Assembly: GCF_001469875.2 (NCBI RefSeq)
Contig: NZ_LOPW02000001.1
Coordinates: 1 to 64,000, forward strand
Length of the DNA stretch: 64,000 nt
Direction: 5' to 3'
From: Haloferax marisrubri
Lineage (GTDB): Archaea > Halobacteriota > Halobacteria > Halobacteriales > Haloferacaceae
The position numbers and the translations under genes were made by a program. The notes below the pieces were generated by a model. That model was given only the letters and a program-made list of their open reading frames with translations. It did not search any database and was not told where the DNA came from. Shown in pieces: positions 1 through 64,000 of the stretch (position 1 is its first letter; every line of letters begins with the position of its first letter).

Positions 1-1
1 C

Positions 2-1540
2 GAGGCGACGGGGCGCGCGGGACCGGTCCGCCGCGCGGCCGCCGAAACCGGTCTCGCGGAGGGCGCGTCTCGAAGCGCCGACTACGGCGACGCGCTCCGG
101 GCGGTCGTCGGCCCGACGCTCGCGCGCTCCCGCGTCGACCCCCGCCCCCCAGCCGACGGGCGACTCGTCGGGACGACCGACCTCGACACCGGCGCAGTCG
201 CCCGCCGGTACGAGTGCCCGCGCGGCCCCGTCTACCACCTCACGCCGCCCGAATCGACGCTCGACCAGCGCGCCGCGCGCACGCTCGAAGCCGCCCACGA
301 CCAACTCGCCCGCGGCGCTGTCGATGCCGGCCCGCGCGCGCCGGGGCGCGCCGTCAGACTCGTCGCAGAGCCGGACGACCCGGTCGAGACGCTCGCGGCG
401 ATTCTGGCGAAGCACACCGCGGGCCACGGCGTCCTCGACGACCTGTTTTCGGACCCCGCGGTCTCGGACGTGTACGTCTCGACGCCCGCCGACGAGAATC
501 CGATTCGCGTCGTCGCCGACGGCGTCTCGATGCCGACGAACGTCCGCCTCGCGCCCGACGGCGCGGAGTCGCTCGCCTCTCGCCTGCGGCGCGTGAGCGG
601 CGCGTCGTTCTCCCGCGCCGACCCGACGCTCGACACCGTGGTCGAGGCCGGCGGCGCGAGCGTCCGGGTCGCGGGCGTGACCGCGCCCGCCAGCGACGGT
701 CTCGGGTTCGCGTTCCGCCGTCACGACGAGACGCCGCTGACGCTCCCCGCGCTCGTCGCCAACGGAACGCTGTCGGCCGACGCCGCGGCGCTCTGCTCGC
801 TCGCGGTCGAACGCGGTGCGTCAGTCCTCGTTGCCGGCTCCCGCGGGGCCGGCAAGACGACGTTCCTCGGGTCGCTCCTGTGGGAGCTCCTGCGCGACGT
901 TCGCACGGTTCTCATCGAGGACACGCCCGAGCTTCCGGCGTCGAGCCTGCTGGACGCCGGCCGCGACGTGCAGACGCTCCGAACCGATACGACCGGCGGC
1001 CCGGAGCCGACGCCGCAGGAGGCGCTCCACGCGGCGCTCCGACTGGGCGACGGCGCGCTCGCGCTCGGTGAAGTTCGCGGCGCAGAGGCCGCCGTCCTCT
1101 ACGAGGCGATGCGAGTCGGCGCGAACGCCAACGCGGTCCTCGGAACGATTCACGGCGACGGAGCCGCCGACGTGCGCGAGCGCGTCGTCTCCGACCTCGG
1201 CGTCCCGGCGTCGTCGTTCGCCGCCACCGACCTCGTCGTCACCTGCGAACACGCGGACGCACACCGCGTCGCCCGCGTCGAGGAGGTCCGCCCCGTCGGC
1301 GACGACGCGGCGTTCGAGACGCTGTTCGAACACGACGGTCGCGCCCTCGAACCCACGGGGTCGGTCGCGCGCGGCGACAGTCTCGCGGTCGAATCCGTGG
1401 CCCGCCCCGGCGAGTCGTACGCGGACGTGCTCGACGCGCTCGACGCCCGCGCCGCCCACCTCGATTCGCTCGCCGCGACGGAACGGACGACGCCAGACGA
1501 CCTCGCCGCGGCCCGCGCGGAGCGTGGTTCGGGATGCTGA
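2..1540 (+). CDS. Type II/IV secretion (TadA/VirB11-like) ATPase, 5' partial
   Basis: Motor ATPase that would power assembly of a type IV or Tad-like pilus from the cytoplasmic face of the membrane. The reading frame is open from the first bases of the window, so the N-terminus is missing; 512 codons are visible. Walker A (GSRGAGKTT) is at visible residues 279-287, followed by the Asp box (TVLIEDTPEL), a Walker B-like LGEVRGAE and the His box TIHGDG. This order is that of secretion ATPases. The stop overlaps the start of the next gene (a membrane platform protein) by 7 bases, the usual ATPase-platform pairing. The substrate is inferred from the downstream pilin-like genes. Confidence 0.9.
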   Translation, partial: EATGRAGPVRRAAAETGLAEGASRSADYGDALRAVVGPTLARSRVDPRPPADGRLVGTTDLDTGAVARRYECPRGPVYHLTPPESTLDQRAARTLEAAHDQLARGAVDAGPRAPGRAVRLVAEPDDPVETLAAILAKHTAGHGVLDDLFSDPAVSDVYVSTPADENPIRVVADGVSMPTNVRLAPDGAESLASRLRRVSGASFSRADPTLDTVVEAGGASVRVAGVTAPASDGLGFAFRRHDETPLTLPALVANGTLSADAAALCSLAVERGASVLVAGSRGAGKTTFLGSLLWELLRDVRTVLIEDTPELPASSLLDAGRDVQTLRTDTTGGPEPTPQEALHAALRLGDGALALGEVRGAEAAVLYEAMRVGANANAVLGTIHGDGAADVRERVVSDLGVPASSFAATDLVVTCEHADAHRVARVEEVRPVGDDAAFETLFEHDGRALEPTGSVARGDSLAVESVARPGESYADVLDALDARAAHLDSLAATERTTPDDLAAARAERGSGC

Positions 1541-3303
1541 ACCCGGACACGACCACGAGCGCGAGCGCGGACTCCGGTGCGAACCACTTGCTTCACTCGG
1601 CCGCGACGACGCTCACGCGGCTTTCGCCCGACTCCATCGACGCCGACCCGAGCGACGAGCTCTGCCGGTCGCTCGCGTTCCTCGGCTCGAACCTCGCCCC
1701 CGAGACGGTCGTCGCCGCGGGCTACGGCGCGGCCGCCCCCGCCGGACTGCTCGGCGGACTCGTCGCCCTCCTCGCTCGGCTTCCGACCGTGACGGTCGTC
1801 TTCGTCGCGCTCGCGGCCGCGCTCGGTGCGGCGCACGCGATTCACACGCTGCCGGTCTGGCTGGCGACCCTCCGCCGGACGCGGGCGCTCGGAAACGCGC
1901 CGGAACTCGTCGGTCGCATCGCGCTCCGGATGCGCGTCGAACCCTCTGTCGAGCGGGCCAGCGCGTTCGCCGCGCGCGGCGGGGACGACCCGCTTTCGGC
2001 CTCACTCGCCGCGCACACCGACCGCGCCCGCGGGACGCCGACCGCGGGGCTCTCCGAGTTCGCCGACGCGTGGCGCGCGTGGTTCCCGGCGCTCGACCGC
2101 TCGACTGCGCTCCTGCAGACCGCCGCGGACGTTCCCGCCGGCGAGCGCGACCGGGCGCTCGACCGGGCCCACGAGGTCGTCCGCGAGGGGACCCGCGACC
2201 GCCTCGCCGACTTCGTCGGCTCCGTCCGCGGGCCGGTGACGGCGGTCTACGCCTTCGGCGTCCTGCTCCCGCTCGCGCTGGTCGGCGCGCTCCCGGCGGC
2301 CCGCGTCGCCGGCGTCGGCGTCACCGCCGCACACGTCGCCTTCGTCTACGACGTGGCGCTTCCCGCGTGTCTCCTCGCCGCGGTCGGGTGGGTGCTCGTC
2401 CGCCGGCCGGTCGCGTTCGCGCCGCTCTCGGTCGATGCGTCTCACCCCGCGGTCGACGACCACCGCCACGTCGGCATCGTCGGTGGCGCAGTCGCCGGTG
2501 TCGTCGGCTTCGTCGCCGCCGACGCGCTCGTCGCGCCGTGGCTCGCGCCGCTCGCCGCCGGCGGCCTCGGAACCGGGACCGCGCTGTTCGTCGCGGCCCG
2601 CCCGGTCGTGGCGCTCAGAGCCCGCGTCCGCGCGGTCGAAGACGGCCTCTCAGACGCGCTCTACCTCGTCGGCCGCGCCGTTAGCGAGGGCGAAGCCGTC
2701 GAATCCGCGCTCGCCCGCGCGGCGACCTCGGTCCCGGGCGAAACCGGCGACCTGCTCGACGAAGCCGTCGGCGTCCAGCGCCGCCTCCGCGTGGGCGTCG
2801 TCGAGTCGTTCTGCGGCGAGTACGGCGTCCTCGAATCGACGCCGAGCCCACGCGTCGCGGGCGTGGCGACGCTTCTCGGACTCGCCGCCAGCGAGGGCCG
2901 ACCCGCCGGTCGCGCGATCGTCTCGATGGCCGACCAGCTCTCGGCGCTCTCCCGACTCGACGCCGAGGCCCGCCGCGAACTCGCGTCCGTCACGGAGACG
3001 CTGTCGAACACGGCCGCCGTCTTCGGGCCGCTCGTCGCCGGCGCGACCGTCGCGCTCGCCGACGGGATGGGCCCCGCGAAGTCGCTCGACCAGACGGCCG
3101 TCGCCGCGCCGCTTTCGACCGCCGACCTCGGGCTAGCCGTCGGCGCGTACGTCCTCCTCTCGGCGGTCATCCTGACGACGCTCTCGGTCGGCGTCGAACA
3201 CGGCCTCGACCGTCATCTCGTGGCCTCTCGCGTCGGCCGCGCGCTCGTGTCGGCGACGACGACGTTCGCGCTCGCGTTCGCCGCCGCGGGAACACTCGTC
3301 TGA
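1534..3303 (+). CDS. Type II secretion F-domain membrane platform protein (TadC/PilC-like)
   Basis: Inner-membrane platform partner of the upstream ATPase. The 589-residue product has clustered hydrophobic segments (about residues 65-100, 235-300, 315-355, 490-550 and the C-terminal 30) around two soluble helical regions, the pattern of a protein with two T2SSF domains as in archaeal FlaJ/PilC/TadC. The start ATG lies inside the end of the ATPase gene, so translation is probably coupled. No separate promoter is seen. The assignment rests on topology and neighbourhood; single-residue signatures of the domain are weak. Confidence 0.85.
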   Translation: MLNPDTTTSASADSGANHLLHSAATTLTRLSPDSIDADPSDELCRSLAFLGSNLAPETVVAAGYGAAAPAGLLGGLVALLARLPTVTVVFVALAAALGAAHAIHTLPVWLATLRRTRALGNAPELVGRIALRMRVEPSVERASAFAARGGDDPLSASLAAHTDRARGTPTAGLSEFADAWRAWFPALDRSTALLQTAADVPAGERDRALDRAHEVVREGTRDRLADFVGSVRGPVTAVYAFGVLLPLALVGALPAARVAGVGVTAAHVAFVYDVALPACLLAAVGWVLVRRPVAFAPLSVDASHPAVDDHRHVGIVGGAVAGVVGFVAADALVAPWLAPLAAGGLGTGTALFVAARPVVALRARVRAVEDGLSDALYLVGRAVSEGEAVESALARAATSVPGETGDLLDEAVGVQRRLRVGVVESFCGEYGVLESTPSPRVAGVATLLGLAASEGRPAGRAIVSMADQLSALSRLDAEARRELASVTETLSNTAAVFGPLVAGATVALADGMGPAKSLDQTAVAAPLSTADLGLAVGAYVLLSAVILTTLSVGVEHGLDRHLVASRVGRALVSATTTFALAFAAAGTLV

Positions 3304-3326
3304 GCCGCAGCGAGTTCGTGCTGAGG

Positions 3327-3334
3327 TTTATATA
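3327..3334 (+). promoter_or_regulatory. TATA box for the secreted pilin-like gene run
   Basis: A clear TTTATATA lies about 27 bases before the ATG at 3358, so the transcript probably starts at or next to the start codon. It gives the secreted-protein genes a promoter of their own, separate from the ATPase and platform genes. Confidence 0.7.
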
Positions 3335-3357
3335 CTCGAACGGGACCACCCCGGTCT

Positions 3358-3828
3358 ATGCTCGACGCACCGCTCGATACGCTCTACACGTGGGCCGCGC
3401 TCTCGCTGGCCGCGACCGTCCTCGTCGGGGCGGTCGCTGGCCTCCCGACGACGCCCGCGCCCGACGCCTCGGGAGTCGCCGACGCCGTCGACGCCGTGGC
3501 CGTTGCCGAGTACGACGCGACCGCCGAACACGACCTCGAAGCCGACGCTGTCCGCCTCGGCGCGCACCGAATCGGTCTCCGAAACGACGGCGGCGCGGCA
3601 CACGCCACGTTCGCCTTCGGCCCGGTGACGCCGGCGACGCCCGACTCCCGACTCGGGTCGGTCGCCGCCGGCGCGTCCCCGAGCGCCGCCTTCGACTCGC
3701 CCGCCGCGTTCGCCGCCGCGGCCGAGACCGCCCGCGACCGGAACGCCTCGTGGCACCCCGTCAGCGAACCGCTTGTCGTCCGCCACATCAGTTGGGAGGG
3801 AACGGATGTCACCGTCGTCTCGGCGTAG
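3358..3828 (+). CDS. Secreted/anchored pilin-like protein, unknown family
   Basis: Small 156-residue protein with one N-terminal hydrophobic helix (about residues 10-30) and an Ala/Asp-rich soluble remainder. It is the first gene after the TATA box and its end overlaps the next start. I do not recognise the family with certainty. Position directly after secretion ATPase and platform genes, together with the N-terminal helix, suggests a minor pilin or TadE-like pseudopilin. There is no obvious classical signal-peptidase site. Confidence 0.65.
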   Translation: MLDAPLDTLYTWAALSLAATVLVGAVAGLPTTPAPDASGVADAVDAVAVAEYDATAEHDLEADAVRLGAHRIGLRNDGGAAHATFAFGPVTPATPDSRLGSVAAGASPSAAFDSPAAFAAAAETARDRNASWHPVSEPLVVRHISWEGTDVTVVSA

Positions 3829-4204
3829 GGCGCAGACCTCGCCCGTCGCCGCGCTCACCGCGCTGTTCGTCGTCTGCGCGGCGATTTCGGGCTACGCGAC
3901 GGTCCTCGACGACTCGTTACCGACCGCCGACCGCGACCTCGCGCCCGCGACGCTGTCGAACGTCGAGTCCGCCCTCGCCGACGACTCGGGCGTGGTCGTC
4001 AGTTCGCGGCTCTCGGACGCGCTCGACGCCTGTCCGGACGGGTTCTCGTGTCGCGTCGTCGTCGCGGTCGACGGCGACCGCCGCGCTGTCGGCCCTGATT
4101 CGCCAACCGACGCCGACGCCGACGCCGATTCGACTCGCGTCAGCGTCCGCGTCGAACCCGGTCGCGTCGGCTTCGGAACGCTCCGGGTCGAGGTGTGGCG
4201 ATGA
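3806..4204 (+). CDS. Prepilin-like small exported protein
   Basis: The product has 132 residues if translation starts at the ATG at 3806, which is preceded by a GGGAGGGAA ribosome-binding stretch inside the previous gene. The N-terminus has a basic run followed by SPVAALTALFVVCAA. This resembles haloarchaeal type IV prepilins (basic residues, then SPVIGVILMV-like helix), with a possible cleavage after RRRA. The rest is acidic and contains one Cys pair (CPDGFSC) that could form a disulfide. The stop overlaps the next ATG (ATGA). The pilin role is inferred from motif and context. Confidence 0.7.
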   Translation: MSPSSRRRAQTSPVAALTALFVVCAAISGYATVLDDSLPTADRDLAPATLSNVESALADDSGVVVSSRLSDALDACPDGFSCRVVVAVDGDRRAVGPDSPTDADADADSTRVSVRVEPGRVGFGTLRVEVWR

Positions 4205-5082
4205 CCGACCTCGTCTTCGACGTGACGGTGTGTCTGTTACTCGTGAGTGCGAGCGTCGGCCTCGTCGTCACCGCGGACGCCGGCGCGAGTACAAGCGCCG
4301 ACCACGCCGCTATCGACGCCGACGGGGTCGCCTCGTCGCTGGCGACGAGCACCGCCACGGTCAACTACTCGCTCGCCCCCGGCGTCGAAGTCGCGGACCC
4401 GTCGCTCCTCGATGCCGGCGGCGTCGACCCCCGCGAACTCGACCGGACCGCCCACGGCAGTCTGGCCGGTCTCCTCGCCCGCGCGACGCTCGGTGCGACC
4501 ACCATCGACGGCGTTCGCCTGACCCGCGCCCGCGACGATTTCCGGACGCGGACCGCCGCTCGCGTCGCCTCCGAACTCCCGACCCGCGGCGTCTCCGTCG
4601 CCGTCGCATGGACGCCGTTCCCCGGTGCGCCGGTCCGCGCGACCGACACGCTCGGTCCCGAACCGCCGTCCTCGACGACGGTCCACTCCGCGACGCTCGA
4701 CGTGCCCAGCGGGTTCCCCGCGGCGCGAGACGACGCTGTCGCCGCCAGCGACGACGGCTTCGACGCCGTCGCTCGCGTCGTCGCAAATCGAACCGTCTCG
4801 GGGCTGTTTCCGCCCGCGCTCGCTCGCCTCGCGCTCCGCGGCGACGAACCGGTTTCGACGCTGATGACCCATCGGTACGAACGGGCCGGGGCGCTGGTGA
4901 ACGCTTCCGTCGCGCCCGAGGTCGCCCGCGAGGAGACTCGCGTCGCCAACGCCGACCTCGCGGCGGCGCTGGCCCCGCGCTTCGCCGACGCGATGCGCGC
5001 CCGGTACGACACCCCGCGCGCCGCCGCCGAGGCCGTCTCGGTCGGACGCGTCACCATCGTCGTCAGGACGTGGTCGGCGTGA
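4201..5082 (+). CDS. Exported protein with N-terminal membrane helix, pilus cluster
   Basis: The product has 293 residues from the ATG at 4201, chosen because it overlaps the previous stop as ATGA; a GTG two codons upstream is possible. The N-terminal helix spans about residues 5-25. The remainder is extracytoplasmic-looking, rich in Ala, Arg and Thr, with a few N-x-S/T sequons (NYS, NRT, NAS). No known catalytic motif is visible. It ends in a GTGA overlap with the next gene, so the four genes 3358-8135 look translationally coupled. Probably a structural or assembly factor of the same surface appendage. Confidence 0.7.
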   Translation: MTDLVFDVTVCLLLVSASVGLVVTADAGASTSADHAAIDADGVASSLATSTATVNYSLAPGVEVADPSLLDAGGVDPRELDRTAHGSLAGLLARATLGATTIDGVRLTRARDDFRTRTAARVASELPTRGVSVAVAWTPFPGAPVRATDTLGPEPPSSTTVHSATLDVPSGFPAARDDAVAASDDGFDAVARVVANRTVSGLFPPALARLALRGDEPVSTLMTHRYERAGALVNASVAPEVAREETRVANADLAAALAPRFADAMRARYDTPRAAAEAVSVGRVTIVVRTWSA

Positions 5083-8000
5083 GGCTCGCCGACGACGACC
5101 GCGGTCGGGTTCCCTTCGCCCTGCTCGGCGTGTTGCTCCTCGTCGGGAGCGCGACGTTCTCCGGCGCGCTCGCGGGTCACGACCCCGTGGCCGACCGCCG
5201 GGTCGACGACGCGATGGACCGCGCGACCGCACAGGCCGACGCCGCCGTCCGCGCGGCTGTCGGCGACGCGGCGCGCGAGGCCGCGGCGAACCCCGTCACC
5301 TCGCCCGCGAACACGACCGTCGGACGACTGCTCTCCGAGGAGCGCCCCTTCCGCGACTATCTCAGGCTCCGCATCGCTCTCGCTGCGACGGAGCGACTTC
5401 GGGCCGTCTCCGTCGCCCGCGGCGGCGTGAACGCGACCGCGAGCCTGCCGCGACCGACCAACGAGTCGGCTCTCCGCGAGGCGATGGACCGCGTCTCCAT
5501 CTCGGGCCGCGAGAACGGCACCGTCCTCGTCGCGACCGTCGACAACGTCTCGGTCGAAGTCGTTCGCGGCGGTCGCACCGTCGCCACCGAGTCCGTCACC
5601 GCGACGGTCGGCGTCCGAACGCCCGTCCTCGCGCTCCACGACCGAACCGAGTCCTTCGAGTACCGTCTCGACGCGAACGCGCTGGACGGCGGGACGCTCG
5701 ACGCGACGGTGACGACGGCGCTGTGGGCGTCGGCGTGGACTCGCGGTTGGAGCCAGTACGCCGGCGCGCCCGTGGACAACGTCGTCTCGAACGACCACGC
5801 CGCGCTGGCGACGAACGCCGGCGTCCTGCTCGCCGAACAGCAGGCGTTCGGGGCGACTGACGCCGACGCCCGCGGGGCGACCGGTCGCGCCGCCGTCCAC
5901 GCCGGTGCCCAGAGCCTGCTCTCGCAGACCGGCGTCCCTGCCGCGCCCGAACTGGCGAACGCGCTCCCCGCACCCAATCCGTCTGCCGAGTCAGCCGCGA
6001 GCGAGGTTCCGACGAACCGGACCATCAACGCCTCCGTCGGCTCCGCGGCCGACCACGCGCTGGTCGGCCTTCTCGACGGCCACGGCGACGCGCCCGCTTA
6101 CGACGACGTGGTCGCGGACGCGCACCGGGCCGCAGTCGCAGTCGAAGCCGACGCGACCGTCGTCGCCCGGAGCGACGACCCGCCGGTCGACCTCGGCCGC
6201 GAGTGGGACCTCGTCGAGACGACGACCGAGACGGCGTCGTCGGTCGAGACGGTGGCGACGCGAACGCCGGCGCTCGAAGCCGACACAACCGTCGTCGTCG
6301 CCGGCTCCCGAATCGTGACGACGAGCGAGACGACCACCCGAACGTGGCGGCGGGGTAACGAGACGTTCCACACCGACGAGACGACGGAGACGAAGACGCG
6401 CGTTGACCTCGCGGCCGTCGTCGACCCGACGGACCTGTCCGCCCCCGCGCGACCCATCGACCCGGCGGTCGAACCCGGCGGCGCGCTCGACGGCGAGAAC
6501 TTCGCCGCGGCCGCCGCCGCCGCCGAGGACGCGGTAGCGACCCGCGGCGGGTTCGACGACCTCGCCCGCGACGTTGCCGAGGGGGACGCGCCCGAATCGA
6601 ATTACGCCACCGCACCGACGGCTCCCGGCCTCGACGGCTGGATTCGCGCTGACCTCGTCGCGCTCGCCGACCACGTGAAAAACCGGAGCGTGACGGTGTC
6701 TGCCCGGCGGGTCGCCGCGGGCGAGCTGAATCCCGCCGCAGAGCTCGCGTCCGACCTGCGCGCCGACCGCCGCGAGCTCGTCGGCGCACCGGCCGCCTAC
6801 GACGGCGTCGCCGACCGGGCGCGAGTCGCGGTTCGCGCCGCCTACCTCGACCGCGTGCTGGCGGCGCTCGACCGCCGGGCGAACCGGACCGCGGCGGCGA
6901 CCGGCGCGGCCGACGACGCGAGCACGGACGCAGCTATCGGGTCGCTCTCGAAGGCGGTCCGTGCCGAGGAGGTCGCCCGCGCGGCGCTCGGTGAGACGCG
7001 AGCAGACGGCGCGAACGGAACCGGCAACGAAACCGGCGTCCGGTTCGTCCCCGACGCGGACCCGATGTACCTCTCGCTCGGCGGTCTCTCGGGGGCCGCG
7101 ATTCCGACCGTCTCCCGCGGCGGCACCTACCACTCGCTCGTCGCCCGCAACACCAACCTGTTCACGCTTCCCTACGGCGATGCCGCAGACACCGTCCTCG
7201 AACCGGTGTTCGGCGCGAACCGCCGCGTCCCGCTCCGCGTCGCGGCCCGCGCGCTGCTCGCCGCCGACTCGACGCTCGCGGCGACGAACGGGACGAACGA
7301 GACGCTCGCCGACCGGCGCGACAGGCTCGAAACCGCGGTCGACCGTTCGACCGTCCCCGCCGAAGAGGCCGCTGAGGACGCGCTCCGCGTGCACACCAAC
7401 CGCTCGGTGACGGAACGCCAGCGGATTCTGGAGCGCTCGCTCGGCGCGTGGGACGACCCGGCCCACCGGGCGCTGGCGGTCACGAACGGCTCCGCGGCGC
7501 GCGCAATCGCCGTCGAGACTGCCGGGGCGGGAACCGTCGAAGCCGACCTCCTCGAACGACGCCTCGACGAGGCGTTCCGAACCGTCCGCCGGGACCGCTC
7601 GACGACGGTCTCACAGCGGCTCACGAACCGGACCGTCGAGACGACGCGAACCGCCCGCCAGCAGGCCCTCGCCGACATGGCGACCGATGCGGCGATGAAC
7701 GCCACTAAGGATGCGGTCGCCGACCGCGTGAACGACACGCTCGACTCGCGGTTCGGGAAGTCGTTCAAGCGCGTCCCCGCCGGGATGCCGGTCGCGCCCG
7801 TCCCGGGGTACTGGTACGCGACGGTCAACGTCTGGGACGTGTCGGTCGCCGGCGAGTTCGCGCAGTTCCGCGTCCACGCCCGCGGCGACGCCGAATCCCT
7901 CACGTACGCCCGCGACGGCTCGACCGTCGCCCTCGACTGGGACGACGACGGCGTCGCGGAGACGCTCGGCCGCGGCGACCGCGTCGCGTTCGACGTGGAG

Positions 8001-8135
8001 ACGGCAATCGTCGTCGCGGTACCCCCGTCGGGCGTCGGCGTCGGCGACATCGACGGCGACGCGGACGAGCGTTCCGAGGGCTGGGCGGGCGGTCCGGGCT
8101 GTACCGTCGCGGCCGACTGCCGCGCGACCGAGTAG
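5079..8135 (+). CDS. Very large single-helix surface protein (TadG-like candidate)
   Basis: About 1018 residues. Although the frame is open much further upstream, the start is set at the GTG at 5079 because it overlaps the previous stop and puts a single hydrophobic helix (PFALLGVLLLVGSATFSGAL) at residues 12-31, right behind a short charged head, as in pilin-type proteins. The rest is a long, acidic domain with many N-x-S/T sequons and no second membrane helix. It most resembles a haloarchaeal-only family of pilus-cluster proteins. Functionally it may be a tip or adhesin subunit comparable in layout to bacterial TadG. That comparison is inference. Confidence 0.75.
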   Translation: MRLADDDRGRVPFALLGVLLLVGSATFSGALAGHDPVADRRVDDAMDRATAQADAAVRAAVGDAAREAAANPVTSPANTTVGRLLSEERPFRDYLRLRIALAATERLRAVSVARGGVNATASLPRPTNESALREAMDRVSISGRENGTVLVATVDNVSVEVVRGGRTVATESVTATVGVRTPVLALHDRTESFEYRLDANALDGGTLDATVTTALWASAWTRGWSQYAGAPVDNVVSNDHAALATNAGVLLAEQQAFGATDADARGATGRAAVHAGAQSLLSQTGVPAAPELANALPAPNPSAESAASEVPTNRTINASVGSAADHALVGLLDGHGDAPAYDDVVADAHRAAVAVEADATVVARSDDPPVDLGREWDLVETTTETASSVETVATRTPALEADTTVVVAGSRIVTTSETTTRTWRRGNETFHTDETTETKTRVDLAAVVDPTDLSAPARPIDPAVEPGGALDGENFAAAAAAAEDAVATRGGFDDLARDVAEGDAPESNYATAPTAPGLDGWIRADLVALADHVKNRSVTVSARRVAAGELNPAAELASDLRADRRELVGAPAAYDGVADRARVAVRAAYLDRVLAALDRRANRTAAATGAADDASTDAAIGSLSKAVRAEEVARAALGETRADGANGTGNETGVRFVPDADPMYLSLGGLSGAAIPTVSRGGTYHSLVARNTNLFTLPYGDAADTVLEPVFGANRRVPLRVAARALLAADSTLAATNGTNETLADRRDRLETAVDRSTVPAEEAAEDALRVHTNRSVTERQRILERSLGAWDDPAHRALAVTNGSAARAIAVETAGAGTVEADLLERRLDEAFRTVRRDRSTTVSQRLTNRTVETTRTARQQALADMATDAAMNATKDAVADRVNDTLDSRFGKSFKRVPAGMPVAPVPGYWYATVNVWDVSVAGEFAQFRVHARGDAESLTYARDGSTVALDWDDDGVAETLGRGDRVAFDVETAIVVAVPPSGVGVGDIDGDADERSEGWAGGPGCTVAADCRATE

Positions 8136-8193
8136 CCGCCAATACGACCCGAGTGGCAACCGTTTTGCCGCCGGAACGCCCAACCCGCGGTAT

Positions 8194-8613
8194 ATGTTGC
8201 ACGACGCCGCCGCGGAGCCCGGAACCCTCTCGGCCGACGAGTTGCGAGCCGCCTACGAGGACGAGATTCGCCGCGCAGTCGACGCTACAGGGCCGGAGAC
8301 AGCCGCCGAGGCCGCCGGCGTCTCGGAAGCCGCGCTCTCGAACGGCGTGTTGGACCTCACGCTCGAACAGGCCGCCGCGGTCCTCGAACTCGCCGACGAC
8401 AACCCCGACGCCGACGCCATCGTCTGGGAGTTCCGCGACCACCTCCTCATGGGCATGACGAGCGGCATCCTCGACGTTGACACGCTCGCGTCCGAGGTCG
8501 ACCTCGACCTCTCCGGACAGGAGATTCAACAGGCAATCGAGGGTCGCACCGCCGCCACGCTGAACGAACTGGCCGCCATCCACCACGTCATCGCCGTCCG
8601 AAACGAACGATGA
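8194..8613 (+). CDS. Small conserved haloarchaeal protein (DUF5791-like)
   Basis: The 139-residue acidic soluble protein is helical, with a stretch reminiscent of an HTH (about residues 28-60: AAEAAGVSEAALSNG, then LTLEQAAAVLELADD). I recall this as the haloarchaeal DUF5791 family, but no function is known to me. Its stop overlaps the ATG of the epimerase gene (ATGA), so both are made from one message. Confidence 0.75.
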   Translation: MLHDAAAEPGTLSADELRAAYEDEIRRAVDATGPETAAEAAGVSEAALSNGVLDLTLEQAAAVLELADDNPDADAIVWEFRDHLLMGMTSGILDVDTLASEVDLDLSGQEIQQAIEGRTAATLNELAAIHHVIAVRNER

Positions 8614-9506
8614 ACGTCGCCATCCTCGGCTGTGGCTACGTCGGCCTCGAACTCGCCCGCACGCTCGTCGCCGACGGCCACGACGTGTGGGGCGTCCGCC
8701 GCTCCGACGACGGCCTCGCCGCCATCGAAGCGACCGGCGCGGAGGCGGTCCGCGCCGACGTGACGGACGCCGACTCCCTCGGGGCGGTCCCCGACGTGGA
8801 CCACATCGTCTTCGCCGCGAGTTCCGGCGGGCGGGGGGCCGACGCCGCCCGGACCGTCTTCGTCGATGGCCTCCGAACGGCAATCGACCACTTCGCCGCC
8901 CGCGACTCGCCGCCCGAGCGCCTCGTCTACACGTCGAGCACGGGCGTCTACGGCGACCACGACGGCGACTTCGTGGACGAGTCCACACCGCTCGACCCGA
9001 CGACCGACAAGACGCGCGTCCTCGCCGAGGCCGAGCGCGTCGCCCGCGAGCACGCCGCCGAGCGGGGAATCGAGGGGACCGTTACTCGGTTCGCCGGGCT
9101 CTACGGTCCCGACCGCTACCGACTCGACCGCTACCTGACCGGCCCGGTCACGGCGGGCTACCTCAACATGGTCCACCGGGACGACGCCGCGGGCGTCGTC
9201 GCGTACCTCCTCGAAACCGGCCGCGCCCGCGACGACACCGTCCTCGTCGTCGACGACGAACCCGTCTCGAAACACGAGTTCGCGGATTGGCTGGCCGACG
9301 AGTGCGGCGTCCCGCGCCCCGAAAAGCGCACGAAGGAAGAACGCCTCGACGCGGGCGACCTCTCGGAGGCCGCTCGCCGCCGCATCCTGACGAGCAAGCG
9401 CTGTTCGAACGACTACCTCCGCGAACTCGGCTATTCGTTCTCGTATCCGACGTATCGGGAGGGCTACCGGGCCGCAATCGACGCCTACCGGGCGGGCGAC
9501 GACTGA
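8610..9506 (+). CDS. NAD(P)-dependent epimerase/dehydratase (extended SDR)
   Basis: Rossmann-fold oxidoreductase of 298 residues, probably acting on a nucleotide sugar or similar carbohydrate. The NAD-binding motif GCGYVGLELA is at residues 7-16. The SDR serine and tyrosine appear as YTSSTGVYG around residues 109-117; the catalytic YxxxK is not obvious (the tyrosine is followed by GDHD), so it belongs with atypical YeeZ-like SDRs. It is coupled to the preceding DUF5791-like gene. The substrate cannot be read from sequence. Confidence 0.85.
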   Translation: MNVAILGCGYVGLELARTLVADGHDVWGVRRSDDGLAAIEATGAEAVRADVTDADSLGAVPDVDHIVFAASSGGRGADAARTVFVDGLRTAIDHFAARDSPPERLVYTSSTGVYGDHDGDFVDESTPLDPTTDKTRVLAEAERVAREHAAERGIEGTVTRFAGLYGPDRYRLDRYLTGPVTAGYLNMVHRDDAAGVVAYLLETGRARDDTVLVVDDEPVSKHEFADWLADECGVPRPEKRTKEERLDAGDLSEAARRRILTSKRCSNDYLRELGYSFSYPTYREGYRAAIDAYRAGDD

Positions 9507-9573
9507 GCGTATTCGCGGCTCGATAGGTTCGAACCGCCGAAATTCTGTCAATCAGGACAACTCGATTAGGGGG

Positions 9574-9583
9574 AATATTCATA
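9574..9583 (+). promoter_or_regulatory. Probable TATA box of the DHH phosphoesterase gene
   Basis: AT-rich AATATTCATA centred about 29 bases before the ATG at 9608 in a GC-rich surround, consistent with a leaderless transcript. Confidence 0.5.
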
Positions 9584-9607
9584 CGGTAGGCCCCGGTCGT
9601 GTTGTGT

Positions 9608-10792
9608 ATGTTCGGTCCGGTGGGGCAGTTCGACACGGGTGCTATCTTCGAGTCTATCGACTCGTTCGTGCGCTCGCACCCCGAAATCGCGGCGGCGCTC
9701 GTCGTCGCGCTCGGTGCCCTCGCGCTCGTCGTCTACGCCGCGATTCGGTTCAAGCGGCCGATGGGCACGCGCTTCGCCGAGGCGCTGGAGGACGTCGACG
9801 AGGTCGCCGTCCTCATGCACCCGAACCCGGACCCCGACGCCATGGCCGCGGCAATCGGTGTAGCCTGTCTCGCAGAACAGGTCGGGACCACACCGACAAT
9901 CCAGTTCGCCGGCCAGATTCGACACCAGGAAAACCGCGCGTTTCGCACCGTTCTCGACCTCGACTTAGACCCAATCGACCACGTGAGCGACCTCGCCGCC
10001 GAGGCGGTCGTCCTCGTCGACCACAACTCCCCCCGCGGCTTCGCGGGGGCCGAGGGCGTCCTCCCTTACGCCGTCGTCGACCACCACCCCGGCGACGGGA
10101 CCGGCGAGGCGTTCACCGACGTGCGGACCGACTACGGCGCGTGTTCGAGCATCATCGCCGAGTACTTCCGCGACGTGGGCGCGAAACCCGTCCCGCCGGA
10201 CATGCACGCCAGCGAGGTGAACGCCTCGTACACCGTCCCGTCACAGGTCGCGACGGGCCTCGTCTACGGGATTCTCACGGACACCAAACACCTCACCGCG
10301 GGCTGTTCGGCCGCCGACTTCGACGCCGCCGGCTTCCTCTTCCCCGGCGTCAACGAGGACCACCTCGACCGCATCGCCAACCCCGAGGTCTCCCGCGAGG
10401 TGCTGGAGGCGAAGGCGCGGGCCATCGCCGGCCGCGACGTGCGCGGTCCCTTCGCCGTCGCCGACATCGGCACCATCTCGAACGTCGACGCCATCCCGCA
10501 GGCGGCCGACGAACTCATCCAACTCGAAGGCGTCACCGCGGCGGTCGTCTGCGGCGAGCGCGAGAGCAACGTCTACCTCTCGGGGCGTTCCCGCGACGAC
10601 CGAGTCCACATGGGCCGGACGCTGGAGGCCGCGCTCGACCACTACCGCGGGGCGAGCGCCGGCGGCCACGCCCGGATGGGCGGCGGCCAGATAATCCGCC
10701 CCGACGCCGTCACCGACGGCGGCAACGGCGAGTCCATCGCCCGCGACGAACTCCTCGAACACATCTTCGAGGCGCTGTCGGGCGATATCTAA
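9608..10792 (+). CDS. Membrane-anchored DHH-family phosphoesterase
   Basis: Metal-dependent phosphoesterase of the RecJ/NrnA superfamily, 394 residues. One membrane helix spans residues 27-45. The DHH domain follows, with HPNPDPDA at 71-78 (metal ligands His71, Asp75, Asp77), VDHN near 137-140 and the diagnostic DHH at 158-160. The DHHA1 domain ends with GGHARMGGG. Such proteins degrade short oligonucleotides or cyclic dinucleotides; the membrane anchor recalls GdpP, but no GGDEF or PAS part is present. The ATG at 9608 is preferred over a GTG three codons upstream because it fits the TATA spacing. Confidence 0.88.
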   Translation: MFGPVGQFDTGAIFESIDSFVRSHPEIAAALVVALGALALVVYAAIRFKRPMGTRFAEALEDVDEVAVLMHPNPDPDAMAAAIGVACLAEQVGTTPTIQFAGQIRHQENRAFRTVLDLDLDPIDHVSDLAAEAVVLVDHNSPRGFAGAEGVLPYAVVDHHPGDGTGEAFTDVRTDYGACSSIIAEYFRDVGAKPVPPDMHASEVNASYTVPSQVATGLVYGILTDTKHLTAGCSAADFDAAGFLFPGVNEDHLDRIANPEVSREVLEAKARAIAGRDVRGPFAVADIGTISNVDAIPQAADELIQLEGVTAAVVCGERESNVYLSGRSRDDRVHMGRTLEAALDHYRGASAGGHARMGGGQIIRPDAVTDGGNGESIARDELLEHIFEALSGDI

Positions 10793-10827
10793 TCCGCAGA
10801 CCGCCGTCCCGGACCCGGACCGGTGGC

Positions 10828-10836
10828 CCTTAACCG
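10828..10836 (+). promoter_or_regulatory. TATA-like element of the aldo-keto reductase gene
   Basis: CCTTAACCG about 26 bases before the ATG at 10858 fits a leaderless haloarchaeal promoter. Confidence 0.45.
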
Positions 10837-10857
10837 TCGGCCGCCATAGGCCCGCCC

Positions 10858-11949
10858 ATGGCTACAGGACGGGCGACGTGGGCCTACCGCGACCGGTTCG
10901 GCGACAGTTTCGGCCGCACCTTCTACCGCCGGTTCGGCCCCGGCGTCGTCTCCAGTATCGGCATCGGAACCTACCTCGGCGAGCCGACCGACGCGGTCGA
11001 CGACCGCTACCGCGAGTCGCTCGTCTCCGCGCTCGAACACGGCGTCAACCTCATCGATACCGCGTCGAACTACCGCCACGGCCGCGCCGAACGAGTCGTC
11101 GGCGACGCGGTCCGCGGGGCCGACGTCGACCGCGACGCCGTCGTCGTCGCCTCGAAGGCCGGGTTCGTCCCCTTCGACCGCGAGCGCCCCGACGACCCCG
11201 GCGCGTACGTCCGCGAGACGGTCCTCGACGCCGGTCTCGCCGACGCCGACGAACTCGCCCACGGCAGTCACACCATCGCGCCCGCCTTCGTCGACGAGAT
11301 GGTCGACCGCTCGCTCGACCTGACGGGACTGGACCACGTCGACTGCTACTACCTCCACAACCCCGAGACGCAACTGGCAATCGCCGACCGCGAGACGGTG
11401 TACGACCGCGTCGAGGCCGCCTTCGAGGTCCTCGAACGCCGGGTCGCCGGCGACGACATCGGTCGCTACGGCGTCGCAACGTGGGAGGCGCTCCGGGTCG
11501 CGCCCGACCACGACGCGTACCTGTCGCTCCCCGAACTCGTCCATCGGGCCGAGCGCGCGGCAGAAACCGTCGGCAACGACGAACACTCGCTCGAAGCGAT
11601 TCAGCTCCCGTTCAACGTCGTGATGGCCGACGCGTTCACCGTCGAGGCCCACGACACCGACGCGGGCGAGGCGATGAGCGCGCTCTGGTACGCCCACGAA
11701 CACGGCCTGCACGCCTTCACGAGCGCCAGCCTCGCGCAGGGCGACCTCGCGGCGGAGATTCCGGCGTCGGTGAACTCGGTGCTCGCCGGCGACACGGCGG
11801 CCCAGCGGGCGCTCAACTTCTCGCGGAGCGCGCCCGGCGTGACCGCGGCGCTCGTCGGCGCGTCGTCGGTAGCACACGTCGCGGAGAACATCGCGGCCGG
11901 CACGTTCGACCCCCTCGGGGCGCGGACGTTCGATTCGGTGTTCGAGTGA
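10858..11949 (+). CDS. Aldo/keto reductase family oxidoreductase
   Basis: A 363-residue TIM-barrel NADP-dependent reductase. The catalytic tetrad is readable: Asp67 and Tyr72 in LIDTASNYRHG, Lys100 in VVVASKAG and His167 in YYLHNPET. The length is close to the larger AKR members. Substrate and physiological role are not evident; the neighbours are a phosphoesterase and a zinc-finger microprotein with no shared pathway. Confidence 0.9.
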   Translation: MATGRATWAYRDRFGDSFGRTFYRRFGPGVVSSIGIGTYLGEPTDAVDDRYRESLVSALEHGVNLIDTASNYRHGRAERVVGDAVRGADVDRDAVVVASKAGFVPFDRERPDDPGAYVRETVLDAGLADADELAHGSHTIAPAFVDEMVDRSLDLTGLDHVDCYYLHNPETQLAIADRETVYDRVEAAFEVLERRVAGDDIGRYGVATWEALRVAPDHDAYLSLPELVHRAERAAETVGNDEHSLEAIQLPFNVVMADAFTVEAHDTDAGEAMSALWYAHEHGLHAFTSASLAQGDLAAEIPASVNSVLAGDTAAQRALNFSRSAPGVTAALVGASSVAHVAENIAAGTFDPLGARTFDSVFE

Positions 11950-11994
11950 GCGGACGCCGGTGCCCGTCGAGCGCCCGCAGTCGGTCGGTTCGTC

Positions 11995-12165
11995 TTATCT
12001 GAGCTCTTTCCACTCGCGCCCGCAGTCGGCGCAGATGCGAAGGGAAAACACCTCGTCCGGGTCGTTCTTCTTCTTCAGCGACTCGCCGCACTCGGAACAG
12101 GTCAGTCGTCCGTAGGTATCCTTCTCCAACTCCCCGTCTCGAAGCCCCTTCCGCGTTGTCTTCAT
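11995..12165 (-). CDS. Zinc-finger microprotein, HVO_0758 type
   Basis: A 56-residue protein with two C-x2-C knuckles, CSEC at residues 23-26 and CADC at 45-48, spaced to bind one zinc. The ATG at 12165 is chosen over an upstream TTG. The sequence matches my memory of HVO_0758 of H. volcanii, a structurally studied zinc-binding microprotein reported to affect biofilm and swarming. That link is from memory and is the best anchor for placing this window. It is convergent with the aldo-keto reductase gene. Confidence 0.9.
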   Translation of the reverse strand: MKTTRKGLRDGELEKDTYGRLTCSECGESLKKKNDPDEVFSLRICADCGREWKELR

Positions 12166-12288
12166 AAGCGTCCGTTTGTGCAACGAACATAAAAACCCGA
12201 CGACGACCCCCCGTTTTCGTCCCGCACGACGCCCCGACGGCCTCGTTCAGTCGAAAGTGTTGTCACCTCGCGGCGCGCGCTTTCGTCC

Positions 12289-13485
12289 GTGTCACGTGGC
12301 CGCCTCTTCGGAACCCTCTGTGGGATGGTGCTGCTCGTCAACCTCGCACGGGTCGTCTTCGCACCGCTTCTCGGGGAGTTCATCACGTTTTTCGAGGTCG
12401 ACCGCGCCACCGTCGGCATCGTCGCCACCCTCGTCTGGCTCGGGAGCGCCGCCCTCCGCGTCCCGACCGGCTGGCTCCTCACCCGCGTTCCGAGACACCG
12501 CGTGGTGCTCGGGACCGGCGTCGTCCTCGTCGTCGCCTCGGGCGTGACCGCCAGCGCGACCACCGTCGAGACGCTGATGATTGGCGCGGTCTCGATGGGT
12601 CTCGCCTCGGGCGCGTACTTCGTCGCCGCCAACCCGCTCGTGAGCGAACTGTTCCCCGACCGCGTCGGCCGCGCGATGGGCATCCACGGCACCGCCAGCC
12701 AGCTCGCGGCCGTCGGCGTCGCCCCCTTCGTCACGCTCGTCCTCGCGGTCGGTCCCGACCTCGTTCCGCGCCTCCCGTTCGTCTCCGCGGCGTGGCAGCT
12801 CGTCTTCGTCTGCGTCGGCCTCGCGGCCGCCGCCGTGACTCTCGCGCTGTTCTTCACGGCCCGCTCGACGGACCTCCCCGACGCGGGCGCGGCCGACCGC
12901 GACCTCCTCGGCGCGGCCCGCACCGAGTGGCGCGTCATCCTCACCGGCATCGTCATCCTCGGCTTCACCGGCTTCGTCTGGCAGGGCCTGTTCAACTTCT
13001 ACGAGCTGTACATGGTGTCGAAGGGGCTGCCAGCCACGACGGCGCGCAACATGCTGACGGTCATCTTCGGCGCGGGCGTGCCGGCGTTCTTCCTCTCGGG
13101 GCGACTCGCCGACAAACTCCCGCGTATCCCGTACATCCTCGGCGTGCTCGTCTCCTTCGTCGTCTCGGTGTTCGTCCTCACGATGACGACGAGCCTCGTC
13201 GGCCTCCTCGTCGTCACCGCGGTCGTCGGCTACGTCATCCACAGCCTCTTTCCGGCGCTCGACGCCTACCTGCTCGACACGCTCCCCGACGAGAGCCGCG
13301 GGAGCGCCTACTCGGTGTACTCGTTCGGCATGATGATATTCCAGGCCAGCGGGTCGGGCGCGGTCGGCACCCTGACCGACTTCGGCTACGCGTTCGACGA
13401 GGTGTTCTTCTGGTTCTCCGTTGGGCTGGCGGTCGTCGTCACGGGCCTCATCGCCTTCCAGCGCGCCGGGCGCATCCCGAACTGA
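12289..13485 (+). CDS. Major facilitator superfamily transporter
   Basis: A 398-residue polytopic membrane protein with about 12 hydrophobic helices in two halves separated by a charged loop near residues 190-215. It begins at a GTG and has an MFS-type loop 2-3 region (VPTGWLLTRVPRHR). Homologues are nitrate/oxalate-type or drug-type carriers, but no substrate signature is clear. It stands alone between a microprotein gene and a glycosyltransferase gene. Confidence 0.85.
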   Translation: MSRGRLFGTLCGMVLLVNLARVVFAPLLGEFITFFEVDRATVGIVATLVWLGSAALRVPTGWLLTRVPRHRVVLGTGVVLVVASGVTASATTVETLMIGAVSMGLASGAYFVAANPLVSELFPDRVGRAMGIHGTASQLAAVGVAPFVTLVLAVGPDLVPRLPFVSAAWQLVFVCVGLAAAAVTLALFFTARSTDLPDAGAADRDLLGAARTEWRVILTGIVILGFTGFVWQGLFNFYELYMVSKGLPATTARNMLTVIFGAGVPAFFLSGRLADKLPRIPYILGVLVSFVVSVFVLTMTTSLVGLLVVTAVVGYVIHSLFPALDAYLLDTLPDESRGSAYSVYSFGMMIFQASGSGAVGTLTDFGYAFDEVFFWFSVGLAVVVTGLIAFQRAGRIPN

Positions 13486-13568
13486 GCGGCCCGGCGGCGG
13501 TCGAACGAAGTCGGCAGACGACTCGGCTCTCGCCGCACTTTTGCTCGCCCGGTCCCACGACCGACACG

Positions 13569-14675
13569 ATGGAGTACGTACAAGAGCGGGTCACGACGCT
13601 CCACGACCTCTCGGGCGCGGTCCCCGACGCCCCGACCGACCGCGCCGCCGTGGTCGTGCCGATGACGGAGCGGGAGTACGCCGGCCTCGCCGCCGAGCGG
13701 GTGCTCTCGACGCTGGAGTCGCTCTCGCCCGCGCGGGTCGTCGTCCCCCTCCGCGCGCCCGCCGACCGGGTCGCCCCGTTCGCCGACTGGCTCGACGAGT
13801 ACGACCTGCCGCTCGACGTGCTGTGGTGCGACGGTCCCCGCGTCGCCGACCTGCTGGACTCCCACGACCTTGACGGCGAGCGCGGCAAGGGCCGCGACGT
13901 GTGGCTCGCGCTCGGCTGCGCCGCCCGCGAGGAGTACGTCGTCGTCCACGACGCGGACACGAAGACCTACGACGAGCGCTACGTCCCGCGGCTCCTGTTC
14001 CCGCTCGCGCACGGCCACGACTTCTCGAAGGGCTACTACGCCCGCGTCGAGGAGGGGCGGCTCTACGGCCGGCTGTTCAGGCTGTTTTACGCCCCGCTCG
14101 TCCGGGCACTCGAGGACGAGACCGACGCACCAATCGTCCGGTATCTCGACTCGTTCCGGTACGCCCTCGCCGGGGAGTTCGCGGCCACGTCCGACCTCGC
14201 GTTGCAGATGCGGTCGCCGCGGAAGTGGGGCCTCGAAGTCGGCACCCTCGGCGACGCCTTCGCCCACGCCGGCTTCGACCGGAGCGCGCAGGTCGACCTC
14301 GGCGAGTACGAACACGACCACCGCTCCGTGAGCGGGCCGACCGGCCTCTCGGACATGAGCGAGTCCGTCGGGCGGACGCTCCTCAGAGCGGTCGTGGAAC
14401 ACGGCGGAAGCGTCGAGTTCGACACGCTCGCCGACCGCTACCGCGAGGCCGGGAACAGACTGGTCGAGCAGTACGCGGCCGACGCGGCGTTCAACGGCTT
14501 CGACTACGACCGGGGAGACGAGCGCGAGCAGGTCGCCACCTACGCCGAGGCCATCTCGAAGCCCGGCGAGGACACGCGGCTCCCGGCGTGGCGGGACACC
14601 TCGCTGTCGCCCGACGAGGTGCTTTCCGCCGCGAGCGACGACCTCGACGACGTCCGGGAGGCTGCGGGCCGATGA
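13569..14675 (+). CDS. Glucosyl-3-phosphoglycerate synthase-like glycosyltransferase
   Basis: A GT-A fold glycosyltransferase, 368 residues, related to GpgS/MpgS (GT81/GT55) enzymes that make glucosyl- or mannosyl-phosphoglycerate, the precursors of glycerate-type compatible solutes. Supporting motifs are GKGRDVWLALG (donor-binding GKG segment) and VVHDADTKTYD with the DAD metal-binding triad around residues 130-135. The start is the ATG at 13569; the frame is open upstream but only as a shadow of the MFS gene. It overlaps the next gene by four bases. No matching phosphatase gene lies nearby, so the product is inferred. Confidence 0.75.
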   Translation: MEYVQERVTTLHDLSGAVPDAPTDRAAVVVPMTEREYAGLAAERVLSTLESLSPARVVVPLRAPADRVAPFADWLDEYDLPLDVLWCDGPRVADLLDSHDLDGERGKGRDVWLALGCAAREEYVVVHDADTKTYDERYVPRLLFPLAHGHDFSKGYYARVEEGRLYGRLFRLFYAPLVRALEDETDAPIVRYLDSFRYALAGEFAATSDLALQMRSPRKWGLEVGTLGDAFAHAGFDRSAQVDLGEYEHDHRSVSGPTGLSDMSESVGRTLLRAVVEHGGSVEFDTLADRYREAGNRLVEQYAADAAFNGFDYDRGDEREQVATYAEAISKPGEDTRLPAWRDTSLSPDEVLSAASDDLDDVREAAGR

Positions 14676-15160
14676 GCGAGGCCACCTACGACGACCTCGC
14701 GGGCGTCGTCGACCTCTTCGGCGCGCTCACCCGCGAGGAACTGGAGACCGCGCTCGACGAACTCGCCTTCAAGCAGGGCCGCGAGACGGACGGTGACGCC
14801 CTCTCGGGCGCGATTTCCGACGCGGTCGACGCCTACTACCTCGTCCCCTACGAGGACGACGAGACGGACGCGGAACTCCTGACGGTCGGTCCGATGGCGT
14901 TTCCGACGCTCCCCGACCGGGCGGAGGACCTGCCGCACATCCTCGACTACCCGACCCGCGAGGTGCCGCGGGACGAGTTGGCGACGCAGGTCGAATCGCG
15001 TCTCCGGGCGGCGGCCGCGAGCGCGGTGCAGACGGGCGACGCCGACGAAATCGAGCGTCTGCTGGACGTGACGTACGACCTCGAAGCGTGGGCCGACACC
15101 GACGTGGGGTCGATTCGCGAGCGCCTCGACGCCGCGCTGGACGCGGAGGGGCAGGCCTAA
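14672..15160 (+). CDS. Conserved haloarchaeal hypothetical protein
   Basis: A 162-residue, strongly acidic, soluble helical protein (N-terminal Leu/Glu-rich helices, C-terminal Arg/Ala-rich helices) without recognisable motifs or Cys clusters. Its ATG overlaps the stop of the glycosyltransferase gene, and the Nudix gene follows after 29 bases, so the three probably form one transcript. I do not recognise a function. Confidence 0.75.
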   Translation: MSEATYDDLAGVVDLFGALTREELETALDELAFKQGRETDGDALSGAISDAVDAYYLVPYEDDETDAELLTVGPMAFPTLPDRAEDLPHILDYPTREVPRDELATQVESRLRAAAASAVQTGDADEIERLLDVTYDLEAWADTDVGSIRERLDAALDAEGQA

Positions 15161-15189
15161 GTCCCGGCATCGCTTTACGAATCGTGACG

Positions 15190-15786
15190 ATGGACCTCGC
15201 GGGTGTCACCCGACACGAACCGGTGACCGTCGAAGCGGGCCGGCGGGCGGCCGTCATCGCCCCCGTCGTGTTCCGCGACGAGCGGCCGCACATCCTCTTT
15301 ACCAAGCGCGCCGACCACCTCGGCGAGCATCCGGGACAGATGAGCTTCCCCGGCGGCGGGCGCGAACCCAGCGACGCCGACCTGCGGGCGACCGCGCTCC
15401 GCGAGTCCAACGAGGAAATCGGCCTTCGAGCCGAGGAGGCGGCGTTTCACGGCCGACTCGACGATATCCGGACCGTGACCGACTACGCCGTCTCGCCGTT
15501 CGTCGCCACGGTGCCCGACCGCGAGTACGAACCCGACCAGCGCGAGGTGGCCGAAATCGCGGTGCTCGCGGTCGACGACCTGACCGACCGCGCGAACTAC
15601 GAGTCGGAGCGCCGGGACCACCCGCAGTACGGCGAGATTCGGCTCCACTTCTTCCACGTCGACGGCTACACCGTCTGGGGCGCGACCGGGCGGATGCTCG
15701 TGCAACTGCTCGAACTCACGACCGACTGGCGCGTCCCCGAGGAGGTCGACCGCGTGGTCGACCCCGACGCAGACTACCCGGTGTAG
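15190..15786 (+). CDS. Nudix hydrolase, CoA-pyrophosphatase type
   Basis: A 198-residue Nudix protein. The Nudix box appears around residues 55-78 (FPGGGREPSDADL and ALRESNEEIGL). The usual first Glu of the box is replaced by Ala, and the preceding GGxxxPxD form is typical of the CoA diphosphatase (NudL/NUDT7) branch, which cleaves CoA to phosphopantetheine and ADP. The start at ATG 15190 is favoured; a GTG lies two codons upstream. It is last in a probable three-gene unit with the glycosyltransferase. Confidence 0.85.
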   Translation: MDLAGVTRHEPVTVEAGRRAAVIAPVVFRDERPHILFTKRADHLGEHPGQMSFPGGGREPSDADLRATALRESNEEIGLRAEEAAFHGRLDDIRTVTDYAVSPFVATVPDREYEPDQREVAEIAVLAVDDLTDRANYESERRDHPQYGEIRLHFFHVDGYTVWGATGRMLVQLLELTTDWRVPEEVDRVVDPDADYPV

Positions 15787-15930
15787 CGTCCCCACTCGAC
15801 GTCTCGTTCTCCTCGGCGTACTGCCCCCAGCGCGCCCGCCCACGGTGTCTGAGTCAGTTCCGAAAAACAAAACCGCGTCAGCGTGTCGTCGTCCCCACGG
15901 CAACTCCCTTTCTGCCCCCCGAGTACCCCC

Positions 15931-16458
15931 TCAGCCGAGGAGGTACTTGAGCGCGGGGCGCTGGCGGACGAACTCCATCTTCTCGATGATGGCGTCGAGG
16001 CCGAGGATGCGGCCCGCGGCGAGGGTGCCGACGATGGCGAACATCATCAGCCCGAACAGGTCACCGTTGACCACGCCGTGGCCCCAGTCGGCGTTCCCGA
16101 GGTAGAAGAACACCATCAGGACGCCGCCGAAGAAGGCGGCGAGCCGGACGAGTGCACCCACGATGAGCCCGAGGCCGATGAGGAACTCGCCCCACGGAAT
16201 CATGAAGTTCGTGAGGTCGAGGAGCCACGGAGTCGCGGCGGCCCACGCGAAGAAGCCCTGTAACGGCGAGGCGGCGGGGGCGTTCGCGAGGTAGCCCGCG
16301 GCGCTGAACGGCTCACCGGTTATCTTCCCCAACCCCGCGTGGAGGAACCAGTAACCGGTGATGAGGCGGGTCAGCACGAGCACGTAGCCCGTGACGCCCC
16401 GCGAGTAGTCGAAGTCCATTCTGTTCCCCAGCATCTCGATTTGTGCGTTAGCGGGCAT
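15931..16458 (-). CDS. DoxX-family membrane protein
   Basis: A 175-residue protein with four hydrophobic helices (about residues 22-42, 65-85, 92-125 and 130-152), matching the four-helix DoxX family. DoxX relatives include the small subunit of thiosulfate:quinone oxidoreductase and proteins of redox/sulfur stress. The ATG at 16458 is preceded by AAGGTGA, a usable ribosome-binding site, and by a TTATATGG box near 16500. No thiosulfate oxidation genes lie beside it, so a specific reaction cannot be claimed. Confidence 0.88.
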   Translation of the reverse strand: MPANAQIEMLGNRMDFDYSRGVTGYVLVLTRLITGYWFLHAGLGKITGEPFSAAGYLANAPAASPLQGFFAWAAATPWLLDLTNFMIPWGEFLIGLGLIVGALVRLAAFFGGVLMVFFYLGNADWGHGVVNGDLFGLMMFAIVGTLAAGRILGLDAIIEKMEFVRQRPALKYLLG

Positions 16459-16849
16459 CTCGGTTCACCTTACATCTGAATCGTCGGCCGCGAACCCCAT
16501 ATAACGGCGACGCGATTTCCGAATCTATAGAACTGGGAATCACCGAAAACGGGCGTTTGAGACTGTCACGATTCGTTTTCGACTACTAATCGAGGTCTAG
16601 AATTGTGTCCTAAATACAATCGTGTTGGCACGGCGGTGAACACGGCGGGATTTCACCGCGAGATACGTTGTCGCACGGTTCGACGTGGCTCTTCGCTGCC
16701 CTCGATGTGGGGTATATAAACGCCGACGGGAGAGCCAGCATCGCCGTCACCGACAGGGTTTTGGCCTCCTCCGCGCTACTCGTTCTCACATGGTCGCACA
16801 GACGATGGATCGCGTTCCGCGACGGTACTGAAATTTCTGTGGTGATAGT
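16459..16849. other. 391-base intergenic region with divergent promoters and a 13-codon ORF
   Basis: The region is AT-richer than its surroundings. It contains a TATATGG-type box for doxX on the minus strand (about 16497-16505) and a strong plus-strand TATATAAA at 16713-16720. The latter is about 135 bases before the ATG at 16850, so that message has a leader of roughly 100 bases. A 13-codon ORF starting at 16790 and ending at 16831 lies in the leader. No tRNA or other known RNA is seen. Confidence 0.55.
16713..16720 (+). promoter_or_regulatory. Strong TATA box upstream of the gene at 16850
   Basis: TATATAAA in the context GGGGTATATAAACG. Its distance from the coding start predicts an untranslated leader of about 100 bases, unlike the leaderless norm of this window. 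Confidence 0.6.
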
Positions 16850-17632
16850 ATGTTGACCGCCGAGCGTGCGGTCTCGAAAGCCGGTCTGGACGCCGTCGCA
16901 CTCAAACCCGCCGAGTGCGACGTGCGCGAGGCGCTGTCGGTCCCGCTCGACATCGTGGCTATCGACTACGAGGGCCGCGAGCGACTCCCCGACGAGGACG
17001 TATTGCGCGAACTCACGGCCGAAAAAGAGGTCCGTCTGACCACGCCGGTCCGCGCCGACGGCTTCGACCCCCTCGGCGACGACTCGCTGTACGAGTGGCT
17101 CCCCGACGGGATTCGGCAGGTGCTCGTGGCCGGCCACGGCGCGTATCTGACTGACGACGAGGTGGGCCGCGCGGTCGCCCCCCGGCTCCGCGCCGCCCGA
17201 GAGCGCGCGCCCGACGCGTGGGTCGGCACCGAGGGCATCGAGCGAATCGCCCTCGCCGCCGGCGGCACGCAGTACGAACTCCTCTCGCGGTCGACCCGCA
17301 GGGACGTCCGGGCGCTCCGGGCGGCCGGCTTCGACGGCGAGGTCGCGCTCTACGCCCCGACCGCTCTCACCGACGACGACGACGAGATTCTCGACGCCGT
17401 CGGCGCGTACGTCTCACGTCGCCGCCCCGTCGCTCGCGCGCTCCCCGACGACGCCGCGACCGACGCCTCGGCGCAGGGTCGCGCCCGCGAGGTGCTCCTG
17501 AAGGCCGCGCGCGACTACGCCCTCATCGGCTCCGTGGCCGACGTGCGGCGGCGAATCGACGACCTCCGCGACGCCGGTATCGACCTCGTGGTCGGGTACC
17601 CCGCCCGCGGCGTCGACGAGTTCGCCGAGTAG
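16850..17632 (+). CDS. Conserved haloarchaeal protein with luciferase-like C-terminal segment
   Basis: A 260-residue soluble acidic protein. It alternates beta/alpha elements like a TIM barrel, and its last 45 residues (ALIGSVADVRRRIDDLRDAG then DLVVGYPARG) resemble the C-terminus of F420/flavin-dependent luciferase-like reductases, where this piece closes the barrel. No full cofactor-binding signature is visible, so enzyme activity is uncertain. I recall it only as a haloarchaeal DUF. It follows an unusually long leader. Confidence 0.7.
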   Translation: MLTAERAVSKAGLDAVALKPAECDVREALSVPLDIVAIDYEGRERLPDEDVLRELTAEKEVRLTTPVRADGFDPLGDDSLYEWLPDGIRQVLVAGHGAYLTDDEVGRAVAPRLRAARERAPDAWVGTEGIERIALAAGGTQYELLSRSTRRDVRALRAAGFDGEVALYAPTALTDDDDEILDAVGAYVSRRRPVARALPDDAATDASAQGRAREVLLKAARDYALIGSVADVRRRIDDLRDAGIDLVVGYPARGVDEFAE

Positions 17633-17719
17633 TCCGTCGCGCCGCCCGCGCTCGTCCCGTCTCCGAACCGAGCACCGGAGGCCTTTTACGCGGTCGCCGG
17701 AGAGGACAGGTGACGGCAC

Positions 17720-17777
17720 GGTCAGGTGGCTCCTTTCGGACCCACGTGGTTTCCACGTGGGCCACGGCCGGCTGACC
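17720..17777. repeat. Nested inverted repeat upstream of the FAD oxidoreductase gene
   Basis: A perfect 9-base stem with a 3-base loop, CCCACGTGG-TTT-CCACGTGGG, lies at 17741-17761. Around it GTGGC (17726-17730) can pair with GCCAC (17761-17765), and GGTCAG (17720-17725) with CTGACC (17772-17777). The arrangement could be a structured leader RNA or a protein-binding palindrome (two CACGTG cores). A TTTTACG box at 17683-17689 would place it inside the transcript. Confidence 0.65.
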
Positions 17778-17916
17778 TACCCCGTCTCTCTACACATCCT
17801 GAGCGACTGCGCCGCGCGCATCGACCGACTACGCGCCCGACGACTGGCGGCGACTGACGACGACCACGAGACCCAGAGCAACCGCCATTCAAGTCGGTCG
17901 CCGACCCAGACGAGGT

Positions 17917-19080
17917 ATGGACACACCAGCGCGCGTCGCCGTCGTCGGCGCGGGCGCGGTCGGCCTGACGACCGCCTTCGACCTCGCCGAGCGCGGGGCG
18001 CGAGTCACGCTGTTCGAGCGCGACACCCCGGGCGGCGGGTCGACGGGCCGCGCTGCAGGCATCTGCTACGACGCCTATGCCGAGGATATCGACGTGGCCG
18101 TCGCCGATAGCGCGATGGCTCGATTCCGGCGTCTCTCGGGCGAGGGCGGATTCACTCTCCACGAGACGCCGTACGTCTTTCTCGCGCGAGAGGGCGACGA
18201 CGCGGCGGCCGCGGCGCTCGAAGAGTCGGTCGAGCGAATGCGCGTCCACGACCGCGCGGTGTCGCTCGTCGGAGCCGACGAACTGGCCGACCGGTTCCCG
18301 ATTCGGACCGACGACGTGCTCCTCGCGGGCGTCGCCGAGAACGCCGGTTGGGCCGACCCCGCGGCCTACGTGGACCTGTTCGCCGAGAAGTGCGAGTCGG
18401 CCGGGGTCGAGTTCCGCGTCGGCGACGCGGTGACGCTCCGAACCGACCCGCCGGGCGTCGCCGTCGACGACGTGGTGACCGCTCGCTTCGACGCCGTCGT
18501 CGTCGCGGCCGGCGTCCACTCGCGCCGCCTGCTCGCCGAGGCGGGCCACCCAATCGCGCTCAAACCCTACCGGGCGCAGGCGCTCGTCGCCGGCTGCGAC
18601 TACCGCGGGCCGACCGTCTACGACGCGACCGACGAGTCGTACCTGCGGCCGCACCCCGCGGGCGTCCTCGCGGGCGACGGCGTCGAACCGGTCGAACCCG
18701 ACCCCGACGACTGGGACCCGACCGCGGACGACTGGTTCGTCGCCGACGCCCTCGACGCGGTTCGACACCGGACGGCGGTCGGCGACGCGGGCGAGTCAGA
18801 GCCTCCGAGTGCGACTGACCCGGAACTCGACCGCGCGTGGGCCGGCCTCTGCGGGGCGACCCCGGACCGGAACCCGCTCGTCGGCGCGGTCGCCGAGGGC
18901 GTCTACGTCGCCGCCGGCTGGCACGGCCACGGCTTCATGTGGGCTCCGGCAATCGGCGAGCGACTCGCGGAGGCCGTGCTCGGCGACGGTCAGGAAGCGA
19001 TTCCGGACGCGTTCGACCCCCGTCGCTTCGACGGCGACGAGGAGTTCGCGGTGGTCGAGGGGATGACGCTCGACGACTAA
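17917..19080 (+). CDS. FAD-dependent oxidoreductase, DAO (D-amino-acid oxidase-like) family
   Basis: A 387-residue flavoprotein. The N-terminal dinucleotide-binding motif VVGAGAVGLTTAFDLAERGA is at residues 7-26, followed by the FAD-ribose Glu in TLFERD. The C-terminus has the DAO-type GHGFMWAPAIGE (about residues 337-348). Such enzymes oxidise amines (glycine, sarcosine, D-amino acids, dihydro compounds). The substrate is not readable. It is convergent with the Hsp20 gene, and its leader may contain a nested hairpin. Confidence 0.88.
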   Translation: MDTPARVAVVGAGAVGLTTAFDLAERGARVTLFERDTPGGGSTGRAAGICYDAYAEDIDVAVADSAMARFRRLSGEGGFTLHETPYVFLAREGDDAAAAALEESVERMRVHDRAVSLVGADELADRFPIRTDDVLLAGVAENAGWADPAAYVDLFAEKCESAGVEFRVGDAVTLRTDPPGVAVDDVVTARFDAVVVAAGVHSRRLLAEAGHPIALKPYRAQALVAGCDYRGPTVYDATDESYLRPHPAGVLAGDGVEPVEPDPDDWDPTADDWFVADALDAVRHRTAVGDAGESEPPSATDPELDRAWAGLCGATPDRNPLVGAVAEGVYVAAGWHGHGFMWAPAIGERLAEAVLGDGQEAIPDAFDPRRFDGDEEFAVVEGMTLDD

Positions 19081-19124
19081 CGAGAAAAGGAGGCGCGTCG
19101 CGGGCGTCGCCGCCGAAACGTAGC

Positions 19125-19616
19125 TCAGGCGTCTTGGTCGTCCACGTCGCCGAAGTCGTCGGCTTCGTCGTCCACGTCGGACTCGATTTCGGCCTCGCCG
19201 TCGTCTTCTTCTTCGGTCACGGCGATGTCGCTCGCGCGTTCGTCCTTGGGAATCCGAATCTGGAGCGTGCCGTTCTTGCCGACCGTGGCGGTTCCCTCGG
19301 CGGCTTCGACCGAGGCGTCGGAGGGGATAGTCGCCTTCCCCGAGAGGGTGAGACCGCGGCCGGGGAACCGCATCTCGTAGCCCTCGTGGAAGTCGCGGAA
19401 GCGGTCGATGCGAATCTCGACTTCGCCGTCGAGGAAGCGGACCTGCACGTCCTCGGCGCGGGCGCCGGGCGCGTCGAAGACGACGAGGTAGGCGTCCTCG
19501 GATTCGAGCAGGTCGTGGGCGAGCGGCTTGCGCTCTTGCATCTGGCTGACGCCGCGGCCGACTCGTTCGAGGACGGCGTTCGCCGCCGACTCGCCGTACT
19601 TCCGCAGGTCGCTCAT
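19125..19616 (-). CDS. Hsp20/alpha-crystallin-type small heat-shock protein
   Basis: A 163-residue protein with a central alpha-crystallin beta-sandwich (about residues 35-125: AYLVVFDAPGARAEDVQVRF near the start, ATVGKNGTLQIRIPK at the end) and a very acidic C-terminal tail. It would hold unfolding proteins as an oligomeric chaperone; the family overlaps GvpH-like gas-vesicle proteins, but no gvp genes are here. Its ATG overlaps the stop of an upstream zinc-finger microprotein gene, so the pair is translationally coupled. Confidence 0.85.
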   Translation of the reverse strand: MSDLRKYGESAANAVLERVGRGVSQMQERKPLAHDLLESEDAYLVVFDAPGARAEDVQVRFLDGEVEIRIDRFRDFHEGYEMRFPGRGLTLSGKATIPSDASVEAAEGTATVGKNGTLQIRIPKDERASDIAVTEEEDDGEAEIESDVDDEADDFGDVDDQDA

Positions 19617-19771
19617 AGCTGTATCTCCTCCAGGTCGCGGGACTCGCCGCAGTACGGACAGGAGAAGTCCGCCACCGTCACGTCGTCGGGCATGTCGTAG
19701 GTGTAGTGCAGCTCGAACATGTCGAGTTCGCAGTCCTCATTGGCGCACTTGACTTCGAGGGTCGCGGGCAT
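19613..19771 (-). CDS. Zinc-finger microprotein coupled to hsp20
   Basis: A 52-residue ORF read on the minus strand from the ATG at 19771, too short for usual cut-offs. Cysteines occur as CANEDC (residues 9-14) and CPYC (38-41), a split zinc knuckle, with an aromatic/acidic middle (FELHYTYDMPDD). Its TGA overlaps the ATG of the Hsp20 gene, strong evidence that it is a real, translated gene. I recall a haloarchaeal family with this sequence (possibly DUF7559). A role with the chaperone is inferred only from coupling. Confidence 0.8.
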   Translation of the reverse strand: MPATLEVKCANEDCELDMFELHYTYDMPDDVTVADFSCPYCGESRDLEEIQL

Positions 19772-19892
19772 GGCCGTCAGTTACGCTCCCACGCTCATAA
19801 ACGCGCGGGAGGCGGAAGCGGCCCCACGACGCGGCGCGGGGCCGCGACCGCCGACCGGTTGCGTTTTCCGCGTCGAACCCGAACCGCGACCG

Positions 19893-21590
19893 ATGACTGA
19901 CCCCGCCGACCTCACCGTGACTATCGTCGACGGATACGTCGACGAGCCGGCGCACTTCGGCGTGCCGCCGTACATCTCGACGTATCCGAGGTTCACCGCG
20001 GGTGCGGTGGTCGACGCGGGCGTCCCCGAGTCCAACGTCGTCTACCACACCATCGACGAACTCCGCGAGGACAGACAGAAGTGGCGCGACGTGGCCGACG
20101 CCGACCTCATGATTTACATCGGCGGCATGACCGTCCCCGGCAAGTACGTCGGCGGGACGCCCGCCGAACCCGACGAGGTGCGCGAACTCGCGTGGGTCGC
20201 CGAGGGAACCGCCCTGATGGGCGGGCCGATTCGCTTCGGCGTCGGCGACGAGAACGCGGGCGGCCAGGACATGGAGCGCAAGAACCTCGACTACGACTTC
20301 GTCGCCAAGGGCGACATCGAGGCGGCCGCCTACGACCTCGTCGACTCCGGGCTCGAAGGCTTCGGCAACCGCATGCGCGACAACGAGGAACTCGACCGCT
20401 GGGCCGCCATGGGCGCGTTCGTGGTCGAACAGCACCCGAACCACCCCGACCACCTCATCTGCGAGATGGAGACCTCGCGGGGCTGTGCCTACCGCTGTTC
20501 GTTCTGTACCGAACCGCTGTACGGCAACCCCGCGTTCCGCACCGCCGACTCCGTCGTCAAGGAGGTCGAGAACCTCTACAACCGCGGCGCGCGACACTTC
20601 CGGCTCGGCCGGCAGGCCGACATTCTCGCGTTCGGCGGCGACGGCGAGGCTCCGAACCCCGACGCGCTCCGCCGGCTCTACGGCGGCATCCGAGAGGTCG
20701 CGCCGGACCTCGGCACGCTCCACCTCGACAACGTCAACCCCATCACCATCGTCGGCTGGCCCGAGAAGTCCCGCGAGGCGCTCCGCATCATCGCCGAACA
20801 CAACACGGCCGGCGACACCGCGGCGTTCGGCCTCGAATCCGCCGACCCGCTGGTCCAAGAGGAGAACAACCTCAACGTCTCCGCAGACGAGTGTTTCGAG
20901 GCGGTCAAAATCGTCAACGAGGTCGCCGGCTGGCGGCCCGGTGACGACCCCGCGGACGCGCCGACCCACGGTTCGGACGCCGCGAACCGACTGCCGAAGC
21001 TCCTCCCCGGCATCAACCTCCTCCACGGGCTGAAAGGCGAGCGCGAGGAGACGTTCGAGCACAACAAGCAGTTCCTCCAGCGCGTCTACGACGAGGGCCT
21101 CATGGTCCGCCGCATCAACATCCGGCAGGTGATGGCGTTCGACGGCACCGACATGTCCGACACGGGTGCCGACATCGCCCGCGACCACAAACAGCTGTTC
21201 AAGACGTACAAAAAGGAGGTCCGCGAGGAAATCGACCGGCCGATGCTCCGCCGGGTCGCGCCCGCGGGGACGGTCCTCCCGAACGTCCACCTCGAATACC
21301 ACCAGGACGGCCGGACGTTCGGTCGCCAACTCGGCACCTACCCGCTTTTGGTCGGGATTCCGGGCGAGCGCGAACTCGGGAAGACAATCGACGTGGCCGT
21401 CGTCGACCACGGCTACCGCTCTGTCACCGGGGTTCCCTACCCGCTGGACTTCAACGAGGCGTCGATGGACGAACTCACCGCCATCCCCGGCATCGGTCGC
21501 TCGACCGCCGGCGACATCGTGGTGAACCGTCCCTACGCCGACGCGGCCGACGTGGGCGTCGACGCCGACGTGACGAAGTACGTTCAGTAG
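19893..21590 (+). CDS. Radical SAM protein with helix-hairpin-helix C-terminus
   Basis: A 565-residue protein. The N-terminal half looks like a B12-binding-type Rossmann region. The radical SAM cluster motif is CAYRCSFC, Cys198, Cys202 and Cys205, binding a 4Fe-4S cluster. The C-terminal 45 residues contain a helix-hairpin-helix (ELTAIPGIGRSTAGDIV). This layout matches an archaeal B12-binding radical SAM family of unknown substrate; the HhH suggests nucleic acid contact. The start at ATG 19893 follows the promoter-facing gap. It stands alone, divergent from the hsp20 pair. Confidence 0.87.
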   Translation: MTDPADLTVTIVDGYVDEPAHFGVPPYISTYPRFTAGAVVDAGVPESNVVYHTIDELREDRQKWRDVADADLMIYIGGMTVPGKYVGGTPAEPDEVRELAWVAEGTALMGGPIRFGVGDENAGGQDMERKNLDYDFVAKGDIEAAAYDLVDSGLEGFGNRMRDNEELDRWAAMGAFVVEQHPNHPDHLICEMETSRGCAYRCSFCTEPLYGNPAFRTADSVVKEVENLYNRGARHFRLGRQADILAFGGDGEAPNPDALRRLYGGIREVAPDLGTLHLDNVNPITIVGWPEKSREALRIIAEHNTAGDTAAFGLESADPLVQEENNLNVSADECFEAVKIVNEVAGWRPGDDPADAPTHGSDAANRLPKLLPGINLLHGLKGEREETFEHNKQFLQRVYDEGLMVRRINIRQVMAFDGTDMSDTGADIARDHKQLFKTYKKEVREEIDRPMLRRVAPAGTVLPNVHLEYHQDGRTFGRQLGTYPLLVGIPGERELGKTIDVAVVDHGYRSVTGVPYPLDFNEASMDELTAIPGIGRSTAGDIVVNRPYADAADVGVDADVTKYVQ

Positions 21591-21765
21591 TCGCTTCAGG
21601 ACTCAGAAGCTCATTCTTCACGTGCAATCGCGCTCTCTCTGTGCGCCTGACGCGACCGGCGTGTTCACTCGCAAGCGTGGTGCGTGATTCACTTGCAGTC
21701 GTGGTCTGTCGGCGGCGGGAGACACGTCCCGGCGAGGCGAGCCGCGTCGAACGAAAAGAGCGCCG

Positions 21766-22170
21766 TCAGAAGTCGTCTTCGACGACTTCGCCGACGGCGA
21801 AGTTAGACTTGACTTCGGTGATTTCGACCTTCACGCGCTCGCCGACTTCGGTGCCGGGGACGATGATGACGTAGCCGCGTTCGACGCGGGCGATACCGTC
21901 GCCCTGCTTGCCGATGTCCTCGATTTCGACGTAGCGGAGTTCACCGGCTTCGACGGGCGGTTGCGGCTCGTTCGTGGGCGTCGGTCCGGCGTTCGGTTCG
22001 GACTCGGCGGGTTCGTTCGACTCGCGGGAGATGAGCGCGACGCGGTACGTCTCGCCGGGTTCGACGGTCCCGGTCTCGACTTCGCGGCGCGGAATTTCGA
22101 CGACGTAGCGGTCGTCCTCGGTGCGAACGTCAGCATTGAACAGACACAGGAGTTTATCTGAGATTTCCAC
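21766..22170 (-). CDS. TRAM-domain protein
   Basis: A 134-residue protein starting at a GTG at 22170, with a good GGAGG ribosome-binding site at 22178-22182. The C-terminal 60 residues form a TRAM beta-barrel (DIGKQGDGIARV, VIIVPGTEVGERVKV, NFAVGEVV), an RNA-binding fold of the archaeal small TRAM proteins thought to act as cold-shock-like RNA chaperones. The N-terminal 40 residues form an additional beta-rich segment and are joined to the TRAM by a Pro/Glu-rich linker. Confidence 0.88.
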   Translation of the reverse strand: MEISDKLLCLFNADVRTEDDRYVVEIPRREVETGTVEPGETYRVALISRESNEPAESEPNAGPTPTNEPQPPVEAGELRYVEIEDIGKQGDGIARVERGYVIIVPGTEVGERVKVEITEVKSNFAVGEVVEDDF

Positions 22171-22235
22171 CGTAAGACCTCCAATATGTGGTCAGGCCGG
22201 AGTGTTAAAGATGTACCGCAGTCACCGGGATTCGA

Positions 22236-22907
22236 CTACTGAACCCGCGTCCCGTCGGGCCGTTTCGCGCCCTCCGAGTCGTGGACGACGACCTCGCCCG
22301 GACCGGTCTCGACCGGTTCGTAGGCGTCGGTGACGCCTCGCGCCTCGCGGAGCTCTCGAATCGCCCGCTCTTTCAGCGCCCGTGCCAGTTCCTCCGCGTC
22401 CTCCCGGGAGATGTCCCGGCCGAGGCCCTCGCACTCGTGCGCGCGGACGACGCCTTCCTCGTCGACGGCCTCGCCCATCGGCTGGCTCGTGCCGCCGAGG
22501 GCGACGCTGAACGGGTAGGTCTCGCAGATGAGCGGGCGGTCCTCGTGAACCTGACAAGCGCCCCGCCCGGAGTCGTCTTCCTCGTAGAATCGGCAGTCGC
22601 CGCAGGCGGTCGTCTGGAGCGCCCACTCGAACGTCTCGCCCTCGGGGCCGTCGTCGCCCTCGGCGAGGCCGTAGGGCATCGGTCGGGCCACGTCCCGCCA
22701 CTCCATCGGTTCCGGTCCGGCGTCCTGCAGGGCGCGCACCTCGTCTGGGAAGACGGTCGCCGTGTGCGGTTCGGGGCCGTCGTCGCCCTCGTAGCCCTTG
22801 CAGCAGGCCCCGCAGCGCGTGCACTCGAAGCCGATGGACTCGATGGCGTCGGCGAGTTCCGACACGTCGAGGTCGCGGGCGCGGTCCAGTTCGGCGTCGA
22901 GGTCCAT
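22236..22907 (-). CDS. YkgJ-family cysteine-cluster protein
   Basis: A 223-residue acidic soluble protein with the YkgJ signature CTRCGACC (Cys29, Cys32, Cys35, Cys36) followed by further cysteines in CGDC and CQVH...CETYPF. The spacing suggests a zinc or Fe-S binding module. No catalytic activity has been fixed for the family as far as I know. It is probably co-directional with, but separately expressed from, the metallo-hydrolase gene 75 bases upstream. Confidence 0.88.
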   Translation of the reverse strand: MDLDAELDRARDLDVSELADAIESIGFECTRCGACCKGYEGDDGPEPHTATVFPDEVRALQDAGPEPMEWRDVARPMPYGLAEGDDGPEGETFEWALQTTACGDCRFYEEDDSGRGACQVHEDRPLICETYPFSVALGGTSQPMGEAVDEEGVVRAHECEGLGRDISREDAEELARALKERAIRELREARGVTDAYEPVETGPGEVVVHDSEGAKRPDGTRVQ

Positions 22908-22982
22908 ACCCGCGATGCGGGCGCGAGCCCAAAGAGGGGCGCGGTTTTTCGCGGGGGAGCGGACTCCGAATCGGCGCGCGCC

Positions 22983-23765
22983 CTATCGCGGTTCGACTCG
23001 TTCGGCCTCGGAGTCCCAGCGGACCCGACGCTCTGCGGCGAGTTTCTCGATGTGCGCGACGACCGTCGCGCGGGCGAGGTCGCGCACGGCGGACACGTCC
23101 TTGTCGTAGGCGGCGTCGGTCACATCGTCCGGGGTCGCGTTCCCGGCGCGCACCGCGTCGAGGACGGCCCGCTCGCGGTCGTTTCGGTGCGCGACGAGTC
23201 GCGCGAGCGTCGCCCGCGGGTCCGTGATTTCGGGGCCGTGACCCGGAAGCAGTCGCTCGGGACCGCGCGCGTGGAGTCGCCTGAGCGCGACGAGGTAGGC
23301 GCGAACGTCGCCCTCGGGCGCGCCCACGACGACGCTCCCCTCGGCGACCGCGAGGTCGCCGCAGAGCACGTCCTCGCCGGCGACGAAGCTCACGTGGTCG
23401 CGGGCGTGCCCCGGCGTGTCCAGCACCTCGACGCCCGCGCCGACGGGGACGGTCGTCCCCTCCGCGAACGTTCGGTCCGGTTCGATTCCGGTCGCGGCCG
23501 AAAAGGCGCGCTCGCGGCCGCGACGACACCAGACCGTCGCGCCGGTCTCGCGGGCGTAGGCGGCCACCGCGCCGACGTGGTCCGCGTGGGTGTGGGTGAC
23601 CGCGAGATGGTCGACGCCCTCGCGCGCGACGAGTTCGTCGAGGTCGTCGGTGCGGGCCGCGGGGTCCACGAGCAACGTGTCGCCGCCGTCGGCGACGAGA
23701 TAGGCGTTCGTCGCGCCGGTCGGCGCGCGGGTGGCGACGGGGACGGAGACGCGTGTGACGTGCAT
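22983..23765 (-). CDS. Metallo-beta-lactamase-fold hydrolase
   Basis: A 260-residue enzyme. The dinuclear-metal motif HTHADH is at residues 58-63, with downstream ligands in DTPGHARDH and LLPGHGP. The C-terminal 70 residues form a helical, winged-helix-like tail as in LACTB2/glyoxalase-II-like RNases and thioesterases. The reaction (thioester, lactone or RNA hydrolysis) cannot be decided from sequence. Confidence 0.9.
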   Translation of the reverse strand: MHVTRVSVPVATRAPTGATNAYLVADGGDTLLVDPAARTDDLDELVAREGVDHLAVTHTHADHVGAVAAYARETGATVWCRRGRERAFSAATGIEPDRTFAEGTTVPVGAGVEVLDTPGHARDHVSFVAGEDVLCGDLAVAEGSVVVGAPEGDVRAYLVALRRLHARGPERLLPGHGPEITDPRATLARLVAHRNDRERAVLDAVRAGNATPDDVTDAAYDKDVSAVRDLARATVVAHIEKLAAERRVRWDSEAERVEPR

Positions 23766-23878
23766 GGCGGCGGCTACGCTCGCCGCTGGGTTAGGTGGTT
23801 CGAGAGAAGTGGTGGCTTGGTCTGCGGGAGTGCGCCCCCGCGGGCGGTGGTCTGTCGCGCTATCGGTGGACCGCGCGC

Positions 23879-24151
23879 TTACGTGTTGAGGAAGTAGACC
23901 TGCTTTCGCGCGTCCTTGAAGGAGTAACGCGAGCCGACGAGGTCAGACTCTTCGAGACGGTTGAGCGCGTAGCGGACGGTGCGGTCCGGCAGCAGCGACT
24001 CCTCCGCGAGCTGGCCCTGCGAGAGGGGCGCGTCGCTTTCGAGGACTTTTGCGACGAGCTTCGCGCTCGGGGGAAGCTCGCGGAGGCGCTCTCGGAACTC
24101 GGCTTCCGAGAGCAGGTCTTCAGTATCTGGCTCTGCAGTGGTGGTGCTCAT
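23879..24151 (-). CDS. Winged-helix (MarR/TrmB-type) transcription regulator
   Basis: A compact 90-residue DNA-binding protein starting at the ATG at 24151. Helix-turn-helix: SQGQLAEESLLPDRTVRYALNRL is split here as SQGQLAEESLLP and DRTVRYALNRLEES at about residues 44-70, followed by a wing (RYSFKDARKQVYFL). No ligand domain is present, so it is probably constitutively DNA-binding or responds through partners. Paralogues of this minimal type are common in haloarchaea. The target is unknown. Confidence 0.82.
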   Translation of the reverse strand: MSTTTAEPDTEDLLSEAEFRERLRELPPSAKLVAKVLESDAPLSQGQLAEESLLPDRTVRYALNRLEESDLVGSRYSFKDARKQVYFLNT

Positions 24152-24272
24152 ACCCGTCACAGTCGGTTGCTCCGTGTTAAGGGTTAGCTACAAGTGTGTG
24201 AAAAGAATCCAGACACATAATACACATATTAATATCGTGCGTTTGTTGGAAAATCGCCCGCGAGTGGGCTTC

Positions 24273-24434
24273 TCACTCCACGTTTCGCATCGTATCGACC
24301 GATGGAGTGCCGAGTCGATAGCTCCCGAGCGGCGCGTGGCACTCCGGGCAGTGGACGACGAGCCACCCTTCGCTGACGTGCCGTGTTAACTCGTCGGCCT
24401 CGCAGGTCACGCCGCAGTTTCTACATGTTGGCAT
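24273..24434 (-). CDS. CPxCG-type zinc-finger microprotein
   Basis: A 53-residue minus-strand ORF from the ATG at 24434 with two knuckles, CRNC (residues 4-7) and CPEC (about 29-32), plus Cys11, typical of haloarchaeal C(P)xCG microproteins. The product is short but codon use and the zinc motif support it. The 121 bases between it and the winged-helix gene are AT-rich. No function is known to me. Confidence 0.72.
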   Translation of the reverse strand: MPTCRNCGVTCEADELTRHVSEGWLVVHCPECHAPLGSYRLGTPSVDTMRNVE

Positions 24435-24512
24435 ATAACATGCTACGCGCTCAGTAGAGGAAAGCCTCTCTCTCGCCGCCCGCCGAACCCCGCTTCCGCA
24501 CCGCGTATCCAG

Positions 24513-24519
24513 TACCGTT
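24513..24519 (+). promoter_or_regulatory. TATA-like box of the methyltransferase gene
   Basis: TTTTAGG about 24 bases before the ATG at 24540, consistent with a leaderless mRNA. Confidence 0.45.
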
Positions 24520-24539
24520 TTAGGCTCCCCCCCGCGAGT

Positions 24540-25304
24540 ATGCGTAGCGTGAAAGGAAAGGAGTGGTACCAGGCCGACGAGGTCGCCCAGGAGTACGACT
24601 CGAAGCGGTTCTCCAAGGGCGGTCGGCTCATCGACCGGCGAGAGAAGGAGGCGGTCCTCGCGGCACTCGGCCCCGTCGAGGACAAGAACATCCTCGAAAT
24701 CGCCTGCGGGACCGGCCGGTTCACCGTGATGCTCGCCCAGGAGGGGGCGAACGTCGTCGGACTGGACATCTCGCGGGCGATGATGGTACAGGGGCGGGAG
24801 AAGGCCCGCAGAGCGGGCGTCGCCGACCGCATCGAGTTCCTCCGCGGCGACGCGGCGCGGCTGCCGTTCCCGGACGACCACTTCGACGCGGTGTTCGCGA
24901 TGCGGTTTTTCCACCTCGCGGACACCCCGGCGAAGTTCTTAGCCGAGATGGCCCGCGTCTCGAAACAACAGGTGTTCTTCGACACCTTCAACGACGGGAG
25001 CCTCCGGGTGGCCTACAACTGGCTGCTCCCGATGGGGTCGCGGCTCTACTCGGAAGGCGACGTGCGGCGACTGCTCGGCGACGCCGGACTCGACCTCGCC
25101 GACGCGAAACACGATTTCGTCATCCCGTTCGGCTTCTACCGGAAGGTCCCCAACGGCATCGCACAGCCCTTCCGCTCGCTCGATCTCGCCGTCGGCGACT
25201 CGCCGGTCGGCGACGACCTCGCGTCCGTGTCGTACTGGAACGCGCGGGTCGAGTCCGCCGACGAGCCGTCCCGCGCGGCGACTCGGGCGAGCGACGCCGA
25301 GTGA
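24540..25304 (+). CDS. Class I SAM-dependent methyltransferase
   Basis: A 254-residue UbiE/Methyltransf_11-type enzyme. The SAM-binding motif I is EIACGTGRF at residues 53-61, the acidic ribose ligand follows in GLDIS and the post-motif is RGDAARLPFPDDHFDAVF. The C-terminal lid would define the acceptor, which is not evident; small-molecule, quinone or lipid acceptors are typical. It is followed by a glycosyltransferase gene with its own TATA box. Confidence 0.9.
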   Translation: MRSVKGKEWYQADEVAQEYDSKRFSKGGRLIDRREKEAVLAALGPVEDKNILEIACGTGRFTVMLAQEGANVVGLDISRAMMVQGREKARRAGVADRIEFLRGDAARLPFPDDHFDAVFAMRFFHLADTPAKFLAEMARVSKQQVFFDTFNDGSLRVAYNWLLPMGSRLYSEGDVRRLLGDAGLDLADAKHDFVIPFGFYRKVPNGIAQPFRSLDLAVGDSPVGDDLASVSYWNARVESADEPSRAATRASDAE

Positions 25305-25342
25305 GCCGTTCTCACGGCAGATTTTAACACGGTTCTCGATTC

Positions 25343-25350
25343 ACATTTAA
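25343..25350 (+). promoter_or_regulatory. TATA box of the GT2 gene
   Basis: CATTTAAG centred about 28 bases before the ATG at 25375 in an AT-rich patch. Confidence 0.5.
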
Positions 25351-25374
25351 GTACGTCCACCGCAACTGTCGGGT

Positions 25375-26277
25375 ATGGATCTCTCGGTTGTGCTCCCGAC
25401 GCTCAACGGTCGGGACCGGCTCGCCACCAGCCTCGACGCGCTGGCCGAGCACGCCCCCGACGCGGAAGTCGTCGTCGTCAACGGCCCCTCCGCCGACGGC
25501 ACGACCGGGATGGTGAGAGAGCGCGACGACGTGGACGTGCTGGTCGAAATCTCCGACCGCAACCTCAACGTCGCCCGCAACGCCGGCCTCGAAGTGGCCG
25601 GCGGCGACGTGGTGGCGCTTCTCCGATACGACCTCTCCGTCGAGTCGTCGTGGCTGTCGGCACTCGAAGACGGCATCGGCGACGCCGACGTGGTCACCGG
25701 ACCGATGCACCAGACGCTCCGCAACGGCATGACGACCGAATCCCTCGAACGGAACGCCATCGGCGGTCGCACGGTGACGTACTTCAACGGCGGCAACGTC
25801 GCGTTCCGCCGCGAGGCAATCGACGCCCTCGACGGCTTCGACGAGTACCTCCAGACGGGCGGCGCGCGCGACGCGGCCCACCGCCTCGCCGGCTTCGACC
25901 GCTCCGTCGCGTGGGCACCCGAGATGTGCGTCCGCCGCGAGTTCGAGGCCGACGGCGGCATCTCCGAGCGCGACTGGGGCTGGAAGTACCGCTCTCTGAC
26001 CTATCGACTCGTGAAGAACTACGGGGTCAGACCGGGGACGGTCAAGCGGACGGCGAAACACGCGATTTCGGACGGTGTCGACGCCGCCCTCGGCGTCGTG
26101 AAAGGCGACGTGACGCCCTCGGGGTGGGCGGGGACCGGCCGCGACGTGGTCGGCGGCATCGCCACGGGCGTCTCAGACGGGTTGGTCGCCCGCGCCCGCG
26201 ACCGGACCAGAGCGCGCAACCCCCACGGCCAGTCGAAGCGCGCCGACCGCGCCGTCGCCCGATACGACTGGCGCTGA
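25375..26277 (+). CDS. Family 2 glycosyltransferase
   Basis: A 300-residue GT-A enzyme beginning with the typical SVVLPTLNGRDRL. The nucleotide-sugar/metal DxD position reads LLRYDLSVE, so the canonical double aspartate is reduced to one. Acceptor-domain elements include FNGGNVAFRREAID (about residues 141-154). The C-terminal 80 residues are amphipathic, with Gly/Ala-rich segments that may sit on the membrane. Similar proteins participate in haloarchaeal N-glycan or lipid-linked sugar synthesis; the specific role is unknown. Confidence 0.85.
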   Translation: MDLSVVLPTLNGRDRLATSLDALAEHAPDAEVVVVNGPSADGTTGMVRERDDVDVLVEISDRNLNVARNAGLEVAGGDVVALLRYDLSVESSWLSALEDGIGDADVVTGPMHQTLRNGMTTESLERNAIGGRTVTYFNGGNVAFRREAIDALDGFDEYLQTGGARDAAHRLAGFDRSVAWAPEMCVRREFEADGGISERDWGWKYRSLTYRLVKNYGVRPGTVKRTAKHAISDGVDAALGVVKGDVTPSGWAGTGRDVVGGIATGVSDGLVARARDRTRARNPHGQSKRADRAVARYDWR

Positions 26278-26283
26278 CTCGTT

Positions 26284-27108
26284 TTACCGCTCTCCGGGAG
26301 CGAGCGCCTCGATGACCCGCGCCGCGTTCTTCGAGAACGCCTTCGCCAGCGCGTCCTCCGACACGTCGAGCGTCAGAATCTCCATGACGCCCACGTTCGG
26401 GTGGGTCTCCGGTGCGCCGCTACCGAACAGCACGCGGTCCGGGTGTTCGAGGAGCGCGCGTTCGAGCACGCTCCGATAGCGGACGAAACTCGTGTCGAGG
26501 TAGAGGTCGTCGTGGTCGTCGAGGAGGTCGATGGCCTCGTCCATCAGCCCGCGGTCGAGCGGGAAGCCGCCGAAGCTCGATAGGATGACCGGGAACCGGC
26601 CGAGGAGCGACTCGGCGACGGCGCTCGGCTCGAACACCTGTCCGCCCTCGACGAAGACGGGAAGCCCGACGTCCTCCAGCATCGCGAGCGTCTCGTCGTC
26701 CGGGAGCCCGTCGACCGCCGGCGCGAGCGAGAACCCGTGGAAGCGGTCGTCGTAGGCGTACTGCTCGATGTCGTCGGGGTCGGCGTGGTGGTCCGCCCGC
26801 GACGACGTGAGGTTCCGGAGCCGCGCGGAGGCCCGGCCGCTCGGGTCGCGCGGGCCGTTGATGCGGGCGAACGCCAGGAACGGCCGGTCGACGCTCATCC
26901 GCGCGACCGCGTTGTTCGGGCGGAGGTAGCTCCCCTCGACCCGCTGTGCGCCCGGCGAGACGACGGCGCGAACGACGCCCGCCTGATGCAGTTCGCGCTC
27001 CAACCGCTCGGGGCTAATCTCCCGCCCGCGCGCCGCGACCGACTGTTCGTCGGGGTCGAGGCGGGCGTTCACGTCCACGACCCTGAACCCGTGTTCCAAC
27101 TCCAGCAT
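26284..27108 (-). CDS. Amidohydrolase-family (TIM-barrel) protein
   Basis: A 274-residue protein of the amidohydrolase-2 type. The ATG at 27108 is chosen; upstream GTG and ATG codons would add 5 to 30 poorly conserved-looking residues. The canonical HxH near the N-terminus is replaced by DVNARLD, while VDRP..FARING, FHGFSLAP and the C-terminal VLFGSGAPETHP (usually FGSDxP) remain. Loss of HxH makes a metal hydrolase activity doubtful. It is convergent with the GT2 gene. Confidence 0.72.
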   Translation of the reverse strand: MLELEHGFRVVDVNARLDPDEQSVAARGREISPERLERELHQAGVVRAVVSPGAQRVEGSYLRPNNAVARMSVDRPFLAFARINGPRDPSGRASARLRNLTSSRADHHADPDDIEQYAYDDRFHGFSLAPAVDGLPDDETLAMLEDVGLPVFVEGGQVFEPSAVAESLLGRFPVILSSFGGFPLDRGLMDEAIDLLDDHDDLYLDTSFVRYRSVLERALLEHPDRVLFGSGAPETHPNVGVMEILTLDVSEDALAKAFSKNAARVIEALAPGER

Positions 27109-27282
27109 TGTCGAGTCACTCACCGGTGTGCGCCAAATAGGTTGCAGAATCCGCCGCCGTCGTTTCACCGAGCCCACAGTTCCGGGTCGTTCGTTCACCG
27201 ACGCGTGACGTTCATTCCTTCACGACGGTACGGAGAGACGCTGAGACGCAGTTTTTTGGCCTACCCCGCGCATCTTCAACGC

Positions 27283-27933
27283 GTGTGCCTCATCGTCGAG
27301 GTCGTCGCGCCGTTGTCCGCGCTCCCGTTCGGGCCCGCGGTCGAGGAACACGACGTCGAACTCGAACTGGAACGCTCCGTCCCGACCGCCTCGCAGGCGG
27401 CGTCATTCGTCTGGGTTCGCGGCCCCGAGGCGGCGTCGTTCGGAGAGGCGGTGCGGTCGCTCCCGAGCGTCGACGACCTCACGCTCGTCGAATCCGTCTC
27501 GGACCGGGCGCTCTACGGCGTCACGTGGAACGTCTCCGAGACGCCTATTCTGGCGGCGTTGGTGGCGCGGGACGCGGTTCTCCTGGAGTGCCTCTCGACC
27601 GCCGACTCGTGGTGGCTCAAACTTCGGGTCTCCTCGCACCGCGTGCTGACCGACCTCAGACGCGAGTGGGCGGCCCACGGCATCGACACCGAGTTCGACC
27701 GCATCACGTCGGTCGCGGCCGAGGAAGCCCCGGCGAGCGACGGACTGACCGACACGCAACTGGAAGCCCTGCTTCTCGCGCTCGAACGCGGCTACTTCGA
27801 CGAGCACAGAGACACCTCGCTGGACGAACTCGGCACGGAACTCGGCATCTCGCGGCAGGCGGTCGCCGCCCGCCTCAAACGCGCCTACCGGACGCTCGCA
27901 GAGCGGATTCGGGACGAGCGACCCCCACAATAA
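27283..27933 (+). CDS. Bacterio-opsin-activator-type HTH regulator
   Basis: A 216-residue protein with a GTG start at 27283. The C-terminal HTH_10 domain (about residues 155-210: LTDTQLEALLLALERGYFDE, then TSLDELGTELGISRQAVAAR) is the DNA-binding module of haloarchaeal Bat-type regulators. The N-terminal part matches their BAT/GAF-HTH associated beta-alpha region. It presumably senses an unknown cue and controls transcription. A HalOD1 signalling protein gene follows at once. Confidence 0.85.
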   Translation: MCLIVEVVAPLSALPFGPAVEEHDVELELERSVPTASQAASFVWVRGPEAASFGEAVRSLPSVDDLTLVESVSDRALYGVTWNVSETPILAALVARDAVLLECLSTADSWWLKLRVSSHRVLTDLRREWAAHGIDTEFDRITSVAAEEAPASDGLTDTQLEALLLALERGYFDEHRDTSLDELGTELGISRQAVAARLKRAYRTLAERIRDERPPQ

Positions 27934-27934
27934 C

Positions 27935-27952
27935 GGGTTACATAGTCAACCC
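27935..27952. repeat. Inverted repeat GGGTT-8-AACCC
   Basis: Perfect 5-base arms around ACATAGTC, just after the HTH_10 gene and 36 bases before the HalOD1 gene. It could be a regulator site for the neighbouring HTH_10 protein or a weak terminator hairpin. Confidence 0.4.
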
Positions 27953-27987
27953 ACACCAATAGGTACTACACTACCGATTCGGACTGT

Positions 27988-28269
27988 ATGGACGACCCGC
28001 TCGAAGATGGAGCCGGGTCCGTGGTAACCACCTCCGTCGAACGGTACGACGAGGTGGCGGTCGCCATCGCCTCGGCGGTCGCGACGGCCACGGAACTCAG
28101 CCCACTCGAACTCCCGCCGCTCTCGGAGATCGGCGTTGACCCCGAAGCTCTCGACGTTCTCTTTCACCCTTCTCACGACCCGTCTCGACGGTTCTCGTTC
28201 CAGTACGCTGGCCATCTCGTCTCGCTGTTCGGCGACGGGACGCTCACCGTCGATCCGCTCGACGACTAG
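27988..28269 (+). CDS. HalOD1 output-domain protein
   Basis: A 93-residue single-domain protein matching the halobacterial output domain HalOD1 (ends in the typical FQYAGHLVSLFGDGTLTVDP). HalOD1 is found alone or fused to response-regulator receivers and is thought to mediate haloarchaeal signalling output, mechanism unknown. It has a separate start 54 bases after the HTH_10 gene. Confidence 0.85.
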   Translation: MDDPLEDGAGSVVTTSVERYDEVAVAIASAVATATELSPLELPPLSEIGVDPEALDVLFHPSHDPSRRFSFQYAGHLVSLFGDGTLTVDPLDD

Positions 28270-28542
28270 CGACGCGTCCGAATCGAGCGCCGTCCGAGCG
28301 CGTCGTCGCCCGAGTCCGGTCGTCCAACGGTCTCGTCGTCCAGCCGCCACCATCGTCCGCACACCGCCCACTCCAGCGTGACCTCGTGCTCCCGAACGCG
28401 CCCTCGTTCAGCCGGCGATTCGAACCACGGTCGCCTCGCATTCGAATCCGAAAACCGTCGCCCTGTCGTGCGATTTCGTAGCTCACTCTCGCCGAAACGT
28501 ATTTATAGAACTGCAATCGTTGATAGCGGTTGAGGTTTCAAC
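28270..28542. promoter_or_regulatory. Intergenic region with the thermosome promoter
   Basis: A TATA box TTTATAG lies at 28502-28508, with the BRE-like CGAAACG just upstream. The likely start site is near 28530, giving a leader of about 12 bases. A short inverted repeat, GTTGA (28529-28533) and TCAAC (28538-28542), abuts the ATG. The remainder (28270-28490) shows no gene. Confidence 0.65.
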
Positions 28543-30117
28543 ATGGCTTCACGAATGCAGCAACCGTTATACATTCTCGCAGAGGGGACGAACCGAACGC
28601 ACGGCCGCTCCGCGCAGGATTCCAACATCCGCGCTGGGAAGGCTGTCGCCGAAGCCGTACGGACCACACTCGGCCCGCGCGGCATGGACAAGATGCTCGT
28701 CGACTCCTCGGGCGAGGTCGTCATCACGAACGACGGCGCGACCATCCTCGAGAAGATGGACATCGAGCACCCCGCCGCGCAGATGATCGTCGAAGTCTCC
28801 CAGACCCAAGAGGAGGAAGTCGGCGACGGCACGACCACCGCGGCCGTCCTCACCGGCGAACTCCTCGCGCACGCCGAGGACCTCCTCGACGACGACCTCC
28901 ACCCGACGGTCATCGTCGAGGGCTACACCGAGGCCGCCCGCATCGCCCAAGACGCCATCGACGACATGGTCCTCGACGTGACGCTCGACGACGACCTGCT
29001 CCGCAAGGTCGCCGAATCCTCCATGACCGGCAAGGGAACCGGCGACGTGACCGCCGACGTGCTCGCTAAACACGTCGTCAAGGCGGTCCAGATGGTCCAC
29101 GGTGACGGCGACGGGGCCTTCCACCGCGACGACGTTCGCGTGCTCACCCGCACGGGCGCGTCCTCCTCGGCGACCGAACTCGTCGAGGGCGTCGTCCTCG
29201 ACAAGGAACCCGTCAACGAGAACATGCCCCGGGCCGTCTCCGACGCGACCGTCGCGGTCCTCGACATGAAACTCGACGTCCGCAAGGGCGAGGTCGACAC
29301 CGAGTACAACATCACCTCCGTCGACCAGCTCACCGCGGCCATCGACGCCGAGGACAAGGAACTCCGCGGCTACGCGGCGGCCCTCAAGGACGCCGGCGTC
29401 GACGTGGTGTTCTGCACCAAGTCCATCGACGACCGCGTCGCGGGCTACCTCGCCGACGCGGGCATCCTCGCGTTCAAGAGCGTGAAGAAGTCCGACGCCC
29501 GCGCTCTCGCCCGCGCGACCGGCGCGAAGCGCCTCGGCTCGCTGTCCGACCTCGACGAGTCCGACCTCGGCCACGTCGACTCCGTGAGCATCCGCACCTT
29601 CGGCGACGACGACCTCGCGTTCGTCGAGGGCGGCTCGGCGGCGAAGGCCGTCACGCTGTTCCTCCGCGGCGGCACCGAACACGTCGTCGACGAACTCGAA
29701 CGCGCCATCCAAGACGCGGTCGACGTGGTCGTCGCCGCCATCGACAAGGGCGGGGTCGTCCCCGGCGCGGGCGCGACCGAAATCGCCATCGCCGACCGCA
29801 TCCGCTCCGAGGCCGCCGGCATCGAGGGCCGCAAGCAACTGGCCGTCGAGGCCTACGCCGACGCCGTGGAGGCGCTCCCGCGCACCCTCGCCGAGAACAC
29901 CGGCATGGACCCCATCGACGCGCTCGTCGACCTCCGCGCCCGCTACGAAAACGAGGGCATCGCCGGCATCATCTCCTCGGGCCGCAGCGGCGAAATCGGC
30001 GACCCCGTCGAACTCGGCGTCATCGACCCCGTCGCGGTCAAGCGCGAAGCCATCGAGTCCGCGACTGAGGCCGCGACGATGATCGTCCGCATCGACGACG
30101 TCATCGCCGCCAAGTAA
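28543..30117 (+). CDS. cct3: Thermosome (group II chaperonin) subunit, Cct3 type
   Basis: ATP-driven folding chamber subunit, 524 residues. The ATPase motif [10 protein letters not shown] is at residues 94-103 and [10 protein letters not shown] at 63-72. It ends in [11 protein letters not shown] with no Gly-Gly-Met tail. H. volcanii has three subunits, and from memory the shortest one lacking the GGM-rich tail is Cct3, so that assignment is made. A strong TATA/BRE promoter precedes it and T-rich tracts follow. It is likely heat-responsive as part of the thermosome family. Confidence 0.93.
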
Positions 30118-30188
30118 CCGAACCGCCCGCAGAACACTCTCCCCCACCCACCGGCGGTGCGTTCTGCCGCCGGGCCACTTCGTGTCGC

Positions 30189-30203
30189 TTTTTCCGTCGT
30201 TTT
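30189..30203 (+). terminator. T-rich termination tract after the thermosome gene
   Basis: TTTTT followed by CCGTCG and TTTT about 70 bases downstream of the stop, the type of T-tract that ends archaeal transcripts. Confidence 0.45.
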
Positions 30204-30331
30204 GCGTTCCTGTGGCACCTGTTCGACACCGAGTGCGAAGCCAACGCAGACGCGGGCCGCTCTGTCGAACGGCACCTGTGACACGAGCGAGCGAGAATCG
30301 GCTATCGGTTTCTATCCTCCGCTGCGCCGGC

Positions 30332-31006
30332 TCAGACCCGCGGCAACCGCCAGTCGTAGCGGAGCGCGAGCAACCGCACCGAGAAGACGACCGCGGCGCA
30401 CAGCCCCGAGGGGACGCCGGTCGGCGCGCCGACCGCGCGGGCCGCGAGGAAGGCGAGGCCGCCGACGACGGCGGGCGTCGCGTAGAAGTCGTCGCGGAGG
30501 ACGACCGGCACGCGCCCGATGAGGATGTCGGCGATGGAGCCGCCGCCGACGGCCGTGATGGTCGCGAGGACGACGACGCCGAACGACGTGACGCCGGCGT
30601 CGACGCCGACGAGCGCACCGGTCGCCGCGAACGCCGACAGCCCGACCGCGTCGGTGGTCAGGAACGCCGGATGGTCGCGCACGCGCCCCTCTATCGAGTG
30701 GATGAGGACGATTGCGAGGGCGACGCCGACGAGCGCGACGCTCATGTCCCACGTCCCCGCGAGCGAGGCCGGTAGCCGGTCGACCAGCACGTCGCGGGTC
30801 GTCCCGCCGCCGAGAGCGGTCACGACGCCGAGGACGGAGACGCCGAACACGTCGAGACCGGCTTCGGCGGCCTTGAGCGCCCCCGCGACCGCGAACGCGA
30901 GGAGACCGACGACGTTCATGACGGCGAAGGGGTCGATTTCGGGGACGACGACGGAGGCGGGGGCGACGGCGGAACTGAGGGCGGGGACGGAGACGAGAAC
31001 GCCCAT
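30332..31006 (-). CDS. TRIC-family cation channel (UPF0126)
   Basis: A 224-residue membrane protein with seven predicted helices arranged as an internal duplication. Each half carries a Gly-rich kink followed by Arg/Asp: ALGGGTTRD and AVGGGSIAD. That is the signature of prokaryotic TRIC trimeric potassium channels. The ATG overlaps the stop of the SAM-hydrolase gene by one base, so it is the last gene of a nadM operon. Confidence 0.87.
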   Translation of the reverse strand: MGVLVSVPALSSAVAPASVVVPEIDPFAVMNVVGLLAFAVAGALKAAEAGLDVFGVSVLGVVTALGGGTTRDVLVDRLPASLAGTWDMSVALVGVALAIVLIHSIEGRVRDHPAFLTTDAVGLSAFAATGALVGVDAGVTSFGVVVLATITAVGGGSIADILIGRVPVVLRDDFYATPAVVGGLAFLAARAVGAPTGVPSGLCAAVVFSVRLLALRYDWRLPRV

Positions 31007-31794
31007 CAGTCGACCCGGAGTTCGACGCGGTCGCCGGGCGCGAGGCCGAACGCCTCGTCGCCGCGGCCGTGGTTCACGTCGCACTCGACGTTGCCGTGAC
31101 TGCCGACGGTGAGCAGTTTCTCGCCGCGCGGGACGGCCTCGAACGTGCGACCGACCGGAACCGACTCGCCGTTTACTGAGACGGCCTCGACCGCCGCGTC
31201 GCGGACGAACTCGCCCGGGACGTTGGTGATGCAGTTGCCGAAGTCGTCGACGACGAGCACCTCGCCCGTCGCCTCGCGGCCGTCGGCCGAGACGGTCGCC
31301 TCGGGGAGACGGCACTCGGCGAGCGAGTCGAGCGCAATCGGGTCGAAGCGGTCGACCGACCCGAGCGCCGACGCGCCCGCGACGTGGGCGTCGGCGGCCG
31401 CGGGCGCGAACACGTCCCGTCCGTGGAAGGTCGTCGAATCGGGGTTCGGAACGTCGATTTCGTAGGCCTCGGCGGGCGCGCCGTCGGCGAGTTCGGCGGC
31501 GACGCGTCGCGCCGGCGGGCGGAGGACGCCGTTGTCGGGGCCGACGAAGACGTGGTCGCCGACGCGGAGAACCACCGCGCGGCGGTCGGTCCCGACGCCG
31601 GGGTCGACCACGACGAGGTGGACCGCGGGCGGGAAGTACGGAAGCGTCTCGCGGAGCCAGAAGGCGGCCGCGCGCACGTCCTGCCGCGGGAGGTCGTGGG
31701 CCACGTCCACGAGTCGGGCGTCGGTCCGCGAGAGGACGACGCCCTTCATCGCGGCCGGGTACGCCAGTCCGAAGTCGGACGCGAGGGTAATCAT
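31006..31794 (-). CDS. S-adenosyl-L-methionine hydrolase (SAM hydroxide adenosyltransferase, DUF62)
   Basis: A 262-residue enzyme that would use an activated water to split SAM into adenosine and methionine. It has the family start MITLASDFG...MKGVVL, VVDPGVGTDRRA (about residues 63-74) and a conserved C-terminal beta-barrel ending in GDRVELRVD. It lies one base after nadM and overlaps the TRIC channel gene by a single base. The set links NAD synthesis and SAM turnover, although a functional tie is only inferred. Confidence 0.9.
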   Translation of the reverse strand: MITLASDFGLAYPAAMKGVVLSRTDARLVDVAHDLPRQDVRAAAFWLRETLPYFPPAVHLVVVDPGVGTDRRAVVLRVGDHVFVGPDNGVLRPPARRVAAELADGAPAEAYEIDVPNPDSTTFHGRDVFAPAAADAHVAGASALGSVDRFDPIALDSLAECRLPEATVSADGREATGEVLVVDDFGNCITNVPGEFVRDAAVEAVSVNGESVPVGRTFEAVPRGEKLLTVGSHGNVECDVNHGRGDEAFGLAPGDRVELRVD

Positions 31795-31795
31795 C

Positions 31796-32347
31796 TCAAC
31801 AGGGGTTCGGGTCGCGGTCCTCGTCGTCGCCGAGGCGCTCCGAGCCGTCGGTGGCCGTGACGCGCTGGAGGCGCTCGATGCCGTCGATTTCGCGGACCAC
31901 GTCGGCCACCTCGTCGGGGACGAGCGACTCCCAGTCGCGGTCTTCTATCATGCGCTGGCGGACCTCCGTGCCCTCCAGCACCTCGCGGTTGAACATGGGC
32001 GACTGGTGGACCTCGACGCCCGCCTCTTTGAACAGTTGGATGACGAGCGGGTTGTTGGAGTACGCCACCTCGAACGCGGGGGACATCGACTGGACGTGAC
32101 TGACCCACACCGAGTTGCGGTCGAGGTCCTCGATGGGGACCGCGTAGGTCGTGATGTCGAAGTCGGAGACGGCCTTGTTGACCATCATGATTCGCTCGCC
32201 CGCGGTGAACGGGTTCCGCGGCGAGTGCGAATCGCCCGCGGACCCGATGCCGAGGACGAGTTCGTCGACTTCGGTGGCAATCTCTTCGACCATTCGGTGG
32301 TGGCCGTTGTGGTACGGCTGGAATCGGCCGATGTAGAACCCCCGCAT
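31796..32347 (-). CDS. nadM: Nicotinamide-nucleotide adenylyltransferase, archaeal NadM
   Basis: A 183-residue nucleotidyltransferase that forms NAD from NMN and ATP. The (H/T)xGH motif is HNGH at residues 13-16 within GRFQPYHNGHH. The second nucleotide-binding segment reads LEGTEVRQRM. It is first in an operon with a SAM hydrolase and a TRIC channel, and it has a TATA box only about 29 bases upstream, so the message is probably leaderless. Confidence 0.93.
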   Translation of the reverse strand: MRGFYIGRFQPYHNGHHRMVEEIATEVDELVLGIGSAGDSHSPRNPFTAGERIMMVNKAVSDFDITTYAVPIEDLDRNSVWVSHVQSMSPAFEVAYSNNPLVIQLFKEAGVEVHQSPMFNREVLEGTEVRQRMIEDRDWESLVPDEVADVVREIDGIERLQRVTATDGSERLGDDEDRDPNPC

Positions 32348-32370
32348 GCGTCGGGCGTTAGTCCGGATTA

Positions 32371-32380
32371 CTTATAAATA
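32371..32380 (-). promoter_or_regulatory. TATA box of nadM
   Basis: Read on the minus strand, TATTTATAAG about 29 bases before the nadM ATG. It is the strongest box in the nadM-lonB divergent region. Confidence 0.65.
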
Positions 32381-32464
32381 CGCCGAGTTACGAGAATTCC
32401 GGTATTCCGGTGGTAGGACGGTCGAAACCCGAGGTTACGGCAAGGTACGCCGGATGCACCCGGG

Positions 32465-32477
32465 GAGAAAGTATATC
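32465..32477 (+). promoter_or_regulatory. BRE/TATA element of lonB
   Basis: GAGAAAGTATATC: a purine-rich BRE followed by a TATA box about 43 bases before the lonB ATG, predicting a leader of roughly 17 bases. Confidence 0.55.
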
Positions 32478-32516
32478 AGTCGCAGGGCCTACGTTAGAAG
32501 TAGCGACGACAGTTCT

Positions 32517-34601
32517 ATGAGTAACGATACGAACACCGACGACAGCCTCCACGAGCGGGAGGATTCACCCGACGACGCGCCCTCGGAAGAGGGTATCGAC
32601 GACGGGGGGACGCTCCAGCACGACGAGGCCGAAGAGGTCGATAAGAAGACGATCGACGACCTCGGGAGCGATGTCGAAATCGACGCCGACGTGGCCGAGA
32701 ACGTGGACGAGGACGACCTCCTCGGTGGTCTCCAGATAGAGACGACCGACGAGATTCCCGTCCCGGACCGCCTCGTCGACCAGGTCATCGGGCAGGAGCA
32801 CGCCCGCGACGTCATCATGAAGGCGGCCAAGCAGCGCCGCCACGTCATGATGATCGGCTCCCCGGGGACGGGGAAGTCGATGCTCGCCAAGGCGATGTCC
32901 GAGCTTCTCCCCCGCGAGGAGCTTCAGGACGTGCTCGTCTACCACAACCCCGACGACGGCAATCGCCCCAAGGTCCGCACGGTCCCCGCGGGCAAGGGTG
33001 ACCAGATCGTCGAGGCGCACAAAGAGGAGGCACGCAAGCGCAACCAGATGCGCTCGTTCCTCATGTGGATCATCATCGCGGTCGTGCTGGGCTACTCGCT
33101 CATCATCGCCCAGCAGGTCCTGCTCGGCATCCTCGCCGCGGGTATCATCTACCTCGCGTTCCGCTACGGCTCGCGCGGCAGCGACGCGATGATTCCGAAC
33201 CTCATCGTGAACAACGCCGACCAGAAGTCCGCGCCGTTCCAGGACGCGACGGGCGCTCACGCGGGTGCGCTCCTCGGCGACGTCCGCCACGACCCGTTCC
33301 AGTCCGGCGGCATGGAGACGCCCAGCCACGACCGCGTCGAACCCGGCGCGATTCACAAGTCGAACAAGGGCGTCCTGTTCATCGACGAGATCAACACCCT
33401 CGACGTGCGCAGCCAGCAGCACCTGATGACGGCCATCCAGGAGGGCGAGTTCTCCATCACGGGCCAGTCCGAGCGCTCCTCGGGCGCGATGGTCCAGACC
33501 GAACCCGTCCCGACGGACTTCATCATGATTGCCGCGGGTAACCTCGACGCGATGGAGAACATGCACCCCGCGCTCCGCTCCCGTATCAAGGGCTACGGGT
33601 ACGAGGTGTACATGGACGACACCATCGAGGACACCCCGGAGATGCGCCGCAAGTACGCGCGCTTCGTGGCCCAGGAGGTCACCAACGACGGCCGGCTCCC
33701 GCACTTCACCGAGGAGGCGGTCGAGGAGCTCATCCTCGAAGCCCGCCGCCGCGCCGGTCGCAAGGGTCACCTCACCCTCGAATTCCGTAACCTCGGCGGC
33801 CTCGTCCGCGTCGCGGGCGACATCGCTCGCGGCGAGAACGCCGAGCTGACCACCCGCGACCACGTGCTGCAGGCGAAGCGCCGCGCGCGCTCCATCGAGC
33901 AGCAGATCGCGGACCAGTACATCGAGCGCCGCAAGGACTACGAGCTGTCGGTCAACGACGGCTTCGTCACCGGCCGCGTCAACGGCCTCGCCGTCATGGG
34001 CGAAGACTCCGGTATCATGCTCCCCGTGATGGCCGAAGTCACGCCCTCGCAGGGCCCCGGACAGGTCATCGCGACCGGCCAGCTCAAGGAGATGGCCGAG
34101 GAGTCCGTCCAGAACGTCTCGGCTATCATCAAGAAGTTCTCCAACCAGGACCTCTCGGAGATGGACGTGCACGTGCAGTTCGTCCAGACCGGCCAGCAGG
34201 GCGTCGACGGCGACTCCGCGTCCATCACGGTCGCGACCGCCGTCATCTCCGCGCTGGAGGACATCCCCATCGACCAGTCGGTCGCCATGACCGGCTCGCT
34301 GTCGGTGCGCGGCGACGTGCTCCCGGTCGGCGGCGTCACCCACAAGATCGAAGCCGCCGCGAAGGCCGGCTGTTCGACGGTCATCATCCCCGCCGCCAAC
34401 GAGCAGGACGTGATGATCGAAGACGAGTACAAGGAGATGGTCGACATCATCCCCGTCTCGCACATCAGCGAAGTCCTCGACGTCGCCCTCGAAGGCGAAC
34501 CCGAGAAGGACTCGCTCGTGGACCGCCTCAAGAGCATCACCGGCTCCGCCCTCAACAAGGGCCAGGGCGTCAAGGGGCCCTCCAGCCCCAGCCCGCAGTA
34601 A
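32517..34601 (+). CDS. lonB: Membrane-bound ATP-dependent protease LonB
   Basis: A 694-residue archaeal LonB. Acidic N-terminal head of 80 residues; AAA+ domain with Walker A GSPGTGKS (114-121) interrupted by two membrane helices (about 181-216) as in all LonB; Walker B VLFIDEIN; C-terminal peptidase with the Ser-Lys dyad Ser567 (GDSAS) and Lys610 (GGVTHK). It degrades folded regulatory and damaged proteins at the membrane; in H. volcanii it is reported essential and linked to carotenoid levels through phytoene synthase. The ATG at 32517 follows a TATA box. A CPBP protease gene starts 6 bases after its stop. Confidence 0.95.
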   Translation: MSNDTNTDDSLHEREDSPDDAPSEEGIDDGGTLQHDEAEEVDKKTIDDLGSDVEIDADVAENVDEDDLLGGLQIETTDEIPVPDRLVDQVIGQEHARDVIMKAAKQRRHVMMIGSPGTGKSMLAKAMSELLPREELQDVLVYHNPDDGNRPKVRTVPAGKGDQIVEAHKEEARKRNQMRSFLMWIIIAVVLGYSLIIAQQVLLGILAAGIIYLAFRYGSRGSDAMIPNLIVNNADQKSAPFQDATGAHAGALLGDVRHDPFQSGGMETPSHDRVEPGAIHKSNKGVLFIDEINTLDVRSQQHLMTAIQEGEFSITGQSERSSGAMVQTEPVPTDFIMIAAGNLDAMENMHPALRSRIKGYGYEVYMDDTIEDTPEMRRKYARFVAQEVTNDGRLPHFTEEAVEELILEARRRAGRKGHLTLEFRNLGGLVRVAGDIARGENAELTTRDHVLQAKRRARSIEQQIADQYIERRKDYELSVNDGFVTGRVNGLAVMGEDSGIMLPVMAEVTPSQGPGQVIATGQLKEMAEESVQNVSAIIKKFSNQDLSEMDVHVQFVQTGQQGVDGDSASITVATAVISALEDIPIDQSVAMTGSLSVRGDVLPVGGVTHKIEAAAKAGCSTVIIPAANEQDVMIEDEYKEMVDIIPVSHISEVLDVALEGEPEKDSLVDRLKSITGSALNKGQGVKGPSSPSPQ

Positions 34602-34607
34602 CGCCGG

Positions 34608-35648
34608 ATGACCGATTGGGCGGCGTTCGCAGGCTTCACCGGCCTCGTCCTCGTCGTCTTACTCTCTCTCGCGCACTTTTCTCGCGGCGTCCCGCACGCT
34701 GAGGGGACCGACTCCGACGCGCCCGTCGCTCCCGACGACGACGATGCCGACTCCAACCACAATGCCGACTCCGACCCCTCCCAAAACACCCGAGTCGATA
34801 CGCCGGACGACTCCGTTTCGCCTCCCACCGAACCAACCGATTCCGACGAATCGGCTGCCCCCGACACCGTCTCGCTGGCCTCCTTTTCGGTCGATTCGAC
34901 CGGCGCGTCGCCGCGACCCGAGTCGCCGACGCTCGCCGAAGGCGACGTTGGGGACGACGCCGACCCCGACGCGAAAGCCGGTTCCGAACCCGACACCAGC
35001 CGGGCGACCTCTCACGGCGTCACTACGGCCCCCGTCTCGGCCGTCTCGGAGCGCTCCGCGTCCGCCGGGGACCTCCCGCCGCATCTCCTCCTCGCCAACG
35101 TCGCGCTCTCACAGGCGTTCCTCGGTGGCTTTCTCGGCCTCGGCGCGTGGTACGCCGGCGTACCGGCCGCGGCGCTCGGGCTCTCCGTCACCGACCTCCC
35201 GACGAAGCTCGCTATCGGCGTCGGGCTCGGCATCGCGCTCTACGGGGCCAACCGGGTCGGTTCGACGGTCAGCGAGCGATTCGGCATCGCGCCCGACGAG
35301 GCGGTCCGCGAGTCGCTGACGCCGCGGACGACCGCGGGCTGGGTGTTCCTGTTCGCGGTCGCGCTCCCCCTCATCGCCGGCTTCGAGGAACTGCTGTTCC
35401 GGGGCGCACTCGTGGGGGCGGTCGCCGCCGGCTTCGACGTGTCGCCGTGGTTCTTGGCGGCCGTGTCGTCGGCCGCCTTCGGTGCGGGTCACGGCGCACA
35501 GGGTCGACTCGGCATCATCGTCACGGGCCTCCTCGGGTTCGTTCTCGCGGCGGCGTTCGTCCTCACCGAGAGCCTGCTGGTCGTGATCGTCGCCCACTAT
35601 CTCGTGAACGCGCTGGAGTTCGCGGGACACGAGCTGTTCGGCTGGTAG
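34608..35648 (+). CDS. CPBP-family intramembrane metalloprotease
   Basis: A 346-residue protein. One N-terminal helix (about residues 2-25) is followed by a 120-residue acidic, Pro/Asp/Ser-rich linker and then a CAAX/Abi-type membrane domain. Catalytic motifs are FEELLFRG (EExxxR), a His in GHGAQG, and HYLVNALE. Family members process prenylated or membrane proteins and some act in self-immunity; the substrate here is unknown. With only 6 bases between it and lonB, it is almost certainly cotranscribed, pairing two membrane proteases. Confidence 0.9.
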   Translation: MTDWAAFAGFTGLVLVVLLSLAHFSRGVPHAEGTDSDAPVAPDDDDADSNHNADSDPSQNTRVDTPDDSVSPPTEPTDSDESAAPDTVSLASFSVDSTGASPRPESPTLAEGDVGDDADPDAKAGSEPDTSRATSHGVTTAPVSAVSERSASAGDLPPHLLLANVALSQAFLGGFLGLGAWYAGVPAAALGLSVTDLPTKLAIGVGLGIALYGANRVGSTVSERFGIAPDEAVRESLTPRTTAGWVFLFAVALPLIAGFEELLFRGALVGAVAAGFDVSPWFLAAVSSAAFGAGHGAQGRLGIIVTGLLGFVLAAAFVLTESLLVVIVAHYLVNALEFAGHELFGW

Positions 35649-35744
35649 CGGGGCCTCGCCGCATCGGCGACGACTGCCGAACCGCCCGCCGTCGCGGCCG
35701 CGGCGCGGGGATGCGTTCAAGTGTCCGCATCACGCGTAGCCAGT

Positions 35745-36083
35745 ATGGATCTCGACACGCGGCAGTTGACGCAGGCGGGGCTCATCGGCTATCTGGCGCT
35801 CGTCGTCGCGGCGTTCGCCACCGGGAACCCGACGCTCCGGCTCGCGGCCGACGCCGCCTTCGGACTGACGGCGGTTCTCCTCGGCGTCGTCACGCTTCGA
35901 ATTCCGGTGGACAGCCGACTCAAGTACGTCGCCGGCGGCGGGTTCGTCCTCGCCGGCCTCTCGCAGTTCGCCGAACTCGCCACCGGCGTGCAGTCGGTCG
36001 GACTCGCGAGCACGCTGTTCCTCGTCGGCGGCCTGCTGGGCTACCTCGCGCTCCGGCGCGAGACCGACGCGATGCCCTTCTGA
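35745..36083 (+). CDS. Small four-helix membrane protein
   Basis: A 112-residue hydrophobic protein with four helices (about residues 13-30, 34-50, 62-78 and 85-103) and short charged ends. The start at ATG 35745 gives a compact protein; an upstream ATG would add 8 residues. I do not recognise the family. It is convergent with the cysteine-less MGMT-like gene. Confidence 0.7.
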   Translation: MDLDTRQLTQAGLIGYLALVVAAFATGNPTLRLAADAAFGLTAVLLGVVTLRIPVDSRLKYVAGGGFVLAGLSQFAELATGVQSVGLASTLFLVGGLLGYLALRRETDAMPF

Positions 36084-36127
36084 ACTCCGGTGACTGCGGT
36101 GGTGACGGTGACAGCGACGACCGAAAA

Positions 36128-36583
36128 CTAGATTCCTTCCGACTTCCGGAGCGCCTCGACCACGTCGTCTGGCGCGGCGCTCGGACCGTCTGTCACGCGG
36201 TGGTCGGGGACGACGACCGGAACGGGATTGGCCGCGAGCGCCTTCCGGACGACGCGCTCGGAGTCGTCGTCTTCGGGGTCGAGCCCGGACATGCGGACGA
36301 GCAGAGCCACGTCGACGGTGTCGCCCTGTGGGACGTTTCGAAGCGACTCCAGCACGCTTCGCTGGTCGGTCGGGACGGTCAGACCGATTGGGACCGACGA
36401 GAGGTCCGTCTCGCCCCGGTCGATGGCGGCCAACACGGCGTCGAGGTGGTCGTGCTCTGACTCGGCGTCCGCCGGTAGCGAGTCCGGGAACGAGACGTTG
36501 ATGACCTTTCCGCTGACCACGCCGACCTGAACCGGGCGGCCGAGCGTGGACGATTCGCGCGCGTAGATTCCCGAGACGGGCAT
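36128..36583 (-). CDS. MGMT/Ogt-like protein lacking the active-site cysteine
   Basis: A 151-residue protein aligned by eye with O6-alkylguanine-DNA methyltransferases: VLESLRNVPQGDTVDVALLV corresponds to their VLxxLxxIPxGxT segment and NPVPVVVPDHRV to NPVPLVVPCHRV. The alkyl-accepting Cys is Asp127 (codon at 36203-36205). It therefore cannot repair by transfer; it may bind alkylated DNA like ATL proteins (which have Trp or Ala there) or have another role. It is divergent from trpC, sharing the intergenic region with the trp promoter. Confidence 0.78.
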   Translation of the reverse strand: MPVSGIYARESSTLGRPVQVGVVSGKVINVSFPDSLPADAESEHDHLDAVLAAIDRGETDLSSVPIGLTVPTDQRSVLESLRNVPQGDTVDVALLVRMSGLDPEDDDSERVVRKALAANPVPVVVPDHRVTDGPSAAPDDVVEALRKSEGI

Positions 36584-36705
36584 ACGTTCGGCTCCCGTCG
36601 CCGGACGCTTGACCCTTCCGGCGACGGCGTGGAGTCCGCCCCCTTCGACGGCGCGCTCTCGCCCGCGCGCACGCGCCAAACGGTGAGTGTCCCCGCCGAC
36701 GCAAG

Positions 36706-36737
36706 CCTTATGTACAGATACGTGCGTTAGTGTACAT
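36706..36737 (+). promoter_or_regulatory. trpCBA promoter with two TGTACA boxes
   Basis: A TATA-like CTTATGTA lies at 36707-36714, about 29 bases before the ATG. TGTACA occurs at 36711-36716 and again at 36731-36736, 20 bases apart (two helical turns) and forming the inverted pair ATGTACA...TGTACAT. The boxes overlap the TATA region and the predicted start site, a good place for a repressor. TGTACA is the known TRP box bound by TrpY in Methanothermobacter. Confidence 0.65.
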
Positions 36738-36739
36738 CA

Positions 36740-37491
36740 ATGAACGCTAGTGGAGACGAATTAGCTCCCGACGTGCGCGCCATCTTGGAGAGCGCGCGGG
36801 AGCGACCCGGCGGGGAGACGCGCGTGTCGGTCGACGCGCGGTCGTTCCCCGAGGCCGTGGCCGAGACGGAGGCCGCGGGCCGGGTCCCCGTCATCGCTGA
36901 GGTGAAGCCCACGAGTCCGACGACAGCGGGCGTCCGCGAGGACGACCCGGTCGAACTGGCCCGCGAGATGGTCGCCGGCGGCGCGACGGCGCTGTCGGTT
37001 CTCACCGAACCCGAGCACTTCGGCGGCTCGACCGAGTCCCTGCAGCGCATCCGCGAGGCCGTCGACGTGCCCGTCCTCCGCAAGGACTTCATCATGAACG
37101 AGGCTCAACTGGACGTCGTCGAGTCCGACCTCGTGCTCCTCATCGCGCGGTTCGTCGGCGAGGACCTCCCGGACCTCGTCGAGGCGGCTCGCGACCGCGG
37201 CTTCCAGCCGCTCGTGGAGGTCCATACGCGCGAGGAACTCACGGCGGCGCTCGCGGCCGGCGCCGACATCGTCGGCATCAACAACCGCGACCTCGGACGG
37301 CTCGAAGTCGACCTCGGCACGTTCGAGGAACTCGCGCCCGAAGCGCCCGAGGACGTGCTTCTCGTGGCCGAAAGCGGCGTGAAGACGGTCGAAGACGCGC
37401 GACGGATGCGCGAGGCCGGTGCCGACGCCCTCCTCGTCGGGACGGCCATCATGGACGGCGACGTGCGACAGAACACGGAGACACTTACACA

Positions 37492-37495
<4 letters not shown>
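36740..37495 (+). CDS. trpC: Indole-3-glycerol-phosphate synthase
   Basis: A 251-residue TIM-barrel enzyme converting carboxyphenylamino-deoxyribulose phosphate to indole-3-glycerol phosphate. Signatures: [14 protein letters not shown] (IAEVKxxSPS, catalytic Lys), [18 protein letters not shown] and VAESGV near the C-terminus. First gene of a trpCBA operon; its stop overlaps the trpB start (ATGA). The rest of the pathway (trpD, trpEFG) is outside this window. Confidence 0.95.
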
Positions 37496-38759
<1,264 letters not shown>

Positions 38760-38760
<1 letters not shown>

Positions 38761-39638
38761 TGTCGCTCGAAGACGCCTTCGCCGACGGCCCGGCGTTCGT
38801 CCCCTACCTCGCCGCCGGCGACCCCGACTACGAGTCCTCGCTGAAATACGTCGAGGCGCTCGAACGCGGCGGCGCGGACGTCATCGAACTCGGGCTTCCG
38901 TTCTCGGAGCCCATCGCCGAGGGGCCGACCATCCAGAACGCGGTGGTTCGGTCGCTCGAAGGCGGGATGACGCCGACGCGATTCTTCGAGTTCGTCGAGG
39001 ACCTCGACGTGTCGGTGCCGCTGGTCTGTATGACCTACTACAACCTCATCTACCGCTACGGCGACGAGAGCGAGGCGCAACGCGCCTCGAACACGAGCGG
39101 TGAAACCGTGAGTAACGGCCCGCGGCCGTTCGTCGAGAAGGCCGCCGAAGTCGGCATCGAGGGCTTCGTCGTCCCCGACCTGCCGGCCGAGGAGGCCGAC
39201 CCGCTCCGCGAGGCCTGCGACGAGTTCGGCCTCGACCTCGTCTTCATCGTCGCGCCGACGACCCGCGGCGAGCGTCTCGACCGCATCATGGAACAGGTCT
39301 CGGGTTACGTCTACGTGCAGGCGCGCCTCGGCACGACGGGCGCGCAGTCGAGCGTCTCCGACCAGACCGGTTCGTCGCTCGAACGACTCACCGACTACGA
39401 CGTGCCCAAGGCGGTCGGCTTCGGCATCAGTAGCGGCGACCACGCCGAGCGCATCGTCGCCAGCGGTGCCGACGGCATCATCGTCGGGAGCGCGCTCGTG
39501 GATATCGTCGCCGAGGGCCACGAGAACGGCGACGACGCCGAAACAGTCGCCGACCGCCTCGAAACGCTCGCCCGCGAGCTGAAAGACGGTGCGGTAGCGG
39601 GCGCGTCGCAACGCCCACCGCATCCGGAACGCACATAA
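38760..39638 (+). CDS. trpA: Tryptophan synthase alpha chain
   Basis: A 292-residue TIM barrel that cleaves indole-3-glycerol phosphate to indole for TrpB. The catalytic Glu is Glu43 in VIELGLPFS. The second acid, Asp60 in enteric TrpA (LADG), is Glu54 here (IAEG), and the preceding SDP is SEP, both acidic replacements that lengthen the side chain. The phosphate-binding [10 protein letters not shown] is intact. A loop after residue 100 ([19 protein letters not shown]) is longer than in bacteria. The ATG overlaps the trpB stop. Confidence 0.94.
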
Positions 39639-39662
39639 CCACTCTGCCACCCTTTCTCATAC

Positions 39663-40463
39663 ATGAACACCGACATCGGACTCTCCGCACGACTCGAACG
39701 CATCTCCACAGACGGGCGATACCTCATCGTCCCGATGGACCACGGCATCACCCTCGGCCCGGTCACGGGCCTCGTCGATATCGAATCCACCATCGACGGC
39801 ATCACCCGCGGCGGCGCGGACGCCGTCCTCACGCACAAGGGCACCGCGCCGCGCGTCCACCCGAACAAGAACGGCAAAGGCTACATCGTTCACGTAAACG
39901 GCTCGACCGTCATCGGTCCGGACGAAAACGACAAGCGACTCACCGGCACCGTCGAAGACGCCCTCCGCGTCGGTGCCGACGCCGTCTCCTTCCACATCAA
40001 CGTCGGCTCGAACTACGAGCCCGACCAGATGACCCAACTCGCCGACCTCTGTTCCCGCGCCGCCGACTTCGGCGTGCCCGTCCTCGCGATGTCCTACGCC
40101 CGCGGTCCCGGCATCGACGAACAGGACCCCGAGGCGCTCGCCCACGCCGTCCGCCTCGCCGAGGAAGTCGGTGCCGACGTGGTGAAGACGGCCTACAGCG
40201 GCGACGCGGAGTCCTTCGGTCGCGTCGTCGAGGCCACGCGCCTGCCGGTCGTCATCGCCGGCGGCAGTCGCGGCACCGACCGCGAGACGGTCGAGATGGT
40301 CCGCGGCACGATGGACGCCGGCGCGGCCGGCGTCTCGATGGGCCGTTCCATCTTCCAACACGAGAACCCCGAGGCCATCACCCGCGCCGTGAGCGCCGTC
40401 ATCCACGACGACGCCGACGCCGATACGGCCCTCGAACGCGCCGGTCTCGGTATCGAGGCGTAA
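39663..40463 (+). CDS. 2-amino-3,7-dideoxy-D-threo-hept-6-ulosonate synthase (class I aldolase family)
   Basis: The 266-residue product belongs to the archaeal branch that starts the alternative shikimate route. It would join a ketose-derived unit with aspartate semialdehyde to make ADTH. VPMDHGI at residues 24-30 and the Schiff-base Lys175 in VVKTAYSG match the ADTH synthase / archaeal fructose-bisphosphate aldolase family. Placement 25 bases after trpA and near the 3-dehydroquinate synthase II gene favours the aromatic role over glycolysis. Confidence 0.88.
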   Translation: MNTDIGLSARLERISTDGRYLIVPMDHGITLGPVTGLVDIESTIDGITRGGADAVLTHKGTAPRVHPNKNGKGYIVHVNGSTVIGPDENDKRLTGTVEDALRVGADAVSFHINVGSNYEPDQMTQLADLCSRAADFGVPVLAMSYARGPGIDEQDPEALAHAVRLAEEVGADVVKTAYSGDAESFGRVVEATRLPVVIAGGSRGTDRETVEMVRGTMDAGAAGVSMGRSIFQHENPEAITRAVSAVIHDDADADTALERAGLGIEA

Positions 40464-40549
40464 CGCGGCTCGCGGCTTTCCGACGACGGTTCTGTTTTCT
40501 CCACATCGCCGGCCTACAGATAGATACCCGCCGAGCGCGAACTCCAAGT

Positions 40550-40959
40550 ATGCGCGTCACGATGTGGGAGTTCGCGGTCGACGTGGACGAACGACTCCTC
40601 GGGTGTTCTCCCGAGTCGCTTCGCGAGCAACTCGCCGAGTACGAACGCGGAGAGCGCCGCGAGTTCGACGTGGACGTGCGGTTCCCGACTCCTTTACCGG
40701 CGACGTGATGCGCGTCATGGCGTCGATTCCGCACGGCGAGACGCGCACCTACGGCGAGGTCGCGGCCGAACTCGACAGCCACGCGGTCGCCGTCGGGCAG
40801 GCTTGCGGGCGGAATCCGGTCCCGCTCGTCGTCCCGTGTCACCGCGTCGTCGGCGCGGACTCCCTCGGCGGCTTCTCCGCGGCCGGCGGCGTCGACCTGA
40901 AGCGCGCGCTCCTCGACCACGAGGGCGGCACGGTCCAGACGGGGCTGGACGCGTTCTGA
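40550..40959 (+). pseudogene. ogt: Frameshifted O6-alkylguanine-DNA methyltransferase
   Basis: The N-terminal 45 codons from the ATG at 40550 (MWEFAVDVDERLLG and on to REFDVDVRF) and the C-terminal part (DSFTGDVMRVMASIPHGETR, then NPVPLVVPCHRVVG with the active Cys and LGGFSAAGG) lie in two different frames. The first frame runs into a TGA at 40706-40708. One base is missing around 40685-40687, where CCGAC should read CCNGAC to give RFPDSFTG. Either the gene is broken, or the sequence has an error; a start at the ATG 40708 would leave only the 84-residue catalytic core. Confidence 0.82.
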
Positions 40960-41768
40960 CTGTTTTCATATCGCCGTAATTGGTTTATCGGCTACCGATT
41001 CAGACGAGACGACGGCCTGCTGGAGACCGGTCGGTGTTTTTCGACGACTCGGCTGGACCACACACTCGGCTCTCCGCTTGATTCTCTGCTCGCCGAGTGG
41101 CCCGTGGGATTCGAACTTCGCGTTCGATTGACGCCCACTGGCCTGCGTCGGCGACAGCGTCCACCCTCGGAAAGCGAACTAGATCACCGACCCACCGCGT
41201 CGATGGCGGTTGACGGAGTCGGTCTTCCCGACCGTTACCCCCCGGGGTTTCGTACGGGATATCGGGTCGCACGTGTGCCGACCGGTTCTACATCTGCGAG
41301 TCAGTTATCCTCGATAGCCCGGGCGAACTCGCCAGAGGGCGGACTCACAATCGATTCCACGGTGTGCAGTTGACTCGCCTCTCGACCAAGTGCCACGGCT
41401 GACCAGTCTCGGCCGGGAACTCTCTCCGAACTGCGACCCAATCACCGTCCCGTCGAAGTGTCGTTCTCGAACACCCGTGTCGAAGCCTTCGACTCGACCG
41501 CAGGTGCTGTCCTCCGAACTCCGTCGCAATCACCGCGCCCTCCCAAGCCTGTGTCTCAGACTCAACAGCCCCAATCGAAGTCTTCGACTCGCGCCAGCGC
41601 GTTCGAATCGGTCGTTCAATCGCCGCATTTCGACCCGCATTACAGAAATAAACTCTATGGCGCGATATAGAATTGGTAGGGTTCCGGCCTCGTCGTCCCG
41701 GCGCGACCCGTTCGCCGTCCGTTGATTCATCCGCCACGTTCAAGCCCACCCACCGAGTGAAGTCGATA
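40960..41768. other. 809-base region without a recognisable gene
   Basis: Unusually long and less GC-rich for this genome. Open frames here are short and have atypical composition (Ser/Thr/Pro/Arg-rich), so I do not call any. It holds a CTAG at 41179, a GTGGGATTCGAAC at 41104-41116 that looks like the complement of a tRNA T-loop 3' end without the matching T-stem, and an AT-rich patch at 41640-41672. It may be decayed coding or integrated DNA. Confidence 0.6.
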
Positions 41769-42947
41769 ATGACACGAAGCGTCTGGCTCAAAGCCGACGA
41801 CGCGGTCGGCGACTGGGAGACGCGGAAGCGACGCATCACGGCCGGACTGGAAGCCGGCGTCGACTGGGTTCTCGTCGACGAGGCCGACGTCGAGAAGGTG
41901 CGCGAACTCGGCGACGTCAACATCGCCGCGTTCCGGACCGACGCCGACGTCCACGTGATGGAAGCAGAGGAAGGCGACGAAGAGCCCGAGGCGCTCGCAG
42001 ACGCCTACATCGTCGGCAAGGACGGCGAGGGCGACGCGACCGTCGAACTCCCCTCCGACTTCTCCGGGTCCGCCGACCTGACGACGCTCCGCCGCGGCGA
42101 CGACCTCGCAAACGGGTCGTACGTCCGCATCCTGAGCAAGGACTACGAGGCGTTCGCCGAGGAGGCCGCCCGCGACGGCGATTACACCATCGTCATCGGC
42201 GAGGACTGGACCATCATCCCGCTGGAGAATCTCATCGCCCGCATCGGCGAGGAGACCGACCTCATCGCGGGCGTCACGACCGCCGAGGAGGCCAAGACCG
42301 CCTTCGAGACGCTCGAACTCGGCTCCGACGGCGTCCTCCTCGACAGCGACGACCCCGACGAGATTCGAAAGACCGTCGAGGTCCGCGACGAGGCCGAACG
42401 CGAGTCGCTCGACCTCGTCTGGGCCGAGGTCACGGAGGTCGAACGCACGGGTATGGCCGACCGCGTCTGCGTCGACACGGGAACCATCATGGACCACGAC
42501 GAGGGGATGCTCGTCGGCTCGATGGCACGCGGCCTTTTCTTTGTCCACGCCGAGACGGCGAAGTCCCCGTACGTCGCGTCTCGGCCGTTCAGAGTCAACG
42601 CCGGCGCGGTCCACGCCTACGCGCGGACCCCCGACGGCGGCACGGTCTATCTCTCCGAACTCGAAAGCGGCGACGAGGTGCAGCTCATCGACACGAACGG
42701 GAACACCCGCGAGGCCATCGTCGGGCGCGTGAAGATAGAAAAGCGACCGATGTTCCGCATCTCCGCCGACTACGAGGGCGACCGCGTCACCACGCTCCTG
42801 CAGAACGCCGAGACCATCAAGGTCCACACCCGAGAGGGTCGGACCGCGGTCACCGATCTCGAACCCGGCGACGAGATGCTCATCTACTACGAGGACACGG
42901 CTCGTCACTTCGGCGAGGCCGTCGAAGAGAGCATCATCGAGAAGTAG
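41769..42947 (+). CDS. 3-dehydroquinate synthase II
   Basis: A 392-residue archaeal enzyme that converts ADTH-derived intermediate to 3-dehydroquinate with NAD, replacing bacterial AroB. It begins with SVWLKADDAVGDWETRKR and contains the diagnostic GTIMDHDEGMLVGSMARGLF (about residues 237-257, Asp/His metal and catalytic residues) and SRPFRVNAGAVHAY. The reading frame is open upstream, but the ATG at 41769 matches the family start. It pairs functionally with the ADTH synthase 1.3 kb upstream. Confidence 0.93.
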   Translation: MTRSVWLKADDAVGDWETRKRRITAGLEAGVDWVLVDEADVEKVRELGDVNIAAFRTDADVHVMEAEEGDEEPEALADAYIVGKDGEGDATVELPSDFSGSADLTTLRRGDDLANGSYVRILSKDYEAFAEEAARDGDYTIVIGEDWTIIPLENLIARIGEETDLIAGVTTAEEAKTAFETLELGSDGVLLDSDDPDEIRKTVEVRDEAERESLDLVWAEVTEVERTGMADRVCVDTGTIMDHDEGMLVGSMARGLFFVHAETAKSPYVASRPFRVNAGAVHAYARTPDGGTVYLSELESGDEVQLIDTNGNTREAIVGRVKIEKRPMFRISADYEGDRVTTLLQNAETIKVHTREGRTAVTDLEPGDEMLIYYEDTARHFGEAVEESIIEK

Positions 42948-42960
42948 TCCCGGAGAACCG

Positions 42961-42966
42961 TTTTTT
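42961..42966 (+). terminator. T6 tract after the dehydroquinate synthase gene
   Basis: Six consecutive T 14 bases after the stop codon, in a GC-rich context (AACCGTTTTTTCGAGG), a standard archaeal termination signal. Confidence 0.55.
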
Positions 42967-42992
42967 CGAGGCGAACCGCCGACGGGAGCGAG

Positions 42993-43388
42993 TTATTCTT
43001 CGACCGTGTACCATTCGAGTTCCGTCGCACACCACGGACAGAAGTCGAGGTTTCGGTCGAGTTCACCGCCGCAGACCGGGCAGGTCGGCTCCCCGTTCGC
43101 GTTGCGGCCGCGCGGGCGACTTCCGACGCGGTAGGCGTCGAACGCGCTCAGGAACAGCAGTCCGAGGACGGGGAGCATCACCTCTCTCGGAACCGAGTCC
43201 ACGGTCACGGTCGCCGGGTCGGCGAACGTCGAGAGCAACACCAGCCCCGCGCCGACGACGAAGGTGAACCACGCGATCGCGCGTCGCCACTCGCGGAGAT
43301 AGACGTGGCCAGCCCCGGCGATTCCGAGCGAGGCACCAACCACGCCGACGAGGGCGGCGACGACGGCGCGACGACGAGCATCGGGCAT
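42993..43388 (-). CDS. Membrane protein with C-terminal zinc ribbon
   Basis: A 131-residue protein with three hydrophobic helices (about residues 8-27, 35-55 and 68-85) and a cytoplasmic double-CxxC ribbon, CPVC and CPWC near residues 103-120. I recall haloarchaeal DUF7575 as a similar ribbon domain. The function is unknown. It is convergent with the dehydroquinate synthase gene. Confidence 0.8.
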   Translation of the reverse strand: MPDARRRAVVAALVGVVGASLGIAGAGHVYLREWRRAIAWFTFVVGAGLVLLSTFADPATVTVDSVPREVMLPVLGLLFLSAFDAYRVGSRPRGRNANGEPTCPVCGGELDRNLDFCPWCATELEWYTVEE

Positions 43389-43504
43389 TGTTCGTTGGCG
43401 TCGTCGTCCGCGCTCTTAAACGTCTGGATTGTCGGACAGTCAGCCAATGCGTACTGAAGGACGTCGATACCCGCCCGAACGCCCCGTGTTCGACCGTTCC
43501 GAGG

Positions 43505-44599
43505 TTAGTCAGTCGTCTGCACGTCTTCCGAAGTCGGCGACGTCCCCGCGGCGCTGGTGGCCTCCGCCCCGTCGTGCGGTTCGTGTTCGACGGTGAACTC
43601 GCGGTCCGCCCCGTCGGCCGACGCCTCGACCGACGACACGCGGTACAGGCGGATGCGTCGCTCCTGTTTAGTCACGACCGGGAAGTCGTAGTGTTCGGCG
43701 TCGTGGCCGGGTCGCTCGTCGCGGTCGGCGACGAACTCCCGGTGGTCGTCGAGTCGGCGTTCGACCTCCGCGAGCGAGCGCGCCGGGAGGTCGTCGAGTC
43801 GGCGTTCGAACCCGGAGACGAGGTCGGCGTCGAGGTCGTAGCCGACCGAGTTCCGCCCCGCGAGCATGGCCGCGAGCGTCGTGGTGCCGGTGCCGACGAA
43901 GGGGTCGAAGACGGTGTCGCCGTAGACGGAGTACATCCGAATCAAGCGAAGCGGCAGTTCGACGGGGAACGCCGCCGAGCGCTCTCTGTCGCCCGAATCG
44001 AGGCCCTGGCCGGTCCCGCCGAACTCCCAGAGGTCGGAGAACCAGCGGTTGCGCTCCTCCCAGAAGAAGGCGCTCTCGTAGCGCCGGTCGTCGCCCGGCG
44101 GGAACGACCGGGGTTCGCCCTTCCGAACCACCAGCACGTACTCGTGTTCGAGCGTGACGTAGGCGTTCGTCGGGAGCGTCCCCGAGCCCATGAACTTCGT
44201 CAGGCGGTTCGTCGGCTTCCGCCAGATGGCGTCGGGAAGTGGCGTCAGCCCTCGCTCACCGAGCGCGGTGAGCACGCGGGCGTGGTTGGCGTACTGGCGA
44301 AACGACCCGTCGAGGCTCCGGGTCGCGTCGCCGACGTTCACGCAGGCGATTCCGCCGGGTGCGAGCACGCGAGCCACCTCGTCCCAGACGGCGTCGAGTT
44401 GCTCGTGCATCGCCTCGAAGGCGGCGTCGCCGTCGCCCGAATCGAGCGCCGCCGCGACGGCGTCGTCGCGCGCCGAAAACAGGTCGTCCCACATCTCTAT
44501 CATGGGGTACGGCGGCGACGTGACGACGAGGTTCACGCTCTCGTCGGCGAGTCCGGTGTCGGCGGCGTCGCCCACCGTGAGGGCGTGAGTCGTGCGCAT
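43505..44599 (-). CDS. zim: DNA N4-cytosine methyltransferase, CTAG type (Zim-like)
   Basis: A 364-residue site-specific methylase. Motif IV is TSPPYP at residues 27-32 (SPPY is typical of m4C enzymes) and the SAM-binding motif I, DPFVGTGTTTLAA, comes later, at about 228-240, so the motif order is beta class. It is an orphan: no restriction endonuclease lies nearby. In H. volcanii I recall HVO_0794 in this place as the enzyme that methylates CTAG. The start at ATG 44599 trims 9 residues from a possible longer frame. Confidence 0.88.
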   Translation of the reverse strand: MRTTHALTVGDAADTGLADESVNLVVTSPPYPMIEMWDDLFSARDDAVAAALDSGDGDAAFEAMHEQLDAVWDEVARVLAPGGIACVNVGDATRSLDGSFRQYANHARVLTALGERGLTPLPDAIWRKPTNRLTKFMGSGTLPTNAYVTLEHEYVLVVRKGEPRSFPPGDDRRYESAFFWEERNRWFSDLWEFGGTGQGLDSGDRERSAAFPVELPLRLIRMYSVYGDTVFDPFVGTGTTTLAAMLAGRNSVGYDLDADLVSGFERRLDDLPARSLAEVERRLDDHREFVADRDERPGHDAEHYDFPVVTKQERRIRLYRVSSVEASADGADREFTVEHEPHDGAEATSAAGTSPTSEDVQTTD

Positions 44600-44801
44600 C
44601 GTACGGACGTGTTCCCCCCGAAACAAAACCCTTCGCCTCGGCGGGAGGCCGGTCGGGTCGCTCGGTCGAACGGCTTTCGGGACTACCTCCGGCCGGCCGT
44701 CCCGACCAGCGCCGCCGCTGGCGGGCGAATAACCGAAAACTGAGTCGCTTCGTCCGGCTCGAACCGTCGTCCGGCGCGGGCGTCCGAATCGGAATCGGTC
44801 C

Positions 44802-45809
44802 TCAGACGAGGCCGAGGTTCTCCTCGGCTTCGAGGAGTTCGTGGTAGCGGTTGCGGATGGTGACCTCGGAGATGTCGGCCACGTCGCTGACGGCGGCCTG
44901 CGTCGTCTTCTCGTTGGTGAGGAGGGCGGCGGCGTAGACGGCGGCGGCGGCGAGGCCGACCGGCGACTTGCCGGAGTGGACGCCCTTCTCCTTGGCGTTC
45001 TTCAGGAGCTGGCGCGCGCGCATCTTCGACTCGTCGGAGAGGCCGAGTTCGCTGGCGAACCGCGGGACGTACTGCTCGGGGTCGGCGGGCTTGACCTCGA
45101 GCGAGAGTTCGCGCGCGATGTAGCGGTAGGTGCGGGCGACCTCGCTCTTCTCGACGCGCGAGACCTCCGCGATTTCGTCGAGCGAGCGCGGGACGCCGGC
45201 CATGCGGGCGGCGGCGTAGGTACACGACGTGGCGACGCCCTCGATGGAGCGGCCGGGGAGCAGGTCGTCGTCGAGCGCGCGGCGGTAGATGACCGAGGCG
45301 GTCTCGCGGACGTTCTCGGGCAGGCCGAGCGCGGAGGCCATGCGGTCGATTTCGCCGAGCGCCTGCTTGAGGTTGCGCTCCTTCGAGTCGCGGGTGCGGA
45401 ACCGCTCGTTCCACTTGCGGAGGCGCTGCATCTTCTGGCGCTGGCGCGCGCCGAGGGAGTTCCCGTACGCGTCGCGGTCGCGCCAGTCGATGTTCGTCGA
45501 CAGACCCTTGTCGTGCATCGTGTTGGTCGTCGGCGCGCCGACGCGGGACTTCTCGTCTTTCTCGCGGGCGTCGAACGCGCGCCACTCGGGGCCGCGGTCG
45601 ACGGAGTCGGCGGTCACGACGAGGCCGCAGTCGTTACAGACTGTCTCGCCGTGTTCGTCGTCGGTGACGACGTGACCGCCGCACTCGGGGCACTGCAGCG
45701 TGTCGCCCTTCGTGTCTTCCTGTTCGGTCTCGGCCTCCTGTCGGCCGTTCTGCGTGTCTCGTTCCTGCTCCTGTGCGCCGGGGTTTCGGGTCCAGATTCG
45801 TTCACTCAT
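44802..45809 (-). CDS. tfb: Transcription initiation factor TFB
   Basis: A 335-residue archaeal TFIIB homologue. It has an acidic N-terminal extension and a zinc ribbon with Cys40, Cys43, Cys58 and Cys61. The B-finger/linker includes RAFDAREKDEKSRVGAP. Two cyclin-like repeats are followed by a C-terminal recognition helix (EVTIRNRYHELLE) contacting the BRE. It recruits RNA polymerase to TATA-TBP complexes. Haloarchaea carry several TFBs with different regulons; which one this is needs comparison. A TTTATGC box lies about 90 bases upstream, giving it a leader. Confidence 0.95.
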   Translation of the reverse strand: MSERIWTRNPGAQEQERDTQNGRQEAETEQEDTKGDTLQCPECGGHVVTDDEHGETVCNDCGLVVTADSVDRGPEWRAFDAREKDEKSRVGAPTTNTMHDKGLSTNIDWRDRDAYGNSLGARQRQKMQRLRKWNERFRTRDSKERNLKQALGEIDRMASALGLPENVRETASVIYRRALDDDLLPGRSIEGVATSCTYAAARMAGVPRSLDEIAEVSRVEKSEVARTYRYIARELSLEVKPADPEQYVPRFASELGLSDESKMRARQLLKNAKEKGVHSGKSPVGLAAAAVYAAALLTNEKTTQAAVSDVADISEVTIRNRYHELLEAEENLGLV

Positions 45810-45899
45810 GGATACGACGGCGGGTGCTCCGGGATGGGGTGGTTAGAGGCGGCTAGAACCCGGATGCTGTCCGTAACACCAGCAACCGCAGACGACCGC

Positions 45900-45905
45900 A
45901 TAAAT
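45900..45905 (-). promoter_or_regulatory. TATA box of the tfb gene
   Basis: ATTTAT(GC) on the minus strand, preceded by the purine-rich BRE-like CCAAACC. It predicts a leader of about 65 bases, longer than typical here. Confidence 0.5.
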
Positions 45906-46073
45906 GGTTTGGTATCGCTTTCGGCGAGCGGCCTCGTTTGGCTGTGTGAGGCCGTCGCACGGGTAATTGAGGTTCGTGAGGGATTCGGCGATTCGCCGGT
46001 CACTCCCGGCGGCTTCCCGGCGACCGGTGACGCGATACATACTTTTCGCGAAGGGACGTTGCTCCGACCACGC

Positions 46074-46874
46074 ATGGCCGCGAACCCTCGCGTCGTCTCG
46101 CTCGCGCCGAGCGCGACGGCTATCCTCGACGCCGCCGGTCTCGACGCCCACGTCGTCGGGGCGACCGTCCACTCGCCGACCGACAAGCCGGTCGTCGGCG
46201 GCTGGCTGAACCCCGACTTCGACCGAGTCGACGAACTCGACGCCGACGCCGTCTGCACCTGCGACGACCTCCAGTCGGACGTCGCGGCGGCGGCCCGCGA
46301 GCGCGGCTACGACGTGGTCCACGTCGCGCCCACGACGCTCGACGAGGTGTTCGACTCGTTTCCCGTCGTCTGTGCCGCCGCGGGCGACGCCAGCGCCGGC
46401 GCGACGCTCGCCGAGGACTGCCGCGACCACCTCGCCCGCGTCGCCGACGCGGTTGCGGGTCGCGACCGCCCGACGGTCTACTGCGAGGAGTGGGCCGACC
46501 CGCCGATGGCCGCCGGCAACTGGGTTCCCGACCTCGTCCGCGCCGCAGGAGGCTCAGCCCCGTTCGTCGCGCCCGGCGAGCGGTCCGCCGAAGTCGACCC
46601 CGAGACTGTCGCGGCCGCCGACCCCCACCACGTGATTCTCCACCCCTGCGGGAAGGGCGAACGCGGCGACCCCGAGGCGTTCGAGGCCCGTGGGTGGAAC
46701 CTCGACGCCGCAGTCCACGCCGTCGATGACTCGCTTCTCAATCAGCCGAGCCCCGCCGTCGTCTCGGGCGTCGACCGCCTCGCGCGACTGTTGCATCCCG
46801 ACTGCGACCTCCCCGAGCCGTGGGCGGCCGCGACTGCGACCGCGCCCGCGACCGAATCCGACGAAGGGAAATAA
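46074..46874 (+). CDS. Cobalamin-binding (BtuF-like) protein
   Basis: A 266-residue periplasmic-binding-fold protein of the cobalamin/iron-siderophore class. It starts RVVSLAPSATAIL, the usual BtuF-type first strand, and shows two lobes (N-lobe to about residue 110, C-lobe 130-240). There is no signal peptide or lipobox, so unlike BtuF it appears cytoplasmic; such forms occur in haloarchaea without a known partner. No btuCD genes are close. A GATACATAC box precedes it. Confidence 0.8.
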   Translation: MAANPRVVSLAPSATAILDAAGLDAHVVGATVHSPTDKPVVGGWLNPDFDRVDELDADAVCTCDDLQSDVAAAARERGYDVVHVAPTTLDEVFDSFPVVCAAAGDASAGATLAEDCRDHLARVADAVAGRDRPTVYCEEWADPPMAAGNWVPDLVRAAGGSAPFVAPGERSAEVDPETVAAADPHHVILHPCGKGERGDPEAFEARGWNLDAAVHAVDDSLLNQPSPAVVSGVDRLARLLHPDCDLPEPWAAATATAPATESDEGK

Positions 46875-46894
46875 CCGGGCGACGCGCTTCCGAC

Positions 46895-47416
46895 ATGGAC
46901 ATCGCGGTCGGAAGCGGCAACCCGGTGAAGCGGCGCGCGGTCGAACGAACCTGCCCCGACGCGGCCGTCACGGCGGTCGCCGTCGACTCGGGCGTCTCCG
47001 AACAGCCGACGGGCCACGACGAGACCATCGAGGGCGCGGTCACCCGCGCGGAGCGGGCGCTCGCCGCGGGCGACTACGACTTCGGCGTCGGCATCGAGGG
47101 CGGTGTCGCATCGTTCTCCTCGGGCGACGGCACCGACGAACGCGACACGTATCTGGTGATGTGGGCGGCCGTAACCGACGGCGAGCGCGTCGGTCGCGCG
47201 GCGGGGCCGAGCCTCGCGCTCCCCGCCCGCATCGCGGACCGCATCGACGCAGGCGAGGAACTCGGTCCGGTGATGGACGACGTGCTCGGAACCGACGATA
47301 TCGCGAAAAACGAGGGCGCGGCCGGCGTGTTCACCGGCGGCCGACTCACCCGCACCGACGCGCTCGAATCCGCCGTGACGGGCGCGTTCGCGCCCTTCCG
47401 GTGTGAGTTGTACTGA
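46895..47416 (+). CDS. Inosine/xanthosine triphosphatase (YjjX/NTPase)
   Basis: The 173-residue protein should hydrolyse non-canonical purine NTPs to protect DNA and RNA. It starts with DIAVGSGNPVKRRAVE (substrate-binding GSxNPVK) and shows GVGIEGGV and TDDIAKNEGAAGVFTGGRLTR (split) near the end, as in the YjjX family. It follows the cobalamin-binding gene by 20 bases, probably in the same transcript, and is convergent with the GT2-flippase gene. Confidence 0.9.
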   Translation: MDIAVGSGNPVKRRAVERTCPDAAVTAVAVDSGVSEQPTGHDETIEGAVTRAERALAAGDYDFGVGIEGGVASFSSGDGTDERDTYLVMWAAVTDGERVGRAAGPSLALPARIADRIDAGEELGPVMDDVLGTDDIAKNEGAAGVFTGGRLTRTDALESAVTGAFAPFRCELY

Positions 47417-47425
47417 GTCGCTCTG

Positions 47426-49300
47426 TCACTCCGATTCGGCGAGTTCGCGGTCGCGGTCGCGCACGTCCGCGCTCTCTTCGACCGCGGTCGTCAGCGAGAC
47501 GTTGAGCGACAGCATCGAGCCGACGCCGCCGACGATGGTGACGGCGTTTTTCACCGCGTGGTCGAGGACCGCCGCGGCGAGCGCGGCGGCGGGCGTAATC
47601 GGCGCGAGCGCGGCCATGAACACGGTGAAGGCGATTTCGTAGAGGCCGACGCCGCCGGGCGAGAGCGGGAGCACTTTCGCGAGGTTCCCGACGCTCACGG
47701 CGAAAAACGAGACGCCGACGAGGACGACGGGGTCGATGTCGACGCCGAGCGCGAGCAGGACGACGACGGCCGTCACCACGTCGACGGTCCAGATGGCGAG
47801 GCTCGTCAGGCCGACGCGGCCGAAGGCGGCGCGGTTGCCGGCGACCGCCTGCAGGTCGGAGACGAACTGCTCGATGACGCCCGCGACGAGTTCGACGTAG
47901 GAGTCCGACGAGAACCGGCCGACGAACGCCCGGACGACGTTCCGGTCCGCGCGGGCCGACAGCGCGATGCCGAGGACGCCGAGGATGGCGACGACGCCGA
48001 CGCCGGTGGCGACGTAGGCGACGGTGCGCACGTCGTCGGCGGACACGTCGACCGAGCCGCCGCTCACGCCGGTCGCCAGCACCGTGGCGATGTCGTCGAG
48101 GCCGCCGGTGGCCGCGAGACCGACGAGGACGAGTCCCGCGAGCCCCGCGATGGTGAGCAGGTCGAAGACGCGCTCGACCGCGAGCGACGCGAAGCCCGAG
48201 GGGTACGGGATGTTCCGGCGCGCCTTCACGACGTAGGCGCGCACGGCGTCGCCCGCGCGGGCGGGGAACACGAGGTTCCCGGTCTGACTGATGAATATCG
48301 CCCCCGTGAGGAAGCCCGCCTTCTCGCGGTAGCCGAGTTCGGCGAGGATGTCGCGGTAGCGAATCCCACGGAGCGGCCACGAGACGACGTAGATGAGCGC
48401 CGCGGCCGCGACGAGCGCGGGGTCGGCGTCGCCGAGGACCTCGATGACCTCCGAGGGGTCGATGTAGAGCGTCATCAGCGCGAGCGCGAAGACGGTCAAG
48501 AGCAGGCCGGCGACGATGGTCACCCGGCGGGTGATGCGCGGCCGGACCGTGAGTTGCCACCACGTCCGCAGAATCTGGCTTCCCATCCCGAGGATGTCGC
48601 GGACGAGGTCGACTTTCGTGTCGCCTTTCGGCTCCCAGTCGACGGGGAACTCGGCGACCCGGAAGCCGGCGCGCTGGGCGCGGACGAGCATCTCCGTGTC
48701 CCAAAACCAGTGGTTGTCCTCCACGTCGTCGCGGAGCGCCTCGAACGTCTCGCGGCTGAAGGCCTTGAAGCCGCACTGGTGGTCGCGGAGGTCCGAGCGG
48801 AGAAACAGGCGGACGAGGCCGTTGTAGGCCCGGCTCGGCACGCCGCGTTTCCGCGGGCGGTCGGCGACCCGGTCGGGCATCCAGCGCGACCCGGTCGCGG
48901 CGTCGTACTCGCCTGAGCGGACGCGCTCGACCAACTCTTCGAGGTGGCGCATGTCCGTGGCGAGGTCCGTGTCGAAGTAGACGAGCGTGTCGCCGTCGGC
49001 GGCCTCGAAGGCGCGTTCGAGTGCGCCGCCGCGGCCGAGGCGAGCGTCGCTGTGATAGTGGCGAATCCGGTCGTCCTCGGCGGCCAACCGATCGGCTATC
49101 TCCGGCGTCTCGTCGTCGCAGCCGTCTTCGGCCACGATGACTTCGAAGGCGTCGGCGGGGAGGAACGATTCGAGCGTCTCGACGGTGACGCGGACCGTGT
49201 TCTCGATGGTCCGCGCCTCGTTGTAGGCGGGGAGGACGACGCTCACTTCGACGCCGGCCGCGGTCGCGGCGGTCGGGCGTCGTTCTGTCGGGCGACCCAT
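47426..49300 (-). CDS. GT2 glycosyltransferase fused to a flippase-like (LPG_synthase_TM/UPF0104) membrane domain
   Basis: A 624-residue fusion. Residues 20-235 are a dolichol-phosphate-mannose-synthase-like GT2 domain (SVVLPAYNEARTIENTVR; EDGCDDE; the DxD is FDTDLATD; QCGFKAFSRETFEAL). Residues 262-605 are about eight helices of the lysylphosphatidylglycerol-synthase TM type (FPARAGDAVRAYVV; LPLSPGGVGLYEIAFT). The start at ATG 49300 is chosen where GT homology begins. One protein could charge and translocate a lipid-linked sugar. The substrate is unknown. Confidence 0.9.
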   Translation of the reverse strand: MGRPTERRPTAATAAGVEVSVVLPAYNEARTIENTVRVTVETLESFLPADAFEVIVAEDGCDDETPEIADRLAAEDDRIRHYHSDARLGRGGALERAFEAADGDTLVYFDTDLATDMRHLEELVERVRSGEYDAATGSRWMPDRVADRPRKRGVPSRAYNGLVRLFLRSDLRDHQCGFKAFSRETFEALRDDVEDNHWFWDTEMLVRAQRAGFRVAEFPVDWEPKGDTKVDLVRDILGMGSQILRTWWQLTVRPRITRRVTIVAGLLLTVFALALMTLYIDPSEVIEVLGDADPALVAAAALIYVVSWPLRGIRYRDILAELGYREKAGFLTGAIFISQTGNLVFPARAGDAVRAYVVKARRNIPYPSGFASLAVERVFDLLTIAGLAGLVLVGLAATGGLDDIATVLATGVSGGSVDVSADDVRTVAYVATGVGVVAILGVLGIALSARADRNVVRAFVGRFSSDSYVELVAGVIEQFVSDLQAVAGNRAAFGRVGLTSLAIWTVDVVTAVVVLLALGVDIDPVVLVGVSFFAVSVGNLAKVLPLSPGGVGLYEIAFTVFMAALAPITPAAALAAAVLDHAVKNAVTIVGGVGSMLSLNVSLTTAVEESADVRDRDRELAESE

Positions 49301-49630
49301 TGTCGTCGTATGGCCGCTATCCGCGTATGAATTTTCTGTCTTGGAACAGGTACGGTCCGTGAGACGGACAGTTCGGAACGTTCGGGTGTTCGGCGGCCGG
49401 CCGTCGCGCGCCGGCGTGTCTCGATGCGCCCCGACGCGTCCCGACGTGTCTCGCCGCTCCGACTGTCTCCCCGGTTGGTGTGTCCGCGTCGCGTGGGTGT
49501 TAGGCGACTGTACCTGCGACGGTACGGTGGGGCCGCCCCGACGCCCCGATTTTGGTAAAAACCGCAAGACAGCGACGTGTTAAGCTCCCGTACCAAACCC
49601 CTGATAGGCGTCTCGTCTCTCTGTGTAGGT
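49301..49630. other. 330-base intergenic region between divergent genes
   Basis: It holds an inverted repeat GTCCGT-GAG-ACGGAC at 49355-49369, near the 5' side of the GT2-flippase gene, and an A/T-rich patch TTTTGGTAAAAACCGC around 49551-49566 that may serve the plus-strand gene at 49631. No RNA gene is recognised. Confidence 0.45.
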
Positions 49631-49900
49631 ATGAGCACGACCGCCTCCGCGACCGCAGTCGAGGGCGAGGTCCTCGACACCACCCGCAGCCTCTCGGAGA
49701 AACAGCGCCGCATCCTCGACTACCTCCGCTCCAACGCCGGGGCGAAGACGTACTTCAAGTCCCGGCTCATCGCCGACGACCTCGACCTCTCGGCGAAGGA
49801 GGTCGGCGCGAACATGCGTCCCATCCTCGACGGCGACTTCGACGTGAGCGTCGAGAAGTGGGGCTACTCCTCGGGTACCACGTGGAAGGTGACCGTCTGA
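49631..49900 (+). CDS. Small winged-helix-like haloarchaeal protein
   Basis: An 89-residue protein from the ATG at 49631. It resembles a compact wHTH: LSEKQRRILDYLRSNAGAKT, LIADDLDLSAKEVGANM and a terminal beta wing (YSSGTTWKVTV). I recall it as a conserved haloarchaeal DUF (perhaps DUF7123). It may be a DNA-binding regulator of unknown target. Confidence 0.8.
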   Translation: MSTTASATAVEGEVLDTTRSLSEKQRRILDYLRSNAGAKTYFKSRLIADDLDLSAKEVGANMRPILDGDFDVSVEKWGYSSGTTWKVTV

Positions 49901-50142
49901 ACTCCCGCTGACGCTTCACTCCGGCCCCGCCGCACGCCGTCTCCGGCGTGCACCCCGGCGCGTCCTCCCTCGCGCCACCCCACCCGGAACGCCGTCGTCT
50001 CCCACCCTACGTCGTTCCACCCCGCTTTTCCGGTTTTCTCGCGTCTTAGTGCCGCCGCTGCGAGTCGGAATAGACACGGAACCGTCACAGGTACAGCGTC
50101 AGTCGCACGTCTCGCTCGCCGACTTCAACTCGTCCGCTCCCG

Positions 50143-50766
50143 TCAGGGGTCGAAGCGGATGAGTTCGGCTGCGTCGTCGGCGAACGCCGCGGCGTCGGAG
50201 CCGAAGGAGTCGGCGTAGCGAATCAGGAGCGTGATGACCGTCTCGGGGTTGCGGACCGCGTAGCCGTCCTCGCGCGAGAGGAGGCCCACGGCGTCGAGTT
50301 CCTTCGCGTAGGTGCTCACCGTCGCCCGCGAGACGCCCAGACGGTCGGCGAGTTCGCTCCCCGTCGCGTCGGGGTCGCGGAGCAGGTGGACGAGCATCCC
50401 GCGCGGCGTGTCCCGGCGGAGGTAGCCGAGGGCGACCTGCTCGAACTCCGAGAACCGGCTCGCGGGGAAAAACCGCTTGTAGTCGCCGTCGCGGCGCACT
50501 TCGAGCGTGTCGTCGTCGACGAGGTTCCGGAGGTGGTACTGCGTCTCGCCGGTTCCCAACTGGAGGTCGTCGCGGACCTTCGAGAAGTGCGCGCCGGGCG
50601 TGGACGCGACGTAGCCGACGATGGCGTCCCGCGCGTCGCTCGACCCGGAGGAGTCGTCCTCGCCGTCGTCGCCGCCCCCGAGGCCCACGAGTGGCGTCGC
50701 GGCCCCGAGCGCGGCGAACCGACGGAGGGTCGCGCGCTTGTCTTCGTCTACCCGGCGATTCGACAT
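50143..50766 (-). CDS. Winged-helix regulator with N-terminal Arg-Arg hydrophobic segment
   Basis: A 207-residue protein. Residues 13-32 (TLRRFAALGAATPLVGLGGG) look like a twin-arginine signal or a short hydrophobic anchor, followed by an acidic GDD/SSG linker. Two winged-helix domains follow: residues 45-100 (QYHLRNLVDDDTLEVRRDGD) and 120-190 (GSELADRLGVSRATVSTYAK). DNA-binding domains are cytoplasmic, so either the hydrophobic part tethers it to the membrane or the Arg-Arg is fortuitous. Target unknown; SPFH and surface genes lie next to it on the same strand. Confidence 0.8.
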   Translation of the reverse strand: MSNRRVDEDKRATLRRFAALGAATPLVGLGGGDDGEDDSSGSSDARDAIVGYVASTPGAHFSKVRDDLQLGTGETQYHLRNLVDDDTLEVRRDGDYKRFFPASRFSEFEQVALGYLRRDTPRGMLVHLLRDPDATGSELADRLGVSRATVSTYAKELDAVGLLSREDGYAVRNPETVITLLIRYADSFGSDAAAFADDAAELIRFDP

Positions 50767-50848
50767 CTACTCCCACATACGAGACGGCGCGAAGAAAAGG
50801 GCTTCGGCATTTACAACCGTCCGAATCCGGGACGGTCCGCCGACGCGA

Positions 50849-52129
50849 CTATTCGAGGTCCTTCTCGAAGGACATCTCGTTTTCGTCGTCGTCGCCGTCG
50901 TCAGCGTCGGTGGCCGGTTGGCCGTTGCCCGCGGTGTTCGTGCTCGCCGATTCGTCGGTCGCGGCCGCGTCGCCCGCGCCCTCGCTTTCCGCGACGACCT
51001 CGTCCGACGACTTGATGGGTTCTTCGTCCTCGTCGGCCTCGGCGATGACCTCGTCGGGCGATTTGATGTCGTTGACCTCCGCGCCGGCCTTGATGGCCTC
51101 GGCCTCCTGTTCGAGCTGTTCGACGTCCATCTCGGCGGCCTGGTCTATCTGGCCGAGAATCTCCTCGATGTCGTCGAGCCCGATGAGTTCGCGGGTCTCC
51201 TCGTCGAACTGCTTGCTCGACAGCCCCTCCATGTCCTGTACGTCGGAGCCGGTGAGCTGTTTGCCGTAGCGACCCACGAGCGAGGTGAGTTCCTGCGGGA
51301 GGACGAACGTCGTGGACTCGCCCTGACCGATGCGTTCGAGCGTCTCCATCCCCTTGTCGATGATGGCGCGTTCACCCATCGACTCGGCGGACTTCGCGCG
51401 GAGGACGGTCGAGATGGCGTCACCCTGCGCTTCGAGAATCTGCGACTGCTTTTCACCCTGCGCGCGGATGATGTTCGACTGCTTTTCACCCTCCGCGGTC
51501 TCGACGGCGGAGCGACGCTCACCCTGCGCTTCGAGAATCATGGCGCGGCGGCGGCGCTCGGCGGAGGTCTGCTGTTCCATCGCCTGCTGCACGTCGGCGC
51601 TGGGGTTGACCTCGCGGACCTCGACGGACTCGACACGGACGCCCCACTCGTCGGTCGGCTCGTCGAGTTCCTTGCGGATGCGCGCGTTGATTTCCTGCCG
51701 CTTGTTGAGCGTGTCGTCGAGTTCCATGTCGCCGAGGACGGCCCGGAGGGTCGTCTGGGCGAGATTGGAGACGGCGCGCTTGTAGTTGTCGACCTCGAGG
51801 AACGCCTTCTTGGCGTCCATCACCTTGATGTAGACGACGGCGTCGGCGGTCACCGGCGAGTTGTCGCGGGTGATGGCTTCCTGCCGGGGCACGTCGAGCG
51901 TCTGGGTCCGCATGTCGAACGCGTAGGTCCGTGAGACGAACGGCGGGATGAAGTTGATACCCGGTTCGAGGAGGCGTCGGTACTCCCCGAACACCGTGAG
52001 CGCCTTCTTCTCGTAGGCGTCCACGATTTCGACCATCTGGTACACCGTCACGATGGCGAGGACGAGCACGAGGAGGCCGGCGACGACGCCTCCGATGCCC
52101 AGCCCAGCCTGGAGGGCAAGTAGGTCCAT
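50849..52129 (-). CDS. SPFH/band 7 (stomatin-like) membrane protein
   Basis: A 426-residue protein with one N-terminal helix (residues 12-33), an SPFH domain (about 35-210: LEPGINFIPPF, TYAFDMRTQTLDVP, EWGVRVESVEVREV) and a coiled-coil tail. The tail contains repeated AQGEKQS/AEGEKQS units at about residues 197-238 and a very acidic C-terminus. It would form ring-like membrane microdomain scaffolds. The gene is followed upstream on the same strand by an NfeD gene, the classical partner. Confidence 0.92.
   Translation of the reverse strand: MDLLALQAGLGIGGVVAGLLVLVLAIVTVYQMVEIVDAYEKKALTVFGEYRRLLEPGINFIPPFVSRTYAFDMRTQTLDVPRQEAITRDNSPVTADAVVYIKVMDAKKAFLEVDNYKRAVSNLAQTTLRAVLGDMELDDTLNKRQEINARIRKELDEPTDEWGVRVESVEVREVNPSADVQQAMEQQTSAERRRRAMILEAQGERRSAVETAEGEKQSNIIRAQGEKQSQILEAQGDAISTVLRAKSAESMGERAIIDKGMETLERIGQGESTTFVLPQELTSLVGRYGKQLTGSDVQDMEGLSSKQFDEETRELIGLDDIEEILGQIDQAAEMDVEQLEQEAEAIKAGAEVNDIKSPDEVIAEADEDEEPIKSSDEVVAESEGAGDAAATDESASTNTAGNGQPATDADDGDDDENEMSFEKDLE
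51416..51540 (-). repeat. Internal repeats encoding AQGEKQS units in the SPFH gene
   Basis: Four imperfect repeats of about 33-39 bases (cores reading CTGCTTTTCACCCTG or CGCTCACCCTGCG on the plus strand). They encode the periodic Gln/Glu-rich coiled-coil typical of SPFH proteins and may be recombination-prone. Confidence 0.6.
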
Positions 52130-52241
52130 AAGCCCGCCTTGGGTTGGCAGAATGATAAGTATTCGTGTGGTCCGGCCGTCACGTCGGACGATTTCGGGGG
52201 GAATGACGCTCAGTTACTCCGAACTGGGCCGTCGCCGACGG

Positions 52242-52844
52242 TCAGACACCTTCCGTGCCCTCTCGTTCGAGTTCTTCTTCCCGCTCTGCGGACTCCTCGC
52301 GTCGCTGCCGCGCCCGCTCGCGGGCGAGTTCGCGGTCGATTTCGTCCTCGCCGGGGCCGACGCCTTCGACGGTCACGACGTTGCCGCCGCCGGGGTCGAC
52401 GACGATGACCTCGGTTCCCTCTTCCAGTTCGCCGTGGACCGACCGGGCGGCGTAGTAGGGGTTGAAGCCGCCCTCGTCGAGTTTGACCTCGCCGCTGGTC
52501 GGCGTGACGCGCTCCGTGACGCGCCCCATCTTGCCCGTCAGCGCGTCCGAGTCGCTCGTCTTTCCTTCTCCCTTCCCGCCGTAGATGTCGAGTTCTCGGT
52601 AGCCGTAGAGCGCGAGCGCGCCGAAGACGAAGACGAGCAGGCCGAGAACGATTGGGCCTGCCAGCGGCGGGATAAAGAGGCCGACCAGTCCCGCCGCGAG
52701 GAGGGCGACGCCGAGGACGACGAAGTGCGCGCCGGGGGCGATGGCCTCCGCGAGCGACAGGCCGAGCCCCGCGAGCACGAGCAACAGCGGGAGCGTCTCG
52801 GGACTGACGAGACCGGTCTGTAACAGGAACGGCGGGTGTGCCAT
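52242..52844 (-). CDS. nfeD: NfeD-family membrane protein
   Basis: A 200-residue protein with four hydrophobic segments (about residues 14-35, 40-56, 58-75 and 76-95), an OB-fold domain (about 108-165: MGRVTERVTPTSGEVKLDEG, EGTEVIVVDPGGG) and a charged helical tail. This is the short NfeD form without the ClpP-like protease. It partners SPFH proteins in membrane microdomains; the SPFH gene lies 112 bases downstream on the same strand. Confidence 0.9.
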   Translation of the reverse strand: MAHPPFLLQTGLVSPETLPLLLVLAGLGLSLAEAIAPGAHFVVLGVALLAAGLVGLFIPPLAGPIVLGLLVFVFGALALYGYRELDIYGGKGEGKTSDSDALTGKMGRVTERVTPTSGEVKLDEGGFNPYYAARSVHGELEEGTEVIVVDPGGGNVVTVEGVGPGEDEIDRELARERARQRREESAEREEELEREGTEGV

Positions 52845-52946
52845 ACCGGGTCTAGGGCCGTCGCCCGATTAAGGATTGAGGGTCGAACGCGGCGCGAGGG
52901 CCGCGGTCGATGCGGGGTTCCCGCGGCCGGTCGGAGTCGCCCGCGC

Positions 52947-54092
52947 TCAGTCGTCGTCGTTGGGGTCGGTCGAGACGGTGTCGTCGTGGACGAACGCCAC
53001 GGTGTCCTCGTTGGTCGGCTGGACGAGGACGGTCCCGGTGGTCGCGTTCCTCGGCACGGCGAAGACGGTCCAGACGTGCGTGCTCTCGCCGGGGGCGAAC
53101 AGCGCGCCGTTGTCGAAGCCGGTCACGTTCGAAAGCGGCTGGTGGCCGTAGCTGACCCCGTCGGACTCGAACACGAGCGCCGACTGTGGCAGGGTTCCCG
53201 GCGAGCCGCTCGCGGCCGTCGCGTTGAGGCCGACGACGACGAACTGCTCTCCGTCCGGCGCGGCGTACGTCTGATTGCCCACCTGAAGCGAGTCGGTCGT
53301 CCGGGCGTTCCACCGCGCGACCAGATCGGCCGAGTCGGCGGTCGCGCCCGAGAGCGCGGAGACGGCGACCCCGCTTCCGCCACCGCCCACCCCGCCGAGA
53401 CCGTCCACCATCGGTCCGAGCACGGCGACGGAGCCGAGCGCGAGGACGAGCAACAGGACGGCGACGACGACGACGCGGACGCTCGGCGGCGACCCCGATT
53501 TCAGGTCGTCCACCGACGACGGCAGTCTGTCGCGGAGCGAGCCTCCCGAGGAGTCTTCGCCACCGTCACCGTCGCCGTCGCCGCCGGTGAGTCCGGCGAG
53601 GCGTTCGCGCACGGCGGCTATCGGAAGCGACGAAAGCGCCTCTTCGACCGGCTCTGGAAGGTCGAACGGCAGGCCGAACTCGACTTCCGCCGTCTCGAAC
53701 ACGTCGCCGTCGGTGTACTGTTTGACCGTCTGTTCGAGGCCCTCCTCGGCGACGGTCTCGCCGAGTTCGTCGCGATCGAGCAGCGTCACGTCGTGGTTCG
53801 TGGCGAACCCGCGGACTGCGTCGTCGAACTCGCCCTGCGTGGCGACGACGACGGTGTCGATGCCGCGCTTTTTCGCGTGCGCGACGAAGCCCTTGACGTG
53901 TCCCTTTCCGACCGTCGTCTCGACGGCCGGGAGCACGAGCATGAGCCCCTTCGTCCCGTCGCCGCGCTGGCCCTGCACGAGGTAGCGTCCCTCGCCGCGG
54001 GGCTGGGCGTTCGTCTGCCAGTTCCGTTGGGTCCAGAGGTCCGAGAGGAAGCGGACGAACTTCGTCGGTTCGAGTTCGACGAGTCTCGTCAC
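52947..54092 (-). CDS. Mrr-like domain membrane protein with lost nuclease residues
   Basis: A 381-residue protein starting at a GTG. Residues 5-115 have the restriction-endonuclease-like Mrr fold pattern (GHVKGFVAHAKKRGIDTVVV, DVTLLDRDEL), but the catalytic Asp and Q/E-x-K strand are replaced (GRYLVQGQ, LMLVLPAVE), so cleavage is unlikely. A Gly/Asp linker (170-182), one membrane helix (204-226) and an extracytoplasmic DUF4352-like beta domain follow. It may sense DNA or nucleotides across the envelope; that is inference. Neighbours are NfeD and a surface protein. Confidence 0.78.
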   Translation of the reverse strand: MTRLVELEPTKFVRFLSDLWTQRNWQTNAQPRGEGRYLVQGQRGDGTKGLMLVLPAVETTVGKGHVKGFVAHAKKRGIDTVVVATQGEFDDAVRGFATNHDVTLLDRDELGETVAEEGLEQTVKQYTDGDVFETAEVEFGLPFDLPEPVEEALSSLPIAAVRERLAGLTGGDGDGDGGEDSSGGSLRDRLPSSVDDLKSGSPPSVRVVVVAVLLLVLALGSVAVLGPMVDGLGGVGGGGSGVAVSALSGATADSADLVARWNARTTDSLQVGNQTYAAPDGEQFVVVGLNATAASGSPGTLPQSALVFESDGVSYGHQPLSNVTGFDNGALFAPGESTHVWTVFAVPRNATTGTVLVQPTNEDTVAFVHDDTVSTDPNDDD

Positions 54093-54176
54093 TGTTCGCG
54101 TCCCTCCGGGCCGTCGGGGGCGGGTCGTCGGTCGTGTCCGCGTCGGTCGTGTGTCATCTTGTCGCCTCGGTGTTCG

Positions 54177-55934
54177 TCAGCGCCGCAGTCGCCGCGCGAC
54201 CAGTCCGGTGAGGACCAGCGCGACGACGGCCAGCCCCGGCGAGAACGGGATACTGGTGTTCGTTCCGGCGGCGGCCGGTTCCAGCGGCGTCCGCTCGACG
54301 ACCGGGAACGGCGTCTCCGTCGTCGTCGCCGGGGTCGATTCCGTCGCGGTCCCGGTCGGCGTGGCCGTCGGCGTCGGTGTCGGCGTCTTCGCGCCGGGTT
54401 CGAGCCGGACCATCGCGTCGTCGGCGACGATGGTGCCGGCCGTCTGGTTGCCGTCGGTCGCGTTGCCGTCGGTGTCGGTACTGTCGTCTCCGGTCCGGTA
54501 CGGTGCATCGACCGCGACCGAGAAGTTCCCGTCGCGGTCGCGGTCCGCGTAGGCGATGGCGAGCAGTTCCGCGTCGACCAACTGCCGCCGGTCGAACTCC
54601 ACGACGACGTTTCGGTGCGTCCCCGGCGGGAGGTGCGCGCTCGTTCCCAGCGGCTCCTCGTCGGCGGTCTCGACGGCGACGAAGCCGCCGACGGAGAGGT
54701 TCACCCGGCTGACGGTGACGAACGTCCCGTCGGTCTCCTGGTCGAGGAAGCGGAGGTTCGCCTCGGAGTCGAGGATGCGCATCGTGTGTTCGGTCTCGTC
54801 GCGGTAGTCGCGCACCCACAGGGGGAACGTGAGCCCGCGGTCCTCGGGCGCGAACGTGAGGTTCTGCGAGACGGTCCGGTTCGCCGTGACCGTCATCGGC
54901 ACGAGTTTCAAGAACGGCTGGCCGGGGGCGCGCGCCCGGAGTTCGACGACGCTGTTCGGCGCGAGCGTCGTCTCGCCGGTGACGTTCACCCGCAGGGACT
55001 CCCACGGGTACACCGTCTCGTTTCGCACCTCGATGGAGACGATCGGCTCGACGAGTCGCACCCGCGAGCGCGCCGTGATGGTGTCCTCCTCGACGAAGTC
55101 GCTGTGGTCGCCGCGGAGCGTCACCTGCAGTTCGTAGTCCTCGGCGTCGCCTTCCAGCGGGAGGTCGGCGGTGTCCCAGACGAGGAACACCTCGTCGTTC
55201 TCGAAGTCGGTGACGACGGTCGTCCCGTTTTCGGGCGTCGCGAGGAACGTCTGCTGTTCCCGGTTCGGTCGGACTTCGAGCTGATTCAGCGTGATTTCGA
55301 TGCCGTTAGCGTTCGCGCCGCCGGTCACGTCCTCCGGGTTCAGCGCCGATTCGAGCCCGCTCTCGTTGAGGCGGATGACCGCGAGGTCGCCCTTGGCGAC
55401 GGTCGTTCGCTCTGTGACCACGTCCCGGATGTCCCCGGGCGACAGCGACGAGTCGGAGTCGTTCAGGCTCGCGGGCGCGACGTTGGTCGTCGCCGACGTG
55501 TTCCCGCGCTCCGCGACGTCGAGTTGGCCGATGGCGCGCTCGACGCCGTCGATGGTGACGTTCATCATGTACGTCGCCGGCTCGATTGGCTCGCTGAGTT
55601 GGCCGGTGTGGAGCGTTTTGTTGCCGCCGCCGGAGACGTACGTCTCGGGCGCGCCGGTCGAGTTGTAGGTGTCGATGGTCAGGGTGGTCGTCCCCGACCC
55701 GACGAGGGCGACGCTCAGGTGGTAGCCGTAGCCGTCGCCGCCGATGTGGAGCGTGCCCGGTTGGGAGTGCTGGACACGTATCTCGACGACGTCGCCGCGG
55801 GTGACGGTGGTGACGTCCTCGCCGAACGACGCGGTCGGCTCGTCGGCGGCGACTGCGGGCGTCGGAACCCAGAGCGCCGCGAGGAGAATCGACGCGGCGA
55901 GCAACACGGAGGGTGCGCGGACTGCGTAACTCAT
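54177..55934 (-). CDS. Secreted, C-terminally anchored surface glycoprotein
   Basis: A 585-residue protein. Signal peptide residues 1-29 end in AVAA; the body is beta-rich with at least ten N-x-S/T sequons and two or three repeats of a VTTVTRGDVVEI / TVAKGDLAVIRL type, as in haloarchaeal BGTF-like surface domains. The C-terminus has a Thr/Pro stalk (TPTPTPTATPTGTATE) followed by SPGLAVVALVLTGLVARRLRR, a tripartite anchor like PGF-CTERM but reading PGL. It may be processed by archaeosortase. It has the look of an S-layer-associated protein. Confidence 0.85.
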   Translation of the reverse strand: MSYAVRAPSVLLAASILLAALWVPTPAVAADEPTASFGEDVTTVTRGDVVEIRVQHSQPGTLHIGGDGYGYHLSVALVGSGTTTLTIDTYNSTGAPETYVSGGGNKTLHTGQLSEPIEPATYMMNVTIDGVERAIGQLDVAERGNTSATTNVAPASLNDSDSSLSPGDIRDVVTERTTVAKGDLAVIRLNESGLESALNPEDVTGGANANGIEITLNQLEVRPNREQQTFLATPENGTTVVTDFENDEVFLVWDTADLPLEGDAEDYELQVTLRGDHSDFVEEDTITARSRVRLVEPIVSIEVRNETVYPWESLRVNVTGETTLAPNSVVELRARAPGQPFLKLVPMTVTANRTVSQNLTFAPEDRGLTFPLWVRDYRDETEHTMRILDSEANLRFLDQETDGTFVTVSRVNLSVGGFVAVETADEEPLGTSAHLPPGTHRNVVVEFDRRQLVDAELLAIAYADRDRDGNFSVAVDAPYRTGDDSTDTDGNATDGNQTAGTIVADDAMVRLEPGAKTPTPTPTATPTGTATESTPATTTETPFPVVERTPLEPAAAGTNTSIPFSPGLAVVALVLTGLVARRLRR

Positions 55935-56073
55935 TTCGTATGTCCCGGTCGGGGGGTTGACGGTGGTTCCCCTCGGGGTCACATAAATCAACAGTCCCGA
56001 TTATCAAAACGGAAAGTCGGACGGGTCGAAATCGGTCCTCGCGGCGGGTCGCGGTCGGCGTGTGGCGAGGCGG

Positions 56074-56310
56074 TCAGAACGCGCCCGGGAACACGGTGAC
56101 GGCGATGAGCCCGACCGCGAGGAGGACGCCGAGGAGGACGAACGCGATGTTCTCCGCCCGCGGCGACTCGGGCTCGATGGGGAGCTGTTCGATCTCGGGC
56201 TCGTCGTCGATGATGCCGTCGGGACCGACGTCGTCGACGCCGAAGCGCCACTCGCCGTCGCCGTCACCATCGCGGTCGTCTTCGGCCTCGGGAGAGGGTG
56301 CGCGGGACAT
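56074..56310 (-). CDS. Small acidic protein with one C-terminal membrane helix
   Basis: A 78-residue protein: 50 acidic, Pro-rich residues, then one helix (about residues 54-75) ending in VFPGAF. It is a tail-anchored type with no catalytic motif. I recall a haloarchaeal DUF of this shape. It is 41 bases after pyruvate kinase on the same strand, so it may be read through. Confidence 0.7.
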   Translation of the reverse strand: MSRAPSPEAEDDRDGDGDGEWRFGVDDVGPDGIIDDEPEIEQLPIEPESPRAENIAFVLLGVLLAVGLIAVTVFPGAF

Positions 56311-56351
56311 CGATTCGTGACTAGGCGTCGCGGCGGGAAAGGGCTACCGCA

Positions 56352-58112
56352 CTACTGCCGGTTGCCGCGGTCGTGGCTGATGACGTCGCCCTCGTAGACG
56401 ATGCCGCGCTCGGCGTGGAGCGTGACGGTCGCGCCCTCCGCGATGGTTTTCGGGAGCGGCGCGCCCGACACCATCGGGATGTCGAGTTCGCGCGCGACGA
56501 GCGCCGGGTAGCCGGTCATGCCCGCGCGGGCGTCGACGATGCCGGCGAGCTTGTCGGCGTCGCCGTTGAACTCGCCGTCGAACTCGGCCGACAGCGCGAG
56601 AATCGCGCCCTCGGGGACGTCCGTGAGGTCGCCGTCCTCGGTGCGGTAGAGGGGGCCGGCGACGCGGCCGCTGACGATTTTCCGGCCCGTGGCGACGGGC
56701 TCGGCGGCGACGTGGACCTTGAGCATGTTCGTCGTGTTCGTGCCTTCGAGCTCCGTCATCATGCCGGAGAGGACGACGATGGTGTCGCCGGACTCCGCGA
56801 CGCCGGCGTCGAGCGCGGCGGTGACGGCGTCGTCCATGACGCCCTCGACGCTCGGGCTGTAGTCGGCGTACTGCGCCGAGACGCCCCACGAGACGGCGAG
56901 CTGGCGGCGCGTTCGGTCGTTCGGCGTGACGGCGACGACGGGGACGCCGGGGCGGAACTTCGCGGTCTTCCGGGCGGTGTAGCCGGACTCGGAGACGGCG
57001 ACGACGGCCGCGGCGTTCACGTCGCGGGCGAGGTAGCGCGCCGAGCGGGCGAGCGCCTCCGTGCGGGAGCCCTCGTCGGCGGTCGGGACGCGCTGTTCTT
57101 GACTCTCGTCGTACTCGGGGCTTTCCTCGACTTCCTCGACGATGCGGGACATCGTCTCGACGACGCGGACGGGGTGGTCGCCGACGGCGGTCTCGCCGGA
57201 GAGCATCACGGCGTCGGTGCCGTCGAGGACGGCGTTGGCCACGTCGGACGCCTCCGCGCGGGTCGGGCGGCGCGAGCGGACCATCGAGTCGAGCATCTCG
57301 GTCGCGGTGATGACCGGCACGCCCGCGGCCTGCGCTTTGCGGATGGTGCGCTTCTGGATGATGGGAACCTCTTCGAGGGGGCACTCGACGCCGAGGTCGC
57401 CGCGGGCGACCATCACGCCGTGGGCCGCCTGGATGATTTCGTCGAGGTTGTCGACCGCGCCGGCGCGCTCGATTTTGGCGATGATGGGAATCTCCGCGCC
57501 GAGGTTCTCGAGGGTGTCGCTGATGGTGTAGACGTCCTCCGCGTCGCGGATGAACGAGGCGGCGACGTAGTCGACTTCCTTCTCCGCGGCGAGCTTCAGG
57601 TTCTCGTAGTCGGAGTCGGTGATGAGGTCGATATCGAGGTCGACGCCGGGGACGTTCACGCCCTTGCGCGAACTGAGCTTCCCGCCGGAGACGATGGTCG
57701 CGTGGACCGCGTCGTCTTCGACGTACTCGACGGTTGCCTCGATGCGGCCGTCGTCGAGGAGGATGGTGTCGCCGGCCTCCGCGGCGGTGATGGAGTACGA
57801 CAGGCCGACGGCCTCGGGCGTGGCGTCGTCGCCCTCGTAGAAGCGGACCTCGCTTCCGGTTTCGAGGTAGATGTCCTCGTCGATGTCGGCGGTTCGTACC
57901 TCGGGGCCCTGCAGGTCGAGCATGGCCGCGAGCGGTTCGTCGGTCGCGTCGTCGACGGCGCGAATGCTGTCGATGACGTCGGACCGGTGTTCGACGTTGC
58001 CGTGGCTCGCGTTCATCCGAGCGACGCTCATGCCGGCGTCGGCGAGCCCGCGAATCGTCTCTCGGTCGAAGGACGCGGGACCGAGGGTGCAGACGATTTT
58101 TGCGTTTCTCAT
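56352..58112 (-). CDS. pyk: Pyruvate kinase with C-terminal PEP-utiliser-like domain
   Basis: A 586-residue enzyme forming pyruvate and ATP from PEP and ADP. The barrel carries TLGPASFDRETI, MNASHGNVEHR and the signature KIERAGAVDNLDEII (Lys/Glu metal site), then MVARGDLGVE and ATEMLDSM. The last 110 residues resemble the PEP-utiliser mobile domain (as in some Bacillus Pyk), but its phospho-His motif reads TGYPALVAREL, lacking the His. A CTTTTTTATC box 24 bases upstream suggests a leaderless mRNA. Confidence 0.95.
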   Translation of the reverse strand: MRNAKIVCTLGPASFDRETIRGLADAGMSVARMNASHGNVEHRSDVIDSIRAVDDATDEPLAAMLDLQGPEVRTADIDEDIYLETGSEVRFYEGDDATPEAVGLSYSITAAEAGDTILLDDGRIEATVEYVEDDAVHATIVSGGKLSSRKGVNVPGVDLDIDLITDSDYENLKLAAEKEVDYVAASFIRDAEDVYTISDTLENLGAEIPIIAKIERAGAVDNLDEIIQAAHGVMVARGDLGVECPLEEVPIIQKRTIRKAQAAGVPVITATEMLDSMVRSRRPTRAEASDVANAVLDGTDAVMLSGETAVGDHPVRVVETMSRIVEEVEESPEYDESQEQRVPTADEGSRTEALARSARYLARDVNAAAVVAVSESGYTARKTAKFRPGVPVVAVTPNDRTRRQLAVSWGVSAQYADYSPSVEGVMDDAVTAALDAGVAESGDTIVVLSGMMTELEGTNTTNMLKVHVAAEPVATGRKIVSGRVAGPLYRTEDGDLTDVPEGAILALSAEFDGEFNGDADKLAGIVDARAGMTGYPALVARELDIPMVSGAPLPKTIAEGATVTLHAERGIVYEGDVISHDRGNRQ

Positions 58113-58132
58113 GGCGTCGCCTACGAGTGACT

Positions 58133-58142
58133 GATAAAAAAG
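58133..58142 (-). promoter_or_regulatory. TATA box of pyk
   Basis: Minus-strand CTTTTTTATC about 25 bases before the pyk ATG, in an AT-rich gap. Confidence 0.55.
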
Positions 58143-58226
58143 CCCGATGATGAACTCGGTGCCGAGTAACGGGTTCGCATACGTACTCTCTATAGTTCGC
58201 CTATCGAACTGACCGCTCGGTCGGCC

Positions 58227-58514
58227 TCACGGAACTATAATGGTTGTTTGGTAAATTTTGCCGTCGTACCGGACGTAACCGGGGTCGCGGAACTCGTTTC
58301 TGTCCGTTCCCTCCCGAAGCGTCACGGTCTCGCCCCCGAGCGCCTCCCGAAACGCCGACTGCTGGGCCGGCGCGAGATTCTGGTACGAGACGGCCCCCTC
58401 GCCCTTCGGGAGGTCGTCGACTTGGGTGACGCTCAGCCTCGCGGTCCCGCTTCCGCCGCCGAGACAGCCCGTCGAGACGACGAGCGCCACGGCGAGTAGC
58501 ACGCTGGCTCGCAT
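58227..58514 (-). CDS. Small lipoprotein, tandem paralogue 1
   Basis: A 95-residue protein with a signal peptide and lipobox (VVSTGCLGG, Cys at about residue 17). The soluble part carries TQVDDLPKGEGAVSYQNL and RNEFRDPGYVRYDGKIYQTT. The adjacent gene upstream encodes a clear paralogue, so this arose by tandem duplication. No function is known to me. The ATG at 58514 puts the lipobox at normal distance. Confidence 0.82.
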   Translation of the reverse strand: MRASVLLAVALVVSTGCLGGGSGTARLSVTQVDDLPKGEGAVSYQNLAPAQQSAFREALGGETVTLREGTDRNEFRDPGYVRYDGKIYQTTIIVP

Positions 58515-58585
58515 GGGCGGCGCTCCAGCGTCACCGCTCAAATCGACTCCGATTACGGCGCGGGATTCGAGCGTCGAACGCCGGT

Positions 58586-58891
58586 TCAGTCGGAGACGGT
58601 CGTCCGGTAGATGCCGCCGTCGTACCGGACGTAGCCGGGGTCGACGAACTCGTTTCTCGCGGCTTCGTTCGGTATCGCCGTCGGTTCGCCGGTCGAGACT
58701 GCCTCCTCGAACGTCTCGCGCTGGTCGGGGTCGAGGTTGCCGAAGGCGACCGCGCCCTGTCCCTGCGGGAGTTCGTCCACGCGTTCGACGGTCAGCGTGC
58801 CCGCGCCCCCGCCGGTGACCGCGGCGACGACGCCCGCGAACACCGCGAGCGCGACGACGATGCCGACCGCTTCCCGTCTTCCGATTCGCAT
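58586..58891 (-). CDS. Small membrane-anchored protein, tandem paralogue 2
   Basis: A 101-residue protein whose soluble part matches the downstream lipoprotein (ERVDELPQGQGAVAFGNLDP, RNEFVDPGYVRYDGGIYRTT). Here the N-terminus is an uncleaved-looking helix without Cys (residues 10-27) after MRIGRRE, so the two copies differ in membrane anchoring. They are separated by 71 bases and presumably cotranscribed. Confidence 0.82.
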   Translation of the reverse strand: MRIGRREAVGIVVALAVFAGVVAAVTGGGAGTLTVERVDELPQGQGAVAFGNLDPDQRETFEEAVSTGEPTAIPNEAARNEFVDPGYVRYDGGIYRTTVSD

Positions 58892-59020
58892 GGGCGACGC
58901 TCGGGGGTCGGCGCAGTTAGGCGCTGTGGTCCGCGTCTGACACGGGGACGGTGTGGGGTGAAAACAGCGCGGCGAAAAATAGGGTCGTGGGGAGTCGTTT
59001 ATCGGGTCACGGGCGGCCGT

Positions 59021-61192
59021 CTACTGAACTTTCGTGCCGGGGACGGCGTCGCCGTGGGTCGTCAGGATGTCGGCCTCGTCGCCCGCGGCCAACAGCATCC
59101 CGTTGGACTCGACGCCGAACAGTTCGGCCTTCTCGAGGTTGGCGACGATGATGACCTTCGACCCGGCGAGCGAGTCGAGGTCGTGGAGCTGTTTGATGCC
59201 GGCGACGATTTGGCGCTCTTCGACGCCGATATCGACGGTGAGCTTGGCGAGTTTGTCCGCGCCGTCGATGCCCTCGGCGGCGACGATTTCGCCCACGCGG
59301 ATGTCGAGTTCCTGGAAGTCCTCGAAACTGATGCGGTCGTCGGCGATGGGTTCGAAGTCGATGTCGGCGTCGGTGTCAGCGTCCATATCTTCCTCCGCGT
59401 CCTCGTCGGACTCGTCGCTTTCGGATTCCGTCTCGGCCACGCGCGCTTCGAGCTTCTCGTTGAGTTCCTCGACGCGCTCGTCTTCGATTTTCTCGAACAG
59501 CGCCTCGGGCTCGCCGAAGGACGCCGGCGGGGCCTCGAAGGCGGCGTCGACGCCGGTGCCGGCCACCGAGCCGTCCTCGCCGAGTTGCTCCCAGAGCGCC
59601 TGCATCTTGCCCGGCGCGACGGGGAAGAACAGCACGGCGATGGCCTTCGCGATTTGGACGCAGTCGCGGATGACCTGCGCCGCGGCCTCGGGGTCCTCGT
59701 CGGTGAGCTTCCACGGCTCGTTGCGCTGGATGTACTCGTTGCCGAACTGCGCGAGGCGGACGGCGGCGTTGCCGGACTTCCGGACCGAGTAGTCGTTGAT
59801 ACCGGCTTCGAACTCGTCGATAGCCTCCTCGATGCGGGCTTCGACTTCCTCGGACACCTCGGCGTCCGGCGTCCCCTCGAAGTTGCGGTACGCGAAGAGC
59901 ATCGACCGGTAGAGGAAGTTGCCGACCGTGCCGACGAGTTCGCTGTTCACGCGGTCTTTGAACTTCGACCACGAGAAGTCCACGTCCTGCTGGAACCCGC
60001 CGTTGGTGGCGAGGTAGTACCGCAGCAGGTCGGGGTGGAAGCCCTCGTCGAGGTACTCGTCGGCCCAGACGGCGCGGTTGCGCGAGGTGGAAAAGCCCTT
60101 GCCGTTGAGCGTGATGAAGCCGGAGGCCATGACCGCGCGCGGTTCGACGTAGCCCGCGCCGCGGAGCATCGCCGGCCAGAACACGGTGTGGTGCTGGATG
60201 ATGTCGCGGCCGATGATGTGGACGATGTCGCCGGACTCCTTCCACGCGGCCTCCCAGTCGAACGTGTCGGCGCCGACGCGCTCTGTGTACTGCTTGGTCG
60301 AGGAGACGTACTCGATTGGCGCGTCGACCCAGACGTACAGCACGAGGTCGGAGGTGTCGGACGGCGACGAACTGCCGTCCGACTCGTCGCCCTCGTCACG
60401 CCCAGACTCCGTCCGGTCTGCCTCCGAATCCTCGGCGGATTCGGAGACGCCGGGGTAGTCGATGCCCCAGTCCATGTCGCGGGTGATACACCAGTCCTGC
60501 AGTTCGCCCTCAATCCACTCGCGGGGCTGGTTCTGGGCGTTCGAGGTGCCTTCGAGGCGGTCGATGAACTCCTGGAGGTAGTCCTGGAGGTCGGAGACGG
60601 CGAAGAACTTGTGCTCGCGCTCGCGGTACTCCGCGGCGTTACCGGTGAGCGTCGAGGTCGGGTCTTCGATTTCGCCGGGTTCGAGGTGGCGGCCGCACCC
60701 CTCGTCGCACTCGTCGCCGCGGGCGTGCGCGCCGCAGTACGGACACGCGCCCTCGACGAAGCGGTCGGGGAGCCACTGGTCCGCGTCGGGGTCGTAGGCG
60801 ACCGGAATCTCCTTCTCGTAGACGTAGCCCTCGGCCTCGAGCGTGCGGACGATTTCCTGCGTCAGTTCGGTGTTCGTCTCGTCGTGGGTGTGGCCGTAGT
60901 TGTCGAACTCGATGTTGAAGCGGGGGAACGTCGCCTCGTACTTCTCGTGGTGGCGGAGCGCGAACTCCTCGGGCGTGACGCCCTCCTTCTCGGCGTTGAC
61001 GGCGACGGGCGTGCCGTGCATGTCCGACCCGCTGACGAAGGCCGTCTGCTGGCCGAGTGCTCGCAGCGAGCGACTGTAGATGTCGCCGCCGACGTACGTT
61101 CTGAGGTGGCCGATGTGGAGGTCGCCGTTCGCGTACGGCAGTCCACACGTCACCACCGCTGGGTTCTCCGTGGGGAAGTCCTCGTGACTCAT
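59021..61192 (-). CDS. metG: Methionyl-tRNA synthetase
   Basis: A 723-residue class I synthetase charging tRNA-Met. HIGH is at residues 26-29 (DLHIGHLRTY), the KMSKS-equivalent is KGFSTSR near 360, and zinc knuckles are CPYCGAH and CDEGC in the connective peptide. A halophile-specific acidic Ser/Asp/Glu insertion sits at about 247-281. The C-terminal 110 residues are an EMAP/Trbp111 tRNA-binding domain (DIRVGEIVAAEG), after an acidic linker (about 598-615). Its TATA-like box is inside a palindrome. Confidence 0.96.
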   Translation of the reverse strand: MSHEDFPTENPAVVTCGLPYANGDLHIGHLRTYVGGDIYSRSLRALGQQTAFVSGSDMHGTPVAVNAEKEGVTPEEFALRHHEKYEATFPRFNIEFDNYGHTHDETNTELTQEIVRTLEAEGYVYEKEIPVAYDPDADQWLPDRFVEGACPYCGAHARGDECDEGCGRHLEPGEIEDPTSTLTGNAAEYREREHKFFAVSDLQDYLQEFIDRLEGTSNAQNQPREWIEGELQDWCITRDMDWGIDYPGVSESAEDSEADRTESGRDEGDESDGSSSPSDTSDLVLYVWVDAPIEYVSSTKQYTERVGADTFDWEAAWKESGDIVHIIGRDIIQHHTVFWPAMLRGAGYVEPRAVMASGFITLNGKGFSTSRNRAVWADEYLDEGFHPDLLRYYLATNGGFQQDVDFSWSKFKDRVNSELVGTVGNFLYRSMLFAYRNFEGTPDAEVSEEVEARIEEAIDEFEAGINDYSVRKSGNAAVRLAQFGNEYIQRNEPWKLTDEDPEAAAQVIRDCVQIAKAIAVLFFPVAPGKMQALWEQLGEDGSVAGTGVDAAFEAPPASFGEPEALFEKIEDERVEELNEKLEARVAETESESDESDEDAEEDMDADTDADIDFEPIADDRISFEDFQELDIRVGEIVAAEGIDGADKLAKLTVDIGVEERQIVAGIKQLHDLDSLAGSKVIIVANLEKAELFGVESNGMLLAAGDEADILTTHGDAVPGTKVQ

Positions 61193-61539
61193 ATATGTCG
61201 TGTATCTCGGAAGCGGGCCTAAAGCCCGCCGCTTCGGATGCGTCTGTCTGGCGGTGCGATTCTGCCCCGAGGTTCGCCGGGTCCGACCGTCGTCTCACGT
61301 TACCGAGGCGACGGCCGAAGGCGGGTCCACCCGCGGCTAAAAGGGAGCGCGCATACGCATGTTGTCGGGGAGACCCGTCGCGGTCACACCGGTACTGAAG
61401 CCGAGCGGGCGTATAAATTATCGGGACCGCTCGGGCCCGCCCGGTCCCGTCGCCCCGGACCGACCGCGGGAACCCGCGGCGGCGACGCGCCAGCACGAGT
61501 CACGGAATCGCTATCTCGTCGGCCGACGCTCTCTCCGTC
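61193..61539. other. 347-base intergenic region between metG and the gene at 61540
   Basis: Contains the metG TATA palindrome (61213-61229), a plus-strand TATAAA at 61412-61417 and a palindrome CCGCGGG-AA-CCCGCGG at 61464-61479. The TATAAA would give the plus-strand gene a leader of about 100 bases containing the second palindrome. No RNA gene is recognised. Confidence 0.5.
61213..61229 (-). promoter_or_regulatory. metG promoter with palindromic TATA region
   Basis: Perfect arms GCGGGC (61213-61218) and GCCCGC (61224-61229) flank CTAAA; read on the minus strand this is CTTTAG, a TATA-like box about 29 bases before the metG ATG. It may be an operator overlapping the TATA box, or simply chance in GC-rich DNA. 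Confidence 0.45.
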
Positions 61540-61893
61540 GTGACTACGACCACCGCCTCCTCGCCCGCTCGGAGCGTCGGCCTCGCCGCCGTGTTCGCCG
61601 TCCTCGTCGGACTGTTCGTCGCCGGCTACGGCCTCCTCGTCGTCCCGCAGTCGCCCCTCGGCGGCGGTTGGATTCTCGCCATCGGCGTCTCGCTCGCGCT
61701 CGCCGGACTCTTCGCAATCGAGTCGGTCGGCCGACGCCTCGGGCTGTCCGCGGCCACGTGCCGGACGCTCTCGCTGTCGTTCGCGGCGCTCGCGGTCGTT
61801 CTGTTCGTCGCGTTCGTCGTCGTCAACTACGCGTCTTTCGAGTCGTTCGAAGCGACGTCGGAGACGGCGACGGGTTCGGAAACGAGCGGCTGA
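61540..61893 (+). CDS. Small four-helix membrane protein
   Basis: A 117-residue protein with a GTG start and hydrophobic helices at about residues 12-34, 40-58 and 78-97 (possibly a fourth, short one between). The tail is Ser/Thr/Glu-rich. No recognisable family. The leader is unusually long if the TATAAA at 61412 is its promoter. It is convergent with the VTT/YqaA-type gene. Confidence 0.65.
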   Translation: MTTTTASSPARSVGLAAVFAVLVGLFVAGYGLLVVPQSPLGGGWILAIGVSLALAGLFAIESVGRRLGLSAATCRTLSLSFAALAVVLFVAFVVVNYASFESFEATSETATGSETSG

Positions 61894-61911
61894 CCCGCGC
61901 GAGCGCCCCGC

Positions 61912-62478
61912 TCAGAGGAACGCCAGCGCGGCCTCGATACCGATGACCGTCACGACGAGTCGGCCGCAGGAGCCGACGAACGTCGCGGCGGCGAACTTGA
62001 GGTAGTCGTCTTCGAGGACCGAAAACGCGTAAATCGAGAGCGTGTCGGGGAACCCCGGCACGCAGAGCGCGGCCGCGAGCCCGGCGAAGCCCCAGTTCTG
62101 TGCGATTTGGACGGCCTTGCGCTCGGTCCAGCCCATCACGTCGACCGGAAGCCGTTCGAGCGCCCGCTCGACGTAGCCCGACTCCTTCGTCTGTCGGCCG
62201 ATGTGGAACGCGAAGACGCTCCCGGCGGCCTTGCCCGCGCCGCTGACGAGGATGATGACCGCCAACTTCGCGCTGTAGGGGAGCCCGAGGTCGAGCGGCG
62301 CGGCGAGGACGATTTCGCTCACGCCCGGGAGGGCGAAGGCGATGAGAAACGAGTAGGCGAAGATGATGACCAGCCCGACCCAGCCGGTGGCCGTCTCGAC
62401 GAGCGACGAGAGCCACGAGAAGTCGGGGTACAGACTGAGCGTCAGGTCTGCGAGCGATGCGAACGCGGTGAGAGACAC
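61912..62478 (-). CDS. YqaA/VTT (SNARE-associated) family membrane protein
   Basis: A 188-residue protein starting at GTG. Features of the DedA-like VTT family are present: two re-entrant-like segments (ALPGVSEIVLAAPLDLG; LCVPGFPDTLSIYAF) and helices at about residues 30-55, 70-90, 120-140 and 160-180. Members scramble or transport lipids or support membrane potential. The specific role is unknown. Confidence 0.8.
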   Translation of the reverse strand: MSLTAFASLADLTLSLYPDFSWLSSLVETATGWVGLVIIFAYSFLIAFALPGVSEIVLAAPLDLGLPYSAKLAVIILVSGAGKAAGSVFAFHIGRQTKESGYVERALERLPVDVMGWTERKAVQIAQNWGFAGLAAALCVPGFPDTLSIYAFSVLEDDYLKFAAATFVGSCGRLVVTVIGIEAALAFL

Positions 62479-62527
62479 ACGAGAGGGTCGAAGCCAGTCG
62501 ATTGTAAGTTTTCAGGTTCGGACCGGC

Positions 62528-63601
62528 TCAGTTGCGCGCCGGTCCCGACCGGAGGTCGTCGAGGTCCGAGAGGAACGCCCGGAGCGACTCGCGGGAGACG
62601 TGCGGCATACAGACGATGCGGAGTTCGCCGCTCGCGGTCCGCGAGATGCGCCAGCCGAGGTCCCGAAGGGACTCGAACTGCCCGTCGGGGACGCTCGCGG
62701 CGACCAGCGGAAGTTCGGGCTCGACGGCGTCGTAGCCCCGAGAGCGGAGTTCGTCGTAGAGCCAGTCGGCGTTCGCCTGCTGGCGCTCGTAGACGTCGCG
62801 GTAGCCGTCGGGCCAGAGTTCGCGCATCGCGGCGGCCGCGGAGGCGACGCCCGCGCCGCTTCGGGTCCCGGTGAGGCTCGCCTGCGACGCGGATTCGAGG
62901 TATGGCGTATCGACCGCCAGCGAGTCCACGACCGACTTCTCGCGGAACAACAGACCGCCGGCGGGGACGACCGCCTGCCCGTACTTGTGGGGGTCGATGG
63001 TCATCGAATCGACGGGGGCGTGGGCGAACGACCACTCGTGGTCGGTGAAGGGGAGGATGAAGCCGCCCCACGCGGCGTCGACGTGCATCAGCGCGCCGGC
63101 GTCGTGGGCGACCGCCGTCAACTCGGGAATCGGGTCGACGCGGCCGAACTCGGTCGTGCCGGCGACGCCGGCGACGAGGACGGTGTGGTCGTCGACCGCC
63201 TCGCGGACGGCCGCGACGTTCGCGCGGTAGTCGTCGTCCACGGGCACGATGCGGAGTTCTACGTCGAGCACGTCGGCGGCCTTCTGGAAGCTGAAGTGGA
63301 TGCTCTCGGGGGCGACGACGTTCGGGTCGTCGTCGCGGGCGTGGTTTCGCGCGGCGCGGATAGCCTGGATGTTGGCCTCGGTCCCGCCGCTTGTCACGTA
63401 GCCGTGGGGGGCCGAGAGGCCGGTGATATCGCCGAGGTACGAGAGTGCGTCTTCTTCGAGGGCGGCGACGGCCTGATAGGTCGCCGGGTCGCCGGGGTTG
63501 GTGGCAAAGAACCGCTCTGCGGCCTTCCGGGCGGCCGGGTGCGGTCGGGTGCACATCGAAGAGAGGACGCGGTCGAACTCCTGCGGTGCCGCGCGCTGCA
63601 T
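62528..63601 (-). CDS. mfnA: L-tyrosine/L-aspartate decarboxylase MfnA
   Basis: A 357-residue group II PLP decarboxylase. The PLP Lys206 is in DPHKYGQ; the His-stacking region is [15 protein letters not shown] and the aspartate ligand is in HVDAAWGG. In methanogens MfnA makes tyramine for methanofuran. Halophiles lack methanofuran, so here it probably decarboxylates aspartate to beta-alanine for CoA (as shown for a Thermococcus homologue). A GATATACT box 27 bases before ATG 63601 fixes this start over two ATGs slightly upstream. Confidence 0.9.
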
Positions 63602-63623
63602 GTATCCCATTATAACCACACCC

Positions 63624-63633
63624 AGTATATCGG
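63624..63633 (-). promoter_or_regulatory. TATA box of mfnA
   Basis: Minus-strand CCGATATACT centred about 27 bases before the ATG at 63601, as in a leaderless promoter. Confidence 0.6.
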
Positions 63634-63730
63634 TTCCGCTCCGGTGCGCCGCCGCGCCAAGCCGACGGCTACCGCTACGGAGACGAGAAAAGGCGGAACG
63701 CGGGTGGACGGCCCTCGACCTCGACGGACC

Positions 63731-64000
63731 TCAGCGGACCGAGTCGAGGAGGAGTCGCTGTTCGACGCGCTTGACCTCGTGTTGCACGTCGCGGACGGCG
63801 TCGATGTTGGCCGAGATGGAGCTGACGCCCTTGTCGACGAGGAACTGGACCATCTTGGGCTTCGAGCCGGCCTGCCCGCAGATGCTCGTCTTCACGCCGA
63901 CCTCGCGGCACGTCTCGATGGTGTCGCCGATGAGTTTGAGCACCGCCGGGTGCAGTTCGTCGTAGATGTCGGCGACGTGCTCGTTGTTGCGGTCCACCGC
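63731..64000 (-). CDS. ppsA: Phosphoenolpyruvate synthase, C-terminal part
   Basis: Ninety codons at the 3' end of the gene; the rest lies beyond the window. The visible segment has ICGQAGSKP and FLVDKGVSSISANIDAV, the end of the PEP-utiliser TIM barrel where the catalytic Cys (ICGQA) resides. The full enzyme makes PEP from pyruvate and ATP for gluconeogenesis, opposing the pyruvate kinase encoded 6 kb away on the same strand. It has a T-run downstream on its strand (CCTTTTCTCG near 63690). Confidence 0.9.
   Translation of the reverse strand, partial: AVDRNNEHVADIYDELHPAVLKLIGDTIETCREVGVKTSICGQAGSKPKMVQFLVDKGVSSISANIDAVRDVQHEVKRVEQRLLLDSVR

Follow-up and report, generated by a model that had tools for sequence, protein, structure and literature searches.

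The PilB2/PilC2 locus of haloarchaea has been catalogued among type IV pilus-like systems (Makarova et al., 2016; Brown & Duggin, 2023) and has never been tested by experiment. In most Haloferacales and Halobacteriales the pilB2/pilC2 regulon adjoins cetZ2, and its flanks are almost always a hypothetical gene and an epimerase gene (PMC9856176), and the PilB2 of H. volcanii has been assigned to 4C (PMC6491452). For a further subclade, 4F, a stand-alone major pilin was predicted (Makarova et al., 2016). Our literature search found no reported function for the PilB2/PilC2 system or for a link of CetZ2 to it, and no paper naming DUF7283-DUF7286, the Pfam families of the genes that follow the motor pair in the locus described here.

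We analysed 64,000 nt from the start of a contig (C1:1-64000; hereafter the window) in a Haloferax genome of 3.9 Mb; the relevant features are collected in Table 1. In Haloferax relatives with longer contigs, a divergent cetZ is followed by genes for a DUF7310 coiled-coil protein, DUF7311, the ATPase, the platform, DUF7283, DUF7285, DUF7284, DUF7286, DUF5791 and the epimerase; cetZ2 and the upstream operon genes for DUF7310 and DUF7311 fall outside the window and were present in every Haloferax relative with contig coverage. The neighbouring tubulin of these relatives scores 677 bits to PDB 4B45, which is H. volcanii CetZ2 (PMC9856176), versus 320 bits to CetZ1. Because this CetZ2 neighbour in the relatives and the DUF5791-type gene and epimerase that flank the block in the window match the published arrangement (PMC9856176), we conclude from sequence and gene neighbourhood that the locus in the window encodes the PilB2/PilC2 system that accompanies cetZ2 in haloarchaea, a type IV pilus-like machine. 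We also considered PilB4 (HVO_1160) as its identity and rejected it: a locus elsewhere in the genome with a 1114-aa ATPase frame fits PilB4 better, and adjacency to cetZ2 speaks for pilB2. The DUF5791 gene occurs in 144 of 145 genomes, machine present or absent, and its product probably lies outside the machine.

Table 1. Features of the PilB2/PilC2-type locus, numbered from the first nucleotide of the window (a slash in a leader marks the predicted cleavage site)
Feature	Position	Strand	Evidence
PilB2-type secretion ATPase (VirB11/GspE family)	2..1540	+	PF00437, 3e-15; 5' end lost at contig start
PilC2-type platform membrane protein (TadC/FlaJ-like)	1534..3303	+	Profile-profile match; 7 hydrophobic segments
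TATA box, putative leaderless promoter of the four-gene block	3327..3334	+	Conserved at -30/-31
DUF7283 protein, 156 aa	3358..3828	+	PF23954, 178 bits; one N-terminal helix
DUF7285 protein, 132 aa	3806..4204	+	PF23956, 111 bits; class III (PibD-type) signal RRA/QTSPVAAL
DUF7284 protein, 293 aa	4201..5082	+	PF23955, 303 bits
DUF7286 giant protein, 1018 aa	5079..8135	+	PF23957, 1005 bits; GTG start; head RG/RVPFALLG
DUF5791 protein, conserved cetZ2 flank	8194..8613	+	PF19104; fits arCOG04674 by position
NAD-dependent epimerase/dehydratase, conserved flank	8610..9506	+	PF01370; fits arCOG03095 by position

The ATPase carries the Walker A (GSRGAGKT), GEVRG and TIHG motifs of an assembly ATPase. 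Its platform partner had no match in a direct Pfam scan; aligned with hhalign to the genome's own PilC/ArlJ paralogs, it gave a probability of 98% over 555 columns (reversed control, 0.1%), identifying it as a TadC/PilC/FlaJ-type platform of the archaeal type IV pilus kind. In a tree whose groups, ArlI included, were labelled by genomic context without H. volcanii sequences, the platform-paired ATPases of haloarchaea and methanogens formed one clade (98/99), separate from the ArlI clade and from the genome's other PilB-type ATPases. These comparisons show the ATPase and platform to be a distinct clade of predicted type IV filament motors. A prepilin peptidase (PF01478) is encoded in the window's genome, and one adjoins the same ATPase-platform pair in two further loci (L134 and L136).

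The first-pass annotation had read the region downstream of the motor as four genes with stop/start overlaps, each product bearing a single N-terminal helix, the second and fourth prepilin-like at their heads and the last, of about 1018 residues, rich in glycosylation sequons, and this description proved accurate. The open reading frames overlap by 23 bp, 4 bp (ATGA) and 4 bp (GTGA) in gene order, their products match Pfam families without assigned function at scores far above cut-off, and a simple hydropathy scan placed one hydrophobic segment at each N-terminus. Both heads are conserved, as basic-[GA]-Q/V in 41 of 42 alignment rows for DUF7285 and as R[GA]-x-[VIL]PF in 43 of 45 for DUF7286. 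DUF7286 contains 19 N-X-S/T sequons, versus 4.6 +/- 2.0 in shuffled sequences, and of the other three proteins only DUF7284 exceeds expectation (3 versus 0.6).

The heads of the remaining two proteins differ. DUF7284 has an R[GA][VI]S class III leader in most families; in Haloferax and several relatives of family f1 the gene begins at the mature position and the leader is lost, bearing in mind that start codons of relatives were chosen by script and single cases may be off. For DUF7283 the alignment revealed no conserved basic, cleavable leader before the helix in any family. Since DUF7283 everywhere and DUF7284 in Haloferax lack a cleavable leader, PibD is likely to act on no more than two of the four proteins in the window; predicted class III cleavage sites were found in DUF7285 and DUF7286 in the window and in DUF7382 elsewhere in the genome. 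Structure prediction was less informative: AlphaFold2 with Haloferax-only alignments gave poor models (pLDDT 43 for DUF7286 and 50 for DUF7284), Foldseek searches with these low-confidence models returned no match at E <= 0.001, the matches of DUF7286 to SecB being weak (best E 0.05, from the poor model), and profile searches of PDB sequences with the platform, DUF7283, DUF7284 and DUF7285 gave nothing credible. A check for a phage origin of DUF7286 gave no match among 50,697 phage records.

The four proteins travel with the motor. DUF7286 of the relatives, all Haloferax, is 69-93% identical to that of the window, and the machine gene order recurs in seven haloarchaeal families (f1-f4 and f6-f8), in line with the proposed six-gene synteny. 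Among 145 near-complete Halobacteria the platform was found in 105, all of which encode DUF7286 and 104 DUF7284; five further genomes have DUF7286, as fragments in four (G012, G055, G066 and G124) and within an intact block whose platform went undetected in the fifth (G044). Elsewhere in the phylum (about 242 genomes), DUF7286 was present in 35 and the platform in 37, with both in 33; DUF7286 stood alone in two incomplete assemblies and the platform in four genomes, in two of which it is split or stop-ridden. Fisher values for co-occurrence, which ignore shared ancestry, ran from 1e-28 to 1e-34. In the methanogen genomes whose loci we read, the DUF7286 locus and the platform locus are unlinked, so proximity cannot explain the association. 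By these counts, co-occurrence of DUF7286 and the platform, not described before, is almost perfect in Halobacteria and extends to methanogens with unlinked loci, and the distribution shows the four DUF proteins to be obligate companions of the predicted motor.

A candidate for the main pilin emerged outside the locus. Downstream of the ATPase-platform pair, Methanocella-like genomes encode a small protein that combines a class III leader with an Ig-like domain, and a Pfam-confirmed prepilin peptidase lies in the neighbourhood of two of three such loci. Haloarchaeal loci other than that of the window, as well as plasmid pHTUR04, hold homologs close to this motor, several of them divergent from a gene for a HerA-like ATPase. 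A profile search found this DUF7382 pilin in all 105 platform genomes and four others, among them G108, which lacks the machine. Of 30 pilin loci retrieved, 21 show the pairing with the HerA-like gene. In the window's genome the pilin (147 aa, leader TRA/IEGLPVRL, at about G000:C4:54132-54575) has its own TATA-like box and is divergent from the HerA-like gene; in Haloferax it is unlinked to the motor locus. It decays jointly with machine loci, being fragmentary in G055 and without its leader in G012. These patterns show that the predicted pilin, divergent from the HerA-like ATPase, is co-inherited with the motor system, and DUF7382, encoded elsewhere in the genome, is likely to be the main pilin of the PilB2/PilC2 system. 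DUF7382 may correspond to arCOG02981 of Makarova et al., who predicted the stand-alone 4F pilin.

Taken together, we favour, at a probability of roughly 0.72, a PilB2/PilC2 type IV pilus-like system with DUF companions and a co-inherited DUF7382 pilin, in which the parts would have the following roles, assigned to shaft, tip and minor pilins from leaders, size and co-inheritance. PibD would trim the class III leaders of DUF7382, DUF7285 and DUF7286, and a PilB2 hexamer working against PilC2 would raise DUF7382 subunits into a filament that DUF7283, DUF7285 and DUF7284 might prime as minor (pseudo)pilins. The large, glycosylated DUF7286 would cap the filament as an exposed tip or adhesin, and the base may be positioned by CetZ2 and DUF7310, a coiled-coil protein. 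The poor fold models, the lack of a cleavable leader in DUF7283 and in Haloferax DUF7284, the G108 pilin without a machine and the G044 block without a detected platform sit uneasily with this model. Its list of parts, which is likely to be complete and includes the unlinked candidate main pilin and HerA-like partner, makes it testable in a model archaeon.

Alternatively, the block could build a short type II secretion-like pseudopilus that exports proteins, with DUF7286 as a periodically extended piston tip or as cargo. A series of four helix-headed proteins that range from small to large does resemble pseudopilins, the closest ATPase of solved structure is 2oap, annotated 'Type II secretion system protein', with FlaI and CpaF ranking behind it, and a Pfam scan of the window block detected no member of the PilA family. 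Against this, a dedicated Ig-like-domain pilin accompanies the motor in 105 of 105 genomes and the haloarchaeal locus contains no conserved substrate gene, and we regard a pseudopilus as unlikely, if the most durable of the alternatives.

The filament system that we favour might also have been gained only recently, as was suggested for the pilB2/pilC2 regulon as a mobile block beside cetZ2 in some haloarchaea (PMC9856176). An uneven spread among Halobacteria (105 of 145 have the platform), the copy of the motor pair on plasmid pHTUR04 and the clean cetZ2-DUF5791 junctions of many module-negative genomes fit such a history. We surveyed the sequence preceding DUF5791 in G055 and 19 module-negative genomes (20 in all), together with three further decayed loci. 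Four genomes, drawn from three families, retain C-terminal debris of DUF7286 precisely in the interval from cetZ2 to DUF5791, accompanied by debris of DUF7310 or DUF7311 in three of the four. Methanogens, moreover, hold an orthologous motor and DUF7284-DUF7286, and the motor tree is coherent. Remnants and orthologs together favour an ancestral system repeatedly lost in haloarchaea, and make recent acquisition (PMC9856176) improbable, shifting the view to an ancient machine that is often lost.

The methanogen loci also bear on the distal end of the filament. In two of them, orphan copies of the DUF7286 C-terminus lie downstream of the main gene, nearly identical to it or to each other in the proximal part and divergent at the tip, and after each orphan cassette comes a small secreted sarcinarray-family protein, itself divergent. 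This arrangement suggests that the DUF7286 C-terminus may confer specificity as an exposed tip that recombination exchanges, and it hints at what the NCBIfam sarcinarray family might do. On a wider and more tentative reading, which we think could be right though the odds are against it, Halobacteria and methanogens would share an ancestral two-locus type IV filament machine with a DUF7382 shaft and a swappable DUF7286 specificity tip; some methanogens would diversify the tip by recombining it with orphan C-terminal cassettes that each have a sarcinarray surface protein as partner, and in haloarchaea CetZ2 would organise the base of the machine.

The four DUF genes also appear to have a promoter separate from that of the motor genes, as had been proposed from a strong TATA box at 3327. 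The box, TTTATATA, begins 31 bp before the DUF7283 ATG, and TTTA[AT]ATA or TTTAAGTA recurs 30-31 bp before the DUF7283 start in loci from all sampled haloarchaeal families. With a minimum of 7 matching positions out of 8 in the interval -32..-28 from the start codon, the box was detected at 30 of the 41 loci (shuffling predicts 0.1), and the 160 starts of platform, DUF7285, DUF7284 and DUF7286 genes scored in the same way had none. In L067 and L068, where DUF7283 has been relocated behind DUF7286, a TTTAAGTA box lies about 40 bp before the script-chosen DUF7285 ATG. This conservation shows that the block has its own predicted leaderless promoter. A separate promoter and the strong sequon enrichment of DUF7286 could also mean that the four genes are an unrelated surface-glycoprotein operon merely adjoining the motor; co-occurrence with the motor even where unlinked, the class III heads and joint decay leave that reading very little room.

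Set against known systems, the locus bears out the earlier assignment to an appendage-type machine with prepilin-like proteins, given its motor matches and class III heads, and does not support the label Tad-like. Related ATPase and platform families are what it has in common with Tad (Flp) pili, and a Tad pilus is scarcely credible here: of the NCBIfam models, TIGR03819 (TadA) fits the ATPase best, and CpaF is among the solved matches of the enzyme, yet the score lies far under the TadA equivalog cut-off (87.7 versus 373), the single platform gene is not a TadB/TadC pair, no Flp pilin, TadZ or secretin matched among the proteins scanned, and the nearest solved ATPase is of type II secretion. 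The system had further been called distinct from both the archaellum and Pil. The first half holds, given the separate ATPase clade and a FlaI model score of 71.7 bits against a cut-off of 550; the second fails, as the locus is itself the pilB2/pilC2 Pil regulon. The PilB3-PilC3/PilA adhesion pili of Haloferax share the machine type and a pilin encoded in trans, and differ in their separate ATPase clade and in their PilA set, where the candidate pilin here is DUF7382. Subclade 4F (Makarova et al., 2016), compared without clade sequences, shares a cysteine-rich ATPase N-terminus, a coiled-coil partner, an FtsZ/CetZ-family neighbour and a stand-alone pilin, whereas published work places H. volcanii PilB2 in 4C (PMC6491452). 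Closest is the H. volcanii pilB2/pilC2 regulon (PMC9856176, PMC4858521), the ortholog of the window locus, which has the same cetZ2 neighbour, ATPase, platform, several predicted pilins, large surface protein and flanks and shows no difference in the locus itself; new here are the Pfam identities, the predicted block promoter, the methanogen counterpart, the unlinked DUF7382 pilin/HerA-like pair and the remnants.

The predicted class III leader of DUF7284 has been lost in Haloferax and several relatives of the same family, and where it is lost the DUF7284 start codon overlaps the DUF7285 stop. Two loci carry a relocated DUF7283, and in both a TATA-like box precedes DUF7285.

Decayed copies of the machine locus lie between cetZ2 and the DUF5791 gene at L085, L086, L087 and L168. 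At L223 (genome G044), DUF7285-7284-7286 adjoin cetZ2, with a second CetZ close by; the ATPase and platform are absent from this locus, and no platform was detected anywhere in that genome. The plasmid motor copy lacks DUF7283-7286 and has a HerA/DUF87-family gene nearby.

Coordinates of the features discussed
Feature	Locus	Position	Source
DUF7284	window	4201-5082	Haloferax marisrubri
DUF7283, now behind DUF7286	L067	12558-13070	
DUF7283, now behind DUF7286	L068	2416-2928	
Pilin, DUF7311, ATPase, platform	L112	8822-13689	pHTUR04 plasmid, Haloterrigena turkmenica
Orphan DUF7286 C-terminal fragment	L080	13630-13923	haloarchaeon
Orphan DUF7286 C-terminal copies	L100	7456-17925	methanogen
Orphan DUF7286 C-terminal copies	L107	3-4384	methanogen

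The haloarchaeal orphan fragment shares 91% DNA identity with a full DUF7286 gene ~1.5 kb upstream. In the methanogen orphan copies, the proximal part is near-identical while the tip is ~30-60% identical, and behind each copy lies a gene for a divergent member of the sarcinarray family (TIGR04209). These copies and their sarcinarray partners look like a variable-tip cassette array fed by recombination.
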